Assembly (NCBI GenBank): GCA_903917345.1
Contig: CAIXAE010000008.1
Span: 62,001 to 126,000, forward strand
Origin: an uncultured Methylococcaceae bacterium
Lineage (GTDB): Bacteria > Pseudomonadota > Gammaproteobacteria > Methylococcales > Methylomonadaceae
Reading direction: 5' to 3'
Length of the DNA stretch: 64,000 bases
Part shown: positions 1 through 64,000 of the stretch, in pieces
How the letters are laid out: each line of letters begins with the position of its first letter
Position numbering within the stretch: the first letter of the stretch is position 1
Made by a program: the position numbers and the translations under genes
The notes under the pieces: generated by a model
Told to the model about the DNA's origin: nothing
The model's database searches: none
The model's input: the letters and a program-made list of their open reading frames with translations, nothing else

Positions 1-2317
1 GCTGATCTTTAGGATCAACTTCGAGTACGACTCGATATTGATTAGATTGGGTAAATATAGTCGATACCAAGCGTTGCCCATAAGCACTGTATAGGGTGTT
101 ATCAATTGCGGCCGTGCTAACCCCCAGTCTACTTGCTGTTGGTCGATCGATATTGATATAAATTTGCTGGCCTTTATCTTGCACATCACTACTGACATCG
201 ATTAACGCAGGTTCACTGGCTAGTGCTTCAACAAGACGTTGCGTCCATAGATTGAGTTCTTTGATGTCGGGTGTTTCTAAGGTGAATTGATATTGCGTGC
301 GACTGACCCTGTTCTCCATGGTTAAATCTTGTACCGGTTGCAAATACAACGCCACATCGGGTAATGATGAGAGTGTATTTTTTAAACGGACAATCACTTC
401 GCTGGCTGATTCCTTTCGCGCCGCATGCGGTTTTAGATTAATTAAAAAACGGCCATTATTCGGTGTCGTATTCACACCATCTACGCCAATAAAAGAAGAG
501 AGGTTATCGACTGCTGGATCTTCTAAAATCAACTTGCCGATTTTTTGTTGATAGTCTGACATGGCCGTAAACGACACACTTTGGGGTGCAACAGTTATAC
601 CTTGAATGACGCCTGTATCCTGAATGGGGAAGAAGCCTTTTGGGATGACTATATATAAAAGAGTGGTTAAAGCCACTGTGCCAAAGAACACGCTTAGGGT
701 GAATCTTTCATGTTGCAGTACCCACGCTAAGCTTTTGCCGTATGACGCAATAATTTGTTCAAACCAAGAAATGGGTTTAGCCCCGTTGTTGTCTGCTTGA
801 TGTGGTTGAGCTTTGAGTAATTTTGCGCACATCATCGGTGTTAAGGTGAGTGATATAACGGCAGAAATTAGGATGGCTACAGCCAATGTAATCGCAAACT
901 CTCTAAATAATCTGCCGACTACTTCGCTCATAAATAGCAAGGGGATGAGTACGGCGATTAAAGAAAAAGTTAACGAGATTATGGTAAAGCCAATTTGTTC
1001 TGAACCTTTAAGTGCGGCTTTTAAAGGGGATTCGCCACGCTCTATGTAACGCGATATATTTTCAATAACCACGATAGCATCATCCACCACAAAGCCAGTG
1101 GCAATGGTTAGCGCCATGAGTGTTAAATTATTGATGCTAAATCCAGCTAAATACATGAAGGCGAAAGTGCCCACTAATGATAAAGGCACCGCTACACTGG
1201 GAATAAGCGTGGCAGGGATATTACGTAAGAATAGAAATATCACCATCACCACAAGCACAATGGCTAATAATAATTCAAACTGCACATCGTGTATCGAAGC
1301 GCGAATGGTTACGGTTCTATCCGTTAAAGGAATGACATCAATACTAAGGGGCAGAGAGGCTTTTATCTTGGGTAATAGTTCATTGATACTATCAACTACT
1401 TCAATTACGTTAGCGCCAGGTTGGCGTTGAATATTGACTATAACTGCCGAATGATCATTAGCCCAAGCCGCTAACTTTACGTTTTCTGCGCTGTTAACTA
1501 CTTCAGCCACTTCAGCTAACCTAACTGGAGCGCCATTACGATAAGCGACTATTAAATTTTTATAATCTTCTGGTGAGCGAATTTGGTCATTACTATCAAT
1601 AATTGCCGATCGTAATGGGCCGTTAAACATGCCTTTGGGTTGATTAACATTTGCCGCTGCAATGACTGTTCGAACATCTTCTATGCCAATGCCGTAAGCT
1701 GCAAGCGCTTTATGATTGACTTGGATACGTATAGCTGGCCGTTGGCCCCCACTAATACCGACTAAGCCAACGCCAGGCAGTTGGGCAATTTTCTGTGCTA
1801 ACCGCGTATCGACTAAGTCTTCAACTTTATATAACGGTAGCGCATTGGAGGTGATTGCGAGCGTCATGATAGGCGTATCCGCAGGGTTTACCTTACTGTA
1901 GATAGGTGCTTGCGGTAAGTCTGTCGGTAAAAAATTAGTGGCTGCGTTTATAGCGGCTTGTACTGACTGTTCTGCAATGTCTAAATTTAAATTAAGATTA
2001 AATTGCAATGTAATAACGGAGGCGCCGCCCGAACTGGTAGAAGACATTTGCGTTAAGCCAGGCATTTGGCCCAATTGTCGTTCTAATGGGGATGTAACCA
2101 CTGAGGTCATTACATCAGGACTTGCGCCCGGATATAAAGTCACTACTTGTATAGTGGGGTAATCTACTTGCGGTAATGCAGAGACGGGTAATAGTCTATA
2201 AGCCAAAATCCCCACCATCATTAAAGCAAGCATCAGTAATGATGTAGCTACAGGCCTTAATATAAATAGGCGCGAGGGGTTAAAGTGGGTGGTGTTTGGC
2301 CCAGTAGAATTTATCAT
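1..2317 (-). CDS. RND efflux transporter permease (AcrB/MdtB-type), 3' part cut off by the window edge
   Basis: Minus-strand reading from ATG at 2317 gives [88 protein letters not shown]..., the typical RND N-terminus; lies directly downstream of an adaptor gene. Confidence 0.93.
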
Positions 2318-2319
2318 GC

Positions 2320-3588
2320 TTAATGTGTTTTACGTTTACTGGCTTTTGCGTCTTTATTGGCTTCTGTATTAACACTAGCAGCTACAGGTTGGTTATCTAT
2401 TTCCGTAATATCAATTCTACTGCCGGCCTGTAAACGATCAAAACCTTCGGTGACCACTTTCTCATTGGTATTTAGATTACTTTCAACCACAATTTTATCG
2501 GCTTCAGTGGGGCCTGTTTTAATGCGACGCACTTCAACTGTATTGTCAGCTTTGGCAATATAAACAAATGCGCCTTGGTTATCTTGCTGCAAAGCTGAAC
2601 TTGGAATTTGAATGGCATTATTTAAGGTTTCTAAATGCATTCTTATATTCACGAACTGATTGGCAAATAAACTGTTATCTGTATTATCAAATTGCGCTTT
2701 TAATTTAAGTGTGCCGGTGCTTGAATCAATTTGATTATCAATAGCTAACAATTTACCTTCGGCTAAGGCATTTTTACCCGCTCTATCTAAGGCTGTTATC
2801 GTAATGGCTTGATTTGAATGTAAGCGTTTTATAATGCTTTGTACTTTGTCTTCCGCTAACGTAAAAATTACCGTAATGGGTTGCAGTTGCGTAATGACAA
2901 CTAAGCCATTGCTATCACTTGCATGCACAATATTACCTTGATCAATTAAGCGTAAACCCACTTTGCCTGATATTGGAGCAGTTAAATGCGCATATGAAAC
3001 TTGTAGTTTGGCATTATTAACTTGTGCCTTGTCCATGACAACGACACCTTCATATTGTTTAACCAATGCCGCTTGTGTCATGGTTTGTTGGGCCGCTATT
3101 GAATCTTGTTCAAGTAGCTTTTGATAGCGTTGTTGATCAAGTTGTGCGTTTTTAAGTAAAGCCTCATCACGCAATAATTGTCCTTCTACTTGTTGGAGTT
3201 GAATATCAAAGGTTCTTGGATCAATCTCAGCGAGTAACTCACCTTGCTTAACGACTTGTCCCTCGGTAAAGTTGACTTTGATCAACTCACCATCAACTCT
3301 GGGTTTAACCGTTACCGTTCTTAAGGCTGTTACCGTACCTAACCCATTTAAATACACAGGAAAGTCGGAGGCAGTTACTGTTTGAACAGAAACAGGGGTT
3401 GATCCTTTTTCATTACGACTTTTACGTTTGTCCCCCTTAACCTCACCTTTACTTTCATTCTCTGGGGGCGTCTGTGAAAAATAATAACTACCTGCAGCAA
3501 CAATAAGTATCACAGAGAGAATAATTATCCAAAATGTCACACTACGTGTTTTGATAAATACGATGGGGAGTTGTTTGTTATGGCTCAT
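2320..3588 (-). CDS. RND efflux periplasmic adaptor (MdtA/HlyD family)
   Basis: N-terminal [38 protein letters not shown] biotinyl-lipoyl-like motif; operon with RND permease. Confidence 0.93.
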
Positions 3589-3790
3589 GTAGAATAATGA
3601 TGAAGTGTATCTATAAATGTGGAAGGTAAGCCAACGGATTTGGATTTATTGAGTTACTGGTTTCTGTTTTTATTAAGTATTAAATGTTAGCAGATAAAGC
3701 GTTAAGAAAGTATTACATTCTATTTTTAATATTAAACCAAGTTACTGTATATTATGTGTAAGTTCAATTACTTTTCTGTTATTTACTATT

Positions 3791-5422
3791 TTGTATTTAG
3801 AACATTTTCATTTAAACGAGTTTCCATTTACGATTTCTCCTGATCCGCACTTCATGTACATGAGCAAGCGGCATCAAGAGGGCTTAGCTCATCTTTTGTA
3901 TGGAATTGAATTTGGAGGTGGTTTTGTAGCCTTAACAGGAGAAGTAGGGACAGGTAAAACGACTTTATGTCATTGTCTCTTACAACAATTACCAGAAAAT
4001 ATTGATCTGGCTTTAATTCTAAATTCCCGATTGAATTCTTTTGAGTTAGTGGCAACCTTATGTGATGAACTCGGTATTAGTTACGATAAAAGCACTCAGT
4101 CTTTGAAATTTTTAATAGATCAGTTAAATCAACATCTACTTCTTACGCATGCAAAAGGTAGGCAGACTGTTCTATTAATAGATGAAGCGCAGAACTTAAG
4201 CATGGAAGTGCTAGAGCAACTCCGTTTATTAACTAACTTAGAAACCACTAAAACCAAGTTATTGCGCATCATTTTAGTGGGACAACCTGAATTAAAAGAA
4301 CTACTACAAAGGCAAGATCTTCGACAATTGAATCAACGTATTACGGCTAGATATCATTTGTTACCGTTATCGCTTTATGAGACCCGCGCTTATATAAGGC
4401 ACCGATTGAGTATTAGTCAGGGGGATGTTTATGTGTTTAGAGAGTCAGCTATCAAAAGGATTTACCAAATAACAAAGGGCATACCACGGTTAATTAATTT
4501 ATTGTGTGATAGATCTCTTTTAGGGGCTTATGCTTCGCATGTTTATAAAGTTAATACTAATATTGTTAATCATGCTGCTTTAGAAATTATCCCTGAAAAC
4601 CCATTAAACACTCGTTTTACTCGCACAGCAGTCTTTACAGTCATCATTGGAATTTTAGCTACATCTGCTTACCTATACAAAACCAATAGTAAAGTTGAAA
4701 TTGCACCCGTTCCGTTAACTCAGCAACAAAACGTCGCTAAAGCTTCAGAACCTAAACAGCTTAGCGACTCACACATTCTTGTTGATTCATCCAAAAAAAT
4801 TGCTGCTGACTCTTTTACTGACTGGTTAAGTAATCCAGCCAATACGCTAGATAATGTATTGAAATATACACTTGCACGATGGGGTAAAACAAATCAAAGT
4901 AATCAAAAGGTTGATTGTACTAGTATCAAAGTCACGGGGTTACGATGCGAAATAGGTAAGGCTTCTTGGAAAGAGTTACTAAAATTAAATAAACCCGTTA
5001 TTTTAGAGTTTGTTTTAGATGATGCCAGTAAACATCATGTTTTATTTACAGGGTTTTCAGAGCATCAAACCATCGTCCACTTCGACCCTGATGTTAAGTT
5101 TTCCGTCGCAGATATTTTAAAATATTGGGAGGGCTATTATTTAACGCTACAGGCTCCTGAATTAAAAGCAGTCAAGATTATTGCTTATGAGCAAAATTCA
5201 GAAAATGTGTTGTGGTTACGCTATGTGTTAAATAGTTTTGACGGCCAATCCACACAAGTGGATCGTCCACTGTATTATGATGAAAACTTACTTAAGCGCG
5301 TTCAAAGCTATCAACATGCACAACATTTAGGCGAGGATGGTAAAGTCGGTCCAAGCACCTTAATCAGTCTAAAGAATTATGCTCAAAAACTTGAATATTC
5401 GCACTTAACCATTAACGAATAA
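3791..5422 (+). CDS. ExeA/GspA-like AAA ATPase with C-terminal peptidoglycan-binding region (TTG start)
   Basis: MYLEHFHLNEFPFTISPDPHFMYMSKRHQEGLAHLLYGIE...GEVGTGKTT Walker A, LLIDEAQ Walker B; C-terminal repeat like PG_binding_1. Confidence 0.9.
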   Translation: MYLEHFHLNEFPFTISPDPHFMYMSKRHQEGLAHLLYGIEFGGGFVALTGEVGTGKTTLCHCLLQQLPENIDLALILNSRLNSFELVATLCDELGISYDKSTQSLKFLIDQLNQHLLLTHAKGRQTVLLIDEAQNLSMEVLEQLRLLTNLETTKTKLLRIILVGQPELKELLQRQDLRQLNQRITARYHLLPLSLYETRAYIRHRLSISQGDVYVFRESAIKRIYQITKGIPRLINLLCDRSLLGAYASHVYKVNTNIVNHAALEIIPENPLNTRFTRTAVFTVIIGILATSAYLYKTNSKVEIAPVPLTQQQNVAKASEPKQLSDSHILVDSSKKIAADSFTDWLSNPANTLDNVLKYTLARWGKTNQSNQKVDCTSIKVTGLRCEIGKASWKELLKLNKPVILEFVLDDASKHHVLFTGFSEHQTIVHFDPDVKFSVADILKYWEGYYLTLQAPELKAVKIIAYEQNSENVLWLRYVLNSFDGQSTQVDRPLYYDENLLKRVQSYQHAQHLGEDGKVGPSTLISLKNYAQKLEYSHLTINE

Positions 5423-5424
5423 TT

Positions 5425-6153
5425 ATGTCTTTTATTTTAAATGCCCTTCGTAAGTCTGAACAAGAAAGACAGAAGCTACAAGTGAATAGTTTGAGTTTTG
5501 ATCAAGCAGAATCCCCTGTTAGTATTAATCGACGAAAAATGGTGGTTTATAGTGCCATTTTTATAGCCGTTAATTTAATACTCACAGTGGGTATTATTAG
5601 CCTAATAAGGTCTCCAGTTGCGGTATCTAAGGATGAAATTAAAGAAAAAACAGAAATAGACTCTAAGCGTGAATTAATAAAACCAGTTGAAAAAAACCTT
5701 GAGCCAGATAAGAGCACTGTAATTCCAAATGCACCTATTGCAAACACTTCCATTGCCGATCTAATTGAAGAAAAGCCCAATGCTATCGGTGAGTCTCCTA
5801 TAACAAAAACGTTTACAGCCAAGCCTGAGGAAATTAATATCCCAGCTAAAGTGCCTGTAAAAGCAAATAGTCAGCAAAAATCCATTGTTGAAGCTAACCC
5901 TGAAGTAGGTTTAACTAAAGATACGTTGCCTTACTTGCGCGAGTTACCTTTTACGTTTCAACAAACCGTACCTGATGTCACTATTAATGTATTTGTGTAT
6001 TCAGATCAGCCTAGTGAATGTTTTGTGATGATTGATGGTGTTAAATATAAAATTGGGCAGTCTTTACCCAATGCAATGCATATTAAAGACATCACTGTGA
6101 ATAGTCTGGTTGTGGAATATCAAAATAAGGCTTTTCAGATCGATAGACCTTAA
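5425..6153 (+). CDS. GspB-like general secretion pathway protein
   Basis: MSFILNALRKSEQERQ N-terminus, single TM and C-terminal GspB-like domain; follows ExeA-like gene. Confidence 0.85.
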   Translation: MSFILNALRKSEQERQKLQVNSLSFDQAESPVSINRRKMVVYSAIFIAVNLILTVGIISLIRSPVAVSKDEIKEKTEIDSKRELIKPVEKNLEPDKSTVIPNAPIANTSIADLIEEKPNAIGESPITKTFTAKPEEINIPAKVPVKANSQQKSIVEANPEVGLTKDTLPYLRELPFTFQQTVPDVTINVFVYSDQPSECFVMIDGVKYKIGQSLPNAMHIKDITVNSLVVEYQNKAFQIDRP

Positions 6154-6165
6154 TGCTGAGTCTGA

Positions 6166-6888
6166 TTACTTTTTCGTTAATGTAATGGATTGACTTTGAT
6201 CATCAATATTAATCTGATAACGATTCAAGGCGCTCATACCGAGTAAACGATTCGGTCCTAATTGCTTATCAGGAATGAAGGCTACTTGGACATTTTCTAT
6301 TGTTTCACCCGCTAATTTGATTGAATGTAAGTATCCAATCTTTGCATCTGTTTTCCCATTCGCAGTTTGCATCGACTGATGACTAAAATTCACATTTTTC
6401 ATCCCGAGCCGATTAATCATAGACTGCGGCAATACCACAATGTCTGCGCCGGTATCAATGACTAACTCCATAGTTTCCCAAAGGCTGCCATCCCCAGATA
6501 GTGCTGCTGACACCATATAATGATTACCTTGATGACTTGTGGGTAGCACTATATTTTGAACGGCTGATTTTTGTTTTTTATTGACGATGACGATACGTTC
6601 AATATCACCTTTATTGTTTCTGCTGACAATATGATTAAACGTCGTTAATAATTGTTCTATTTGTTGTTCTAAATTACCCCGAGTCACTATTTTTTCTTCA
6701 TTTTGAATACGCTCTAACCCCACCACTTTGATATTCATGCGACTTTGTAGGTCTACTATTTGCTCATATAAGTCGTTAGGAGCAACGTTAGTATCAGCGT
6801 AGACATGAGTGCTTATAAAAACTACGCTTAGGCTCAATACTCGTCTTAGTGTGTTGTTTAAATGCAGGGAGGGGTAAAGCTGTATCAT
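6166..6888 (-). CDS. Retropepsin-like aspartic protease family protein
   Basis: MELVIDTGADIVVLPQSMINRLGM (DTGA motif), C-terminal LLGMSALNRYQINID. Confidence 0.8.
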   Translation of the reverse strand: MIQLYPSLHLNNTLRRVLSLSVVFISTHVYADTNVAPNDLYEQIVDLQSRMNIKVVGLERIQNEEKIVTRGNLEQQIEQLLTTFNHIVSRNNKGDIERIVIVNKKQKSAVQNIVLPTSHQGNHYMVSAALSGDGSLWETMELVIDTGADIVVLPQSMINRLGMKNVNFSHQSMQTANGKTDAKIGYLHSIKLAGETIENVQVAFIPDKQLGPNRLLGMSALNRYQINIDDQSQSITLTKK

Positions 6889-6890
6889 TA

Positions 6891-9305
6891 TTAAGATCTT
6901 CCGAGTCTTTTTTCAGTCTCAAGTACTAATTGGGTTGTTTTTAAGACCGTATCTGGATTTAAGCTCATAGAATCAATACCTATTTCTACTAAAAATTCGG
7001 CCATTTCTGGGTAATCAGAGGGCGCCTGACCACAGAGACCACAATGTTTACCATTTCGTTTTGAGCCTTCTGAGGCTAAGCGTATCATTTCTTTAACGCC
7101 TGCGTCACGCTCGTCAAAGTCTTCTGCAAGTATTGTTGAATCACGATCAACTCCTAGCGTTAATTGCGTAAGATCATTAGAGCCTATAGAAAAGCCATCA
7201 AAATGGGCGGAGAACGCATCAATTTGAATGACATTATTGGGTATTTCGCACATCACATAGATCTCAAGTCCGTTTTCACCACGTTCTAAACCGAGTTCTG
7301 TCATGTACTTTAATACCTTTTCGGCCTCTTGCACTCGACGGCAGAAGGGTATCATTAGAATCACATTGGTAAATCCCATATCATCACGAACGCGTTTCAT
7401 GGCCGCACATTCCAAGGCAAAACCTTCGGCATAAGCGGGGTGCGTATAACGTGATGCGCCTCGAAACCCAATCATAGGATTGGCTTCTTCAAATTCAAAC
7501 CAACGCCCGCCCAATAAAGTAGCATATTCGTTTGTTTTAAAATCTGACATTCTAACCACAACAGGTTTTGGGTAAAAAGCAGCCGCGATGGTTGCTACGC
7601 CTTCTGATAATGTCTGTATAAAGAAATCTGTTGGATCTTTGAATTGGTGGGTTAGCGCTTGAATTTGTAAGCGCTCTGATTCATCGTCTACACGTTCAGG
7701 ATGAATTAATGCCATAGGGTGGGCTTTGATATATTCCGTAATAATAAACTCCATTCTGGCTAAACCCACACCATCGTTTGGTAAAAAACGAGTTTTAAAA
7801 GCTAATTCTGGATTACCTAGATTAAGCATGATTTTAGTCTTTGGACGTTTCAAACCTGTTAAATCTGTCTTATTGATTTCAAACTTTAGTGTGCCTGAAT
7901 AGACATTGCCTTTATCACCCTCTGCACAGGATACGGTAATGGGTGTGTTATTTTGTATTACAGTGGTTGCGTTGTCACACCCTATGACTGCTGGAACGCC
8001 TAATTCACGAGATATAATAGCCGCATGACATGTTCTGCCACCTCTATTAGTGACAATCGCCGAGGCAATTTTCATAACGGGTTCCCAATCTGGTGTGGTT
8101 AAATCCGCAACCAAAACATCACCTGGCTTGAATGTCTTTAATTCATTTAGATTATTAATGATTCTAGCGGTACCTGTGGCAATTTTACTCCCGACGGCAT
8201 GGCCAACTACGATAGGGTTAGCTGTTTCTTTGAGGGAGTATTGTTCTAATATTAAGGCATTTTGTTGAGAGACAACGGTTTCAGGACGGGCTTGAACAAT
8301 ATATAGAGTTCCATCGATGCCGTCTTTCGCCCACTCCATATCCATAGGTTTGGGTAGTCCCGCTTTTGCACTGTAATGATTTTCAATTTTAATTGCATAG
8401 TCTGCTAAGGTTAAAACATCTTGATCTGTAATACAAAATCGTTCCCGTTCAGCTGTTGAAGTAGCAATATTGCGAGTAGGTTCATGCGTGCGCCCCTCAC
8501 TGTAGATCATTTTGATTTTTTTTGAACCTAGATTTCTTTTCAGTATGGTTCTGAACCCTTTATTAAACGTAGGTTTATGGACATAAAACTCGTCTGGGTC
8601 TACGGCACCTTGCACTACATTTTCGCCTAATCCATAAGCCCCTGTGATAAAGACCACGTCATTGAAACCAGACTCAGTATCTAAAGAAAACATGACGCCA
8701 CTTGCATCAAGATCAGAGCGAACCATTTTCATAATGCCAATTGATAAGGCTAGTTTAAAATGATCAAAACCTTGATCTATACGGTAATGAATAGCTCGAT
8801 CTGTAAATAAACTAGCAAAACAGCGTTTACACGCTTCTAACAATGCGACATTGCCACGAATATTTAGATAAGTATCTTGCTGACCAGCAAAACTTGCTGT
8901 GGGTAAGTCTTCTGCTGTTGCAGAACTACGGACAGCGACACTCAGTTCATCCCCATATTGCGCTTGTAATCTAGCATAGGCAGCTATGATTTGTTGTTCT
9001 AGATCAGTTGGAAAGGGTGCCGCATAAATTATATCGCGCGCCGAACGCGCACGATTTGCTAAATCAGTGACATCATCCGGGTTAAGATCATCTAAGGCAG
9101 AATGTAATGCATCCCAAGCATTGGCTTGGTCAAGCAGATAACGGTAACCTTCTGCTGTTACGGCAAAACCATTGGGAATTTGAATGCCTTGTGATGACAG
9201 TTCTTGATACATTTCACCTAATGATGCATTTTTACCTCCCACTAAAGGAATATCGTCTATCGTTAATTCATTAAACCAGCGGATATAATTTGTTGATGTA
9301 GACAT
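6891..9305 (-). CDS. ppsA: Phosphoenolpyruvate synthase
   Basis: GGKNASLGEMY, GGRTCHAAIISRELGVPAVIG, CGLCGQAPSD motifs. Likely start at 9305 (MSTSTNY) rather than the ORF-track 9320. Confidence 0.97.
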   Translation of the reverse strand: MSTSTNYIRWFNELTIDDIPLVGGKNASLGEMYQELSSQGIQIPNGFAVTAEGYRYLLDQANAWDALHSALDDLNPDDVTDLANRARSARDIIYAAPFPTDLEQQIIAAYARLQAQYGDELSVAVRSSATAEDLPTASFAGQQDTYLNIRGNVALLEACKRCFASLFTDRAIHYRIDQGFDHFKLALSIGIMKMVRSDLDASGVMFSLDTESGFNDVVFITGAYGLGENVVQGAVDPDEFYVHKPTFNKGFRTILKRNLGSKKIKMIYSEGRTHEPTRNIATSTAERERFCITDQDVLTLADYAIKIENHYSAKAGLPKPMDMEWAKDGIDGTLYIVQARPETVVSQQNALILEQYSLKETANPIVVGHAVGSKIATGTARIINNLNELKTFKPGDVLVADLTTPDWEPVMKIASAIVTNRGGRTCHAAIISRELGVPAVIGCDNATTVIQNNTPITVSCAEGDKGNVYSGTLKFEINKTDLTGLKRPKTKIMLNLGNPELAFKTRFLPNDGVGLARMEFIITEYIKAHPMALIHPERVDDESERLQIQALTHQFKDPTDFFIQTLSEGVATIAAAFYPKPVVVRMSDFKTNEYATLLGGRWFEFEEANPMIGFRGASRYTHPAYAEGFALECAAMKRVRDDMGFTNVILMIPFCRRVQEAEKVLKYMTELGLERGENGLEIYVMCEIPNNVIQIDAFSAHFDGFSIGSNDLTQLTLGVDRDSTILAEDFDERDAGVKEMIRLASEGSKRNGKHCGLCGQAPSDYPEMAEFLVEIGIDSMSLNPDTVLKTTQLVLETEKRLGRS

Positions 9306-9459
9306 GGCGACTATCCTCAAGGGAAGTGCTTTTCGGATGAAAAGCGTTAGGTAGTTTACGCTTAACTATGTAAATAAGTATATTTAAGTAAATATAGTGC
9401 AAATATACGCATTTTTAATTAAAGTGTCGCCAGTTATTGGTGAAGCTTAGGAATTCGTA

Positions 9460-11403
9460 ATGTCAGAAAGTAAAGTTTACAAAGTCAATCCAGCCATAGC
9501 AGACAAGGCGCACATTAATCTTGCGTCCTATCAAACTATGTATCAGCATTCAATCAATGAGCCAGACACATTTTGGGCGAGACAAGCGGAGTTATTTTTA
9601 GATTGGTATAAACCTTGGCATACGGTGCAAACGTGTGATTATCGTACGGGACATATTCGTTGGTTTGAGGGAGGTGAGCTTAATGTTAGTGTTAATTGTG
9701 TTGATAGACATTTAGCCTGTCGAGCGGATCAAGTAGCCATTATTTGGGAGGGTGATGATCCTAAACACAGTCAATCGATAACTTATCAGGAATTACATAC
9801 AGAAGTCTGCAAGTTTGCCAATGTTTTAAAAAACTTAGGTGTCCAAAAAGGCGACCGAGTGTGTATTTATATGCCAATGCTTTCGGAAGCAGCTACTGTT
9901 ATGTTGGCATGTACAAGGATTGGGGCAGTGCATTCCATTGTATTCGGTGGCTTCTCAGCTGAAGCTTTAAAAGATCGAATATTAGATTCTGATTGTCAAT
10001 TTGTCGTCTGCGCTGATGAAGGCTATAGAGGCGGTAAAATTCTACCTATCAAATCCAGTGTTGATGAAGCGGTTCTATCATGCCCCAATGTGAAGAAAGT
10101 GATCGTTATAAGAAACACCGGTAATTCTGTTGCTTGGCTAGATGAGCGAGATGTTTGGTATCACGAAGCTATGGCAGTCGCTTCTAACGTTTGCCCTGCT
10201 GAAATAATGTCTGCTGAAGATCCTTTATTTATCCTTTATACGTCGGGTTCAACGGGTAAACCAAAAGGTGTTTTGCATACGACAGGGGGGTATTTGTTAT
10301 ATGCAGCCATCACACATAAGTATATTTTCGATTATCAAGAAGGTGATATTTATTGGTGCACTGCTGATATTGGCTGGATTACAGGGCACACCTATATGAT
10401 CTATGGACCCTTATGTAATGGAGCTACTACTTTAGTATTTGAAGGTGTACCTACGTATCCCGAAGTAGATCGTTTATGGAAGGTTATTGATAAACATCAG
10501 GTCAATATATTTTATACCGCACCCACGGTTATTCGTGCCCTAATGGCCCATGGTAACGAGTTCATAAAACATACCCGGCGGGATTCTTTACGCATATTAG
10601 GTAGCGTTGGAGAGCCGATTAATCCAGAAGCTTGGGAATGGTATTACCATCAAGTGGGTGAGTCGAACTGTCCTATTATGGATACTTGGTGGCAAACAGA
10701 AACCGGGGGCATATTAATTACACCATTGCCGGGGGTAACGGACTTAAAACCAGGTTCTGCTACCTTACCTTTTTTTGGTATAAAACCTGAAATCATGGAC
10801 GCTCAAGGTGTATTGATGGAGGGAGAAGCAGAAGCAGAAGGCGTGTTAGTGATTAGTGCTTCTTGGCCGGGTCAAGCACGCACTGTTTACGGTGATCATC
10901 CTCGCTTTAAAGATACTTATTTTAATCATTATCCCGGGTATTATTTTGCCGGTGATGGTGCGCGTCGTGATGAAGATGGCTATTTTTGGATTACGGGTCG
11001 TGTTGATGACGTACTTAACGTCTCTGGCCATCGGATGGGTACGGCTGAGATAGAAAGCGCCTTGGTATTACATGAAAGTGTTTCAGAAGCAGCTGTTGTA
11101 GGCTATCCACATGATATTAAAGGGCAGGGTATCTATGCTTATGTCACCCTTAATAAAGGCGTTGAATCGTCTGACGAACTTAAAAATCAATTAAAGGCTT
11201 TAGTTCGTAAGGAAATTGGTGCTATTGCTTATCCTGATATTATTCAATGGGCGCCCGGTTTGCCAAAAACACGTTCAGGTAAAATTATGCGTCGCATACT
11301 TAGAAAAATCGCGGCCAATGAATTAGAAAATTTGGGTAATACATCAACCCTGGCAGATCCAACTGTTGTTGATGAGCTAATAGAAAATAGAATAAATCGG
11401 TGA
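9460..11403 (+). CDS. acs: Acetyl-CoA synthetase
   Basis: [47 protein letters not shown] motifs; 647 aa. Confidence 0.97.
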
Positions 11404-11413
11404 ATTAAATTTT

Positions 11414-11446
11414 ACCCCTATCCACTTCTTATGTAAGGATAGGGGT
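11414..11446. terminator. Strong hairpin between convergent acs and NlpE-like gene
   Basis: ACCCCTATCC-N13-GGATAGGGGT perfect 10-bp inverted repeat; no clear T-tract on either side. Confidence 0.55.
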
Positions 11447-11455
11447 GATATGGCA

Positions 11456-11947
11456 TTAATGTCCTGCGTGTCCACCTTTAGGTGGTTTTAAATCATTTTT
11501 TCTTAATACATATTTGTCAGCTTTTTTACCTGAAATGGGATTACCGTTATCATCAAGTTGAGTGAGACTGTTATCACCAACTAAATAATAGTGATTTGTT
11601 GCTTCTATATTATTGCGAGGAGTAAGTACTAAGGTTGTATTATTATTTCCCGTAGAAAACTTTCCTTTTTCTACGATTTCTCTTTCAGATTTACCAACGT
11701 ATTGTCTAATCAATAGATAGGTATTGTTACTATTGAGTGCGAGTGAAGTTTTAATGCCCGTACAATCTTCACAGGGTACAAATCCGTTATATACCCCTGG
11801 CCATTCTGAATTTGTTTGCTCATGGTGGCTTTCATGCTCTGATGGCTTATCAGTTGATTCGGCTAATGCAGAGTTATTAATTGCAATTACGCCAAAGATG
11901 AATAAAGAGCCAAGAAGTAATTTATTTGTTTTTGTTATGTTATGCAT
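11456..11947 (-). CDS. NlpE-like copper-homeostasis/envelope protein
   Basis: WPGVYNGFVPCEDCTGIKTSLALNSNNTYLL matches the NlpE N-terminal pattern (YxGxxPCADCxGI). Confidence 0.8.
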   Translation of the reverse strand: MHNITKTNKLLLGSLFIFGVIAINNSALAESTDKPSEHESHHEQTNSEWPGVYNGFVPCEDCTGIKTSLALNSNNTYLLIRQYVGKSEREIVEKGKFSTGNNNTTLVLTPRNNIEATNHYYLVGDNSLTQLDDNGNPISGKKADKYVLRKNDLKPPKGGHAGH

Positions 11948-12040
11948 AATGCCTCCTCTAATTATTATTAAAATATTAAACGTTAAACCTAGTATAACTT
12001 AACCTTAGTGATTGTATTGTCAAATAAGTTGGAAAGTATT

Positions 12041-12742
12041 TTAATGCAAGTCACTAGGTGAATTTCGTTTTAACTTGGCTCCTAATTTAGCAAGTAAACG
12101 CGTCAATTGTTCAGAATAAATTACAGACATGAGTACAATAGCAGCTCCTATTAGAATGCTAAAAGCAAGTATCGCGTAAGACAATTGATTCCAATTTGTG
12201 TTGTATAAATCAGCTTTAATGGGCTCGCTAATGCCCGGGATACTGGGCAGGTCTCCGTCACCACCCTCTACTTTCAATTGAGCTTTCATCCCCTTTTCCA
12301 TATGCTGAGGGAGTTCACAATGCACTAAGTAGGTTTTCTTTTGGCTAGGTAATATTAGTGATGCTTGCAGTTGACCAGTGCCGTTAAGTTCTAAATGGAA
12401 CATGCCATCTGGATATAAATAACCCGGTAAACCATGAATCATCAATTGATGGCGTATTTGATCATCATTAATGAATGTTATGTTGATTTTAGCGCAGGGT
12501 TTTACATTCCATTCCTGTGTATCAAAGGCGAACATCTTGCCGGTAAATTTCTCTGCATACTGTTGACCTGCATGTATTGTAATATCCTTATTTTCAGATA
12601 TTTGTGGACAATCACGCGGCAATTGATCTGGGTTTGCATTCATAATCATGCCCGTTTCATCCATAATCATTCCACCATGCTCCATAGCGAAAACAGGTTG
12701 ATATAAACTGATGAATAGTAAACCGATTAAGATTTGCTTCAT
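12041..12742 (-). CDS. Cupredoxin-domain protein with C-terminal TM anchor
   Basis: RHQLMIHGLP...YLVHCELPQHMEKGM type-I copper ligands; C-terminal hydrophobic helix. Confidence 0.8.
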   Translation of the reverse strand: MKQILIGLLFISLYQPVFAMEHGGMIMDETGMIMNANPDQLPRDCPQISENKDITIHAGQQYAEKFTGKMFAFDTQEWNVKPCAKINITFINDDQIRHQLMIHGLPGYLYPDGMFHLELNGTGQLQASLILPSQKKTYLVHCELPQHMEKGMKAQLKVEGGDGDLPSIPGISEPIKADLYNTNWNQLSYAILAFSILIGAAIVLMSVIYSEQLTRLLAKLGAKLKRNSPSDLH

Positions 12743-14409
12743 GATTTAAATTTCCTTTTAATAACCAGTATTAGCAAGACAAATAACCCTACCAATAGTC
12801 CAATCGCCGCACCAAACAGTAACATTTGCAAATAATTAGGCTCGAGGATACCAGCATCCCCCAATAATGCGCCAAATGAACCTTCTGTCCATACCGCTTG
12901 TCTTTTTGCGTAATACTCTTTGTTAAATACTTGATCTAATAGATGCTCATGCATTTTTGGCATGCCATGTTCATCTAATAAGGCTTTATAAGCCAGTATA
13001 GCCATATTGCCGCCAGGTTCTATGCCATCAGTCGTTGTTCCTGTTGGGACATGGTCATGAAACATCCATAAGCCTGGGCCGTAACTGTGTAGCCCATCAT
13101 TTTGTGTTTTAAGATGCACGTCATTACGTTGAGCAGTCGCCATATCTAGCACATCGCGAGTAATTTGTTGTGCTTGGGTCAAGTCAACACCATCTAAGGC
13201 TGTTATTGTGGCTTTATGACCGTGAATATGGAGGGCAATAGCACTCCGTTGAAAATTAGCGACGTGTAATTTAATATCTTCGTTCTCAGAAGATATAATC
13301 ATTGAATCTCGAAGTGTATAAGGGAATGAGTGGCCGTTGAGCAAGAAGTAGTTTTCAAAGGACTCTGTCATATTGTAATCACGTGCCATATGCTGAGCAA
13401 CTAGGCGTGGATCATTTGCTTCTTGAATGATATGAGCCAGTTTTTTATCAATAGATTGATAATGTAGATCATATTCTTGGTTATATTCCTTTTTCACTGC
13501 GACAGAAGGGTGACGTACCACGCCAGCACCTACATTGAATGTCTGCAGCCAATTATTAGGATGATTTTCTTCAACTATAAACATCCCCCCTAAACCCATC
13601 ATAAAATGTTGTGCAGTTTGCACATGGCAATGATAAAGCATAGTGCCTACGTGTCTGGGTTGTATTTCATAGGTATGACTTTTTCCAGGAAATACAGCAT
13701 GCTCTTCCATGCCATCGTTATCTTCACCTTTAGCAGTCATCCAAGGATGATCTACACCATGCAAATGTATCGTGTGAGGTAAATAATGCGTATTCTCTAA
13801 GGTGACATAGACTTTATCACCCTGCTCAACTCGTATGACAGGTGAGGGGGCTCTTAATAAAGGATTGGAGACTAATGAGTTGTAATTTTTTACCGCCATA
13901 CCTCTGGATTTTGGCGCATATACCCATAAGCCAGGTTGAATGCCAGGAGCAACGTCAAATGTATTGATTAAAAATTCACCATCAGGGCTAGAGCCATTTA
14001 ATTCAACGACTTCTAACTTGATATTGATGATATCAGGGTCTCCGTCTTTATCTAAATCTTCTCCCATGATTAAGGCATCCTGCGCAAAGTCAGTATGCAT
14101 CAATGTCCCCATCGAAACATTGTTAGTACCTCTAACCGAAGTTGCAACTTCATAGGGATTATCTGGCTCACAATCGGGTGATGCATTAATGGAGACATCT
14201 TCAATAACTTGCGCAGCACGCCATTCTGGATGCAAATTAGAACAAGGTTTTTCAATGTTGCTATTGTCTTTTGCTTGATTGTATATGGTGTCGGGTGGAT
14301 TGATACCCGCTTTATTGTATTGATGAGGGTAAGTGTAATAAATAATGTAAATTGCACCTGCCATTAAGCAAAGTACAACAAGTGATGTAATGATCTTTTT
14401 TAATGACAT
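12739..14409 (-). CDS. Multicopper oxidase, membrane-anchored
   Basis: HLHGVDHPW, LYHCHVQTAQHFMMGLGGMF, HIHGHKATI, MFHDHVPTG copper motifs; TM helices at both ends. Confidence 0.88.
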   Translation of the reverse strand: MSLKKIITSLVVLCLMAGAIYIIYYTYPHQYNKAGINPPDTIYNQAKDNSNIEKPCSNLHPEWRAAQVIEDVSINASPDCEPDNPYEVATSVRGTNNVSMGTLMHTDFAQDALIMGEDLDKDGDPDIINIKLEVVELNGSSPDGEFLINTFDVAPGIQPGLWVYAPKSRGMAVKNYNSLVSNPLLRAPSPVIRVEQGDKVYVTLENTHYLPHTIHLHGVDHPWMTAKGEDNDGMEEHAVFPGKSHTYEIQPRHVGTMLYHCHVQTAQHFMMGLGGMFIVEENHPNNWLQTFNVGAGVVRHPSVAVKKEYNQEYDLHYQSIDKKLAHIIQEANDPRLVAQHMARDYNMTESFENYFLLNGHSFPYTLRDSMIISSENEDIKLHVANFQRSAIALHIHGHKATITALDGVDLTQAQQITRDVLDMATAQRNDVHLKTQNDGLHSYGPGLWMFHDHVPTGTTTDGIEPGGNMAILAYKALLDEHGMPKMHEHLLDQVFNKEYYAKRQAVWTEGSFGALLGDAGILEPNYLQMLLFGAAIGLLVGLFVLLILVIKRKFKS

Positions 14410-14500
14410 GTTTTAGGAAACATATGAAGTAGTGATAGGTGTATTGTAAGTCGGTGCTTGGATAAAACCTAATGCAATTGCAATCAGTTAAATGTGTAGA

Positions 14501-15109
14501 TTAGGCCGCTTTACGTTTATGCCAAATAATAAAACCCGTTATCAAGAACAATAATGGCAAGATAAGCAGATTTACGAAATTCATAAGTGATATCTGCGTA
14601 TCTGATAAATCTAATGTCAGTCCACTATTTGTTTTGGGTTGAATGTTGACTGATTGGCTATCTATATTTGCTAATTTTAAGAATGACTTAGTTAAAGAGT
14701 TTTCATCAATATAGTCTAGTTTCACAATACGATTCTGGTATTCAATAAGAATAATCCCTTCAGAATTAGTATCAATAGCTTGGGCTACTTCAGGGTTTAA
14801 TTGTGGATCTATAAAACTTAAAGTGAGATTTGATTTTTTTTCTTTGTATAGATTAACTAATTGCGATATTTGACTTCGTATTGATTGTCCTTTTTCAATA
14901 TAGGCCGTGATAAGGATTGGGTCAGGCAACGCATTCAAAGCCTTTTGACTATCTAAAGATAAAGTATTACTTGCACTAGTAGTAATATCTATCTGTAATA
15001 TATAGTTATTACTTAGCCATCCAATCGTGATTATCAACATAATACTAATCATTGTGGTAAAACTGTTTTTCATACGTATTCGCAGATTAATGTGCGTTAT
15101 TAAAGTCAT
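14501..15109 (-). CDS. Short GldG-like component of an ABC-2 transporter (TM - soluble domain - TM)
   Basis: Overlaps the permease gene by 4 bp; DITTSASNTLSLDSQKALNALPDPILITAYI pattern of GldG-type substrate-interaction domain. Confidence 0.6.
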   Translation of the reverse strand: MTLITHINLRIRMKNSFTTMISIMLIITIGWLSNNYILQIDITTSASNTLSLDSQKALNALPDPILITAYIEKGQSIRSQISQLVNLYKEKKSNLTLSFIDPQLNPEVAQAIDTNSEGIILIEYQNRIVKLDYIDENSLTKSFLKLANIDSQSVNIQPKTNSGLTLDLSDTQISLMNFVNLLILPLLFLITGFIIWHKRKAA

Positions 15110-15861
15110 TTTTGTGAACGATAATTAGCAAGACAGTAGATTGATGAAACGATAAAGAAAGCAACAAACAATATAAAATACAAAATATCATTAGTACTTA
15201 AAAGGCCTGTTTGAATATTTTGAAAATGATTTAATAGTGACAAATATTCTAGTAACTCATTGGGCTGGTCACTCATGGTCTTACTGATATTGAATAGCCA
15301 CAGAATTAATAAAATGCCAAAAGTACCGATAGCTGCAACAGTAGGATGATCTACTAACGTGGACATGAACAAGCCTGTTGATGTGAATGCTCCCACTAAC
15401 AAAGTAATTGCCAATACATTAGCTAAGTACTTGCCCATATCAAGATCTCCACCTATTAATAATGATAGTGGCATGAGAGCTATAAGGATAACAATGAGCC
15501 ATAGCAAAGCTAACGTCCCCAAGTATTTACCCAAAATAATATCAGTGTCTGAGAGAGGAGCGGCAAGCAATAGAGGCAAAGTTTTATTACGACGCTCTTC
15601 GGAAATGACTCTCATCGTTAACAATGGAGTCACTAACAATAAAATGATAGCGGCGTTGCTAAATAGCGGAGTCACAACTATGTCAGTCAAACCGGGTGCA
15701 CCATCAATTCCAACTAAATTAGCTTGCATTAAATCAAAAGTTTCAACTTGTGTTAAGTATAGATAACTAAGAATAATTTGTAAGACTGCAAATAACACCC
15801 ACGCTAAGGGCGTTTTAAAATGACTTTTAAATTCTTGTATCGCAATAGTAAAGATCATCAT
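15106..15861 (-). CDS. ABC-2 transporter permease (GldF/NosY-like)
   Basis: Six hydrophobic segments; RVISEERRNKTLPLLLAAPLSDTDIILGKYLG motif. Confidence 0.85.
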   Translation of the reverse strand: MMIFTIAIQEFKSHFKTPLAWVLFAVLQIILSYLYLTQVETFDLMQANLVGIDGAPGLTDIVVTPLFSNAAIILLLVTPLLTMRVISEERRNKTLPLLLAAPLSDTDIILGKYLGTLALLWLIVILIALMPLSLLIGGDLDMGKYLANVLAITLLVGAFTSTGLFMSTLVDHPTVAAIGTFGILLILWLFNISKTMSDQPNELLEYLSLLNHFQNIQTGLLSTNDILYFILFVAFFIVSSIYCLANYRSQK

Positions 15862-16784
15862 TGATTATTTGCCTTCGTTAAACCAATAAATAAAGCCTCT
15901 ATATTTTGATTACTGGGGGACATCTCTATTAGCCCCCAACCCTTAATAATGATGGTTTTGGAAATTTCTTGGGTGGGGTCTTGTGTGGGTTTAAAATTGA
16001 TTTTGAATCGATTATTTGATAAGACTTCAAGGTTGCACACACCTTCAATAGACAAGATAGGTTCGGCATCAATAGGGAAAACGGTTTTAATAATCAAACT
16101 ACTTTCATTCATAGATTGGGTGATTGAATCGACACGTTCTTTTGCAATTAATTTACCTTGATTAATGATCTGCAAATGAGTACAGGTTTCATGAACTTCA
16201 GTCAAAATATGTGTAGATAGAATAACGGCATGATCTTGTCTTAATTCTCTGATGAGCTCACGTATTTCAATAATTTGCAGTGGATCTAATCCAACAGTTG
16301 GCTCATCTAGAATAATTACATCAGGGTTGTGAATAATAGCTTGAGCAATGCCAATGCGTTGCTGGAAGCCTTTTGATAAATGAGCTATTAGACGATTTGT
16401 TACACTCGTTAAACCGCAACGTATTAACACTTTATCTAGCGCCAGATTTATATCTGACTTAGGTATGGCGTGTAACTGCCCGCAATAAAACAAAAACTCT
16501 CTTACGCTCAGATCTTTATAAAGTGGGGGTGTGTCAGGTAAATAACCAATACTACGTTTAGCTAATAAGGGTTCTCTAAGAATATCTACTCCATTAATTT
16601 TTATGGATCCTAGGCTGGGAGCAAGGCAGCCACTTAGCATTTGCATGGTAGTTGTTTTTCCGGCACCGTTAATGCCCAAAAAGCCAAGTACTTCTCCTTT
16701 CTTTACCGTGAAATTGATGTTATCAACGGCTATTAACTTCCCAAAATAACGGCTGAGATGTTCAACTTCAATTAAAGTAGACAT
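15858..16784 (-). CDS. ABC transporter ATP-binding protein (GldA/NosF-like)
   Basis: GINGAGKTT Walker A, LSKGFQQRIGIAQAIIHNPDVIILDEPTVGLDP. Confidence 0.93.
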   Translation of the reverse strand: MSTLIEVEHLSRYFGKLIAVDNINFTVKKGEVLGFLGINGAGKTTTMQMLSGCLAPSLGSIKINGVDILREPLLAKRSIGYLPDTPPLYKDLSVREFLFYCGQLHAIPKSDINLALDKVLIRCGLTSVTNRLIAHLSKGFQQRIGIAQAIIHNPDVIILDEPTVGLDPLQIIEIRELIRELRQDHAVILSTHILTEVHETCTHLQIINQGKLIAKERVDSITQSMNESSLIIKTVFPIDAEPILSIEGVCNLEVLSNNRFKINFKPTQDPTQEISKTIIIKGWGLIEMSPSNQNIEALFIGLTKANNQ

Positions 16785-16794
16785 ACTAAAACGA

Positions 16795-17418
16795 TCAAAT
16801 TTGATTCAATAGCTCTTGTAATTCAGCTTGAATTTTTTTGCGGTAAAAAAGGAACTTCCAACGCGTACCACCGCATTGGCGCCATAAAATGGCTGAGCGA
16901 ATCCCCGCTAACAAACAGGTTCTTATTTTATTAGCTGTTTCATTTCTTGATAAATAATCAGGATTGCCATTGACCATAATTCTAGGTTGTAACGTACTGA
17001 TAGTATTCTGGTAAATCTCACTAAAATTTGCCAATACATTGTCATGTAATGGCCCAAAATGTTCGCTCTGTGATTGAGCCTTAACAATCCCGGTATTGAT
17101 GATTTGTAATAAATCTTTACGACTTGATAACTGGTTTTCTAGAAATACTAAACTTGCTGAATAGCGTGCTTGTTCAGGATTAGGAATTTTAAGTCCCACC
17201 ATTTGAACATTGAGTTGATTAATACCGAGTGTAAGCGCACCTAAACTGCCGTAGACATCGATAACACTGTCAGAGTCAATCTTAAGTAAACTTGAAACAC
17301 ATGCTTCGAATGCGTCTTGATCACAGCTGCCTTTTACAGCAAGTTGTTGTACTAATGCAGCTGCTTGCGCAATACCTGCTAGCGCTATTGTTTGATTTGT
17401 AATCGTATTAAGTTGCAT
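16795..17418 (-). CDS. hflD: High frequency lysogenization protein HflD homologue
   Basis: TIALAGIAQAAALVQQLAVKG... and C-terminal IRTCLLAGIRSAILWRQCGGTRWKFLFYRKKI. Confidence 0.93.
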   Translation of the reverse strand: MQLNTITNQTIALAGIAQAAALVQQLAVKGSCDQDAFEACVSSLLKIDSDSVIDVYGSLGALTLGINQLNVQMVGLKIPNPEQARYSASLVFLENQLSSRKDLLQIINTGIVKAQSQSEHFGPLHDNVLANFSEIYQNTISTLQPRIMVNGNPDYLSRNETANKIRTCLLAGIRSAILWRQCGGTRWKFLFYRKKIQAELQELLNQI

Positions 17419-17580
17419 AGGTAGTTCAAAAAACGTGATGTAAATAGATATGACAGCATTGTAACTGATGCCGGTTTATTTAAATATATCAGCCAATGAG
17501 ATTACTACAAGTTGTATCATATTTACTGGCTTTTAGTCGAATGTGATATAAAGTATTAACGCCCAAAATAAGGAGAAGAG

Positions 17581-17790
17581 ATGATTCAAAATAGAATATT
17601 AAACGTATCTGGTATGAAATGTGGCGGTTGTGAAGCTAATGTAATCGGTAAGTTATCGCCAATCAAGGGTGTTATATCTGTTACTGCTGAGTTTAAAGCG
17701 GATAAAGTAACTCTTGAATTTGACGATAAACTTACAGACCTAGACTCTCTAACAAAAGTTATCACAATTGCTGGATTTACGGTAATTTGA
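17581..17790 (+). CDS. Heavy-metal-associated (CopZ-like) copper chaperone
   Basis: [12 protein letters not shown] metal-binding CxxC; precedes copA. Confidence 0.9.
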
Positions 17791-20030
17791 GCATGAAGAC
17801 TCGTGTAGGGCAGGATGAAATACAACTTTCTATATTTGGTATGCGATGCGCTGGTTGTGTCAGTGCAATTGAAGGTGCATTATCTGTACTTGACGGTGTT
17901 ACATCGGTTAATGTTAACTTCGCTGATCATTCTGCTTTAATTAAAGGAAAAGTTTCAACTGAACTTTTAATTAGTACGATAAAGGCAGCTGGATTCGATG
18001 CGGCTGCCATGGCGGCGTTTGAAGATGTAGAAGCACAAGAGCAATTAGAGTTACTCCGTTATAAAAAACTTATGAATAAAGCCGCCGTAGCAGGTGCTTT
18101 TGGTGTGTTCTTAATGCTATCTGAAATGCTGGGTTGGCTACCCGAAATGTCTACACCGATTGGGCGTTGGTTTTGGCCAGAAATGGCCATAGTGACATTA
18201 GCGGTATTGATTTATTCGGGTTGGCATTTTTACAGCGGTGCATACAAATCCTTACTCTTAAAGCAAGCCAATATGGACACTCTAATTGCATTGGGTACTG
18301 GTTCTGCTTGGATTTATTCTTGTATCGTTATTGATTACTCAGAGTATTTGCCTAGCTTAGCCAAGCATGCTTATTTTGAAGCTGCAGTGGTTATTTTAGC
18401 TTTCATTAATTTAGGCACTGGCTTGGAAACACTTGCTAGAGGGAAAACTTCAAGTGCTATTCGCCAACTCATTGGTTTACAGCCCAGAACAGCACGCGTT
18501 ATTAGAGACGGAGTAGATATTGATATCCCTATCGAGCAAGTAGGATTAGGTGAATCATTACGCATAAGACCCGGTGAAAAAATTCCTGTCGATGGGATTT
18601 TAATAGAAGGCTCTTCTTCCATTGATGAATCGATGTTAACGGGAGAATCCTTACCTTCTGAAAAATACGCAGGGTCAGAAGTGGTGGCTGGCACCGTTAA
18701 TTTAACAGGTAGTTTTATATTTAAAGCCACTCGTATAGGTTTAAATACGGCTTTAGCTCAAATCATAAAAAGCGTTAAACAAGCCCAAAGTAGTAAACCT
18801 GAAATTGCGCGCTTAGCTGATAGAATCTCGGGCATCTTTGTACCCACTGTAGTCGTAATATCATTCGTCACTTTTTTTATATGGCTTGCCATAGGTCCAG
18901 ATCCATCAATATCATATGCTTTTGTCACCTCAATGACGGTATTAGTTATTGCTTGTCCTTGTGCTTTAGGATTAGCAACACCCATATCGATCATAGTGGC
19001 AGTGGGTAGAGCTGCGCAGTTAGGTATTTTGATACGTAAAGGTGATGCATTACAAACAGTCGGTAAAATTACGTGTTTACTATTAGATAAGACTGGCACT
19101 CTGACACAAGGTAAACCCGTTGTATCTAATGTAGAAGTGTTAAATAAAAATTACACTATCAATCAAGTTATACAATTAGCCGCTAGTATAGAAGTAGGAT
19201 CTGAACATCCTTTAGGAACTGCGATTGTTGCTGAAGCGGAGAATAATAATTTAGAACTGTTACACATCGAACACTTCGAAGCTGAATCTGGTTTTGGTGT
19301 AAAAGCCATCATTGATGATCAGTTTATTGCGTTGGGAAATACGGCATTCATGGATACTCTTAATGTAAACATATCCGACACAGGAAATCTTCTTAATACT
19401 CTCGCCATTCAAGGGCAAACACCTATTATGTTGGCGGTTAATAATGCCTTAGTCGGTATCATTTCAATTACTGATCCCATAAAAATAGATTCGCCTCAAG
19501 CTATCAAGCGTTTTCAGGACTTAGGTATCCGCGTGATTATGGTAACGGGTGATAATGTAACTACAGCAACTGCCGTTGCCAAAAGGGCAGGAATAACAGA
19601 AATCAGAGCACAAATTTTACCTCATGATAAAGCCGATATCGTTAAAGAGTTGCAAACACAAGGTGAAATTGTAGGTATGGTGGGTGATGGTATCAATGAT
19701 GCACCTGCATTAGCGCAAGCAGATGTTGGCATCGCTATCGGTACAGGTACTGACATAGCGATTGAAAGTGCCGATATCGTTATCTTACAAGGTTCATTAG
19801 TTAAAGTTGCAGAAGTTATACAGTTATCTAAATTGACGGTAAGCAACATCAAACAAAATTTACTGGGTGCATTTTTCTACAATACCATCAGTATTCCTGT
19901 CGCAACTGGATTGTTGTATCCCTTTTTTGGCATTCTATTAAATCCCATGATTGCGGGTGCCGCTATGGCAATGTCATCACTCACTGTTGTTAGCAATGCC
20001 AATCGCTTAAGATGGTTAAAAATTGATTAA
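17787..20030 (+). CDS. copA: Copper-translocating P-type ATPase
   Basis: [53 protein letters not shown]. Confidence 0.96.
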
Positions 20031-20160
20031 TACGAAGCATTAAATGTTTTAAAACTGCCCTAATTACAAAATATCCTACATTTATCAGCTTGATGACTGG
20101 CATTAACCTGCTGTTCAAATTAAAATGTCTTATTAATATTGATGACATGAATAAATTATC

Positions 20161-21096
20161 GTGCTTAACACCCCTGACGGACCCTTAATGACTGATCACA
20201 AACTTACCCATCTTAAAGAGCTAGAAGCAGAGAGTATTCATATAATTCGAGAAGTTGCTGCTGAATTTGAACGTCCAGTCATGTTGTATTCAGTGGGAAA
20301 AGATTCTGCCGTTATGTTGCATTTAACGATGAAAGCTTTTTATCCGGGTAAACCGCCATTCCCAATGATGCATGTGGATACCACATGGAAATTTAAGGAA
20401 ATGATTGAGTTCCGTGATCAAATGGTCGAAAAGTTAGGCTTGGAACTATTGGTACATGTTAATCAAGATGGCGTTGATCAAGGCATTGGTCCTTTTACAC
20501 ATGGTAGTAAAAAACATACTGACGTCATGAAAACTGACGGTCTTAAGCAGGCGCTTGATAAATATCAATTTGATGCGGCCTTTGGTGGAGCACGTCGCGA
20601 TGAAGAAAAATCTCGCGCTAAAGAACGTGTATATTCTTTCCGTGACAAAAATCATCGCTGGGACCCTAAAAACCAACGACCAGAACTTTGGAATATCTAT
20701 AACGGTAAAATTGATAAAGGCGAAAGTATTCGTGTCTTCCCATTATCAAATTGGACCGAGCTTGATATCTGGCAGTACATCCATTTAGAAAACATCCCTA
20801 TCGTGCCTTTATATTTTGCTAAAGAGCGTCCGGTTGTTAATCGCGATGGCATGTTAATTATGGTGGATGATGATCGTATGCCAATTGGACCTGATGAAAA
20901 AGTAGAAATGAAGAAAGTGCGATTCCGTACGTTGGGTTGTTACCCCTTAACTGGTGCAGTTGAATCTGAAGCGACAACATTACCTGAGATCATTCAAGAA
21001 ATGTTATTAACCACGACCTCTGAACGCCAAGGTCGCTTGATAGATCATGATCAATCAGGGTCTATGGAACAGAAAAAGCGCGAAGGTTATTTCTAA
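20161..21096 (+). CDS. cysD: Sulfate adenylyltransferase subunit 2
   Basis: [37 protein letters not shown]; followed by cysN. Start probably at internal ATG 20188. Confidence 0.97.
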
Positions 21097-21138
21097 TAAC
21101 TCGATCACTGTCATCATTACTGGAATTCAGAGAACACC

Positions 21139-22764
21139 ATGTCACACCAATCAGATTTAATTAGTACCGATATTAATGCGTATTTAGCACAACACGAAAA
21201 CAAAGAACTATTGCGTTTCTTGACGTGCGGTAACGTAGATGATGGCAAAAGCACCTTAATTGGCCGCTTATTGCACGATTCAAAAATGATTTATGAAGAT
21301 CAATTAGCGGCTGTCCAAGCTGACAGCGTTAAATCGGGGACTACAGGTACGGGTAAAATTGATTTAGCTTTATTAGTAGATGGTTTACAAGCCGAACGTG
21401 AGCAGGGCATTACGATCGATGTGGCGTATCGCTATTTTTCGACGTCCACTCGTAAATTTATTATAGCGGACACCCCAGGCCATGAACAATATACGCGTAA
21501 CATGGCAACCGGAGCTTCCACTTGTGATTTAGCGATTATTTTGATTGATGCGCGTTATGGTGTGCAAACTCAAACTAAACGTCATAGTTTTATCGCTTCT
21601 TTATTAGGTATTCAGCATATCATCGTGGCTATCAATAAAATGGATTTGATGAGCTATAGTGAAGACACCTTTAATAAAATTAAACAAGATTATTTGAATT
21701 TTACTGACACATTAGATTTAAATGATATTTCGTTTATTCCTATGTCTGCATTGGATGGTGATAATGTTGTTAATCCTAGTGTCAACATGCCATGGTACAC
21801 AGGCCAACCTTTGATGGAAGCCTTGAATACAGTCGAAATTTCGAATGATCATAACTTAACAGATGCTCGTTTTCCGGTGCAATATGTTAACCGCCCTAAT
21901 TTAGATTTCCGTGGATTCTGTGGCACTGTTGCTTCCGGTGTCTTCAAAAAAGGTGATTTAGTCACCGCATTACCTTCAGGTAAAAGTAGCAAGATTAAAG
22001 CGATTGTCACGTATGACGGTGACATAGCTGAAGCCTATCCACCGATGGCAGTCACCTTAACACTAGAAGATGAGATCGACGTTAGTCGTGGTGATATGCT
22101 GGTAGGTAATCAAGCACAAACAACCCTAGTGGCTGATAAATTTACGGCAAACATCGTTTGGATGACTGAGCAAGCCTTAGTGCCAGGCCGTCAATATATA
22201 ATTAAATTAGGTACAAGAAGCGTATCCGGTTCTGTAGCATTGATTCATCATAGAATTGATGTCAATACTTTAGAACACCATGATGCTGCCGCTTTACAAT
22301 TAAATGAAATTGGCTCTTGCACTGTTGCGGTTAATGCCCCTGTTGTATTTGATGCCTATAAACAAAATAAAGGCACCGGTGCATTCATCGTTATTGATAG
22401 ATTAACTAACGGAACCGTCGGCGCTGGTATGATTACGGGCGCGAGTAATGATATTAATCAACACGCTGTGAGTGCAGAAGAAAGATCAGCACGATTCAAC
22501 CAATCACCCGCAGCCATTTCATTGACAGGCGCTACTAGTAAAGCAGTTGCCTATCTCTTAGAAAGAAAGCTATTTGATAATGGACATACGGTGACTGTAT
22601 TAGAAACCTCTGAGCTTAATTTGATTGCCGCTATTAAGAATGCAGGCCTATTAGTGCTTACGTTAAACAGTCCAGCAGATTTTGCAGATGTCATATTTGA
22701 TGCGGATACCCAAACCCTAGAAGACATTTATACAGAACTAAAAGCGCTGACTATTATTTATTAA
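21139..22764 (+). CDS. cysN: Sulfate adenylyltransferase subunit 1 (GTPase)
   Basis: [29 protein letters not shown]; downstream of cysD. Confidence 0.97.
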
Positions 22765-22824
22765 ACCTTAATTTGATATATCCGCACCTCACATAATCTC
22801 CTTCATATAAGCCGGCATTACTAA

Positions 22825-24744
22825 ATGACAGACACCCAGCAGTTTTTTAGTAATGACGGCGCCTTATCAACCGTTATCTCGGGTTATCAAGCCAGAGATG
22901 CGCAAATAGAAATGGCAGAAGCTATCAGCAAAGCCATAACTAACAAACAGCATTTAATCGCTGAAGCGGGTACAGGAACGGGTAAAACCTTTGCCTATCT
23001 GGTACCCGCTATTTTTTCTGGCAAAAAAGCGATAATATCTACGGGCACAAAGAACCTACAAGACCAGTTATTCAATAAAGATTTGCTTGTTATTCGTAAA
23101 GCCATCACACTGCCTTTTAAAGCTGCTTTATTGAAAGGACGGGCGAATTATTTATGTACCTACCGTTTAAAAAATGCCTTAACTTCAACTATTGGCTTTA
23201 CAAAAGAAGAAGCGCTTTCTTTAGCTAAGATTAATGCCTGGTCAAAGGATACGCGTTTTGGTGATATCTCTGAAATGTCGGGCATAACAGAAGGTGATCC
23301 CATCTGGTATCAAGCGACTTCAACCCAAGAAAATTGTTTAGGACAAGATTGCCCAGATTATGCAGACTGTTACTTAGTAAAAGCTCGCCAAAAGGCCCAA
23401 GAAGCCGATGTAATAGTGGTTAATCACCATTTATTATGTGCCGACTGGTCTATTAGAGATAATGGTTTTGGAGAATTACTACCGAGCGCAGAAGTAGTTA
23501 TTATAGATGAAGCGCATCAATTAGCCGAAACAGCATCAAACTTTCTAGGTACTAATATCAGCTCAAAACAACTGAATGATTTAGCTCAAGATACGCTGAT
23601 GGAGTATTTTAAAGATGCTACTGATCTCCCTGCTTTACGGACTGCCTGTGAAGATTTAGAACACGAGCTTAAAGATTTAAGATTAGCCTTTGGAGTAGAA
23701 CTTAAACGCGGTGATTGGCAAGATATAGAGAATAATCCTAAAATAAAGTCTGGACTGGTCGCAGTCATAGAACAAATGAAGCGTTTAAGCGAACAATTAT
23801 TGCTGGCTTCTGTTAAAACTAAAACGCTGGAATCTTGTTTTAAACGCTCAGAAGAATTATCAGGCAGTTTAAATATAATACTTGAGGATAATGACGGTAA
23901 ATGGATACGTTGGTACGAAACTCATCGTAAATCCTTTACATTAAGCCTGACCCCGATGGATATTGCATCAGAATTCCGCAAATTCATGCATCAACATCAA
24001 GCGGCTTGGATATTTACGTCAGCAACCTTAAGTATCGCAAATAGTTTTGATCATTTCGCCAACAATTTAGGGTTAAGCAAAGCGGAAAGTGTCAGTTGGG
24101 GTAGTCCGTTTGATTATGCAACCCAATCCCTGTTTTATCATCCTAAAGGCTTACCGCAACCCAATGACCCTGATTGCATTCCCCAACTTATGGAATTCGC
24201 TATCCCTGTATTAAAAGCCAGTAAAGGGAGGGCTTTCTTCTTATTTACGAGTCATCGGGCCCTCAATGAAGCGGCCGTTATATTGGCCAGAAAATTAAAA
24301 TATCCGCTATTAATCCAAGGCTCACGTCCAAAAGCACAATTATTAGACCAATTTAAAGAAATGGGTAACGCTGTCTTATTAGGTACATCGAGTTTTTGGG
24401 AAGGCGTTGACGTAAGAGGTGAATCTTTATCCTGTGTCATTATTGATAAACTACCTTTCACTTCCCCAGGTGACCCTGTTTTAAAAGCCCGTATGGATGC
24501 AATGAAACAACAAGGCAGAAATCCATTTTTTGAATACCAACTGCCCAGTGCAGTAATAGCGTTAAGGCAAGGAGTAGGGCGCTTAATAAGGGATGTAACA
24601 GACAGAGGTGTATTAATGGTGTGTGATCCGCGCTTATTAAAACGGTCATATGGACAACTATTTTTAGACAGTGTGCCGGCTATGAGTCGTACTCGAGAAA
24701 TTGCAGATGTCGAAGCATTTTTTAAAGAGGAAACATCAAAATGA
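22825..24744 (+). CDS. DinG/YoaA-family ATP-dependent DNA helicase
   Basis: AEAGTGTGKTFAYLVPA, VIIDEAHQL, QGVGRLIRDVTDRGVLMVCDPR; Fe-S cysteines CLGQDCPDYADCYLVKAR. Confidence 0.93.
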   Translation: MTDTQQFFSNDGALSTVISGYQARDAQIEMAEAISKAITNKQHLIAEAGTGTGKTFAYLVPAIFSGKKAIISTGTKNLQDQLFNKDLLVIRKAITLPFKAALLKGRANYLCTYRLKNALTSTIGFTKEEALSLAKINAWSKDTRFGDISEMSGITEGDPIWYQATSTQENCLGQDCPDYADCYLVKARQKAQEADVIVVNHHLLCADWSIRDNGFGELLPSAEVVIIDEAHQLAETASNFLGTNISSKQLNDLAQDTLMEYFKDATDLPALRTACEDLEHELKDLRLAFGVELKRGDWQDIENNPKIKSGLVAVIEQMKRLSEQLLLASVKTKTLESCFKRSEELSGSLNIILEDNDGKWIRWYETHRKSFTLSLTPMDIASEFRKFMHQHQAAWIFTSATLSIANSFDHFANNLGLSKAESVSWGSPFDYATQSLFYHPKGLPQPNDPDCIPQLMEFAIPVLKASKGRAFFLFTSHRALNEAAVILARKLKYPLLIQGSRPKAQLLDQFKEMGNAVLLGTSSFWEGVDVRGESLSCVIIDKLPFTSPGDPVLKARMDAMKQQGRNPFFEYQLPSAVIALRQGVGRLIRDVTDRGVLMVCDPRLLKRSYGQLFLDSVPAMSRTREIADVEAFFKEETSK

Positions 24745-25442
24745 AAATTTTAGCCGTTGAAACCTCAACCGATGCATGTTCAGCCGCTTTAAGTATTGAT
24801 GGTGTTATTACAGAACGTTTTGAATTAACCCCCAAAGAACATACTAAGCTTATTTTGCCGATGATAGATTCATTAATGGCAGAAGCCGGTTTACGTCCTC
24901 AACAATTAGATGCCTTAGCTTTTAGTTGTGGTCCAGGTTCATTTACAGGCGTTCGTATAGCGACAGGTGTTATACAAGGTATTGCCTTTGGTGCAGACCT
25001 ACCTGTCGTGCCTGTTTCTACTTTAGCCGCAGTTGCTCAAGATTATTTCGATCACTCCCATACTACCGAGAATATTGCTTTTACTGCAATGGATGCACGT
25101 ATTGGCGAGATATTCTGGGGTGTATATCAAAAGGATGACGTCGGCTTAGCACAATTAATTGGCAAAGAAGCCGTTATACTGGCTGAAGATATTGAGTTTC
25201 CCGATGTTTCTGGTTTTGGTGTCGGCTCTGGCTGGGGCGTTTATGCAGCAGAATTAAATAATCGACTCGGTAACAGAGTTTTAGGGTATGAGGTAACGTA
25301 TTACCCAAGAGCCTCTGCAATTGTTCGCTTAGGTATGCGTGATTTTAATAATGGCTTGGCATTACCAGTTGAACAAGCAATGCCCGTTTATTTAAGAGAT
25401 AAAGTGGCTCAAACAGAAGCTGAGCGTAGACTTAATAAATAA
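24741..25442 (+). CDS. tsaB: tRNA threonylcarbamoyladenosine biosynthesis protein TsaB
   Basis: MKILAVETSTDACSAAL, FSCGPGSFTGVRIATGVIQGIAFG. Confidence 0.96.
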   Translation: MKILAVETSTDACSAALSIDGVITERFELTPKEHTKLILPMIDSLMAEAGLRPQQLDALAFSCGPGSFTGVRIATGVIQGIAFGADLPVVPVSTLAAVAQDYFDHSHTTENIAFTAMDARIGEIFWGVYQKDDVGLAQLIGKEAVILAEDIEFPDVSGFGVGSGWGVYAAELNNRLGNRVLGYEVTYYPRASAIVRLGMRDFNNGLALPVEQAMPVYLRDKVAQTEAERRLNK

Positions 25443-25488
25443 TTTATGTTAACGACTAAGGTATTTGCAATTTCGACATGGAGACGGT

Positions 25489-26550
25489 TTGAAACTTTCT
25501 TTTTATGATCTAAATTTTGCCGATTTAGAAGCTGTTTTAAAATTAAACAATTTAAATACATCTGCTGCATCAGTATTGTTTAATTGGCATTATAAGAAGA
25601 AGCAAACAGTTCAATGTAAAGAGAACATCGCCAAGACTTCAATAGATTTTTTTCAGGATCATTATGATTTTTCCTTGCCTGAAATTGATACTGTTCATGA
25701 ATCATCGCATGATAAAACCGTAAAATTTCTCTTTAAGCTAGCTGATGGCCATAAAGTTGAAACTGTGCTTATCCCATTTCATAACAAATATTCCATATGC
25801 CTATCATCGCAAGTGGGTTGTGCTATGAATTGCTCCTTTTGTTTTACTGGTAAACAAGGACTCCATAGAAACTTATCCACGAGTGAGATTGTGGGACAGT
25901 TAATTCAAGCTTGGTGTTGGCTAGCTAACAATAGACCCGGTGAAGAACGTATCTTAAATATAGTGTTTATGGGGCAGGGTGAGCCTTTACATAATTTTGA
26001 TGCTGTTAAAAAAGCCTGTGAGATTTTTTTATCAAAACACGGCACATCTATTGGTATACAAAAAATCACCATATCAACGGCGGGGTATATTCCTGGGCTT
26101 AAGCGCTGGCGTGAGGAAATTCCTGGTGTCAATCTAGCATTGTCATTACATTCTACTTTAAAAGAAAAGCGTAATGAATTGATTCCAATTAATAAAAAAT
26201 ACCCACTAACTGAGGTTTTGAACTATATAGACCAGATTCCTCTACAGAAAAAGCAGTTTGTGACTTATGAGTACATTCTGATTAAGGATCTGAATGATTC
26301 AGCTGATGATGCTAAAGAACTTGGTGAGTTACTGGCAGGTAAAAGCGCCTATATCAACCTTATTCCATTCAACGCATTTCCAGGATCAAATTATCAACAG
26401 CCGGAACACGATAAAATACGACAGTTTAAAAAAGTATTAGATACCTATAAGATTCCTACCTTAATTAGAGCAACAAAAGGTGATGATGTATTAGCTGCTT
26501 GTGGACAGCTCAATTCAAAAAAAACAATTCAACATTCGGCCCAATATTGA
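25489..26550 (+). CDS. RlmN/Cfr-family radical SAM methyltransferase-like protein
   Basis: CAMNCSFC radical-SAM CxxxCxxC, FMGQGEPLHNFDAV, C-terminal catalytic Cys in AACGQL. ORF track starts at TTG 25465; in-frame TTG 25489 has GGAG 5 nt upstream and is more plausible. Confidence 0.9.
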   Translation: MKLSFYDLNFADLEAVLKLNNLNTSAASVLFNWHYKKKQTVQCKENIAKTSIDFFQDHYDFSLPEIDTVHESSHDKTVKFLFKLADGHKVETVLIPFHNKYSICLSSQVGCAMNCSFCFTGKQGLHRNLSTSEIVGQLIQAWCWLANNRPGEERILNIVFMGQGEPLHNFDAVKKACEIFLSKHGTSIGIQKITISTAGYIPGLKRWREEIPGVNLALSLHSTLKEKRNELIPINKKYPLTEVLNYIDQIPLQKKQFVTYEYILIKDLNDSADDAKELGELLAGKSAYINLIPFNAFPGSNYQQPEHDKIRQFKKVLDTYKIPTLIRATKGDDVLAACGQLNSKKTIQHSAQY

Positions 26551-27060
26551 ACACTTTATTATAGTATTCAAACTTTAGGCCCAACACTCAAACTTGAGGT
26601 CTACTAGTGTTATTTAAAGACTGTATCCCAAACCTAAGGTCCAACAAATAAACTAGGGTGTGAGGTAAATTATTGCTGCATCACTCCGCAAACCGGCGAA
26701 CTACTTATCAAACAAGATTACCCGTACTAAAACTTTTGTGCTGGCACTCAAACCAATAATCCAGCAGCCAAACTTGTGTTCCAGCACTCAATTGTAAGTT
26801 TTAATATTCTTGCTAGAAGTCCCTTACTTACATCTAAGGTGTAACAACCACATAATTGTCCAAGCGCTGAAACGCGATGTCTAATGCTAACACTTATCTT
26901 CTAGCAAATTTATTGAAGGTTCATTGCTTGAATGTAATTGCTAATGCACAAATAAAAGTTCCAATACGAACACTACAGTTGCATCACAAACATCGACGCT
27001 TTAATACCCGAACACAGGTTTTAGAGAGCGACCAAAAGTTTTAGAAAGCCGACTGAAATC
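26521..27060 (+). repeat. Array of about 27 diverged tandem units with exact 20-bp period, immediately 3' of (and slightly overlapping) the RlmN-like gene
   Basis: Cutting the sequence every 20 nt from 26521 aligns units such as atagtattcaaactttaggc / ccaacactcaaacttgaggt / ctgtatcccaaacctaaggt / ccagcagccaaacttgtgtt / ccagcactcaattgtaagtt without gaps. Over 26541-27060, column 13 is pyrimidine in 25/26 units, column 2 pyrimidine in 24/26, column 3 A in 22/26 and column 12 A in 22/26. Confidence 0.85.
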
Positions 27061-27176
27061 GAAGAAATATCCAAAATATTTGATAATACAATCATTAATA
27101 GCCGACAAATTATGCATTTTACCTCGCTATACTCTGTGCCGTTGGTTAAAGTAACTTCTTCGCAGTAATGTTGTGT

Positions 27177-27270
27177 TTCGTTGGACAATAAAAAACCCGC
27201 GAAGCCATATGACTTGCGGGTTTATCAACAACTGTGCACTTCTCTGTACTTGTATGTGGTACGAGAGCCG
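27177..27270. repeat. Left attachment-site repeat (attL) with tRNA-Leu 3'-end fragment and duplicated tRNA terminator
   Basis: 27177-27262 is identical to 37656-37741 (86 bp); identity continues after a 1-bp indel to 27270. Confidence 0.9.
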
Positions 27271-28060
27271 TACTCAAATTATAGTATATCCAATTGAAAT
27301 TATTGTTGTTATATTTGATAAATGTAATTTTGGACACGAATTCGGACACGATTTGTTTTTTTGTTATCTCTTGTATTGGGTTAGCCAAAAGCAATATCCA
27401 TATTACGTTACGATTCTAATTCACTTTGACTTAAATTCAAAATTCTTGCAGTGGCATACAATTGAATATACTAATGTCATGTTAAATTAATAGGTTGTCA
27501 TTTGGAAATCTAACGTTGGGTTGCCAAATTTGAATTACATTACCGTATTAAAAAGCGTCTTCTTTTTATATCCATCCTTTTCCACACAGAAATTGTGGAT
27601 AATCCTGTTTGCACACCTCTCAACAATCTCACCAATTACTGTTTCAAAGAATCATTACTCAGATTGGTTAATAGTTGGCCAACTGAAGATGAAGAGGGGG
27701 GCATTAATAAAATAGGATTGATAGAGGGTAAACAATTTTCTACTCAAAAGCTAATCTAATTGGCTGGAAGCATTAAAAAGTTTTATTTCTGGCCAAATTC
27801 TTTTTCACATTACTAATTTTCTTGAGTATTTTTTCCAGATTTCGAAAATTTTTTCCGGCAGGTATTTCAACTTTTCGAAATTAATAGTTATTTGAAGTCT
27901 AAAAACAATATCTAACGTCTAAGTTTGGCGGAAGTGATGGCGGGAGGTTAATATCTATATGAAGGTAAGTTCGAAGTGGAGATAACATTTACTAGGTACA
28001 CTAACTTTAGTAGGTGTATAGTATAGTTTCATTAAACTAATTGTTATACATGGAGATAAA

Positions 28061-28228
28061 ATGAAAAAAGCATTTTTAACCTCTGTTGCTGTATTAGCTG
28101 CAGCTGCCGCTATTGATGCAACAGCTTCTTTACCTGATATTTTTGCGGCTTATCGGATGAGAATCAAAAGTTTTTCTAACGTGTTGCCATTGTTTAACGA
28201 CATTATAAATGCCAACAGTATCTTGTAG
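28061..28228 (+). CDS. Short 55-aa ORF with strong signal peptide; possibly a truncated gene
   Basis: atggagataaaATG: MKKAFLTSVAVLAAAAAIDATASLPDIFAAYRMRIKSFSNVLPLFNDIINANSIL; its 3' half overlaps the antisense PIG-L gene. Confidence 0.4.
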   Translation: MKKAFLTSVAVLAAAAAIDATASLPDIFAAYRMRIKSFSNVLPLFNDIINANSIL

Positions 28229-29155
28229 TTTTAATGCACTAAAGCATTCATTGTTTCGGACAAATGCCGCTAAAAATGATCCCATCGCACGTTGCTGAGT
28301 TTTATATTCAGCTAATGCAAGTTTTTTTAATCTAATTTCTTGTGGGTTTAAATTAATACAGGTTCTATTCGTACCTCTGAGAGGAAGATCATTAGGCAAG
28401 AATAGTGGTGTTGTACTTAAATCAATCGGCATTTTTGTTTCAGAGCCAGCAGGCCAACCGTGTTGCCAATGGATTAAATACGCCAGTAAACGAGGGTTAA
28501 CAGTATTATGAGATTGCTCAATCCATTCGTTTATAACCAATAACGCAAACATACCTAATCCTGCATGATCAGAGTCATTTTCCATCACATCAGGAAATAC
28601 AATTAATGTGGGTTTAGTCGACTTGAGTATCTCCAACAATTGATTACGAAGTACCATACCATTTTGTGCCACCCCTTTATCTTCAGCTTCTACATAGGGC
28701 ACATGACTATAACCGGTGAATTCTGATTTGTCGGGATGCTTATATCCCCAGTGTGAAACTAACATGGGGTAAATGGCGCCATCTGAAAAACCAAATAAGT
28801 CTAAGTGAATAAACCCTTTTCCTAAGAGTCTTGCGGCTCTTCTTGATTCTTCTAAGCGTTGTTCACCGTAATTTAAAAAATCAGTTTTGGATAGTTTACG
28901 TTTACCCGTTGCTTTCTTAATGGCTTCTACATAGGCATCACCTGCGGTAATTACAGTTGTTCTTACCGTACCACCGTTTTCAAATACTTTTAAGATTAAT
29001 CCCGCAGCACTCAGTGTTTCATCATCAGGATGGGGTGCTAGTACAAGTAGTCGCTCGCGCTGACCAATAGTTAACGTTTGTTCAGCGTAAACGTATTTAC
29101 TTGATGATAGAAGTATTGATACCAAAATGAATGTGATCAATAATTTCGCAAACAT
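28130..29155 (-). CDS. PIG-L/LmbE-family deacetylase with signal peptide
   Basis: LVLAPHPDDETLSAAGLILK and DSDHAGLG motifs; N-terminal hydrophobic segment. Confidence 0.88.
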   Translation of the reverse strand: MFAKLLITFILVSILLSSSKYVYAEQTLTIGQRERLLVLAPHPDDETLSAAGLILKVFENGGTVRTTVITAGDAYVEAIKKATGKRKLSKTDFLNYGEQRLEESRRAARLLGKGFIHLDLFGFSDGAIYPMLVSHWGYKHPDKSEFTGYSHVPYVEAEDKGVAQNGMVLRNQLLEILKSTKPTLIVFPDVMENDSDHAGLGMFALLVINEWIEQSHNTVNPRLLAYLIHWQHGWPAGSETKMPIDLSTTPLFLPNDLPLRGTNRTCINLNPQEIRLKKLALAEYKTQQRAMGSFLAAFVRNNECFSALKLQDTVGIYNVVKQWQHVRKTFDSHPISRKNIR

Positions 29156-29170
29156 AATCTATTTCAAACG

Positions 29171-29398
29171 CTATAACTCATTTTGTCTCTTATCAATCAC
29201 AGTATATTCAGCATCGATGACATTACCTCGGGTAGCTCTTTGAGCTAACTTGACCCTTCTCCAAAATCTAAATCCAGCAATAGCCATTGGTATTAATAAT
29301 ATGGCGAAGAATACTGAAGATAGAATCACACAGGCAAAGACAATAACTAATAAAAGTGGTAACGCAATAATTCTGGGAATATTAGATGTGAATTGCAT
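29171..29398 (-). CDS. Small membrane protein, unknown
   Basis: 75 aa with two hydrophobic stretches; 15 bp downstream spacing to PIG-L gene. Confidence 0.6.
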   Translation of the reverse strand: MQFTSNIPRIIALPLLLVIVFACVILSSVFFAILLIPMAIAGFRFWRRVKLAQRATRGNVIDAEYTVIDKRQNEL

Positions 29399-29490
29399 AG
29401 GACTGAGACAATGAGTTAAAAGTGATCAGCATAACAATAATTTTTGAATTAAAGGTCAGTAGTCAGTATGTGTCCGAAGTAAGTTTATAT

Positions 29491-29784
29491 CTATCGCAAT
29501 AATTGTTTTTTAATCTCATCAGCAACTAGAGCATTTTCTATACTTAATTGAGTCAGAAAATGTCTTCTTAAAACAGAGTCTTCAGGCACCACAATTTTTG
29601 ATAACTCTTCAGAGTGTGATGAGAAGAAATTTCCAGTTAGTTTTGCAACTAAAGGAGAGGATAAGATTTTAGACCTAAAATAATAGGCTACAAGAGCCAA
29701 TGCCAATAACGATAATAATTCTTCCATACAAAAAAATCTCCAAAATTCAATTAAAAAGTCTAATACCAACCGTTTGCGATACAA
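29491..29784 (-). CDS. Small hypothetical protein with N-terminal TM segment
   Basis: 97-aa ORF; likely real start at internal MEELLSLLALALVAYYF. Confidence 0.5.
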   Translation of the reverse strand: MYRKRLVLDFLIEFWRFFCMEELLSLLALALVAYYFRSKILSSPLVAKLTGNFFSSHSEELSKIVVPEDSVLRRHFLTQLSIENALVADEIKKQLLR

Positions 29785-29932
29785 ACTAAAGTGCCAATAT
29801 TAGCTAAGTATTATACACGCCATAAATGCATTATCAGGTTAAATAAAATATAAATTAATATAGGGTGAGGTGTTTTTGTAATCTTTTTCGTATTGCTTTA
29901 GAATGCAATAAAAAGAGAACAAAAAGAAAACA

Positions 29933-31210
29933 ATGAAAACACTTATCGCGTTAGTTGATTGCAATAACTTCTATGTATCCTGTGAGCGGGTATTTAGACC
30001 GGATTTGATTGGTAAACCTGTCATGGTACTCAGTAACAATGATGGGTGCGTAGTGGCTCGTAGCAAAGAAGTAAAAGAGCTAGGCATTAAGATGGGCGTA
30101 CCTGTCTTTCAAGTACAACAACTCATCAACAAGCACCAAATCAAATTATTTTCATCCAACTATACCTTGTACGCTGATATGTCTGCTCGGGTGATGTCTA
30201 CCTTAGAATCATTTGCACCGCGAATGGAAGTCTATTCAATAGATGAAGCGTTTTTAGATTTAACAGGTGTCTACTTTAAAGACAGTGTTGACTATGGACA
30301 GCGTATACGGAAAAAAGTGGTTAAGCATACAGGTATTCCAGTCTGTGTTGGTATGGGGCCAACAAAAACCCTAGCGAAACTGGCTAACTTTGCTGCTAAG
30401 AAGTGGTCAAAAACAAACGGTGTAGTGGATTTATCAGACCTTAAGCGTAGAGAAAAGTTAATGCGCATTGTGCCCGTGGGTGAAGTGTGGGGAATTGGTT
30501 CTCGTACTAATGCTAAACTACAAACACTGGGTATAGAAACTGTCTGGGATTTAGCATCACAATCACCGACCAACATACAAAAAGCATTCAATGTTGTCGT
30601 AGCCAGAACCGTGATGGAACTCAACGGTACATCCTGTTTAGCCATTGAAGATATCAGTCCTGATAAACAGCAGATCGTATGTTCTAGAAGTTTTAGTAGA
30701 CGTTTAACCGAAGAAGCCGAGTTATCAGAAGCACTCTCAGAATTTTGTAGTCGTGCCGCAGAAAAACTCAGGCATCAAAAGTCGGTGGCAGGGTGTGTGA
30801 CCGTATTCATTAGAACCAGTCCCTTTAATGAACAAGAACCCCAACATCAACGTTCTGCCAGTATAAAACTCAGTACAGTTACACAAGATACCCGTACAAT
30901 CATTACTGCAGCTAATCGTATACTCAGTGAGATATATAAAAAGGGCTATAGTTATCAAAAATGTGGTGTGCAACTTAGTTATATCCAAGCTAAAACAAGT
31001 GCAGGGCAGTTGGAGTTATTTGCTTTCGATAATGATGAATTACCAGCCGAGAACAGTGTATTAATGGCTACGATGGATAACATCAACAAACGATTCCCGA
31101 AGAAAATATCTATTGCTGCCACGGGATTTGATAAATCGTGGCAACCTAAAGCAGAACGCATATCTCAAAGGTACACCACCGATTGGAAGGAGTTGGTGTT
31201 GGTAAAATGA
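29933..31210 (+). CDS. umuC: Y-family DNA polymerase, UmuC-like
   Basis: ALVDCNNFYVSCERVFRPDL, YSIDEAFLDLTG, MGPTKTLAKLAN; 425 aa. Confidence 0.93.
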   Translation: MKTLIALVDCNNFYVSCERVFRPDLIGKPVMVLSNNDGCVVARSKEVKELGIKMGVPVFQVQQLINKHQIKLFSSNYTLYADMSARVMSTLESFAPRMEVYSIDEAFLDLTGVYFKDSVDYGQRIRKKVVKHTGIPVCVGMGPTKTLAKLANFAAKKWSKTNGVVDLSDLKRREKLMRIVPVGEVWGIGSRTNAKLQTLGIETVWDLASQSPTNIQKAFNVVVARTVMELNGTSCLAIEDISPDKQQIVCSRSFSRRLTEEAELSEALSEFCSRAAEKLRHQKSVAGCVTVFIRTSPFNEQEPQHQRSASIKLSTVTQDTRTIITAANRILSEIYKKGYSYQKCGVQLSYIQAKTSAGQLELFAFDNDELPAENSVLMATMDNINKRFPKKISIAATGFDKSWQPKAERISQRYTTDWKELVLVK

Positions 31211-31273
31211 TAACTCTTCTACAAGGATAAATTTTATGAGCATCAACATATTCAACAATATCAAGGAAACCTT

Positions 31274-31879
31274 ATGACCGATAGTGATACAACTAATGAA
31301 CCACGCCAATCGATTATGATGAATGTTCATGGAGCTCATGCTAAAGAAAAATTTTCATATAGATTAACAAATAACGCTATGTTGAAATCTGAAATGAACC
31401 TAGTTGATAAAAAAATCTTAGCCAAAAGTATTCTGGCTTGGCAACAAAAACCTTATGTTGTATGTAAAGGTGCAGCCATATGTATCAGTGTCTTTGATTC
31501 CCAGAAAGCAGAAATATCCGAAAATGATGCGGCTAAGATAGTTCTATACGAGTATATAGAATCCCTTATTTCAAAAATTAACTTTGATATTAGTGCTTAT
31601 AAATCAATCACTGTGCCTTATACCGTGGCATATCTATCCTATATGGTCAGTAACTCAGACAAGTCATTAGATTTTAATCAGATTTTGGAAAACCCATCTG
31701 TGCTTAATCAATTGGATCCAATAGTTAAATTTATCAGCAATGATATTCATAAATTTATCTCTACACCAAAAGAAGGTTACGAATACCTAGCGCAATGGCA
31801 TAAGCACGAGGAGTGCTGGAATGCGGTTAAGGCATTGCTAATAGATGTAGTCATACCAGATAGTTTTTATGTAGGGTAG
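31274..31879 (+). CDS. Hypothetical protein (island cargo)
   Basis: 201-aa ORF downstream of umuC; no motif recognised. Confidence 0.6.
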   Translation: MTDSDTTNEPRQSIMMNVHGAHAKEKFSYRLTNNAMLKSEMNLVDKKILAKSILAWQQKPYVVCKGAAICISVFDSQKAEISENDAAKIVLYEYIESLISKINFDISAYKSITVPYTVAYLSYMVSNSDKSLDFNQILENPSVLNQLDPIVKFISNDIHKFISTPKEGYEYLAQWHKHEECWNAVKALLIDVVIPDSFYVG

Positions 31880-32050
31880 GTAGTATCTGGTTCTTGTATA
31901 TACAACTACTTACTACATCGTAGAATGAGTGGCGCAACTAGAGTCGGAGCCAATTGCTGTTAGAGTTTGATTCTTATAATAATTGACTAAGACTCCTAAG
32001 TATTATTACTAGAACCCTTTGTATACTGATTCAATATTTAGATGAAATGA

Positions 32051-32325
32051 GACTAGTGTCGGGACTAGTCCCTAATTTAGGGGTAGTCCTTGCAGTCCTT
32101 GCTAATAGTGATGTGCAGGGGGAGGACTACCCGTACTAGTCGTTTTTTGCTAAAGTTTTTTTATAGTACCTATATTGATTCTACTACTATTATCATTATT
32201 ATTAATATTTTTTATAAAAAAGAGACTAGTACAGGTAGTCCAATCGCCACAGCCCACACCAGCATTGACATGCAGAGGACTAGGGGTATTGGCACCCCTA
32301 ATCGAAGGTCTAGTACAGGTAGTCC
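32051..32325. repeat. Iteron-like repeats flanking an AT-rich stretch; putative replication origin of the satellite
   Basis: GACTAGTACAGGTAGTCC at 32224-32241, GTCTAGTACAGGTAGTCC at 32308-32325, inverted GGACTACCCGTACTAGTC at 32124-32141, and inverted repeat GGACTAgtCCCTAA..TTAGGGgTAGTCC at 32062-32089; AT-rich 32142-32222. Confidence 0.75.
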
Positions 32326-34736
32326 TATTTTTTAACCCAGACAGATTTACGGATTTTACCTATCTTTTTTTGTGTAGATTTGTAACCCAATGTCTTCATT
32401 ACATTCTGAACCTTTGTTACAGATGCACGGTCATGGTGTTTTGTATCTATGTTTAAACAGCTATTTAGAATATTTTCTGTTGTAAAAGACGCATCAGTAT
32501 TACTAAGCGGAATAACCCATTCAGCAATTAAATCATGCCATGGTTCTTTCAACTCATATTGATCTAATTCTAATTTTGCTAATGATTCAGCCTCTTTCCA
32601 GCAAATTTCGTTATCGTTTTCCCTATAGATAGAGACACTCTCAGCCCATAATTGTAAACGGTCACGCTGTATAGCAAGGATATCGGCTTTCCCAACAGTT
32701 ATAGGAAGAAATCGTCTATTGCCCGTTGAGTCGCCCAAAAAAGCATCTTCATTAGTGGTACCAATAAAAACTACTCTTCTTTGGTATTCACTCGCAAATT
32801 CGACATACTTAGCCACCCATTTCTCTTTTCTGCGAGTAATAAATGCTTTGAGAGATTCCACGTCCACCTTTCTTAGTCCCCTGAGCTCAGGTAATTCAGC
32901 TAACAAAGTGCCTCGAATTTTTCTAGAGATATCTGCATCCTTTTCATCAAGAGAAATTTCAGTAAAGGTATCCTGATTAACCAGTAATGCTGAAATAGCA
33001 CTCGATTTGCCCACTCCCTGTGCTCCAACAAATATTGGAACCATATCTGCTTGACACCCTGGTATCAAAATACGACCTACCACAGCAGTAAACATATACT
33101 TTGCTACTGCTCGCGCATAGGCACTATCGGATGTACTCATATATTGAGTGAAGTACTGTTCTACCCGAGGAATGCCATCCCATTCGAGACTATTAATCCA
33201 ATCTTGAGCTGAATCATACTTATTTTTAAATGCAACAAACTTGACTGCAGTAGCAATCATTTTATCCCCAATCTCATGAAAACCTAGTTTTGGTAAGCGC
33301 ATTCTTAAAGCTGCATAATCATGATCAGAAAACATAATGAACTTATCATTACTCCAACTAATATTGATTTGCTCAGTAAATTCATCTAATCGAATTTCAA
33401 GATCGCAAAAATCTCGATCGCTTAACGCATTAACAATGTTATTAAGCGTTGCCAGATATTTTCCTTTACGGTCTTGAATTAAATTACTAGATTCTGATTC
33501 ATTATTCAGCGAATGTAAGTAATATTTTTGACTACCATGTGCAAAGCTATTAATGATAGGTTTTCCATCATTCCAATAAAACTTAGCGGTAGTTGAGCCA
33601 TACTCTGTTCCTTCAATAGGATCAGCTAACGCCTTATTATCGTAGGTCGTTGGATTATCGATAACTTCTTTTACTGTTACGCAACCCAATTTAGGATTGC
33701 AAAAATACAGAATAAAATCTTCATGCAAATCCTTATCACGACCTTGCTGAAAATTATCGACTAATGTTTGAGCTTCTGCTTTAGAGATGCCTTTATGAAC
33801 AAGCTCAAGCACTTTACCTTCATTCCATGCTAGTTTTTTAGCGTGTGCTTGATCTGATATGGCTGCTTTTTTATCACCAATCAACTTATGAATATGCATC
33901 TTTTCTGTAGATGTTAACTCAGCTAATAAGGATGTATCGAGCATATCCCCTGAAATTAATATCGGTTCTATCGGTGTATATTCCAAATCTGCGCTATCAA
34001 TCACGGGTTTACCAACGAAGTCCAAACGTTCAGGACTAAAAACAGCTTCATCAATAACTGATCTAATTAACATGGCACCATTAGAACTCAATGCTATAAA
34101 ACCATAGCCAGCCAACCACAAGCGATCAAACAATAATTTTCCATAGCGAGGTATATCAGCCGCATTCATGACAGGAATGTACACATGATAACCTTTGTCT
34201 TGAGAAGGTGGAGCACCTACTAAACCAACACCAGCAGACACAGAAGGTTTTATCACTTTAGCTGCTTTAGCAAGGTTCTGATCTATACTGCCCAGAATCT
34301 TTAGAAATTCCTCTGCCGAAATAGTTTCACCATATTGACTAGGATCATGGTCAAGCATCAAGATTCCAGCACTTTTAGGATAAGTAAAATAGTTCTGAGT
34401 CCTTGCAAGTACATTATTTGCAGGATCCTCTGTACCATGAGTGGCGATAGTAACTTGCTCCGGAAATTCCAGAGAGTGCGTTCCATAACCAAATGCCATA
34501 TTTGATTCTGCATAAGATAAGAAATCTGGAAACTCCTCGAATGGAATTTCTAAACGTACAGCAACCCCATCGGTTAGTGAAGCAGCAGGAGTTTTAACTA
34601 TGGCACCATTTGAAACGACATAGCTTTTAGATAGATTACCTCTAGCATTGATGTGGCAAGTAAAACTAACCTGTTCATCGTTTTGAAAATTTTCTTGCGT
34701 TTCCACAAGTAACACACTATTATTTGATTTAACCAT
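32325..34736 (-). CDS. VapE/P4-alpha-like primase-helicase
   Basis: C-terminal VAFKNKYDSAQDWINSLEWDGIPRVEQYFTQYM...FVGAQGVGKSSAISALL...LAELPEL...VVFIGTTNEDAFLGDSTGNRRFLPITVG, typical virulence-associated protein E domain. Confidence 0.92.
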   Translation of the reverse strand: MVKSNNSVLLVETQENFQNDEQVSFTCHINARGNLSKSYVVSNGAIVKTPAASLTDGVAVRLEIPFEEFPDFLSYAESNMAFGYGTHSLEFPEQVTIATHGTEDPANNVLARTQNYFTYPKSAGILMLDHDPSQYGETISAEEFLKILGSIDQNLAKAAKVIKPSVSAGVGLVGAPPSQDKGYHVYIPVMNAADIPRYGKLLFDRLWLAGYGFIALSSNGAMLIRSVIDEAVFSPERLDFVGKPVIDSADLEYTPIEPILISGDMLDTSLLAELTSTEKMHIHKLIGDKKAAISDQAHAKKLAWNEGKVLELVHKGISKAEAQTLVDNFQQGRDKDLHEDFILYFCNPKLGCVTVKEVIDNPTTYDNKALADPIEGTEYGSTTAKFYWNDGKPIINSFAHGSQKYYLHSLNNESESSNLIQDRKGKYLATLNNIVNALSDRDFCDLEIRLDEFTEQINISWSNDKFIMFSDHDYAALRMRLPKLGFHEIGDKMIATAVKFVAFKNKYDSAQDWINSLEWDGIPRVEQYFTQYMSTSDSAYARAVAKYMFTAVVGRILIPGCQADMVPIFVGAQGVGKSSAISALLVNQDTFTEISLDEKDADISRKIRGTLLAELPELRGLRKVDVESLKAFITRRKEKWVAKYVEFASEYQRRVVFIGTTNEDAFLGDSTGNRRFLPITVGKADILAIQRDRLQLWAESVSIYRENDNEICWKEAESLAKLELDQYELKEPWHDLIAEWVIPLSNTDASFTTENILNSCLNIDTKHHDRASVTKVQNVMKTLGYKSTQKKIGKIRKSVWVKK

Positions 34737-34939
34737 AAATATAGCTCCATTTATTAATGGTTAGTTTTTCTGTAATATTTCCTGATATAAATATTACGAA
34801 GAAAAAACCACCCGTTTGTTATTAAGTTTAAGTGCCAGTTTCCGCTGACACTCTAAAATCTAAGATTTGTAAAAAAAGCTGACTTAGTGTTGGCTTTTTT
34901 AGGTCATGAATTTTCATGATTACTCCAACATATTAAAAG

Positions 34940-35134
34940 TTATCCATTTTTACCTCCTCTGCTATTAGCAACACAATTTTCCATCCACTCATCAATTTCG
35001 TTTGATGCCCAAGCAACAGATCTAGCACCTAATGCGATTTGTTTAGGGAATCTACCTTCAGCCACAGCCAGATAAATCGAACTTCTTGATAAACCAGTTA
35101 ATGCCATGACTTGTGGCAATCTAATAAATTTCAT
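34940..35134 (-). CDS. AlpA-family transcriptional regulator
   Basis: MKFIRLPQVMALTGLSRSSIYLAVAEGRFPKQIALGARSVAWASNEIDEWM. Confidence 0.92.
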   Translation of the reverse strand: MKFIRLPQVMALTGLSRSSIYLAVAEGRFPKQIALGARSVAWASNEIDEWMENCVANSRGGKNG

Positions 35135-35399
35135 GGTTATTTCTCCATTGTTAATTAAAAAATCTACTGAACGCTATCGCACCCAACAGTATTTATATGG
35201 ATATATTTCTAGGTTTTATCGAAGTAACTATTAAGAAATTTCTACAATAAATAGATTATTTTCTTGATGTATTGCTATTCGATTAAATTATTGTAAGGTC
35301 GAATTTTTCCCGACTGATGAGCGAGGATCTGGTTGAGGAATCTTGGAGTTGGGTGGGGAATGGTGTAAGGATTTTTATGAGTTTAGTGCTATTGACAGG

Positions 35400-36206
35400 T
35401 TATTTTCCTGAGATCTTTTTAAAGTCACTTATGTAGTTTGCTAGGGTCTTTTTTACTAGGTCACCTGTACTTCCGTTACTTAGTCGATAACTTATACCTG
35501 CATCGTCACCAGCGTTATAGACTTGTGTAATTGGGCTTCCTTTTTCATTGGCGTATTTTTTTAATATCCTAGGGAAGAATGTTTTAGCACTAGGTTTACC
35601 TTCTGCCTCCCATGTATCAAATAACCACTGTTTTAGTTCGTTAAAGTTAATCTCTTTTTGTTTAATAATTCCGGAATTATTTTCAATTGATTCAGAGCTA
35701 TCGACTTCTGAATCGGTAACATTATTAATATCAATTTTATTGGGATTTAAATTTTTTAATTCTTGACGTGCCTTTAATTTGTTTTGAATTGTCTTTAGGT
35801 CTTTTGCCAGTACACGTAACTTGGCATCTTTCATTTTTAATGACTCTCCGTCAGCGTTATAGAGTCCAAAAAGGATGAGTGAATTGTTATCTTCCATATC
35901 GGATTCAAGAATGACTTTTGCTTCTAAATCACCGGCACAATATCTTTTGAGGCAAGTTGTTGATAATCTCATATGTTCGGGAGGGGATAGCCTAGCATGT
36001 TCATCCCATGGTGCCTGTATTTCAGATTCATTAGGATAGTCTTCTATCTCATCAGGGATAGTATTAACTTTGAGGTAAAAAAGATGGGATATTAAAGAAC
36101 AAACATAAATGGGTAGTATCCCCATGCTTCCACTTTCAAGGATATTATGTTCTTTGACTTTAAGTATTTTTGCAGCATCAGCTATCCCATAAAAGTGTTC
36201 GTTCAT
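35400..36206 (-). CDS. Hypothetical protein (island)
   Basis: 268-aa ORF between integrase and AlpA; KTLANYISDFKK tail; family not recognised. Confidence 0.6.
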   Translation of the reverse strand: MNEHFYGIADAAKILKVKEHNILESGSMGILPIYVCSLISHLFYLKVNTIPDEIEDYPNESEIQAPWDEHARLSPPEHMRLSTTCLKRYCAGDLEAKVILESDMEDNNSLILFGLYNADGESLKMKDAKLRVLAKDLKTIQNKLKARQELKNLNPNKIDINNVTDSEVDSSESIENNSGIIKQKEINFNELKQWLFDTWEAEGKPSAKTFFPRILKKYANEKGSPITQVYNAGDDAGISYRLSNGSTGDLVKKTLANYISDFKKISGK

Positions 36207-36317
36207 AATATTTTCGTTTTGGCAGTTTGCTAGTGTAATTATCTTTATAATTTATGACTGATCCAGCAATTTTGCAAGGATATGCGGTATTAATTAAGTA
36301 ATTTTTTGATATTGATG

Positions 36318-37562
36318 CTAAATATCACCCACACTGGTTGCACCCTTTTTAAGAGTATCCAAATAATCAGCCCAATCTTGCATCATGCGTCTCCGTTCTT
36401 CTAAATATTGAGCGCGATTGTATGCTGCTCTAACATTATCACGTGGAGCATGAGCCAATTGCCGCTCTATTGCATCTGGACTCCAGCCTTGTTCATTTAG
36501 TAATGTCGATGCCGTTGTTCTAAAACCGTGTGCAGTCATTACATCTGATGAATAGCCTAATGTTTTTAGAGCGGTACTAATCGTATTATTGGACATAGGA
36601 CGACCATCACCTCTACTGGAAGGAAAAACATAATTACTTTTATGTGTCAGTGGCTTTATTGCTTCAATAATTGCAATTGCCTGATTTGATAAAGGTACAA
36701 TATGATGGAAATTGGTTTTCGATACGTAAGGTCGCCATTCTCCTTCATCTAAATGTATATCAGACCATAACATAGTACGAATTTCACCAGGTCGTTGAAA
36801 TAGTAATGGTGATAATTTAAATGCATTTAGAACGATAAATGTGCCTTGATAATTTTGTATGTCTCTTAGCAACTGGCCAAATAATTTTGGATCTATAATC
36901 GCGGCTCGATGGGCAACTTTTTGTGCTGGAATTTGTCTAGCAACTGGTTGTGAAGGGTCGTAATTTGTATAGTTGTGCACGATTGCATAGGCAAATATTG
37001 AACTAATTTCGCCATGAATTCTATGTGCTGTTTCCAAGTGATTCCTTTTAATTAAAGGTTTTATGACATCGAAAATATCAGATGATTTAATATCTGATAT
37101 TTGTTTATTGCCTAAAAGAGGGTAGGCAAGTCGATTTAAACGGCTAATTTTTTTTGTTTGAGTTGTTTTAGATACTAAGTGTTCTGTTGACTTTAACCAT
37201 TTTTCTGCAATATCACTAAAGCTACCAATAATTGCTAGACCTTGAGTTATTCGTTGTTCATTTAAAGACTCAATCTTTTTTAATGCTTTTGATTCTTTCT
37301 TTATTGTGTTCGGATCGAAACCTTTTGATAATTGCTCTCTTGCTTCTTCGGATTTACGCCTAGCTGTTTCTAGATTGGTATCTGGATAACTGCCTAACGA
37401 AAATTTCTTTCGCTTACCATCGAAGGTGTAAACGAAACGCCATAATTTGGATCCACTGATATTGACGACTAAATATAAGCCGCCACCATCATTGATCATA
37501 TAATCTTTATCTTTTGGTTTTGCCGCTCTGTAGGCTGTGTCTTTGTTGATATTAACTGCCAT
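36318..37562 (-). CDS. Tyrosine recombinase/integrase (P4-type)
   Basis: N-terminal DUF4102-like arm-binding domain; RPGEIRTMLWSDI...TAHGFRTTASTLLNEQGWSPDAIERQLAHAPRDNVRAAYNRAQY catalytic region. Confidence 0.95.
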   Translation of the reverse strand: MAVNINKDTAYRAAKPKDKDYMINDGGGLYLVVNISGSKLWRFVYTFDGKRKKFSLGSYPDTNLETARRKSEEAREQLSKGFDPNTIKKESKALKKIESLNEQRITQGLAIIGSFSDIAEKWLKSTEHLVSKTTQTKKISRLNRLAYPLLGNKQISDIKSSDIFDVIKPLIKRNHLETAHRIHGEISSIFAYAIVHNYTNYDPSQPVARQIPAQKVAHRAAIIDPKLFGQLLRDIQNYQGTFIVLNAFKLSPLLFQRPGEIRTMLWSDIHLDEGEWRPYVSKTNFHHIVPLSNQAIAIIEAIKPLTHKSNYVFPSSRGDGRPMSNNTISTALKTLGYSSDVMTAHGFRTTASTLLNEQGWSPDAIERQLAHAPRDNVRAAYNRAQYLEERRRMMQDWADYLDTLKKGATSVGDI

Positions 37563-37655
37563 TTGTGCCCAAATTGTGTCCGTTTTTTTTATATTTTATC
37601 AAAAGACACGATTTCGGACACGCTTTAAGGCGGATGCAGGCACATTTTGTAGGAA

Positions 37656-37750
37656 TTCGTTGGACAATAAAAAACCCGCGAAGCCATATGACTTGCGGGT
37701 TTATCAACAACTGTGCACTTCTCTGTACTTGTATGTGGTACCGAGAGCCG
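37656..37750. repeat. Right attachment-site repeat (attR), overlapping tRNA-Leu 3' end and its terminator
   Basis: Same 86-bp sequence as 27177-27262. Confidence 0.9.
37669..37703 (-). terminator. Rho-independent terminator of tRNA-Leu (copied at about 27190-27224)
   Basis: Minus strand AAACCCGCaagtcatatggcttcGCGGGTTTTTT. Confidence 0.8.
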
Positions 37751-37822
37751 GAATCGAACCGGCACGGAGTCACCCCCACCGGATTTTGAATCCGGCGCGT
37801 CTACCAGTTCCGCCATCCCGGC
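37736..37822 (-). tRNA. tRNA-Leu (anticodon CAA)
   Basis: Minus strand GCCGGGATGGCGGAACTGGTAGACGCGCCGGATTCAAAATCCGGTGGGGGTGACTCCGTGCCGGTTCGATTCCGGCTCTCGGTACCA: class II arm, encoded CCA, paired acceptor stem. Confidence 0.96.
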
Positions 37823-37910
37823 ACAGTTTGAATATTATAAGAAGAGTTCTACATAAAAGCTACTAAAATTTGGATGTAATAATACGCCTAAACTGATAAT
37901 ATCATCGGTT

Positions 37911-38927
37911 ATGAAAAAAAGTGACTTCAATTACAATCTGCCCGACGCTTTAATTGCTCAATTTCCCTTAGATCAACGCGATGGTAGTCGTATGCTGTGT
38001 ATGAACCGTCATACAGGTGCAATAAAAGATCTGTATTTTACAGATATCATCAACTTACTGAATGAAGATGACCTGCTAGTCTTTAATAATACAAAAGTTA
38101 TTCCTGCGCGCTTATACGGTAAGAAACAAACGGGTGGAAAAATTGAGATATTAATTGAGCGTGTTATTAATTCTCATCAAGCAATAGCACATATTAAGGC
38201 TAGCAAAGCCCCAAAGCCCGGCACTCTTATCGAGTTAGATGACGGCTATGTCTGCACGGTTGAGGGTAGGGTTGATGATTTATTTCAATTAGATTTCAAT
38301 CATCTAAATATTCTCGATCTCTTAGACAAAATTGGCCATATTCCTTTACCGCCTTACATTACCAGAGCGGATGACGCTTCTGATTTAACGCGTTATCAAA
38401 CCGTATTTGCTAAAGAATCTGGAGCTGTGGCAGCACCGACTGCTGGCTTACATTTTGATTTAGCCATGCTAGATAAAGTTAAAGCTAAAAATATAGCGAC
38501 GGCATTTGTTACCTTGCATGTGGGCAGTGGTACTTTTCAACCGGTAAGGGTAGAAAACTTAGCTGAGCATCTAATGCATAAAGAATATTTTGCCGTTTCA
38601 GAGCAAACAGTCGAAGCAGTTAATGCGGCTAGGGCAAGAGGTGGCAGAGTGATAGCCATTGGTACCACAGCCGTTAGGGCATTAGAATCTGCTTCTAAAA
38701 GTGGTGTTTTAAGCACTGGCTTTGGCGATACTGATTTGTTTATAACCCCTGGTTATCAATTTAAATCTGTCGATGCGATGCTAACAAACTTTCACTTACC
38801 CGAATCGACTTTATTAATGCTTGTTTCTGCCTTTGCAGGTTATGAACCTGTTATGCAGGCTTATCAACATGCAATTGATGAGTCTTATCGATTTTTTAGT
38901 TATGGCGATGCCATGTTTTTAAGTTAA
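37911..38927 (+). CDS. queA: S-adenosylmethionine:tRNA ribosyltransferase-isomerase
   Basis: FNYNLPDALIAQFPLDQRDGSRML, AAPTAGLHFD, THVGSGTF-like region. Confidence 0.97.
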   Translation: MKKSDFNYNLPDALIAQFPLDQRDGSRMLCMNRHTGAIKDLYFTDIINLLNEDDLLVFNNTKVIPARLYGKKQTGGKIEILIERVINSHQAIAHIKASKAPKPGTLIELDDGYVCTVEGRVDDLFQLDFNHLNILDLLDKIGHIPLPPYITRADDASDLTRYQTVFAKESGAVAAPTAGLHFDLAMLDKVKAKNIATAFVTLHVGSGTFQPVRVENLAEHLMHKEYFAVSEQTVEAVNAARARGGRVIAIGTTAVRALESASKSGVLSTGFGDTDLFITPGYQFKSVDAMLTNFHLPESTLLMLVSAFAGYEPVMQAYQHAIDESYRFFSYGDAMFLS

Positions 38928-38962
38928 AACTAACCTTTATATTTAAATAAGCACGATTTCTG

Positions 38963-41900
38963 ATGTCTAATTCCTCAATCTTTTCACCTAGTGTTCCAAG
39001 CTCTAAAGAATCCCTTGTTATTTGGACAGGTTTAACGGGTTGTGCTGATGCCTTAAGTTTGGCTTCTGCTATTAATAACTCAAAGCATTTATTTGTAATC
39101 ATTACCCCTGATAGTCAAACAGCTTTACGACTAGAACATGAATTAGCCTTTTTTTTAGCCTCAGATATTGCTTTATTACATTTTCCAGATTGGGAAACCT
39201 TACCGTATGATGTTTTTAGTCCTTTATCCGAAATTATCTCAGAACGCTTAAAAACCTTAGCTTTATTACCCGAAGTTAAGCGTGGGGCTTTAATTTTATC
39301 GGCCACCACCTTAATGCATAAACTTGCACCTAGGGAGCATGTTTTAGCGAATAGTTTTTCTATTAAAGTTGGGGATATCTTTAATTTAGAACTCAATAGA
39401 ATTAAGTTAGAAAGTGTGGGTTATCAGTGTGTATCACAGGTATATCAACATGCCGAGTTTGCCGTTAGAGGCGCTATAGTTGATTTATTCCCTATGGGGA
39501 GCAAGGTACCTTATCGAATTGAATTATTTGATGATGAAGTTGAGTCTATACGAACTTTTGACCCTGAATCGCAGCGCTCGCTGGAAAAGATTGATCAAAT
39601 CCAATTATTCCCAGCCCGCGAATTTCCGTTTACTGATGAATCTATTAAGTTATTTAGACAAGCTTTTAGAACCCAATTTCCGGATACTTCCCCAAAAAAT
39701 ACCCTATATGTCGATATTAGCAAGGGCATTACCCCCAACGGCATAGAGTATTATTTACCTTTATTTGTAGAACAAACCGCGACCCTCTTTGAGTATCTGC
39801 CTAAAACTGCGGTATTAGTTGTTTCAGAAGATATCAATAGCACAGCAACTGCTTTCTATAGCGAAGCAGAAGAGCGTTATGAACAACGAAAATATGATCT
39901 TGAACGCCCCTTATTAAAGCCAGAGCAATTATTTTTATCTGCTGATAAATTGACAGAAAACCTGTCTAAATTTGCTCGTATTACCCTGTCTGAACATACC
40001 ATAGGGGCGGACAATGCCTCACCCTGTTTACCGTTACCTCAGGTTATGTTGGATATTAAATCCAACACGCCAGCCGCTAACTTACAAAGTTTTATTGACT
40101 CCTTTGCTGGCAAAATATTATTTGTTTCTGAGTCAGCCGGGCGCAGAGAAGCCTTGATTGATAGACTTCGTACCTACAAAATTAATGTAAAAGTCGTTGA
40201 TAACTGGCAAGGTTTTCTTAATTCGGAAGTTTCACCCTGTATTATTGTTGCCCCGATGGAAAACGGGGTATGTTTAGATAACCCGGCTATTGCAATTATT
40301 ACTGAAAGCCAATTGTCGGGTGAAAAAGTCCTACAAAGACGCAGAAGAAAACAATCTGCAACCAAAGAGTTAGAAAACATTATTAATAATCTTAATGAAC
40401 TCACTATTGGTTCAGCCGTTGTGCATAGGGATCATGGGGTAGGGCGGTATTTAGGCTTACAAACATTACAAATTGGCGGAATTACTTCCGAGTTTTTAAC
40501 TTTAGAGTATGCCAATAACGATAAATTATATGTACCTGTTTCAACCTTGTATGTCATTGGTCGATACACCGGTATGAATCCTGATGCTGCACCTTTGCAT
40601 AAATTAGGTGGCGAGCAATGGTCAAAGCTAAAACAAAAAGCGATTGAAAAAATTAGAGACGTCGCCGCAGAATTATTAGAGATTCATGCAAAAAGAGCGA
40701 TTAAATCGGGTCATGCTTTTGAAATAGATCAGAGTGAGTATCAAACATTTGCGGATGCTTTTGCCTTTGAAGAAACCCCAGATCAACAAACCACTATTGA
40801 AGCTATCCTTGATGACATGGCCAGTGGACAACCCATGGATCGCGTTATTTGCGGCGATGTGGGGTTTGGTAAAACTGAGGTTTCAATGCGTGCGGCTTTT
40901 ATTGCAGCACAAAGCGGTAAGCAAGTCGCAGTATTGGTACCCACTACTTTGTTAGCTCAACAACATTACCAAAACTTTAGAGACCGATTTGCTGATTGGC
41001 CTTTTAGAGTTGAAGTGATGTCTCGATTTGTGACCGCTAAAGAATTAAAACAAATTACAGCCGATTTAGCAGATGGTAAAGTGGATATTGTCATTGGTAC
41101 GCATACACTCTTATCTAAAGAACTTAAGTTTAAAGAACTGGGACTGGTTATTATTGACGAAGAACATCGTTTTGGGGTGCGTCAAAAAGAACACTTTAAA
41201 AAATTACGCAGCGAAATCGATTTCTTAACGCTAACCGCTACGCCTATTCCCAGAACGTTAAACATGGCAATGTCTGGTTTGCGCGATATATCCATTATTG
41301 CCAGCCCGCCCCCTAATCGGCATGCGATTAAAACGTTTATTACCGAATGGGTTGATGCGCAAGTAAAAGAAGCGTGCCTGCGCGAGATAAAACGTGGTGG
41401 TCAGGTGTTTTTCTTGCACAATGAAGTCAAAACCATGGAGAAGATGGCGAGAGAGTTATCCGAGTTAATTCCTGAAGCCCGTATTGAAATCGCGCATGGT
41501 CAAATGCCTGAGCGTGAACTTGAGCGCATCATGTTGGATTTTTACCACCAACGCTTTAATTTATTAATTTGTTCAACGATTATTGAAAGTGGTATTGATA
41601 TTCCTAGTGCCAACACGATTATTATTAATCGCGCTGATAAATTAGGTTTAGCGCAATTACACCAATTAAGAGGCCGAGTAGGGCGCTCTCACCATCGGGC
41701 TTATGCCTACTTTATTGTGCCGCCTAAATCACTATTAACTAAAGATGCGCAAAAACGCTTAGAAGCGGTAGAGGCTTCAGGCGATTTGGGCGCTGGCTTT
41801 ATGTTGTCATCTCATGATCTTGAGATTAGAGGGGCGGGGGAATTATTAGGCGATGGTCAAAGTGGTCAAATTCAAGAGATTGGCTTTACACTTTACACAG

Positions 41901-42412
41901 AATTATTAGATAGAGCGGTTAATTCATTAAAATCGGGTAAACAACCAGAATTAGATGCGCCTATGGATCATGGTGCAGAAGTTGATTTACAAGCAGCGGC
42001 TTTAATACCAGAAGATTATTTGCCTGATATTCATTCAAGATTAGTGTTGTATAAACGTATATCAAGTGCTGAAACGGCAGCGGATTTACGCGAGTTGCAA
42101 ATTGAAATGATAGACCGCTTTGGTTTATTACCAGAGCAAGTTAAAACTTTGTTTAGTGTTGCGGAGTTAAAACAACAAGCTGATAAATTAGGTATTAAAA
42201 AAATTGAAGCAAATAGCGGCGGTGGTCGGATTATTTTTAGCACTGAACCTAAAATTAATGCTGAGAAACTGATTAACTTAATCCAAACCCGCGCTAGTGT
42301 GTTTAAGTTTGATGGAGCTGATAAATTAAAATATATCAAAGCCTTTGAAACAACAGCTGAAAAAATTGAATTTGTCACAAATTTGTTAGTGTTACTAACC
42401 CCAACCGAGTAA
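38963..42412 (+). CDS. mfd: Transcription-repair coupling factor
   Basis: 1149 aa; AVVHRDHGVGRYLGL, CGDVGFGKTEVSMRAAF, DEEHRFGVRQKEHFK. Confidence 0.97.
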   Translation: MSNSSIFSPSVPSSKESLVIWTGLTGCADALSLASAINNSKHLFVIITPDSQTALRLEHELAFFLASDIALLHFPDWETLPYDVFSPLSEIISERLKTLALLPEVKRGALILSATTLMHKLAPREHVLANSFSIKVGDIFNLELNRIKLESVGYQCVSQVYQHAEFAVRGAIVDLFPMGSKVPYRIELFDDEVESIRTFDPESQRSLEKIDQIQLFPAREFPFTDESIKLFRQAFRTQFPDTSPKNTLYVDISKGITPNGIEYYLPLFVEQTATLFEYLPKTAVLVVSEDINSTATAFYSEAEERYEQRKYDLERPLLKPEQLFLSADKLTENLSKFARITLSEHTIGADNASPCLPLPQVMLDIKSNTPAANLQSFIDSFAGKILFVSESAGRREALIDRLRTYKINVKVVDNWQGFLNSEVSPCIIVAPMENGVCLDNPAIAIITESQLSGEKVLQRRRRKQSATKELENIINNLNELTIGSAVVHRDHGVGRYLGLQTLQIGGITSEFLTLEYANNDKLYVPVSTLYVIGRYTGMNPDAAPLHKLGGEQWSKLKQKAIEKIRDVAAELLEIHAKRAIKSGHAFEIDQSEYQTFADAFAFEETPDQQTTIEAILDDMASGQPMDRVICGDVGFGKTEVSMRAAFIAAQSGKQVAVLVPTTLLAQQHYQNFRDRFADWPFRVEVMSRFVTAKELKQITADLADGKVDIVIGTHTLLSKELKFKELGLVIIDEEHRFGVRQKEHFKKLRSEIDFLTLTATPIPRTLNMAMSGLRDISIIASPPPNRHAIKTFITEWVDAQVKEACLREIKRGGQVFFLHNEVKTMEKMARELSELIPEARIEIAHGQMPERELERIMLDFYHQRFNLLICSTIIESGIDIPSANTIIINRADKLGLAQLHQLRGRVGRSHHRAYAYFIVPPKSLLTKDAQKRLEAVEASGDLGAGFMLSSHDLEIRGAGELLGDGQSGQIQEIGFTLYTELLDRAVNSLKSGKQPELDAPMDHGAEVDLQAAALIPEDYLPDIHSRLVLYKRISSAETAADLRELQIEMIDRFGLLPEQVKTLFSVAELKQQADKLGIKKIEANSGGGRIIFSTEPKINAEKLINLIQTRASVFKFDGADKLKYIKAFETTAEKIEFVTNLLVLLTPTE

Positions 42413-42416
42413 AGCA

Positions 42417-42782
42417 ATGACTGCACTAGTATTAAAAGCTAATGAAACAGAAGAATATTATTTTGATGAGGGTTGTTACATCTTAGAATTATCTAACACC
42501 GCTAATGATCCTGAGGTATCAATAGCCAGAGCAAGAGTTAAACCAGGTGTTACGACTAAGTTACACCGTTTAAAGGGGGTGGTTGAGCGCTATGTTATTA
42601 TTTCTGGTAATGGACTATTTGATGTGCCTGGTGCACCCACACAAAACTTAGCGCCTGGAGACGTGGTAATTATTCTGCCGATGTCTCCACAAAGCATTAC
42701 TAACAACGGCCCTGAGGATTTACTCTTCTTAGCCATCTGTAGCCCACGGTTTACGGTCGATATTTACGAAAATATGGCGTAA
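42417..42782 (+). CDS. Cupin-domain protein
   Basis: ARVKPGVTTKLHRLKGVVERYVIISGNG...GDVVIILPMSPQSITNNGPEDLLFLAIC. Confidence 0.85.
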   Translation: MTALVLKANETEEYYFDEGCYILELSNTANDPEVSIARARVKPGVTTKLHRLKGVVERYVIISGNGLFDVPGAPTQNLAPGDVVIILPMSPQSITNNGPEDLLFLAICSPRFTVDIYENMA

Positions 42783-42887
42783 ACATTGGACTACAGGCCT
42801 CAAGACTTGTTATTATCACTACGGCCGATCAAAATTGATTGCCCCCTCAAAATTCACCAGCCATTAGGCGAAAGTTTTAAATAATCT

Positions 42888-43919
42888 GTGGAGTTAATTA
42901 TGCATAATGTCACGTTAATAAAAGGTGATGGAATTGGTCCGTCTATCATGGATGAAGCGGTAAAAGTTATTGATGCGTCAGGCGTAAAAATTAACTGGGA
43001 AGAAGCTTATGCAGGTTTATCTGCCTTCGAAAAATTTGGTACGCCTTTACCAGAAGAAACCTTAACTTCTTTTGATAAAACTCGTGTCGCCTTTAAAGGC
43101 CCTTTAACGACTGTTGTAGGTACTGGCTTTAGAAGTATCAATGTGGCATTGCGTCAACAATATGATTTATATGCTAATGTGCGTCCTGCTAAAAATTGGC
43201 CTGGCATCGTCACGCGTTATGATGATGTTGATATCGTCATCGTAAGAGAAAACACAGAAGGTTTATATGCGGGTCTTGAGCATTACTTAACGCCTAAAAA
43301 AGATATTGCAGAAAGTTTGGCTGTGATTACGCGTGTAGCTTCTGAACGCATTATTGATTATGCCTTTAAATATGCGCGTGATAATAATCGTAAAAAAGTA
43401 ACTGTTTGCCACAAAGCTAATATCCTTAAATATAGCCAAGGTTTATTTTTAGAAGTCGCTAGAGAAATAGCGCCTAAATATCCTGATATTCAATTTGATG
43501 AAAAAATCGTCGATGCGGCTTGTATGCATATGGTAATGAATCCACAACAATTTGATGTCGTTGTAACAACAAATATGTTTGGTGATATTTTATCGGATCT
43601 TACCGCTGGATTAGTGGGTGGTTTAGGTTTAATACCTGGCGCTAATATTGGTGCAGATGCGGCCTTATTTGAAGCGGTACATGGCAGTGCACCTGATATT
43701 ACCGGCAAAAACTTAGCTAATCCTATCGCTGTTATTATGGCGGGTGTTATGATGCTTAACTATTTAGGCGAAACTAAAGCCGCAGATAGAATTAAAGCAG
43801 CTGTAGAAAAAGTAGTTATCGAAGGTAAATTTGTGACCAAAGACATCAATCCAAATTCTACATGCGGTACGGTAGAAATGGGTGATGCCATTGTTGCAGA
43901 GTTGTTAGCTTCTGCTTAA
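42888..43919 (+). CDS. Isocitrate dehydrogenase, NAD-type (isocitrate/isopropylmalate dehydrogenase family)
   Basis: VTLIKGDGIGPSIMDEAVKVI, RENTEGLYAGLEH, HGSAPDITGKNLANP. Confidence 0.9.
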   Translation: MELIMHNVTLIKGDGIGPSIMDEAVKVIDASGVKINWEEAYAGLSAFEKFGTPLPEETLTSFDKTRVAFKGPLTTVVGTGFRSINVALRQQYDLYANVRPAKNWPGIVTRYDDVDIVIVRENTEGLYAGLEHYLTPKKDIAESLAVITRVASERIIDYAFKYARDNNRKKVTVCHKANILKYSQGLFLEVAREIAPKYPDIQFDEKIVDAACMHMVMNPQQFDVVVTTNMFGDILSDLTAGLVGGLGLIPGANIGADAALFEAVHGSAPDITGKNLANPIAVIMAGVMMLNYLGETKAADRIKAAVEKVVIEGKFVTKDINPNSTCGTVEMGDAIVAELLASA

Positions 43920-43943
43920 ATTTTAAGTAAACTTCTTATATAC

Positions 43944-43983
43944 CAGCACGCCACTTTTTAATTGACTATTAAGTGGCGTGCTG
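43944..43983 (+). terminator. 13-bp inverted repeat downstream of isocitrate dehydrogenase
   Basis: CAGCACGCCACTT...AAGTGGCGTGCTG; no strong T-tract. Confidence 0.55.
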
Positions 43984-44063
43984 TGTATCTAATATGTTGC
44001 TGATACAGCAGTCTTTAAAGTGTTATAATTCAATAAAATACAACCTAATAACTCTCCGTTTTT

Positions 44064-45854
44064 GTGCAACTAAAATCAAATCAATCGATTTATACATGGA
44101 AAGGCATTTATAAAATTGCCTTAGAGCACAAGAAAACCCTAATCTATTCCCATATCATTGCCTTATTAGCAACCGTAGCCAGCGTACCTGTACCGTTGTT
44201 AATGCCCTTACTGGTTGATGAAGTTTTATTAAATAAGCCCGGTTGGGTTATTACTTTTATTAATCGATGGTCGCTACTCGAGTGGCAACTACCAATTTTG
44301 TATATTTCAGTAATTTTGGTAGTCAGTCTTTTATTAAGGCTTATTTCTAGTGCATTTAATATTATTCAAGCACGGCATTTTTCCTGCATTTCTAAAGATA
44401 TTATCTTTAGGCTACGAAAGAATTTAATTAATCATCTACAGACTATCTCGATGTCAGAATATGAAAGCTTAGGTTCTGGAAGCGTGGTTAGCCATCTAAT
44501 CAAAGATCTTGATACGATTGATACTTTTATAGGCACGACAGTGAGTCGCTTATTAGTCGCTTTACTCACCATAATGGGCACTGCTGTCATTTTGTTGTGG
44601 ATGCATTGGCAGTTGGGTTTATTTATATTGTTATTAAACCCCGTTGTTATCTATTTAACCCGCCTTGTAGGTTCTCGCGTTAAAGACCTAAAATCTAAAG
44701 AAAACTCTGCATATGAGATTTTCCAACAGTCACTGACTGAAACTTTAGAGGCCATTCATCAAATAAGAGCCAGCAATAGGGAGCATCATTATTGTAAAGC
44801 CCTCATTGAATCAGCTCGCTCTGTAAAAGATTATTCAGCGGCTTATGCTTGGAAAAGCGATGCAGCATCTCGCTTAAGTTTTTTAGTCTTTTTGTTTGGT
44901 TTTGATATCTTTAGAGCAGTTGCCATGTTAATGGTTTTCTACTCAGACTTAAGTATCGGGGAAATGCTGGCCGTATTTGGGTATCTCTGGTTTATGATGG
45001 CGCCTGTACAAGAAATATTGGGTATCCAATATGCCTTTTTTGCTGCGAAAGCGGCTTTGGTAAGAATTAATCGTTTAACATCTCTCCAGCAAGAACCGCA
45101 TTACCCACATAAATACAACCCTTTCTTAAATACCAAAACTGTCGCTATTAGCATCGAAGATTTGCACTTTAGTTACGGCCAAGAGAACATTCTTAATGGC
45201 ATTAATCTAAGTATTAAGTCCGGTGAAAAAATTGCCTTAGTGGGTGCCAGTGGAGGGGGTAAATCTACATTAATACAAACATTGATAGGCGTATATTTAC
45301 CCAGCTCAGGACATATTAAATTTGATGGTGTACCAATTGAAGAAATAGGACTTGATATCGTAAGAGAAAATGTAGTGACTGTATTGCAACACCCTGTGTT
45401 ATTTAACGATACTATCAGAGCTAACCTCACTTTAGGTAAAACGGTGTCTGATGATTCGTTATGGAACGCGTTAGACATTGCCCAATTATCAGATACCGTG
45501 AAAGACTTAGAGTCAGGACTCGATACGATTGTGGGACGCTTAGGTATGCGCTTATCGGGCGGCCAAAGACAACGCATGGCTATTGCTCGCATGGTTGTTG
45601 CTGATCCTAAAGTTGTTATATTAGACGAAGCTACCTCAGCTTTAGATTCTGAAACTGAACATAAACTTCATTTAGCCATGGCAACGTTTCTTAAAGATAG
45701 AACCACCCTGATTATTGCCCACCGTTTAAGCGCAGTAAGGCAAGCAGATCATGTTTATGTATTTGAAGAAGGTGTCATTTGTGAACAGGGACACCATGAA
45801 ACATTGATTACTCAAAAGGGACTTTATGCCAAACTGTATGGCGAGTACCAATAA
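44064..45854 (+). CDS. ABC transporter, permease + ATPase (MsbA-like exporter)
   Basis: N-terminal TM domain; GASGGGKSTLIQTL, LSGGQRQRMAIARMVVADPKVVILDEATSALD. Confidence 0.92.
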   Translation: MQLKSNQSIYTWKGIYKIALEHKKTLIYSHIIALLATVASVPVPLLMPLLVDEVLLNKPGWVITFINRWSLLEWQLPILYISVILVVSLLLRLISSAFNIIQARHFSCISKDIIFRLRKNLINHLQTISMSEYESLGSGSVVSHLIKDLDTIDTFIGTTVSRLLVALLTIMGTAVILLWMHWQLGLFILLLNPVVIYLTRLVGSRVKDLKSKENSAYEIFQQSLTETLEAIHQIRASNREHHYCKALIESARSVKDYSAAYAWKSDAASRLSFLVFLFGFDIFRAVAMLMVFYSDLSIGEMLAVFGYLWFMMAPVQEILGIQYAFFAAKAALVRINRLTSLQQEPHYPHKYNPFLNTKTVAISIEDLHFSYGQENILNGINLSIKSGEKIALVGASGGGKSTLIQTLIGVYLPSSGHIKFDGVPIEEIGLDIVRENVVTVLQHPVLFNDTIRANLTLGKTVSDDSLWNALDIAQLSDTVKDLESGLDTIVGRLGMRLSGGQRQRMAIARMVVADPKVVILDEATSALDSETEHKLHLAMATFLKDRTTLIIAHRLSAVRQADHVYVFEEGVICEQGHHETLITQKGLYAKLYGEYQ

Positions 45855-45871
45855 CTTATACGAGCAAACTC

Positions 45872-46705
45872 ATGACACACGTTTATGATCTACATTGCCA
45901 TTCCACAGCCTCCGATGGTGCATTTTCTCCAGAGGCTGTCGTTATAAGAGCTCAGCAACAGGGTGTAACCTCACTCGCTTTGACTGATCACGATACGGTA
46001 GCGGGTTTGGCTGCCGCTAACAAAACAGCAGATTCTATTGGGCTTAATTTTATTCCTGGCATTGAGCTTTCATCAAATTGGCAAAATCATTGTTTACACA
46101 TTGTAGGTTTGGGTATTGATCCGACCTATCAACCTTTGGTTGAAATAACTGACCATTTACAGACCTTACGTTATGAAAGATCTGAAAAGATGGCCGCTAA
46201 ATTGGAGAAAAAAAGAATATTTGGTGCCTTAGAGGCGGTACAAGCAGCGGCAGGCGACGGGATGATTACGCGCACACATTTTGCTGATTTTTTACTTTCA
46301 CAAAAGCATGTAGACACTCATCAAGAAGCGTTTGATCGTTATTTAGGCCAAGGTAAATCTGCTTTTGTGCCAACCATTTGGCCTGAGGTAGAAGAGGTTG
46401 TTAAATGGATTACGGGGGCAGGTGGCATAGCTGTTATTGCACATCCTCTGCGCTATAAGCTGTCTGCCAAGTATATTAAACGCTTGCTGGCTGAGTTTAA
46501 GTTATACGGTGGTAAAGGCATTGAAGTAATCACCAGCAGAATCAGCCAAGATGAAATTCGTTTAATCACTAAATATGCTCAAGAATATGAGCTCGCCGGC
46601 TCGGTAGGGTCAGACTTCCATAATGACACTAATCCTTATGTTGAATTAGGTCTCATTGCCCAATTACCAGCTAACATTACCCCTGTATGGGAATTACTGT
46701 CTTAA
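45872..46705 (+). CDS. PHP-domain phosphoesterase (RNase AM/TrpH-like)
   Basis: YDLHCHSTASDGAFSPEAVVIRAQQQGVTSLALTDHDTVAGL, SVGSDFH. Confidence 0.9.
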   Translation: MTHVYDLHCHSTASDGAFSPEAVVIRAQQQGVTSLALTDHDTVAGLAAANKTADSIGLNFIPGIELSSNWQNHCLHIVGLGIDPTYQPLVEITDHLQTLRYERSEKMAAKLEKKRIFGALEAVQAAAGDGMITRTHFADFLLSQKHVDTHQEAFDRYLGQGKSAFVPTIWPEVEEVVKWITGAGGIAVIAHPLRYKLSAKYIKRLLAEFKLYGGKGIEVITSRISQDEIRLITKYAQEYELAGSVGSDFHNDTNPYVELGLIAQLPANITPVWELLS

Positions 46706-46721
46706 TCGTTACGCTATCAGT

Positions 46722-48200
46722 ATGAGTATTATCAAGAAACTGGCATCGCAAACTGCCATTTATGGGCTTAGTAGTATTTTTGGGCGATTTCTAAATTATC
46801 TCTTAGTGCCTCTATATACCTATTATTTTTCTGCCGCTGAATACGGTGTTGTCTCCGAGTTTTATGCTTATGCGGGTTTCTTTTCTGTCTTATTACTGTT
46901 CGGATTTGAGACGGGGTATTTTCGATTCCGTGATAAAGCGCAATTAAAGCATGATGTTGCATATTCTACGGCTTTAATGTTTGTACTCTTAATCAATCTG
47001 CTTTTTCTAGGGATTATTGTCATTGCCAATAATCAACTCTCTGCATCTCTAAATTACAGCACTCATCCTGAATACGTTTTGTGCTTTACTGTTATTTTAA
47101 CGTTAGATGCCATGGCTTCTATTCCTTTTGCTCGCTTACGTGCAGAGAATAAAGCCTTTCTTTTTGCAGGCATTAAAATTATTGAAATTTTAATTACCGT
47201 TCTTTTAAGTTTGTTCTTTATTGTCTACTGCCCAAAAGAATTAGCAAGCCATCCTGAGTCTTGGGTAAAAGATCTATATAAACCAGAAACAGGTATTACT
47301 TACATCTTTTTAGCTAATTTGATAGCAAGTGCTTTTAAGTTCATCGTCCTATTTCCCCAATTATTGGGTCTACGCTGGGGATTTGATAGGGCTTTGTTTC
47401 GTAAAATGCTGCGCTACTCCTTACCGATGGTCGTCATTGGTTTCGCGGGGATTATTAACGAAATGCTCGATAGAGCTTTATTAAAGTACCTTTTACCCTA
47501 TGACTTAAAAACCAATATGCAGATGCTTGGGATCTACAGTGCCTGTTATAAATTATCTATTTTAATGACGCTTTTTATACAAGCATTCAGATTTGCCGCT
47601 GAGCCATTTTTCTTTGCCTATGCTGATAAGGATGATGCTAAAGAAGTATATGCAAAGGTACTTAAATATTTTGTTATTTTTTGCGTGTTTATTTTTTTAC
47701 TTGTAACGCTGTTTATAGACTTTTTTAAATACTTTTTAGGGGAAGAGTTTAGAAGTGGACTGACTGCGGTCCCCATATTATTGATGGCTAATTTATGCTT
47801 GGGCATCTACGTTAATTTATCAATTTGGTATAAGTTGACGGATAAAACATTATTAGGCTCATGGGTATCTATTGCAGGCGCACTGATAACAGTGGGTCTT
47901 AATATTTGGTGGATCCCTTTATTAGGTTATATGGGCTCAGCCTGGGCTACATTAGTATGTTATTTTTTTATGACACTAGTATCTTATTTGCTCGGGCGAC
48001 ATTATTATCCAGTGATGTATGATCTTAAACGGATTCTAGGCTACATTGGTTTAGGTATCGGTTTATTTTGTGTCCAAGAACATATCCCACAATACTTTAG
48101 CTGGCAAAAACCCTGGGAAATCTCTGGTTTATTATTGGCTACTTATTTACTAGTCGTCATTTTGTTTGAAAAATCTTACAAATCTCAAGCAATCATTTAG
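46722..48200 (+). CDS. Polysaccharide biosynthesis / Wzx-type flippase
   Basis: MSIIKKLASQTAIYGLSSIFGRFLNYLLVPLYTYYFSAAEYGVVSEF; multi-TM. ORF-track start 46656 overlaps the PHP gene; ATG 46722 preferred. Confidence 0.9.
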   Translation: MSIIKKLASQTAIYGLSSIFGRFLNYLLVPLYTYYFSAAEYGVVSEFYAYAGFFSVLLLFGFETGYFRFRDKAQLKHDVAYSTALMFVLLINLLFLGIIVIANNQLSASLNYSTHPEYVLCFTVILTLDAMASIPFARLRAENKAFLFAGIKIIEILITVLLSLFFIVYCPKELASHPESWVKDLYKPETGITYIFLANLIASAFKFIVLFPQLLGLRWGFDRALFRKMLRYSLPMVVIGFAGIINEMLDRALLKYLLPYDLKTNMQMLGIYSACYKLSILMTLFIQAFRFAAEPFFFAYADKDDAKEVYAKVLKYFVIFCVFIFLLVTLFIDFFKYFLGEEFRSGLTAVPILLMANLCLGIYVNLSIWYKLTDKTLLGSWVSIAGALITVGLNIWWIPLLGYMGSAWATLVCYFFMTLVSYLLGRHYYPVMYDLKRILGYIGLGIGLFCVQEHIPQYFSWQKPWEISGLLLATYLLVVILFEKSYKSQAII

Positions 48201-48264
48201 CGCTGTCATATTCTTGACGCTAAGGTCTAATAAAATAGAGTATTTATATTCTAATTAAGATTTC

Positions 48265-49314
48265 ATGACTACTCATACCCAGAAGCGCGCCTGTTTTTTT
48301 GGTGGATTATTATTACTTGTATTAGGCGTATGGGTCTTACATGGATTCCTCGATTTATTAGCATGGGCCGTTGTGCTTGCCATTTCAACGTGGCCACTTT
48401 ACAAACGATTGCTTTCTATCGTCCATTTTCACCATAAAGAAACGTGTGTCGGCTTAGGATTAACGATATTAATAGCCGCTGTTATTTTTATGCCTGTCGG
48501 TTATGGCTTAAGTCGCTTAATCACTGAGGGACAAAACCTCGCAGAACTATTAAAGGTGGCTGATGTTAATGGAATACCCTGTCCCATCTGGGTTGAGAAT
48601 TTGCCATGGATAGGAACAAGTGCAAAAGCTATCTGGATAAAAGAACTGGGCAGTGCTACAGCCGCTAATAATGCTTTTCATTTGATAGATAGTGGCAGTG
48701 TTTTATATTTTACAAAAGATACGGCTAATCAATTAGTTCAACACTTTTTTGGATTTTTAATTATTTTGCTGACGCTTCTATTTGTTTATCGAAATGGTCA
48801 TAAGTTGGGACAACAAATTTTAGAGAGCAGTCAAAAATTATTTGGAAATAAAGGGTATCGCTTTACCTTACATGCAACCGCAGCAGTACGATCTACTGTA
48901 AATGGTATGTTAATAGTGGGGCTCGGTAAAGGCTTATTAATGGGGGTAGGATATTCAATTGTGAGCTTAGAAAATCCTGCCATTTTAGGATCCATTACTG
49001 GCATCTTTGCTCTAATCCCTTTTGCCGCAAAAATAATATTCAGTGTCTGTGCAATAGTGCTTATTGCACAAGGTCATCCCATAGAAGCCGCTAGTCTGTT
49101 TTCATACGGGATGATCTTAACCATGGTTGCAGACAATTATGTGCGCCCTGCATTAATCGGTGGCGCCGTTAAACTGCCTTTTTTATGGACATTATTAGGT
49201 ATATTTGGCGGCATGGAGGCATTTGGAATGCTCGGCCTATTTTTAGGCCCTGCCTTAATGGCATTATTAATGTCTATATGGCGTGATTGGCTCCACGATT
49301 TAAAAACAGCATAG
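48265..49314 (+). CDS. AI-2E family transporter (YdiK/PerM-like)
   Basis: Multi-TM; typical C-terminal ...GGMEAFGMLGLFLGPALMALLMSIW. Confidence 0.88.
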   Translation: MTTHTQKRACFFGGLLLLVLGVWVLHGFLDLLAWAVVLAISTWPLYKRLLSIVHFHHKETCVGLGLTILIAAVIFMPVGYGLSRLITEGQNLAELLKVADVNGIPCPIWVENLPWIGTSAKAIWIKELGSATAANNAFHLIDSGSVLYFTKDTANQLVQHFFGFLIILLTLLFVYRNGHKLGQQILESSQKLFGNKGYRFTLHATAAVRSTVNGMLIVGLGKGLLMGVGYSIVSLENPAILGSITGIFALIPFAAKIIFSVCAIVLIAQGHPIEAASLFSYGMILTMVADNYVRPALIGGAVKLPFLWTLLGIFGGMEAFGMLGLFLGPALMALLMSIWRDWLHDLKTA

Positions 49315-49335
49315 TTAATCTAAAGATTTTATAAA

Positions 49336-50892
49336 TTATCGACTTCTTTTAGCTTCTGCTTGTTGAATGTAGAAGAAATTAAGACGTTCGTTTAAGATAG
49401 AGGAGAGTTGAAAATTAAGATCTGGAGAGGTTTGTGCTAATTTAATTTGCAAGATTGCATCTTGTGTTTGTCCCATTGCAAAGTAATATTCTGCTATATA
49501 TCTATGTGATTCTGCTGGCTGTTTTAAATCACTATAGGCTTGACCTAATAACTCCCAGTAAACAGGGATACGATGTACTTGATAATTTAATGATAATAAT
49601 AACGTTCTTGCAAGATCAGGCTTTTTTACTTTTAATAAAGCCGAGATATATTCCGATTTAATCGCATCGTTATCGGGAAATTGTCCCACTAATTTCTGAT
49701 ATCGCGCCACAGCGATAGGATAATTGTGAGCGTCATAAGCGGCGTTAGCTAAGGCACTGGCATACTGAGATTGCTCTGGGTAATCATGAATCAATGCTTG
49801 AAATATGTTTTCTGCTTCTTTAAATTGTTCAGTCTTTAAGGCGACTAGTCCCAAACCATATTTTGCAACTGTACGTTGTTCTGGAGTACCCAGAGACGTC
49901 CTGGCCATAAAATATTCTTTAGACGCATTTTTTTTGGGGTCTGCATCAGTAATAACGCGAATTTTAGCTTTAGCTAGCTGATAGTGCAGAGAGTCGGGGT
50001 ATTGTTTATAAGGGTAAGTTTCAGCTCTACCGCGAGTATCCGAGATACGAGAGGCCGTAACGGGGTGAGTTCTTAAAAACTCAGGTACTGATTGCCCATA
50101 ATAGCGAGTGGCTTGCTGTAAACGCTCAAAGAACGTGGGCATACTACGTGGATCAAACTGAGAAGCCGATAAAGTTTGCATACCGACACGATCTGCTTCT
50201 TCTTCATTCTCGCGGGTGAAGTTGATTTGAAACTGGATATTCCCTCCCATAATAGCCATGATAGCGGCTTGTCCCATTTGCGGCGACTGTGTTCCTAATA
50301 ATATAGCGGCTAACATACCTGCTGCACTGGGAATTGATAATCTGCCTGCAGCTTCAGCTGCACGAAATAAATGGCGTTGCGTGACATGTGAAATTTCGTG
50401 GGCAAGTACTGAAGCGAGTTCACTTTCGGCTTCAGTCATCAGAATCAAACCTGAGTTAACCCCAATATATCCGCCAGGTCCTGCGAACGCGTTGATATCA
50501 TTTTCCATGACTACAAAGAAATGAAAGGGATGACTGGGCGCGTCACTGTTAGCCGTTAATTTTTGGCCAATCGATTGAATATAATCTTGAATCTCTGGAT
50601 CTTGATTAATGGTAATCTGAGAATGTAAGCTTCTAAAAAACTCTTCACCAAATTCTTTTTCTTCAGCAGGCGATATTAAAGTACCTGATGAATCGCCCAT
50701 ATCAGGCAATTCAATTTTAGTGATTTCTTCAGCGTATTGAATAGTCGGTAGAAGCGATACACATATAGCAATTGAGAGAGTCGTGCGCTTGAACATTTTA
50801 GTTTTGAAGGACATGAATAACGCAATAAGATGGACGTAAAAATTTTTATCTATTATAGAATAAGGACACTTTATAATAAACCTGCATATCAA
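49336..50892 (-). CDS. BepA/YfgC-like M48 metalloprotease with TPR
   Basis: ASVLAHEISHVTQRHLF (HExxH), NEEEADRVGMQ; likely start at internal MSFKTKMFKRTTLSIAICVSLL. Confidence 0.92.
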   Translation of the reverse strand: MICRFIIKCPYSIIDKNFYVHLIALFMSFKTKMFKRTTLSIAICVSLLPTIQYAEEITKIELPDMGDSSGTLISPAEEKEFGEEFFRSLHSQITINQDPEIQDYIQSIGQKLTANSDAPSHPFHFFVVMENDINAFAGPGGYIGVNSGLILMTEAESELASVLAHEISHVTQRHLFRAAEAAGRLSIPSAAGMLAAILLGTQSPQMGQAAIMAIMGGNIQFQINFTRENEEEADRVGMQTLSASQFDPRSMPTFFERLQQATRYYGQSVPEFLRTHPVTASRISDTRGRAETYPYKQYPDSLHYQLAKAKIRVITDADPKKNASKEYFMARTSLGTPEQRTVAKYGLGLVALKTEQFKEAENIFQALIHDYPEQSQYASALANAAYDAHNYPIAVARYQKLVGQFPDNDAIKSEYISALLKVKKPDLARTLLLSLNYQVHRIPVYWELLGQAYSDLKQPAESHRYIAEYYFAMGQTQDAILQIKLAQTSPDLNFQLSSILNERLNFFYIQQAEAKRSR

Positions 50893-50918
50893 TCTGATTA
50901 ATTAACAATAAAACCTAA

Positions 50919-51308
50919 ATGAAATTTGTTATTCAAATCAATACCAGCCCCTATCATTCTCAAGCGAGTTACATGGCTTTACAATTTGCTAAAGCCGCGT
51001 TGAAAGAAGGTCATGAAGTCTTTAGAATCTTTTTTTATCATGACGGTATCTTCAATGCTTTTAGACATTCAACACCCCTTGACGATGAGCTTAATATGAC
51101 TCAGCAATGGTCAGCACTAGCCAAATATTATCAAGTTGATTTAGTAGTGTGTATTTCTGCAGCACAACGACGAGGTTTATTATCAAGCGATGAGTCTAGT
51201 AGGCAAGGTAAAGTAGACAATGATTTAGCAGAAGGCTTTAGGATCTCAGGATTAGGTCAATGGGTTGAAGGAACCCTATTAGCCGATCGATTTCTCGTAT
51301 TTGGCTAA
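50919..51308 (+). CDS. tusD: Sulfurtransferase complex subunit TusD/DsrE-like
   Basis: MKFVIQINTSPYHSQASYMALQFAKAALKEGHEVFRIFFYHDGIFNA; VVCISAAQRRG. Confidence 0.92.
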   Translation: MKFVIQINTSPYHSQASYMALQFAKAALKEGHEVFRIFFYHDGIFNAFRHSTPLDDELNMTQQWSALAKYYQVDLVVCISAAQRRGLLSSDESSRQGKVDNDLAEGFRISGLGQWVEGTLLADRFLVFG

Positions 51309-51669
51309 GCGCATGAAAAAATATATATTTGTTTTAAGTAATGCTGCTCATACAGGGACTTATTTACAAGAAACACTGGATGTTATTTTAACTACGGCCG
51401 CATTCGACCAGAGTGTTGCTATCCTCTTAGTAGATGATGCAGTGTTTGATTTAAAACAATATCAACATTCAACTGAATTAACTTTTAAGGATACCAGTGC
51501 GATATTTCAGTCACTAGCACTATACGATGTAACTAATATCTACGTAGAGCTCGAATCTATGCAAGCATATGGTATTCAACATTCGGATTTGATAATGAAC
51601 GCAAAAATCATCGATAGATCGGATGTTAACAGTTTAGTCAAACAATACGATGTTGTTTACTCTAGTTGA
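51301..51669 (+). CDS. tusC: Sulfurtransferase complex subunit TusC/DsrF-like
   Basis: DsrE/F-like fold pattern; overlaps tusD by 8 bp. Confidence 0.85.
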   Translation: MAKRMKKYIFVLSNAAHTGTYLQETLDVILTTAAFDQSVAILLVDDAVFDLKQYQHSTELTFKDTSAIFQSLALYDVTNIYVELESMQAYGIQHSDLIMNAKIIDRSDVNSLVKQYDVVYSS

Positions 51670-51674
51670 GTTTT

Positions 51675-52121
51675 TTAGCTGATTTCTAAATTATCATCAT
51701 TTTTAGTCGATAATCTTTTCTCAATATCCGCCATGACACCAAACAGAATATGTGACATGCCGGTGTACATAAAAAATATTGGAAAATGTTCATCTATGGC
51801 AACCGTATTTATCTCGCCATAAAATTCCATTGATCCAATCATCAAAATTAAGAAAAAACCAACAGGCATCATAAATCTAAAGTTTTTTGTCACAAAGCAA
51901 TAAAAAAGCACAACGCACTCAGTTAATGCCAGATAAACCATAATCATGCGCAAATTATTATCTAATGCGCCGTACAAATCTTCATTGAATATAAACAAGG
52001 AGTATTCATCGTTGATTGATAAAAAACTGGCTCCAATTAATATCGCAACAGCACAGTAGAAATTGAGCTCGATTAAGATTCTTAAAGCCGTAAATTTATG
52101 GTTAGATAGTGAATTCATCAT
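51675..52121 (-). CDS. Small integral membrane protein, unknown
   Basis: 148 aa with about four hydrophobic segments. Confidence 0.65.
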   Translation of the reverse strand: MMNSLSNHKFTALRILIELNFYCAVAILIGASFLSINDEYSLFIFNEDLYGALDNNLRMIMVYLALTECVVLFYCFVTKNFRFMMPVGFFLILMIGSMEFYGEINTVAIDEHFPIFFMYTGMSHILFGVMADIEKRLSTKNDDNLEIS

Positions 52122-52133
52122 AATATTCTATCC

Positions 52134-52168
52134 AAAAAAAGACCCTCCTTCAAAAGGTTAAGGAGGGT
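52134..52168 (-). terminator. Rho-independent terminator within the 5' leader of the 51675-52121 gene (candidate attenuator)
   Basis: Minus strand ACCCTCCTT-N9-AAGGAGGGT-C-TTTTTTT, ending about 12 nt before the ATG at 52121. Confidence 0.75.
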
Positions 52169-52353
52169 TTACAGAGGAGGACATTTTGTAACGCACCAAT
52201 TGAATGCAATTACTAATACGGTAGTAATAAAGTTAAAATTCATACTTTATTCATCTTCCAATAACATAACTGGCATAATTTGATTGTCAACTTATACTTG
52301 AACAAAACATGTACAATGTCTTTTCATTTTAATTCAATACGAGAGGTGACACT

Positions 52354-53256
52354 ATGCACAAAGTACTAATAACAGGTGGTACTGGTTTTTTAGGGTCCGC
52401 ATTGGTAAAGGTTTTACAGAATTTAAACTATGACATCACGCTATTAAGCCATGATATAGATAAAGCCCGCTTACTTTTTAATTCCGACATAAAGCTAATC
52501 GGTGGTATCAATCAGATTGATGATAATGCTATTTTTGATAGTGTCATTAACTTAGCAGGGGCCCCCATTTTTGGGCGACCTTGGACAGGCGAAGGTAAAT
52601 CCCTCTTAAGAGACAGTCGAATTATCACTACTCAAGCATTAGTAGATAGAATTTCCACATTACCCCATAAACCTTCTGTTTTAATTAGTGGCTCTGCTAT
52701 TGGAATTTATGGAGAGCAGGGCGATAATAAAATCAGTGAAAAGACTACCGTCAGTCTGAATGATTTCTCACATCATCTGTGTGCTGACTGGGAGAATACT
52801 GCTTTAAAAGCACAAGCGGCAGGGATTAGAGTGTGCTTGATCCGCACTGGTTTAGTCATTGGGGCAGGCGGGGGATTCTTAAAAAGCATGCTATTACCTT
52901 TCAAATTATGTCTAGGAGGAAAGTTAGGGTCGGGTAAACAATGGATGTCATGGATACATATTCAGGATTGGATAGCTATAGTAATAAAAATGATCACAGA
53001 TGAAAGCCTGCAGGGGGCTTACAATGCGACAGCACCGCAGCCAGTGACTAATAACGAATTCACTCAGGCTTTAGCCAAACGATTAAATAGAATTGCAGTT
53101 ATTCCATTACCCACGTGGTTTCTAACTGTTCTATTAGGAGAAATGGCCGGTTTGTTACTCTGCAGCCAACGAGTTTTACCTATTAAATTACAAGAATTAA
53201 ATTTCGTATTTAAATACCGTGAACTTCCAAGTGCTCTGAATGCGCTTGATTTATGA
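52354..53256 (+). CDS. TIGR01777-type NAD-dependent epimerase (YfcH-like)
   Basis: MHKVLITGGTGFLGSALVKVL; NLAGAPIFGRPWTGEGKSLLRDSRI. Confidence 0.93.
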   Translation: MHKVLITGGTGFLGSALVKVLQNLNYDITLLSHDIDKARLLFNSDIKLIGGINQIDDNAIFDSVINLAGAPIFGRPWTGEGKSLLRDSRIITTQALVDRISTLPHKPSVLISGSAIGIYGEQGDNKISEKTTVSLNDFSHHLCADWENTALKAQAAGIRVCLIRTGLVIGAGGGFLKSMLLPFKLCLGGKLGSGKQWMSWIHIQDWIAIVIKMITDESLQGAYNATAPQPVTNNEFTQALAKRLNRIAVIPLPTWFLTVLLGEMAGLLLCSQRVLPIKLQELNFVFKYRELPSALNALDL

Positions 53257-53488
53257 TATGACTACTAAAACTATCAATCAAATTAACCCTAATAAGCTAC
53301 ATTTGAGTAAATGGACAGCCATAGCACCCATCAATAAAGAAAAACATTTTATTGTGACTAAAGTTATCAAAGATGATTTGGAGCAAGTATCCAGTTGCAT
53401 TATTGAAGCTGTAATAACGCACCGAGAAAGTGAAATAAACTGGCTTGATTTACAAGACTCCAACAAATGGCTTTATGGATGGCAATAG
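53240..53488 (+). CDS. TIGR02450-like small Trp-containing protein
   Basis: NPNKLHLSKWTAIAPINKEKHFIVTKVI...INWLDLQDSNKWLYGWQ. Confidence 0.8.
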   Translation: MRLIYDMTTKTINQINPNKLHLSKWTAIAPINKEKHFIVTKVIKDDLEQVSSCIIEAVITHRESEINWLDLQDSNKWLYGWQ

Positions 53489-53654
53489 TTCATACATTTC
53501 CTAATAGCAATCATCTCGTCAATGTTATGATGTAATTAGATTGTATCTTGATGAGTTTATATTTAAAATTCACTCACATTTGTTTCGTTTATTTGCATAA
53601 AAGACATAAATATCGCGTCCTTAATAAAACTTATAATAATATCTGGAGAATAGT

Positions 53655-54659
53655 ATGTTTAAAATTCGTTCGCTAGTCGCTGCACTGGCGTTAGTTAGTT
53701 CAATATCAGTTGCCTCAGCATGGGAAATACTCCCCACTTCGGCACCAGCTCCCGCCGACAATCCAACCACTGATGAGAAAGTAGAATTAGGCAAAATGCT
53801 TTATCATGACCCTCGTTTATCATCTACAGGCACTGTTTCATGTGCATCATGTCATAACACCATGTTAGGCGGTGAAGATAATAGACCTAATTCTATGGGC
53901 GTTAATGGACAAACGGGTGGTCGTAGTGCACCCACTATATGGAATGCAGCCTTCAATGCAGTTCAGTTCTGGGATGGAAGAGCAGCAACTTTAGAAGCTC
54001 AAGCTGCAGGACCCGTTACTAACCCGATTGAAATGGGCATGAAAAGTTGGGATGATGTGGTTGCAAGACTAAAGACAATCGAAGGCTACCAAGTTGCATT
54101 TACATCAGCATTTGGTAAAAATTCAATTTCTAAAGATAATGCAACTAAAGCAATTGCCGCATATGAAAGAACGTTAATCACGCCATTCAGTCCTTATGAC
54201 AGATTTGTAGAGGGTGATAAATCAGCTTTAACAGCACAACAAGTGCGTGGTATGGAAAAAGTACAATCTTTAGGCTGTACTTCTTGCCACAGTGGCCCCG
54301 CATTCAATGGCCCTGGTATGTTCCAACAATTCCCAATTCATAGCAATCCTGTTTATGCCGCTAAATATCACTTTAAAGATGATAAAGGTTTAGCTGAGGT
54401 CACTAAAAAAGAAAGCGACGAACATCTTTTCAAAGTACCCACACTGCGTAATATTGCATTAACTGCACCTTATTTTCATAATGGCGCTGTAAAAACCTTA
54501 GATGAAGCAGTCACTGTTATGGCTAAAACTCAATTAGATAAAGAATTGAGTAAAGCAGAAGTAGCTGACATTGTTGCCTTCTTAAATGGCTTAACAGGCC
54601 AGTTCCCAAAACAAACAATGCCAGTTTTACCAGCCACACCAGGTTCAACATTTAATTAA
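53655..54659 (+). CDS. Di-heme cytochrome c peroxidase
   Basis: Signal peptide; two heme motifs CASCHN and CTSCHSG; FKVPTLRNIALTAPYFHNG. Confidence 0.95.
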   Translation: MFKIRSLVAALALVSSISVASAWEILPTSAPAPADNPTTDEKVELGKMLYHDPRLSSTGTVSCASCHNTMLGGEDNRPNSMGVNGQTGGRSAPTIWNAAFNAVQFWDGRAATLEAQAAGPVTNPIEMGMKSWDDVVARLKTIEGYQVAFTSAFGKNSISKDNATKAIAAYERTLITPFSPYDRFVEGDKSALTAQQVRGMEKVQSLGCTSCHSGPAFNGPGMFQQFPIHSNPVYAAKYHFKDDKGLAEVTKKESDEHLFKVPTLRNIALTAPYFHNGAVKTLDEAVTVMAKTQLDKELSKAEVADIVAFLNGLTGQFPKQTMPVLPATPGSTFN

Positions 54660-54668
54660 TCAAAGACA

Positions 54669-54700
54669 GGGGGGTAAGTTACCTTATCCCCCCTCTTTAT
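54669..54700 (+). terminator. Rho-independent terminator of the cytochrome c peroxidase gene
   Basis: GGGGGGTAAG-ttac-CTTAtCCCCCC followed by TCTTTATT. Confidence 0.75.
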
Positions 54701-54732
54701 TCAAAAGCACACTAATCCTATAGGATCGAATC

Positions 54733-55149
54733 ATGAGTAATGTATTTAGTTTTACTGGCACTGTAGGTCGAGATGCAGAAGTAAGATATGCACCCTCCGG
54801 AATGGCTATCCTAAACGTAACAGTTGCGAACAATATTGGCTTTGGGGAGAAACAACAAACCTTGTGGATCCGCGTTGTTTTATTTGGAAAGCGTGCTGAA
54901 GGTCAGTTACAAAACTACCTTAAAAAGGGTCAACAAGTATTTGTCTCAGGTGAGCTTTCTCAAAGTGAGTACACGGGTGCTGACGGTGTCACAAAAACAA
55001 GTCTTGAACTCAGTGCAAATATTATTGATTTAGTGGGAAAAAGGGGCGAAAACAGCGGCTCAACATCACCACGAGAATATACTCCTGCAAAACAATCGCC
55101 CAATGTAGAAACTTATGATGCTCCGTATGACGATGACATACCGTTCTAG
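54733..55149 (+). CDS. ssb: Single-stranded DNA-binding protein (short SSB)
   Basis: MSNVFSFTGTVGRDAEVRYAPSGMAILNVTVA...TLWIRVVLFGKRAE; acidic tail ...YDDDIPF. Confidence 0.92.
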   Translation: MSNVFSFTGTVGRDAEVRYAPSGMAILNVTVANNIGFGEKQQTLWIRVVLFGKRAEGQLQNYLKKGQQVFVSGELSQSEYTGADGVTKTSLELSANIIDLVGKRGENSGSTSPREYTPAKQSPNVETYDAPYDDDIPF

Positions 55150-55209
55150 GATGTGTTAGACAGGTGCAGAAGAGATTAAATCTAAAACATTTAGTTTTAG
55201 ATTTATGTA

Positions 55210-55978
55210 CTAGATTTTTGTAGAGGCTACAGAAGGGAGTTTGTTTAATTCCGAGTCTACAGAGAGTTGAGAGTTATCTTCATCAAATTGTAGTTTCAAA
55301 GAAATATTAGCTTGTACTGAACTTTTAAGGTGCCAGAAGATAATATCGTAAAAAACCTCTGAATTATTATAATAATCAATGTAACTCAGGCCGTTAAATA
55401 CATTGTTAAATTGAGTGAATTTAGTATTTATAACTTGAGTGGCTTGATCTCCGTACACAGACCAAATACATATCTTATTTTCATTTAAGAACCAACTCTG
55501 CCAAGAAGTAAGGAGGAAATTTAACTCTCTTTCTGGCATGAATAAGAATATATCTTGATAGATATCAATGATAATAAGATCATAATCATCAAATTTCTTA
55601 CCGGTTATATCATTTTTAATTTTATTAAAAAAATCTTTATATTCTTCAATATAAACAAAATTTAAAGATAAGGCACCGCCTCGGTATAGAGACATCAATT
55701 TCGATGTTTTATCTGGACATAGACTAAATAGATCACAATGATCTTCGAACGACAGTAAAGCAGTTTTATTATCGGTATTGTTAAGTATTGTTAAGTATTG
55801 TTTGTACAATAAAAGACCTAGCAATTTGTGTTGTCGGAGATGACAACACAAATAAACCTGATTTTTCAAGGGAACTATATTTAGTTTCTAAACTTTGAAT
55901 GCCAATGGTTGAAATATTGGATTCTTTTGAAGATATTTTATGTTGCGTACTATTATTCTTTATTAGACGTAACTTCAT
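55210..55978 (-). pseudogene. BcsE N-terminal-like protein split by a 10-bp tandem-repeat frameshift (possible phase-variable gene)
   Basis: ORFs 55781-55978 (...IVQTILNNT*) and 55210-55869 (...YLTILNNTDNKTALLSFEDHC...) join in frame if one copy of the 10-bp repeat is removed; RecA-like BcsE-type pattern (W..W......KICIWSVYGD; DIIFWHLKSSVQANISLKL). Confidence 0.6.
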
Positions 55979-56115
55979 TCTAATGAATCTCAGAAATGTT
56001 CATAATCGAAAAATTGACTAAATAAGTTGCACGACAAGTTAATAAAAATTCTGTTAACGTTTAATTTACCTATATGTAACAGGCCTGTCAAATAAAATAT
56101 TTAAACATTCGTTAA

Positions 56116-57141
56116 TTATAGATATTCTTTTATCAGTAACTCAGCAATTTGAACGCTATTTAAAGCAGCACCTTTTCTTACATTATCACCGACCACCCAT
56201 AAATCGATACCTTTAGGGTGTGAAATGTCTTCTCTAATACGTCCCACAAATACATCGTCATTACCAGAAGAATCGGTAACTGCAGTAGGATATCCCCCGT
56301 CAACTCGCTCATCAACCAGGGTGACGCCGGGAGCTTTTTTCAATAATGCTCTAACTTGTGCAGCGCTAATCTTATCTTGCGTTTCAATATGAACAGCTTC
56401 TGAATGCCCATAGAATACGGGTACACGCACTGCAGTGGCATTCACTAAGACGTTTTCATCACCAAGGATCTTTTGAGTCTCCCAGACCATTTTCATTTCC
56501 TCCTTGGTGTATCCATTGTCCATAAAGACATCTATTTGAGGTAAAACGTTAAATGCAATTTGTTTTGGATAAACCTTAGCTGAGACCGGCTGTAAATTTA
56601 ATAAGTTTAGAGTTTGTTTGCCAAGCTCCTCAATCGCTTCTTTACCTGTGCCAGAGACAGCTTGATACGTACATACATTAATACGTGAAATACCCACCGC
56701 ATCGTATATGGGTTTTAGTGCCACTAACATCTGAATGGTAGAGCAATTAGGGTTTGCAATGATGCCTCTATTGACATATTCAGCAACTTTTTCAGGATTA
56801 ACTTCAGGTACCACTAAGGGTATGTCATCATCATATCTGAACTGTGAAGTGTTATCGATAACAACACATCCAGCAGCTGCAGCGATGGGCGCATACTTTT
56901 CAGAGATAGAAGCCCCAGGTGAAAACAAACCAATTTGTGCTTTAGAGAAATCGAATGTAGCTAAATCTTCTACTCTTAATGAACCGCCCTTAAAAGGTAT
57001 ACGTTTGCCTACTGAATTACTACTAGCAAGGGCATAAACCTCACCCACAGGGAAGTTACGCTCTTCAAGAATAGCCAACATAGCTTCACCCACTGCACCC
57101 GTTGCTCCTACTACAGCAACGTTATAAACTTTACTCATCAA
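56116..57141 (-). CDS. asd: Aspartate-semialdehyde dehydrogenase
   Basis: VAVVGATGAVGEAMLAILEERNFPV, NPNCSTIQM, YQAVSGTGKEAIEEL. Confidence 0.97.
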   Translation of the reverse strand: MMSKVYNVAVVGATGAVGEAMLAILEERNFPVGEVYALASSNSVGKRIPFKGGSLRVEDLATFDFSKAQIGLFSPGASISEKYAPIAAAAGCVVIDNTSQFRYDDDIPLVVPEVNPEKVAEYVNRGIIANPNCSTIQMLVALKPIYDAVGISRINVCTYQAVSGTGKEAIEELGKQTLNLLNLQPVSAKVYPKQIAFNVLPQIDVFMDNGYTKEEMKMVWETQKILGDENVLVNATAVRVPVFYGHSEAVHIETQDKISAAQVRALLKKAPGVTLVDERVDGGYPTAVTDSSGNDDVFVGRIREDISHPKGIDLWVVGDNVRKGAALNSVQIAELLIKEYL

Positions 57142-57212
57142 ATATTATCCTAATATAAAAACGAGTCTCTATAGGCTCGCTAACAAACACACTTTAATAG
57201 ATTTATTTACTA

Positions 57213-57851
57213 TTAACCTAAAATCTCAAACACCTTATGAGTGATATCTTCAACTGATCCAACGCCAGAAATAGTTGCGAACTTCACTTCTTTGTTCGAG
57301 GCAGAATAGAATTCAACTAAGGGTTTGGTTTGTGAGTGATAAACCGCTAAACGTTTTCTTACCGTTTCTTCTTTATCATCATCTCTTTGTATTAAAGGTT
57401 CACCTGATACATCATCGATACCAGTAACGTTGGGTGGATTAAATTTGACATGATAACTTCTGCCGGATCCTGGATGAACACGTCTACCTTCGATACGTGT
57501 CACAATCTCTTCATCTGCAACATTAATTTCAATAACATAATCGATAGTGATGCCCATAGTTTCTAAACCTTCAGCTTGGGCTATGGTACGAGGGAAACCG
57601 TCTAACAAAAAGCCATTACTGCAATCATTTTGAGCGATACGATCATTAATTAAGCCTAATATCAAATCATCGGATACCAAGCCACCTGCATCCATAATCT
57701 TCTTTGCTTCTATGCCTAATGGTGTTCCTGCACGCACTGCCGCGCGCAACATATCGCCGGTTGATATTTGAGGGATTGAATATTTTTCTGTAATGAACTG
57801 CGCTTGGGTTCCTTTACCAGAACCAGGGCTTCCTAATAATATAATGCGCAT
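57213..57851 (-). CDS. adk: Adenylate kinase
   Basis: [40 protein letters not shown]. Confidence 0.98.
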
Positions 57852-58127
57852 TTTTTTACTCCACTTATAACGCTTTTATTTAAATAACACTCAAAGAGAT
57901 TTGTGATGCCATTGCTAAGATAAAAACAACATCGATTGCTGTTTTTTCAACTATTTTATAACACAACACGCTTAATCTCTTGTAAAAATGCGCTGTCCTG
58001 CTTATTCTATTGATAATATTTTATTTATTGCTGAATTTACACATTTTGGCGAGAATGGATTGCAACACCCAAATACGTATTTCACCGTTTTTAGCAAATA
58101 CGCTGCCAAATATATTGGATATCAATA

Positions 58128-60956
58128 ATGAGTAACCTGATCAAACTTTTTCAAGATTCTTCATCTCTACAAGGCAGCAATGCTACCTATATCGAAAGCT
58201 TATATGAACGTTATTTAGAAGACCCTGAATCAGTTGAAGTCAGTTGGCAAAAACACTTCAAAGAAATCCAACAAGGTATTGCATACGAAGCACCCCATGG
58301 GCCTGTAGTTGAGCGGTTCGCAGAACTAGCAACTCAATCTCATCGTCGTTTAGCACAATTGCAGGGCTTTACAGAAGAAAGTGTAAAAAAACAAGCGGCA
58401 GTTTCTAGACTTATCAACCATTTTCGCGTTCGCGGACATCAAATCGCAAACAGTAATCCGCTAGGCAAAGGTACACAACCTGCCACCGATATGGATCCAT
58501 CATATTATGGCTTGACTGAGCTTGATATGGATACCTTATTTGATACTGGTGCCATACAAGGGGGAGTTGATAGACTTCCCTTACGACAAATCATAGAGAA
58601 TCTTCGCTCAATCTATTGCGCCAGCATCGGATCTGAGTTTATGCACATCGTAGATACTCAAACAAGGCGTTGGTTAATCAATCGTTTAGAAACATCACAG
58701 GCAAAAGTTACATTAACGGCTGCACAAAAACGTGAGACACTCAAATTAATCACTGCTGCTGAAGGTATTGAGAGCCACTTACACCATAGATTCGTCGGTC
58801 AAAAACGTTTCTCATTGGAAGGAGGCGAGTCATTAATTCCTATTCTTGATGAATTAATACAAACTTCCGGTCAAAAAGGGGTCAAAGAAATCGTCATAGG
58901 TATGGCGCACCGAGGCCGTTTGAATGTATTGGTAAATATATTAGGAAAAAGCCCCGCGAGTTTATTTGATGAATTTGAAGGGACTTCTTCTTTATTACCC
59001 GGTGCTCGCTCGGGTGACGTTAAATATCACATGGGCTTCTCATCTAATTTAGAGACGGCAGGTGGCCCTGTCCATGTAACATTAGCCTTTAACCCCTCAC
59101 ATTTAGAAATAATCAACCCTGTAGTAGAAGGTTCTGTTAGAGCGCGTCAAGATAGGGCAGGGGACGAAGGAATAAGCTCCGTTATTCCCGTACTCATTCA
59201 TGGCGATGCCGCATTCTCAGGACAAGGTATAGTGATGGAGACTTTAAATATGTCTCAGACACGTGCCTTTAATACGGGCGGTACTGTTCACGTTGTTATT
59301 AATAATCAAATTGGTTTTACAACGAGCAATCCATTAGATGCACGATCCACTTTATATTGTACTGACGTAGCCAGTATGATTCAGGCACCTGTTTTCCATG
59401 TGAATGGAGACGACCCTGAAGCGGTAATATTTGTTACTAAATTAGCGCTAGATTACAGAATGACCTTTAACAGAGACGTTGTAATAGATCTTATTTGCTA
59501 TAGACGTCTAGGACATAATGAAGCCGATGAACCGGCTGCAACCCAACCGTTGATGTACAAAAAAATCCGTACGCACAAAACGACACGGAAAATTTATGCG
59601 GAACAATTGATCAGTGAAAAAGTAGTCAATGCGGAGGATGCGCTCAAAATGGAACAAGACTATCAAAAGCTGTTAGAAGCCGGTGAAGTCGTGTCACGTC
59701 CTATATTAAAAAATCCAGAATACTCCTATACCAATCAATGGTATAAGTTTTTAAATACCTCTTGGGATGCACCTTATAACACGGCAATCTCAATGGATTA
59801 CCTAAGGTTTTGCAATGACAGAATGCAAAGATTACCCAATGGATTCGAACTACACCCACGTGTAGCTAAAGTCATGGAGAATCGCCGTAAGATGGCGGCA
59901 GGTGCTTTACCCTTAGATTGGGGCTTTGCTGAGAATTTAGCTTATGCGAGTTTATTATTAGAAAAACACCCTATTCGAATTACAGGACAAGATGTTGGGC
60001 GAGGCACCTTCGTACATCGTCATGCTGTACTGCACAATCAACTGAACAATAAAACCTATACGCCTTTAAAACATTTAGATAAAGATCAAGGTAAAGCCTT
60101 GATCTTTGATTCATTGTTATCAGAAGCCGGCGTATTGGGCTTTGAATACGGATATAGCACAACAACACCCAACACACTGGTCATATGGGAAGCACAATTT
60201 GGTGATTTTGCTAATGGTGCACAAGTTGTTATCGATCAATTCATTAGTTCGGGTGAAACTAAATGGGGTCGATTATGCGGCCTAGTGATGTTATTACCCC
60301 ATGGCTACGAAGGGCAGGGGCCAGAACATTCTTCAGCCCGATTAGAGCGTTATTTACAATTGTGTGCAGAACATAATATTCAAGTCTGTAACCCAACAAC
60401 GCCGGCCCAAATTTTCCATTTATTACGTAGACAGATAATAAGACCTTATCGTAAGCCTCTGATTATCATGAGCCCAAAAAGCTTATTACGCCATAAATTA
60501 GCGGTGTCTTCATTAGAAGATTTAACAACGGGGCATTTTCAATCGGTCATTGGCGAACAGAAAAAAATAAACGCTAAAAAAGTAACACGATTCATTTTAT
60601 GTTCTGGCAAAGTTTACTTTGATTTACTGGAAGCCCGTGATCAAGATAAATTGGAGCACGTTGCTATAGCACGCCTAGAACAAATATATCCTTTCCCCGA
60701 TAAATTACTTAAAGCTGAGTTAGCAAAATATCCTCAATTAAAAGAATTTATTTGGTGTCAAGAAGAGCCTAAAAATCAAGGTGCATGGTATCAATCTAAA
60801 CATCATTTTACTGATCATGTGCCGGCAAAAATAACCGTTTCATATGCAGGACGAGATGCCTCTGCCGCACCTGCAGTAGGAAAATTTCACGTACATATCG
60901 AACAACAAAAAGCTGTGGTTCAATCAGCCTTATACGGCAACACCTTAGGAAATTAA
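58128..60956 (+). CDS. sucA: 2-oxoglutarate dehydrogenase E1
   Basis: 942 aa; [46 protein letters not shown]. Confidence 0.98.
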
Positions 60957-60957
60957 T

Positions 60958-62208
60958 ATGAGCATAGAAGTTCTAGTACCCAATTTACCCGAATCAGTAT
61001 CTGATGCAACTTTAGTTAGTTGGCACAAAAAAGTAGGTGATTTTGTCAAAAAGAATGAGGCTTTAATTGATCTTGAAACAGACAAAGTCGTATTAGAAGT
61101 CACGGCGCAAGAATCAGGGGTCTTAAGTCAGATTCTTAAAGAAAATGGTGCCATAGTGACTGCAGGTGAAGTGTTAGCGATCTTGAATACAAAATCAGCG
61201 GAAGAAACAGCACCCATTGAACCCATCACACCATCAGCTACTATCAAAATAAATGATGATGAGATGCCACTCAGTCCTTCCGTGCGTCGCTTAATCCACG
61301 AAAATGGCTTAAATCCAGTGGATATCAGTGGTACAGGAAAAAGCGGTCGTCTTACTAAGGCTGATATTATTGAACATCTCAATAAATCGCCTAGTACCGA
61401 TACGCTAGTTATCAAAAACGAATCAACCGTAGTGCCAGAAAAAGTGTCTACTATTGTTGTTGCAGACCCTATCGCACCCTCCATTGAATCAACAACCGGA
61501 TCTAGTATACGTCCAGAACAACGCGTAGCGATGACACGCTTACGTGCAAAAGTAGCTGAGCGTCTCTTACAAGCACAACAAAATGCGGCCATGTTAACGA
61601 CGTTTAATGAAGTTAACATGCAAAACGTCATTGATCTACGTAATCAATATAAAGACAGATTCGAGAAAAAACACGGTGTTAAATTAGGCTTTATGTCCTT
61701 TTTTGTAAAAGCTTCTATCGAAGCTTTAAAACACTTCCCGGCTATAAATGCATCAATCGATGGCAGTGATATCATCTATCACGGCTATTACGATTTAGGT
61801 ATCGCAGTAAGTACACCACGTGGTCTTATTGTGCCCGTATTGCATGACGCGGATCAATTAGACTTTGCAGGTATTGAAAAAAGCATTGCTTCTTACGGAG
61901 AAAAGGCGAGAGCAGGTACCTTAAGTTATGACGATCTAAAGGGCGGCACATTCACCATCACTAATGGGGGGGTGTTTGGCTCTATGTTATCAACACCTAT
62001 ATTAAATCCACCCCAATGTGCCATCCTGGGTATGCATGCCATTAAAGAACGTGCCGTCGTTGAAAATGGGCAAATTGTTATCAGACCCATTATGTATTTA
62101 GCATTGTCATACGATCATCGTTTAGTGGATGGTCGTGAAGCGGTGCAGTTTTTAGTTACGATTAAAGAATGTTTAGAATCTCCCGCTCATTTATTACTCA
62201 ACATCTAA
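60958..62208 (+). CDS. sucB: Dihydrolipoamide succinyltransferase E2
   Basis: [13 protein letters not shown] lipoyl motif, [17 protein letters not shown]. Confidence 0.97.
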
Positions 62209-62211
62209 AAT

Positions 62212-63645
62212 ATGCCCAATATTACGAACGATTATTATGATGTCATTGTTATAGGTACCGGCCCAGCTGGTTTTGCCAGCGCGGTTCGGTCTGCTCAATT
62301 AGGCTTAAAAACGGCTTGTATTAATACGCGCCATGATGCGAACAATAAAGATACGCATCTTAATACCGGCGACATCGCCACCATGGCGCTCTTAGATTCT
62401 GCTAAGAAATATCACAGCTTGATATACGACTGTGCTCAACATGGTATTTTCGCAAACGAAATTAAGCTAGACATGTCCATCATGCTGCAACGAAAAGATA
62501 ACATTCTTGCAGAAATCGGTGACAAGATGGTCGAGTTATTTAACACCCATAAAATTGGTCACATTCACGCAAAAGCCCGCTTATTAAACCCACAACAAGT
62601 CGAAATTACCGAAGACGACACCCAAATCAAAACCGTCATTAATGCTAAATACATCATTTTAGCGACCGGATCAGAAGCCATTACACTCCCCAACATAGAG
62701 ATTGATAACGAATATATTTTCGATGCCAAAGCCGCATTAAATATCGATAAAGTCCCCAATAAGCTCGCTATTATTGGGGCGGGGGTCATGGGATTAGAAT
62801 TGGCCAATATATGGAGTCGCTTAGGTGCATCAACTATATTATTAGAAGCTCAAGAAAACTTTTTATCGGTGCTAGATCAGCAGATTTCCGGCGCCGCTTT
62901 CAGTCTTTTTCAGAATCAAGGTCTTGATTTACGCTTAGGTGCGCGGGTAATTTCAGCAAAAAAATCTAATAAAAGCATAGTGATAGAATACCAAGACCAA
63001 GAAGGAAACCATACATTAAAGGTCGATACCGTCATCGTAGCTTGTGGTAGTCGTCCGAATACAGCGAATTTAGCGGCACCTGAAGCTAATTTATTATTAG
63101 ATCAAGATGGTTACGTCTATGTGGATGATAACTGCCGTACCAATTTACCAGGCGTTTATGCAGTAGGTGATCTAACGTTACTAGGGCCTATGTTGGCTCA
63201 TAAAGGCATAGAAGAGGGTATCTTTGTCGCAGATTACATTGCCGGTATCAATAATCCTATTAATTATGAGATTGTACCTAGCGTTATTTATACCGAACCT
63301 GAAATCGCGTGGGTTGGCCAAACAGAACAAGCTTTAAGAGCCAGTGGTGAAGAGATTAAAATCGCTATTCATCCCATTCAGAAAAATATTCGCGCATTAG
63401 CCATGGATAAACAAGAAGGGCTCGTTAAGATTATCGCCCATGCTCACTCAGATAAAATATTAGGTGTGCATATTATTGGCACACAAGCGTCAGAATTAAT
63501 TGCAGAGGCTGTATTAGCATTAGAGTTTTCTGCCAGTAGCGAAGATTTAGCCAGAACCATTCACGCACGTCCCACACTCTCAGAAGCGGTTCATGATGCT
63601 GCTTTAATTCTGAAAGACAGGGTGTTACATCAATCTGAGTATTAG
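62212..63645 (+). CDS. Dihydrolipoamide dehydrogenase homologue lacking redox-active cysteines
   Basis: Overall Lpd fold (VIGTGPAGFASAVRSAQLG, AIIGAGVMGLELANIWSRLG, AVGDL, HARPTLSEAV) but HLNTGDIATMALL in place of CLNxGCIPSKALL. Confidence 0.92.
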   Translation: MPNITNDYYDVIVIGTGPAGFASAVRSAQLGLKTACINTRHDANNKDTHLNTGDIATMALLDSAKKYHSLIYDCAQHGIFANEIKLDMSIMLQRKDNILAEIGDKMVELFNTHKIGHIHAKARLLNPQQVEITEDDTQIKTVINAKYIILATGSEAITLPNIEIDNEYIFDAKAALNIDKVPNKLAIIGAGVMGLELANIWSRLGASTILLEAQENFLSVLDQQISGAAFSLFQNQGLDLRLGARVISAKKSNKSIVIEYQDQEGNHTLKVDTVIVACGSRPNTANLAAPEANLLLDQDGYVYVDDNCRTNLPGVYAVGDLTLLGPMLAHKGIEEGIFVADYIAGINNPINYEIVPSVIYTEPEIAWVGQTEQALRASGEEIKIAIHPIQKNIRALAMDKQEGLVKIIAHAHSDKILGVHIIGTQASELIAEAVLALEFSASSEDLARTIHARPTLSEAVHDAALILKDRVLHQSEY

Positions 63646-63760
63646 TATCCTTATATATTAAGCTGGGCTAGTTACTAGGCGGAATGTTTAGGAATATATC
63701 CAATTTAACATAATATACATTATACGTAGTTGAATAATATGCATATATACACGGATCTGG

Positions 63761-63805
63761 CCTATGTGTACCTGCGCTCTAAAGCTATTACCCAGTACAC
63801 ATAGG
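63761..63805. repeat. Perfect 11-bp inverted repeat (hairpin) between lpd and phosphomannomutase genes
   Basis: CCTATGTGTAC (63761-63771) and GTACACATAGG (63795-63805). Confidence 0.7.
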
Positions 63806-63820
63806 GATTTCAAAAGAGGA

Positions 63821-64000
63821 CTAAGCTAATAAGTTTAATAACTCAGCAGTCTTCTCTTGCATTAACGTTTCATTAGCACGCGATTCAACATTTAAACGCA
63901 CTAAAGGTTCCGTATTAGAGCATCGTAGGTTAAATCGCCATTCACCCATATCCATGCTTAAGCCATCTGTATAATCGACATCAATCGCTGCGTTATGATA
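63821..64000 (-). CDS. Phosphomannomutase/phosphoglucomutase C-terminus (truncated by window edge)
   Basis: Minus strand ...DMGEWRFNLRCSNTEPLVRLNVESRANETLMQEKTAELLNLLA*. Confidence 0.85.
   Translation of the reverse strand, partial: YHNAAIDVDYTDGLSMDMGEWRFNLRCSNTEPLVRLNVESRANETLMQEKTAELLNLLA

Follow-up and report, generated by a model that had tools for sequence, protein, structure and literature searches.

The parC site of the ParMRC system in pSK41 reportedly carries 20-bp repeats that are bound by the ribbon-helix-helix (RHH) protein ParR, and parM and parR adjoin such centromeres. BIME/REP elements are dispersed intergenic palindromic repeats whose unit types sometimes alternate and which contain a GC-rich hairpin of the REP type; REP palindromes are accompanied by a RAYT transposase. 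In the TIGR-Tas systems, a Tas protein with a Nop domain is accompanied by an adjacent dual-repeat array which gives rise to 36-nt tigRNAs (PMC12045711). We analyzed a 64,000-nt stretch of DNA (the window) from an uncultured Methylococcaceae bacterium that contains a degenerate array with a 20-bp period. Like TIGR arrays, it has a short tandem period, mixes conserved with variable positions and lacks long identical spacers, but its unit is 20 bp rather than a 36-nt dual-spacer unit (PMC12045711), and its variable positions are conserved between copies. A search of the genome with the Nop model (PF01798) gave no match, with the reservation that Tas proteins may be too distant for this model, and no Tas-like neighbor was identified; assignment to TIGR-Tas was rejected.

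We found that the window array belongs to a large family of DNA arrays, all non-coding, in this methanotroph and its relatives. These arrays are characterized by a regular period, dyad symmetry, dispersed colinear copies free of indels, several sequence families and linkage with a gene for a fibronectin-III (FN3) protein, and together these features suggest an undescribed DNA-binding platform. Degenerate arrays of this type escape repeat finders and BLAST, and no description of them was found in the open-access literature searched.

Period and units of the window array

The features of the locus, in window coordinates, are as follows.

25489–26550, plus strand: RlmN/Cfr-like radical-SAM paralog (TIGR00048).
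26521–27060, plus strand: 20-bp phased degenerate array of ~27 units, an orphan copy of the W-type array family.
26581–26600, plus strand: best consensus unit, CCAACACTCAAACTTGAGGT; the copies on C13 and C36 have preserved this unit at the corresponding place in the array.
27061–27109, plus strand: fading 3' end of the array with about two decayed units; it is weakly homologous to the corresponding ends of other copies (AAATATTTGATAAT).

Sequence identity at lags of 20, 40, 60, 80, 100 and 120 was 0.36–0.40 in the array, compared with ~0.26 at the remaining lags. When 540-bp windows were scored over four lags, the array region reached 0.426, as against 0.335 for the next-best unrelated region in the window and a maximum of 0.319 among 1000 Markov shuffles. 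The ~27 ungapped 20-bp units that the initial annotation had recognized by eye at 26521–27060 were borne out far above chance, with the lag-20 signal and its multiples that it had expected relative to shuffled sequence. Its hand counts were also reproduced: pyrimidine occupied column 1 in 23/26 units, column 2 in 24, column 5 in 22 and column 13 in 25; A occupied columns 3 and 12 in 22 units each and column 10 in 18; purine occupied columns 6 and 18 in 22 each, and T column 20 in 16. The phase was unbroken, as had been claimed, from 26541 to 27040 (at least 25 units). The array begins within the final codons of the RlmN-like gene and has faded out by ~27080–27109. Its consensus is YYARYAYTNAAAYTTWAGTT, with a two-turn period and dyads centered at columns 5.5 and 15.5; an early remark that attC-like palindromes were absent was incomplete, since the unit consensus is dyad-symmetric. 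Because the units share only ~42% identity, the array is missed by Tandem Repeats Finder. This low identity, the absence of identical repeats and the interleaving of conserved and variable positions separate it from CRISPR arrays, in which unique spacers of constant length lie between near-identical repeats. The array had been set apart from CRISPR at the outset, and the view that it does not code for protein was supported as well.

The tail of the paralog (KKTIQHSAQY) is translated from the array start, whereas the C-termini of its relatives read QLNSK(N) followed by a stop, which indicates that gene and array were joined in this lineage. Arrival of the array accounts for this most simply. 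A second rlmN copy, elsewhere in the genome, is 39% identical to the window paralog. Homologs of the latter (25489–26550) with 72–84% identity are present in Methylococcales, and also in bins labelled Desulfobulbaceae/Desulfocapsaceae and Nitrospira, a distribution suggestive of wide horizontal transfer. Two other repeats were observed in the window. A hairpin-bearing repeat at 27168–27279 (CCCGCGAAGCCATATGACTTGCGGG plus flank), with a core of ~47 bp (27177–27223), recurs in most genomes of the genus, and a dispersed intergenic repeat at 27570–27732 has several copies in a sister genome and one more in this genome.

Dispersed copies and the genome-wide population of arrays

A sequence-model search detected exactly five arrays of the window type (W-type) in this genome (the window, C13, C24, C35 and C36) and further ones in four related species of the genus. 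In searches of this kind, neither the other genera of the family nor 368 additional genomes of the class yielded a genuine array. Single weak matches in other family genomes (E ~0.005–0.02 each) did not extend into arrays, and a match in G196, which fell in a coding frame, was rejected. The copies in the window, C13, C36 and a sister species (G213:C303) could be aligned unit by unit over 500 nt without an indel, at 63–81% identity. Length differences of other W-type copies were mostly multiples of 20, for example a 40-bp loss or triplication, and a decayed copy (G039 C49) had two 1-bp shifts. Bacterial non-coding DNA usually gathers indels alongside substitutions, and their absence among these diverged copies points to selection on spacing, in agreement with the initial annotation. 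Between colinear copies, identity was 0.78 in conserved columns versus 0.66 in free columns, and the between-column variance was exceeded by almost none of 2000 permutations. The "free" columns were also fairly well kept, more than a pure operator model requires.

W-type copies follow a gene or tRNA with the same orientation, and the colinear copies occupy unrelated places, among them the 3' end of rlmN, a position next to tRNA sequence and one behind a cytochrome gene. An orientation bias of W-type copies toward gene 3' ends was not retained as a general rule; arrays overall occupy all gene arrangements. At L103:4464–6410, a tRNA cluster and an apparent tRNA 3'-end fragment immediately ahead of the C13 array flank toxin-antitoxin genes, an arrangement reminiscent of an island end.

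We also scanned 1.84 Mb, about three quarters of the 2.5-Mb genome, counting as non-coding those periodic regions without a covering open frame of at least 150 codons. At thresholds set while the search was under way, 52 non-coding periodic regions were found, 41 of them with a period of 20–22, 31 or 40–42, and the same scan of 0.96 Mb of shuffled DNA gave none. The period-selected regions resolved into 41 phased, non-coding arrays, which fall into several families unrelated in sequence. These arrays were intergenic, usually 150–560 bp long, with a period of 20–22 bp except for one with 31 bp (about three helical turns). Among 618 kb from other species, representing the surroundings of RlmN homologs rather than a random genome sample, the scan gave one clear non-coding case (L036, discussed below). 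A second family, with a 21-bp period, had three colinear copies without gaps, and two further families had very recent gap-free copies (808 and 569 bp, 94–96% identity). The recent 808-bp copies of a 21-bp array (L262:18313–19120 and G000 C3 near 80164–80971; 94%, no gaps) include the apparent 3' end of a small antitoxin-like gene. Some younger arrays had homogenized units and A/B super-repeats of 40/42 bp.

When reverse-complemented and shifted by 10 bp, the unit profile matched itself, with r = 0.62 for four arrays and 0.71 for eight. Since one axis in a periodic array implies a second one half a period away, the two dyads of each unit count as one result. Unit dyad symmetry was detected at p<0.05 in 29 of 38 arrays tested; this test is somewhat permissive, as coding periodic controls passed in 6 of 22 cases, but the excess in arrays is still clear. 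The consensus was palindromic in many arrays, and the palindromes differed by family. No match was found that would indicate a phage or plasmid origin of the arrays, and pattern matches in viral contigs were rejected as unrelated perfect repeats or chance.

The linked helical and FN3 gene

A gene for a ~205-aa protein with a helical part and an FN3 domain recurs beside arrays. In the scanned 1.84 Mb, 10 of 12 full-length FN3-like genes had an array within ~230 bp. Of the long intergenic gaps, those next to an FN3-like gene contained an array in 10 of 11 cases, and the others in 20 of 232 (Fisher p = 1.9e-9). The remaining 31 of the 41 arrays, including the window copy, had no adjoining FN3-like gene. 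When loci in other genomes of the genus were picked by the protein alone, an array was present at 17 of 23, with a period of 21 in 15 of them and 20 in two. The array was just upstream of the FN3-like gene in 15 of 16 loci with recorded gene strand; in the clade nearest to the W type, it was downstream. The 31-bp array (L259:17375–17766; G000 C40) lies directly 3' of a helical and FN3 gene, and its units alternate strictly, giving a super-period of 62 bp.

Pfam analysis of the ~205-aa protein returned only a weak fn3 match. Its predicted structure, which was built from two sequences and had a modest mean pLDDT of 66.6, combines a helical N-terminal part with a C-terminal sandwich matching solved FN3 domains, and a DNA-binding fold was absent from this model. 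Searches of plasmids, phages and viral contigs gave no match for the protein. Besides, a second uncharacterized family (~231 aa) was found near three 21-bp arrays (L288:4608–5303, L240:13772–14467 and L232:1251–1940), an association that was not significant.

Explanations for the arrays and comparison with known systems

Symmetry and helical spacing are kept, the sequences differ among families and RNA pairing is not conserved, which suggests that the arrays work as double-stranded DNA. They may well be spacing-constrained platforms for a putative dimeric or oligomeric protein, an explanation in which we place about even confidence; of the ideas in the initial annotation, a phased platform for a presumptive binding protein, with about two helical turns per unit, also gained support. 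An array would then be a row of equally phased sites on a single helix face for a dimeric protein, which may load cooperatively and then wrap, bridge or mark the locus. The first candidate binder would be the helical and FN3 protein, or a protein under its control. The window copy would be an orphan whose arrival at the rlmN paralog's 3' end changed the final codons of that gene. A more specific proposal, which we put forward only tentatively, is that FN3 proteins and arrays together make up a new chromosomal system present in multiple copies, where each protein would recognize its own array, the protein and array sequences would co-diverge, and a regular nucleoprotein filament with a two-turn step would be formed, the window array being an orphan site.

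The main rival is a mutational origin without function, because several arrays are locally homogenized. In this scenario, quasi-palindromic 20/21-mers were tandemly duplicated at a helical-turn step during replication or repair, spread by recombination and decayed. It would explain the locus-specific homogenization with 40/42-bp A/B super-repeats, the length changes in whole-unit multiples, the periods in multiples of ~10.5 bp (including the 31-bp array) and the recent gap-free copies of 569 and 808 bp. However, it does not easily account for colinear copies that differ at 19–37% of positions without indels, for evolutionary rates that differ among columns, for the W-type consensus kept by otherwise dissimilar arrays, or for the strong linkage with one gene family in many genomes, and we regard it as a possible but minority explanation.

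An improbable alternative is a non-autonomous mobile element with intergenic insertion, whose units would be bound by a transposase or recombinase encoded elsewhere and acting in trans. Although the unrelated locations of the colinear copies (rlmN 3' end, tRNA sequence, cytochrome gene) and the sharp ends of recent copies fit such an element, neither a target-site duplication nor a shared terminal motif was seen at the two recent copies, each of the many sequence families would require a recombinase, and the conserved place beside FN3-like genes is unlike random insertion.

We consider it quite improbable that the array is transcribed into an RNA whose tandem hairpins or short segments act as guide, sponge or scaffold. 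Its units are near-palindromic, as are some young 42-bp super-units, W-type copies have a gene or tRNA upstream on the same strand, and the plus-strand fold energy had z = −3.3 relative to dinucleotide shuffles. When W-type arrays were compared with column shuffles, however, most z values were within −2 to +2, except for two arrays which exceeded this range on one strand (−3.1 and −2.7), and fold energy was mostly explained by column composition. The alignment fold of the W family (alifold) had an unfavorable covariation term, and base-pair covariation in this family showed no excess over other pairs. Similarly, double changes at dyad centers were kept no more often than at other centers in the W family and two other families. 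Promoter- and terminator-like sites were no more frequent than in shuffles, in scans that were uninformative, and Rfam gave no match to the array and one weak chance match inside the coding gene. These results do not place the arrays among structured non-coding RNAs, and RNA hairpins were rejected for the W family and the two other families. The guide or array-RNA role proposed in the initial annotation was also at odds with the finding that the "variable" positions are kept between colinear copies and that compensatory covariation is absent. Symmetry without RNA covariation resembles that of DNA sites to which a dimer binds.

It is hardly credible that array RNA or DNA serves the adjacent RlmN-like enzyme as substrate, guide or cofactor, as was first proposed, because the array, which lies directly 3' of this gene and supplies its last codons, had no window-type counterpart beside the gene at any of 80 homologous loci and none nearby at 78 of them, and the remaining W-type copies of this genome do not adjoin RlmN. 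At one of the other two loci (L037), the same array type was 3 kb off, directly 3' of a different, 204-aa gene. At the other (L036), in another Methylococcaceae genome, a 21-bp degenerate array is located shortly downstream of the RlmN homolog (4941–5430), and its sequence is unrelated to that of the window array. A class of RlmN/Cfr-associated arrays was rejected, and by these comparisons the RlmN-like gene appears to be a neighbor and not a conserved partner of the array.

With regard to other known repeats, the arrays resemble minisatellites (VNTRs) in being tandem and in changing length by unit multiples. Minisatellites have high unit identity generated by slippage, whereas the window array has ~42% unit identity, colinear dispersed copies, dyad symmetry and a period fixed near two turns; some younger arrays are homogenized, but membership in this class was rejected. 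Plasmid iterons, which are near-identical repeats adjoining a replication initiator gene, were also rejected, as the units are degenerate, the arrays chromosomal and no Rep gene was recognized nearby. Like BIME/REP, the arrays are dispersed, intergenic and palindromic, some with alternating units, but they differ in their strict 20/21-bp phase, in the many unrelated families per genome and in having no GC-rich hairpin of the REP type. The likeness to ParMRC lies in tandem short repeats of about two turns as sites, putative in our arrays, for symmetric dimers and in the common module, an array upstream of a small gene. No ParM or ParR was recognized among frames neighboring the arrays, and plasmid searches gave no match for them. 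Unlike parC, they have 15–30 highly degenerate units in many families and copies per chromosome, and the linked protein is helical and FN3 rather than actin-like or RHH. The ~40 arrays in the examined three quarters of the 2.5-Mb genome share a rule of DNA geometry (two-turn period and dyad symmetry) rather than a sequence, and one uncharacterized gene family adjoins arrays across a genus. Provided that they are indeed protein platforms, the arrays would represent a new bacterial way to mark or shape chromosomal loci.
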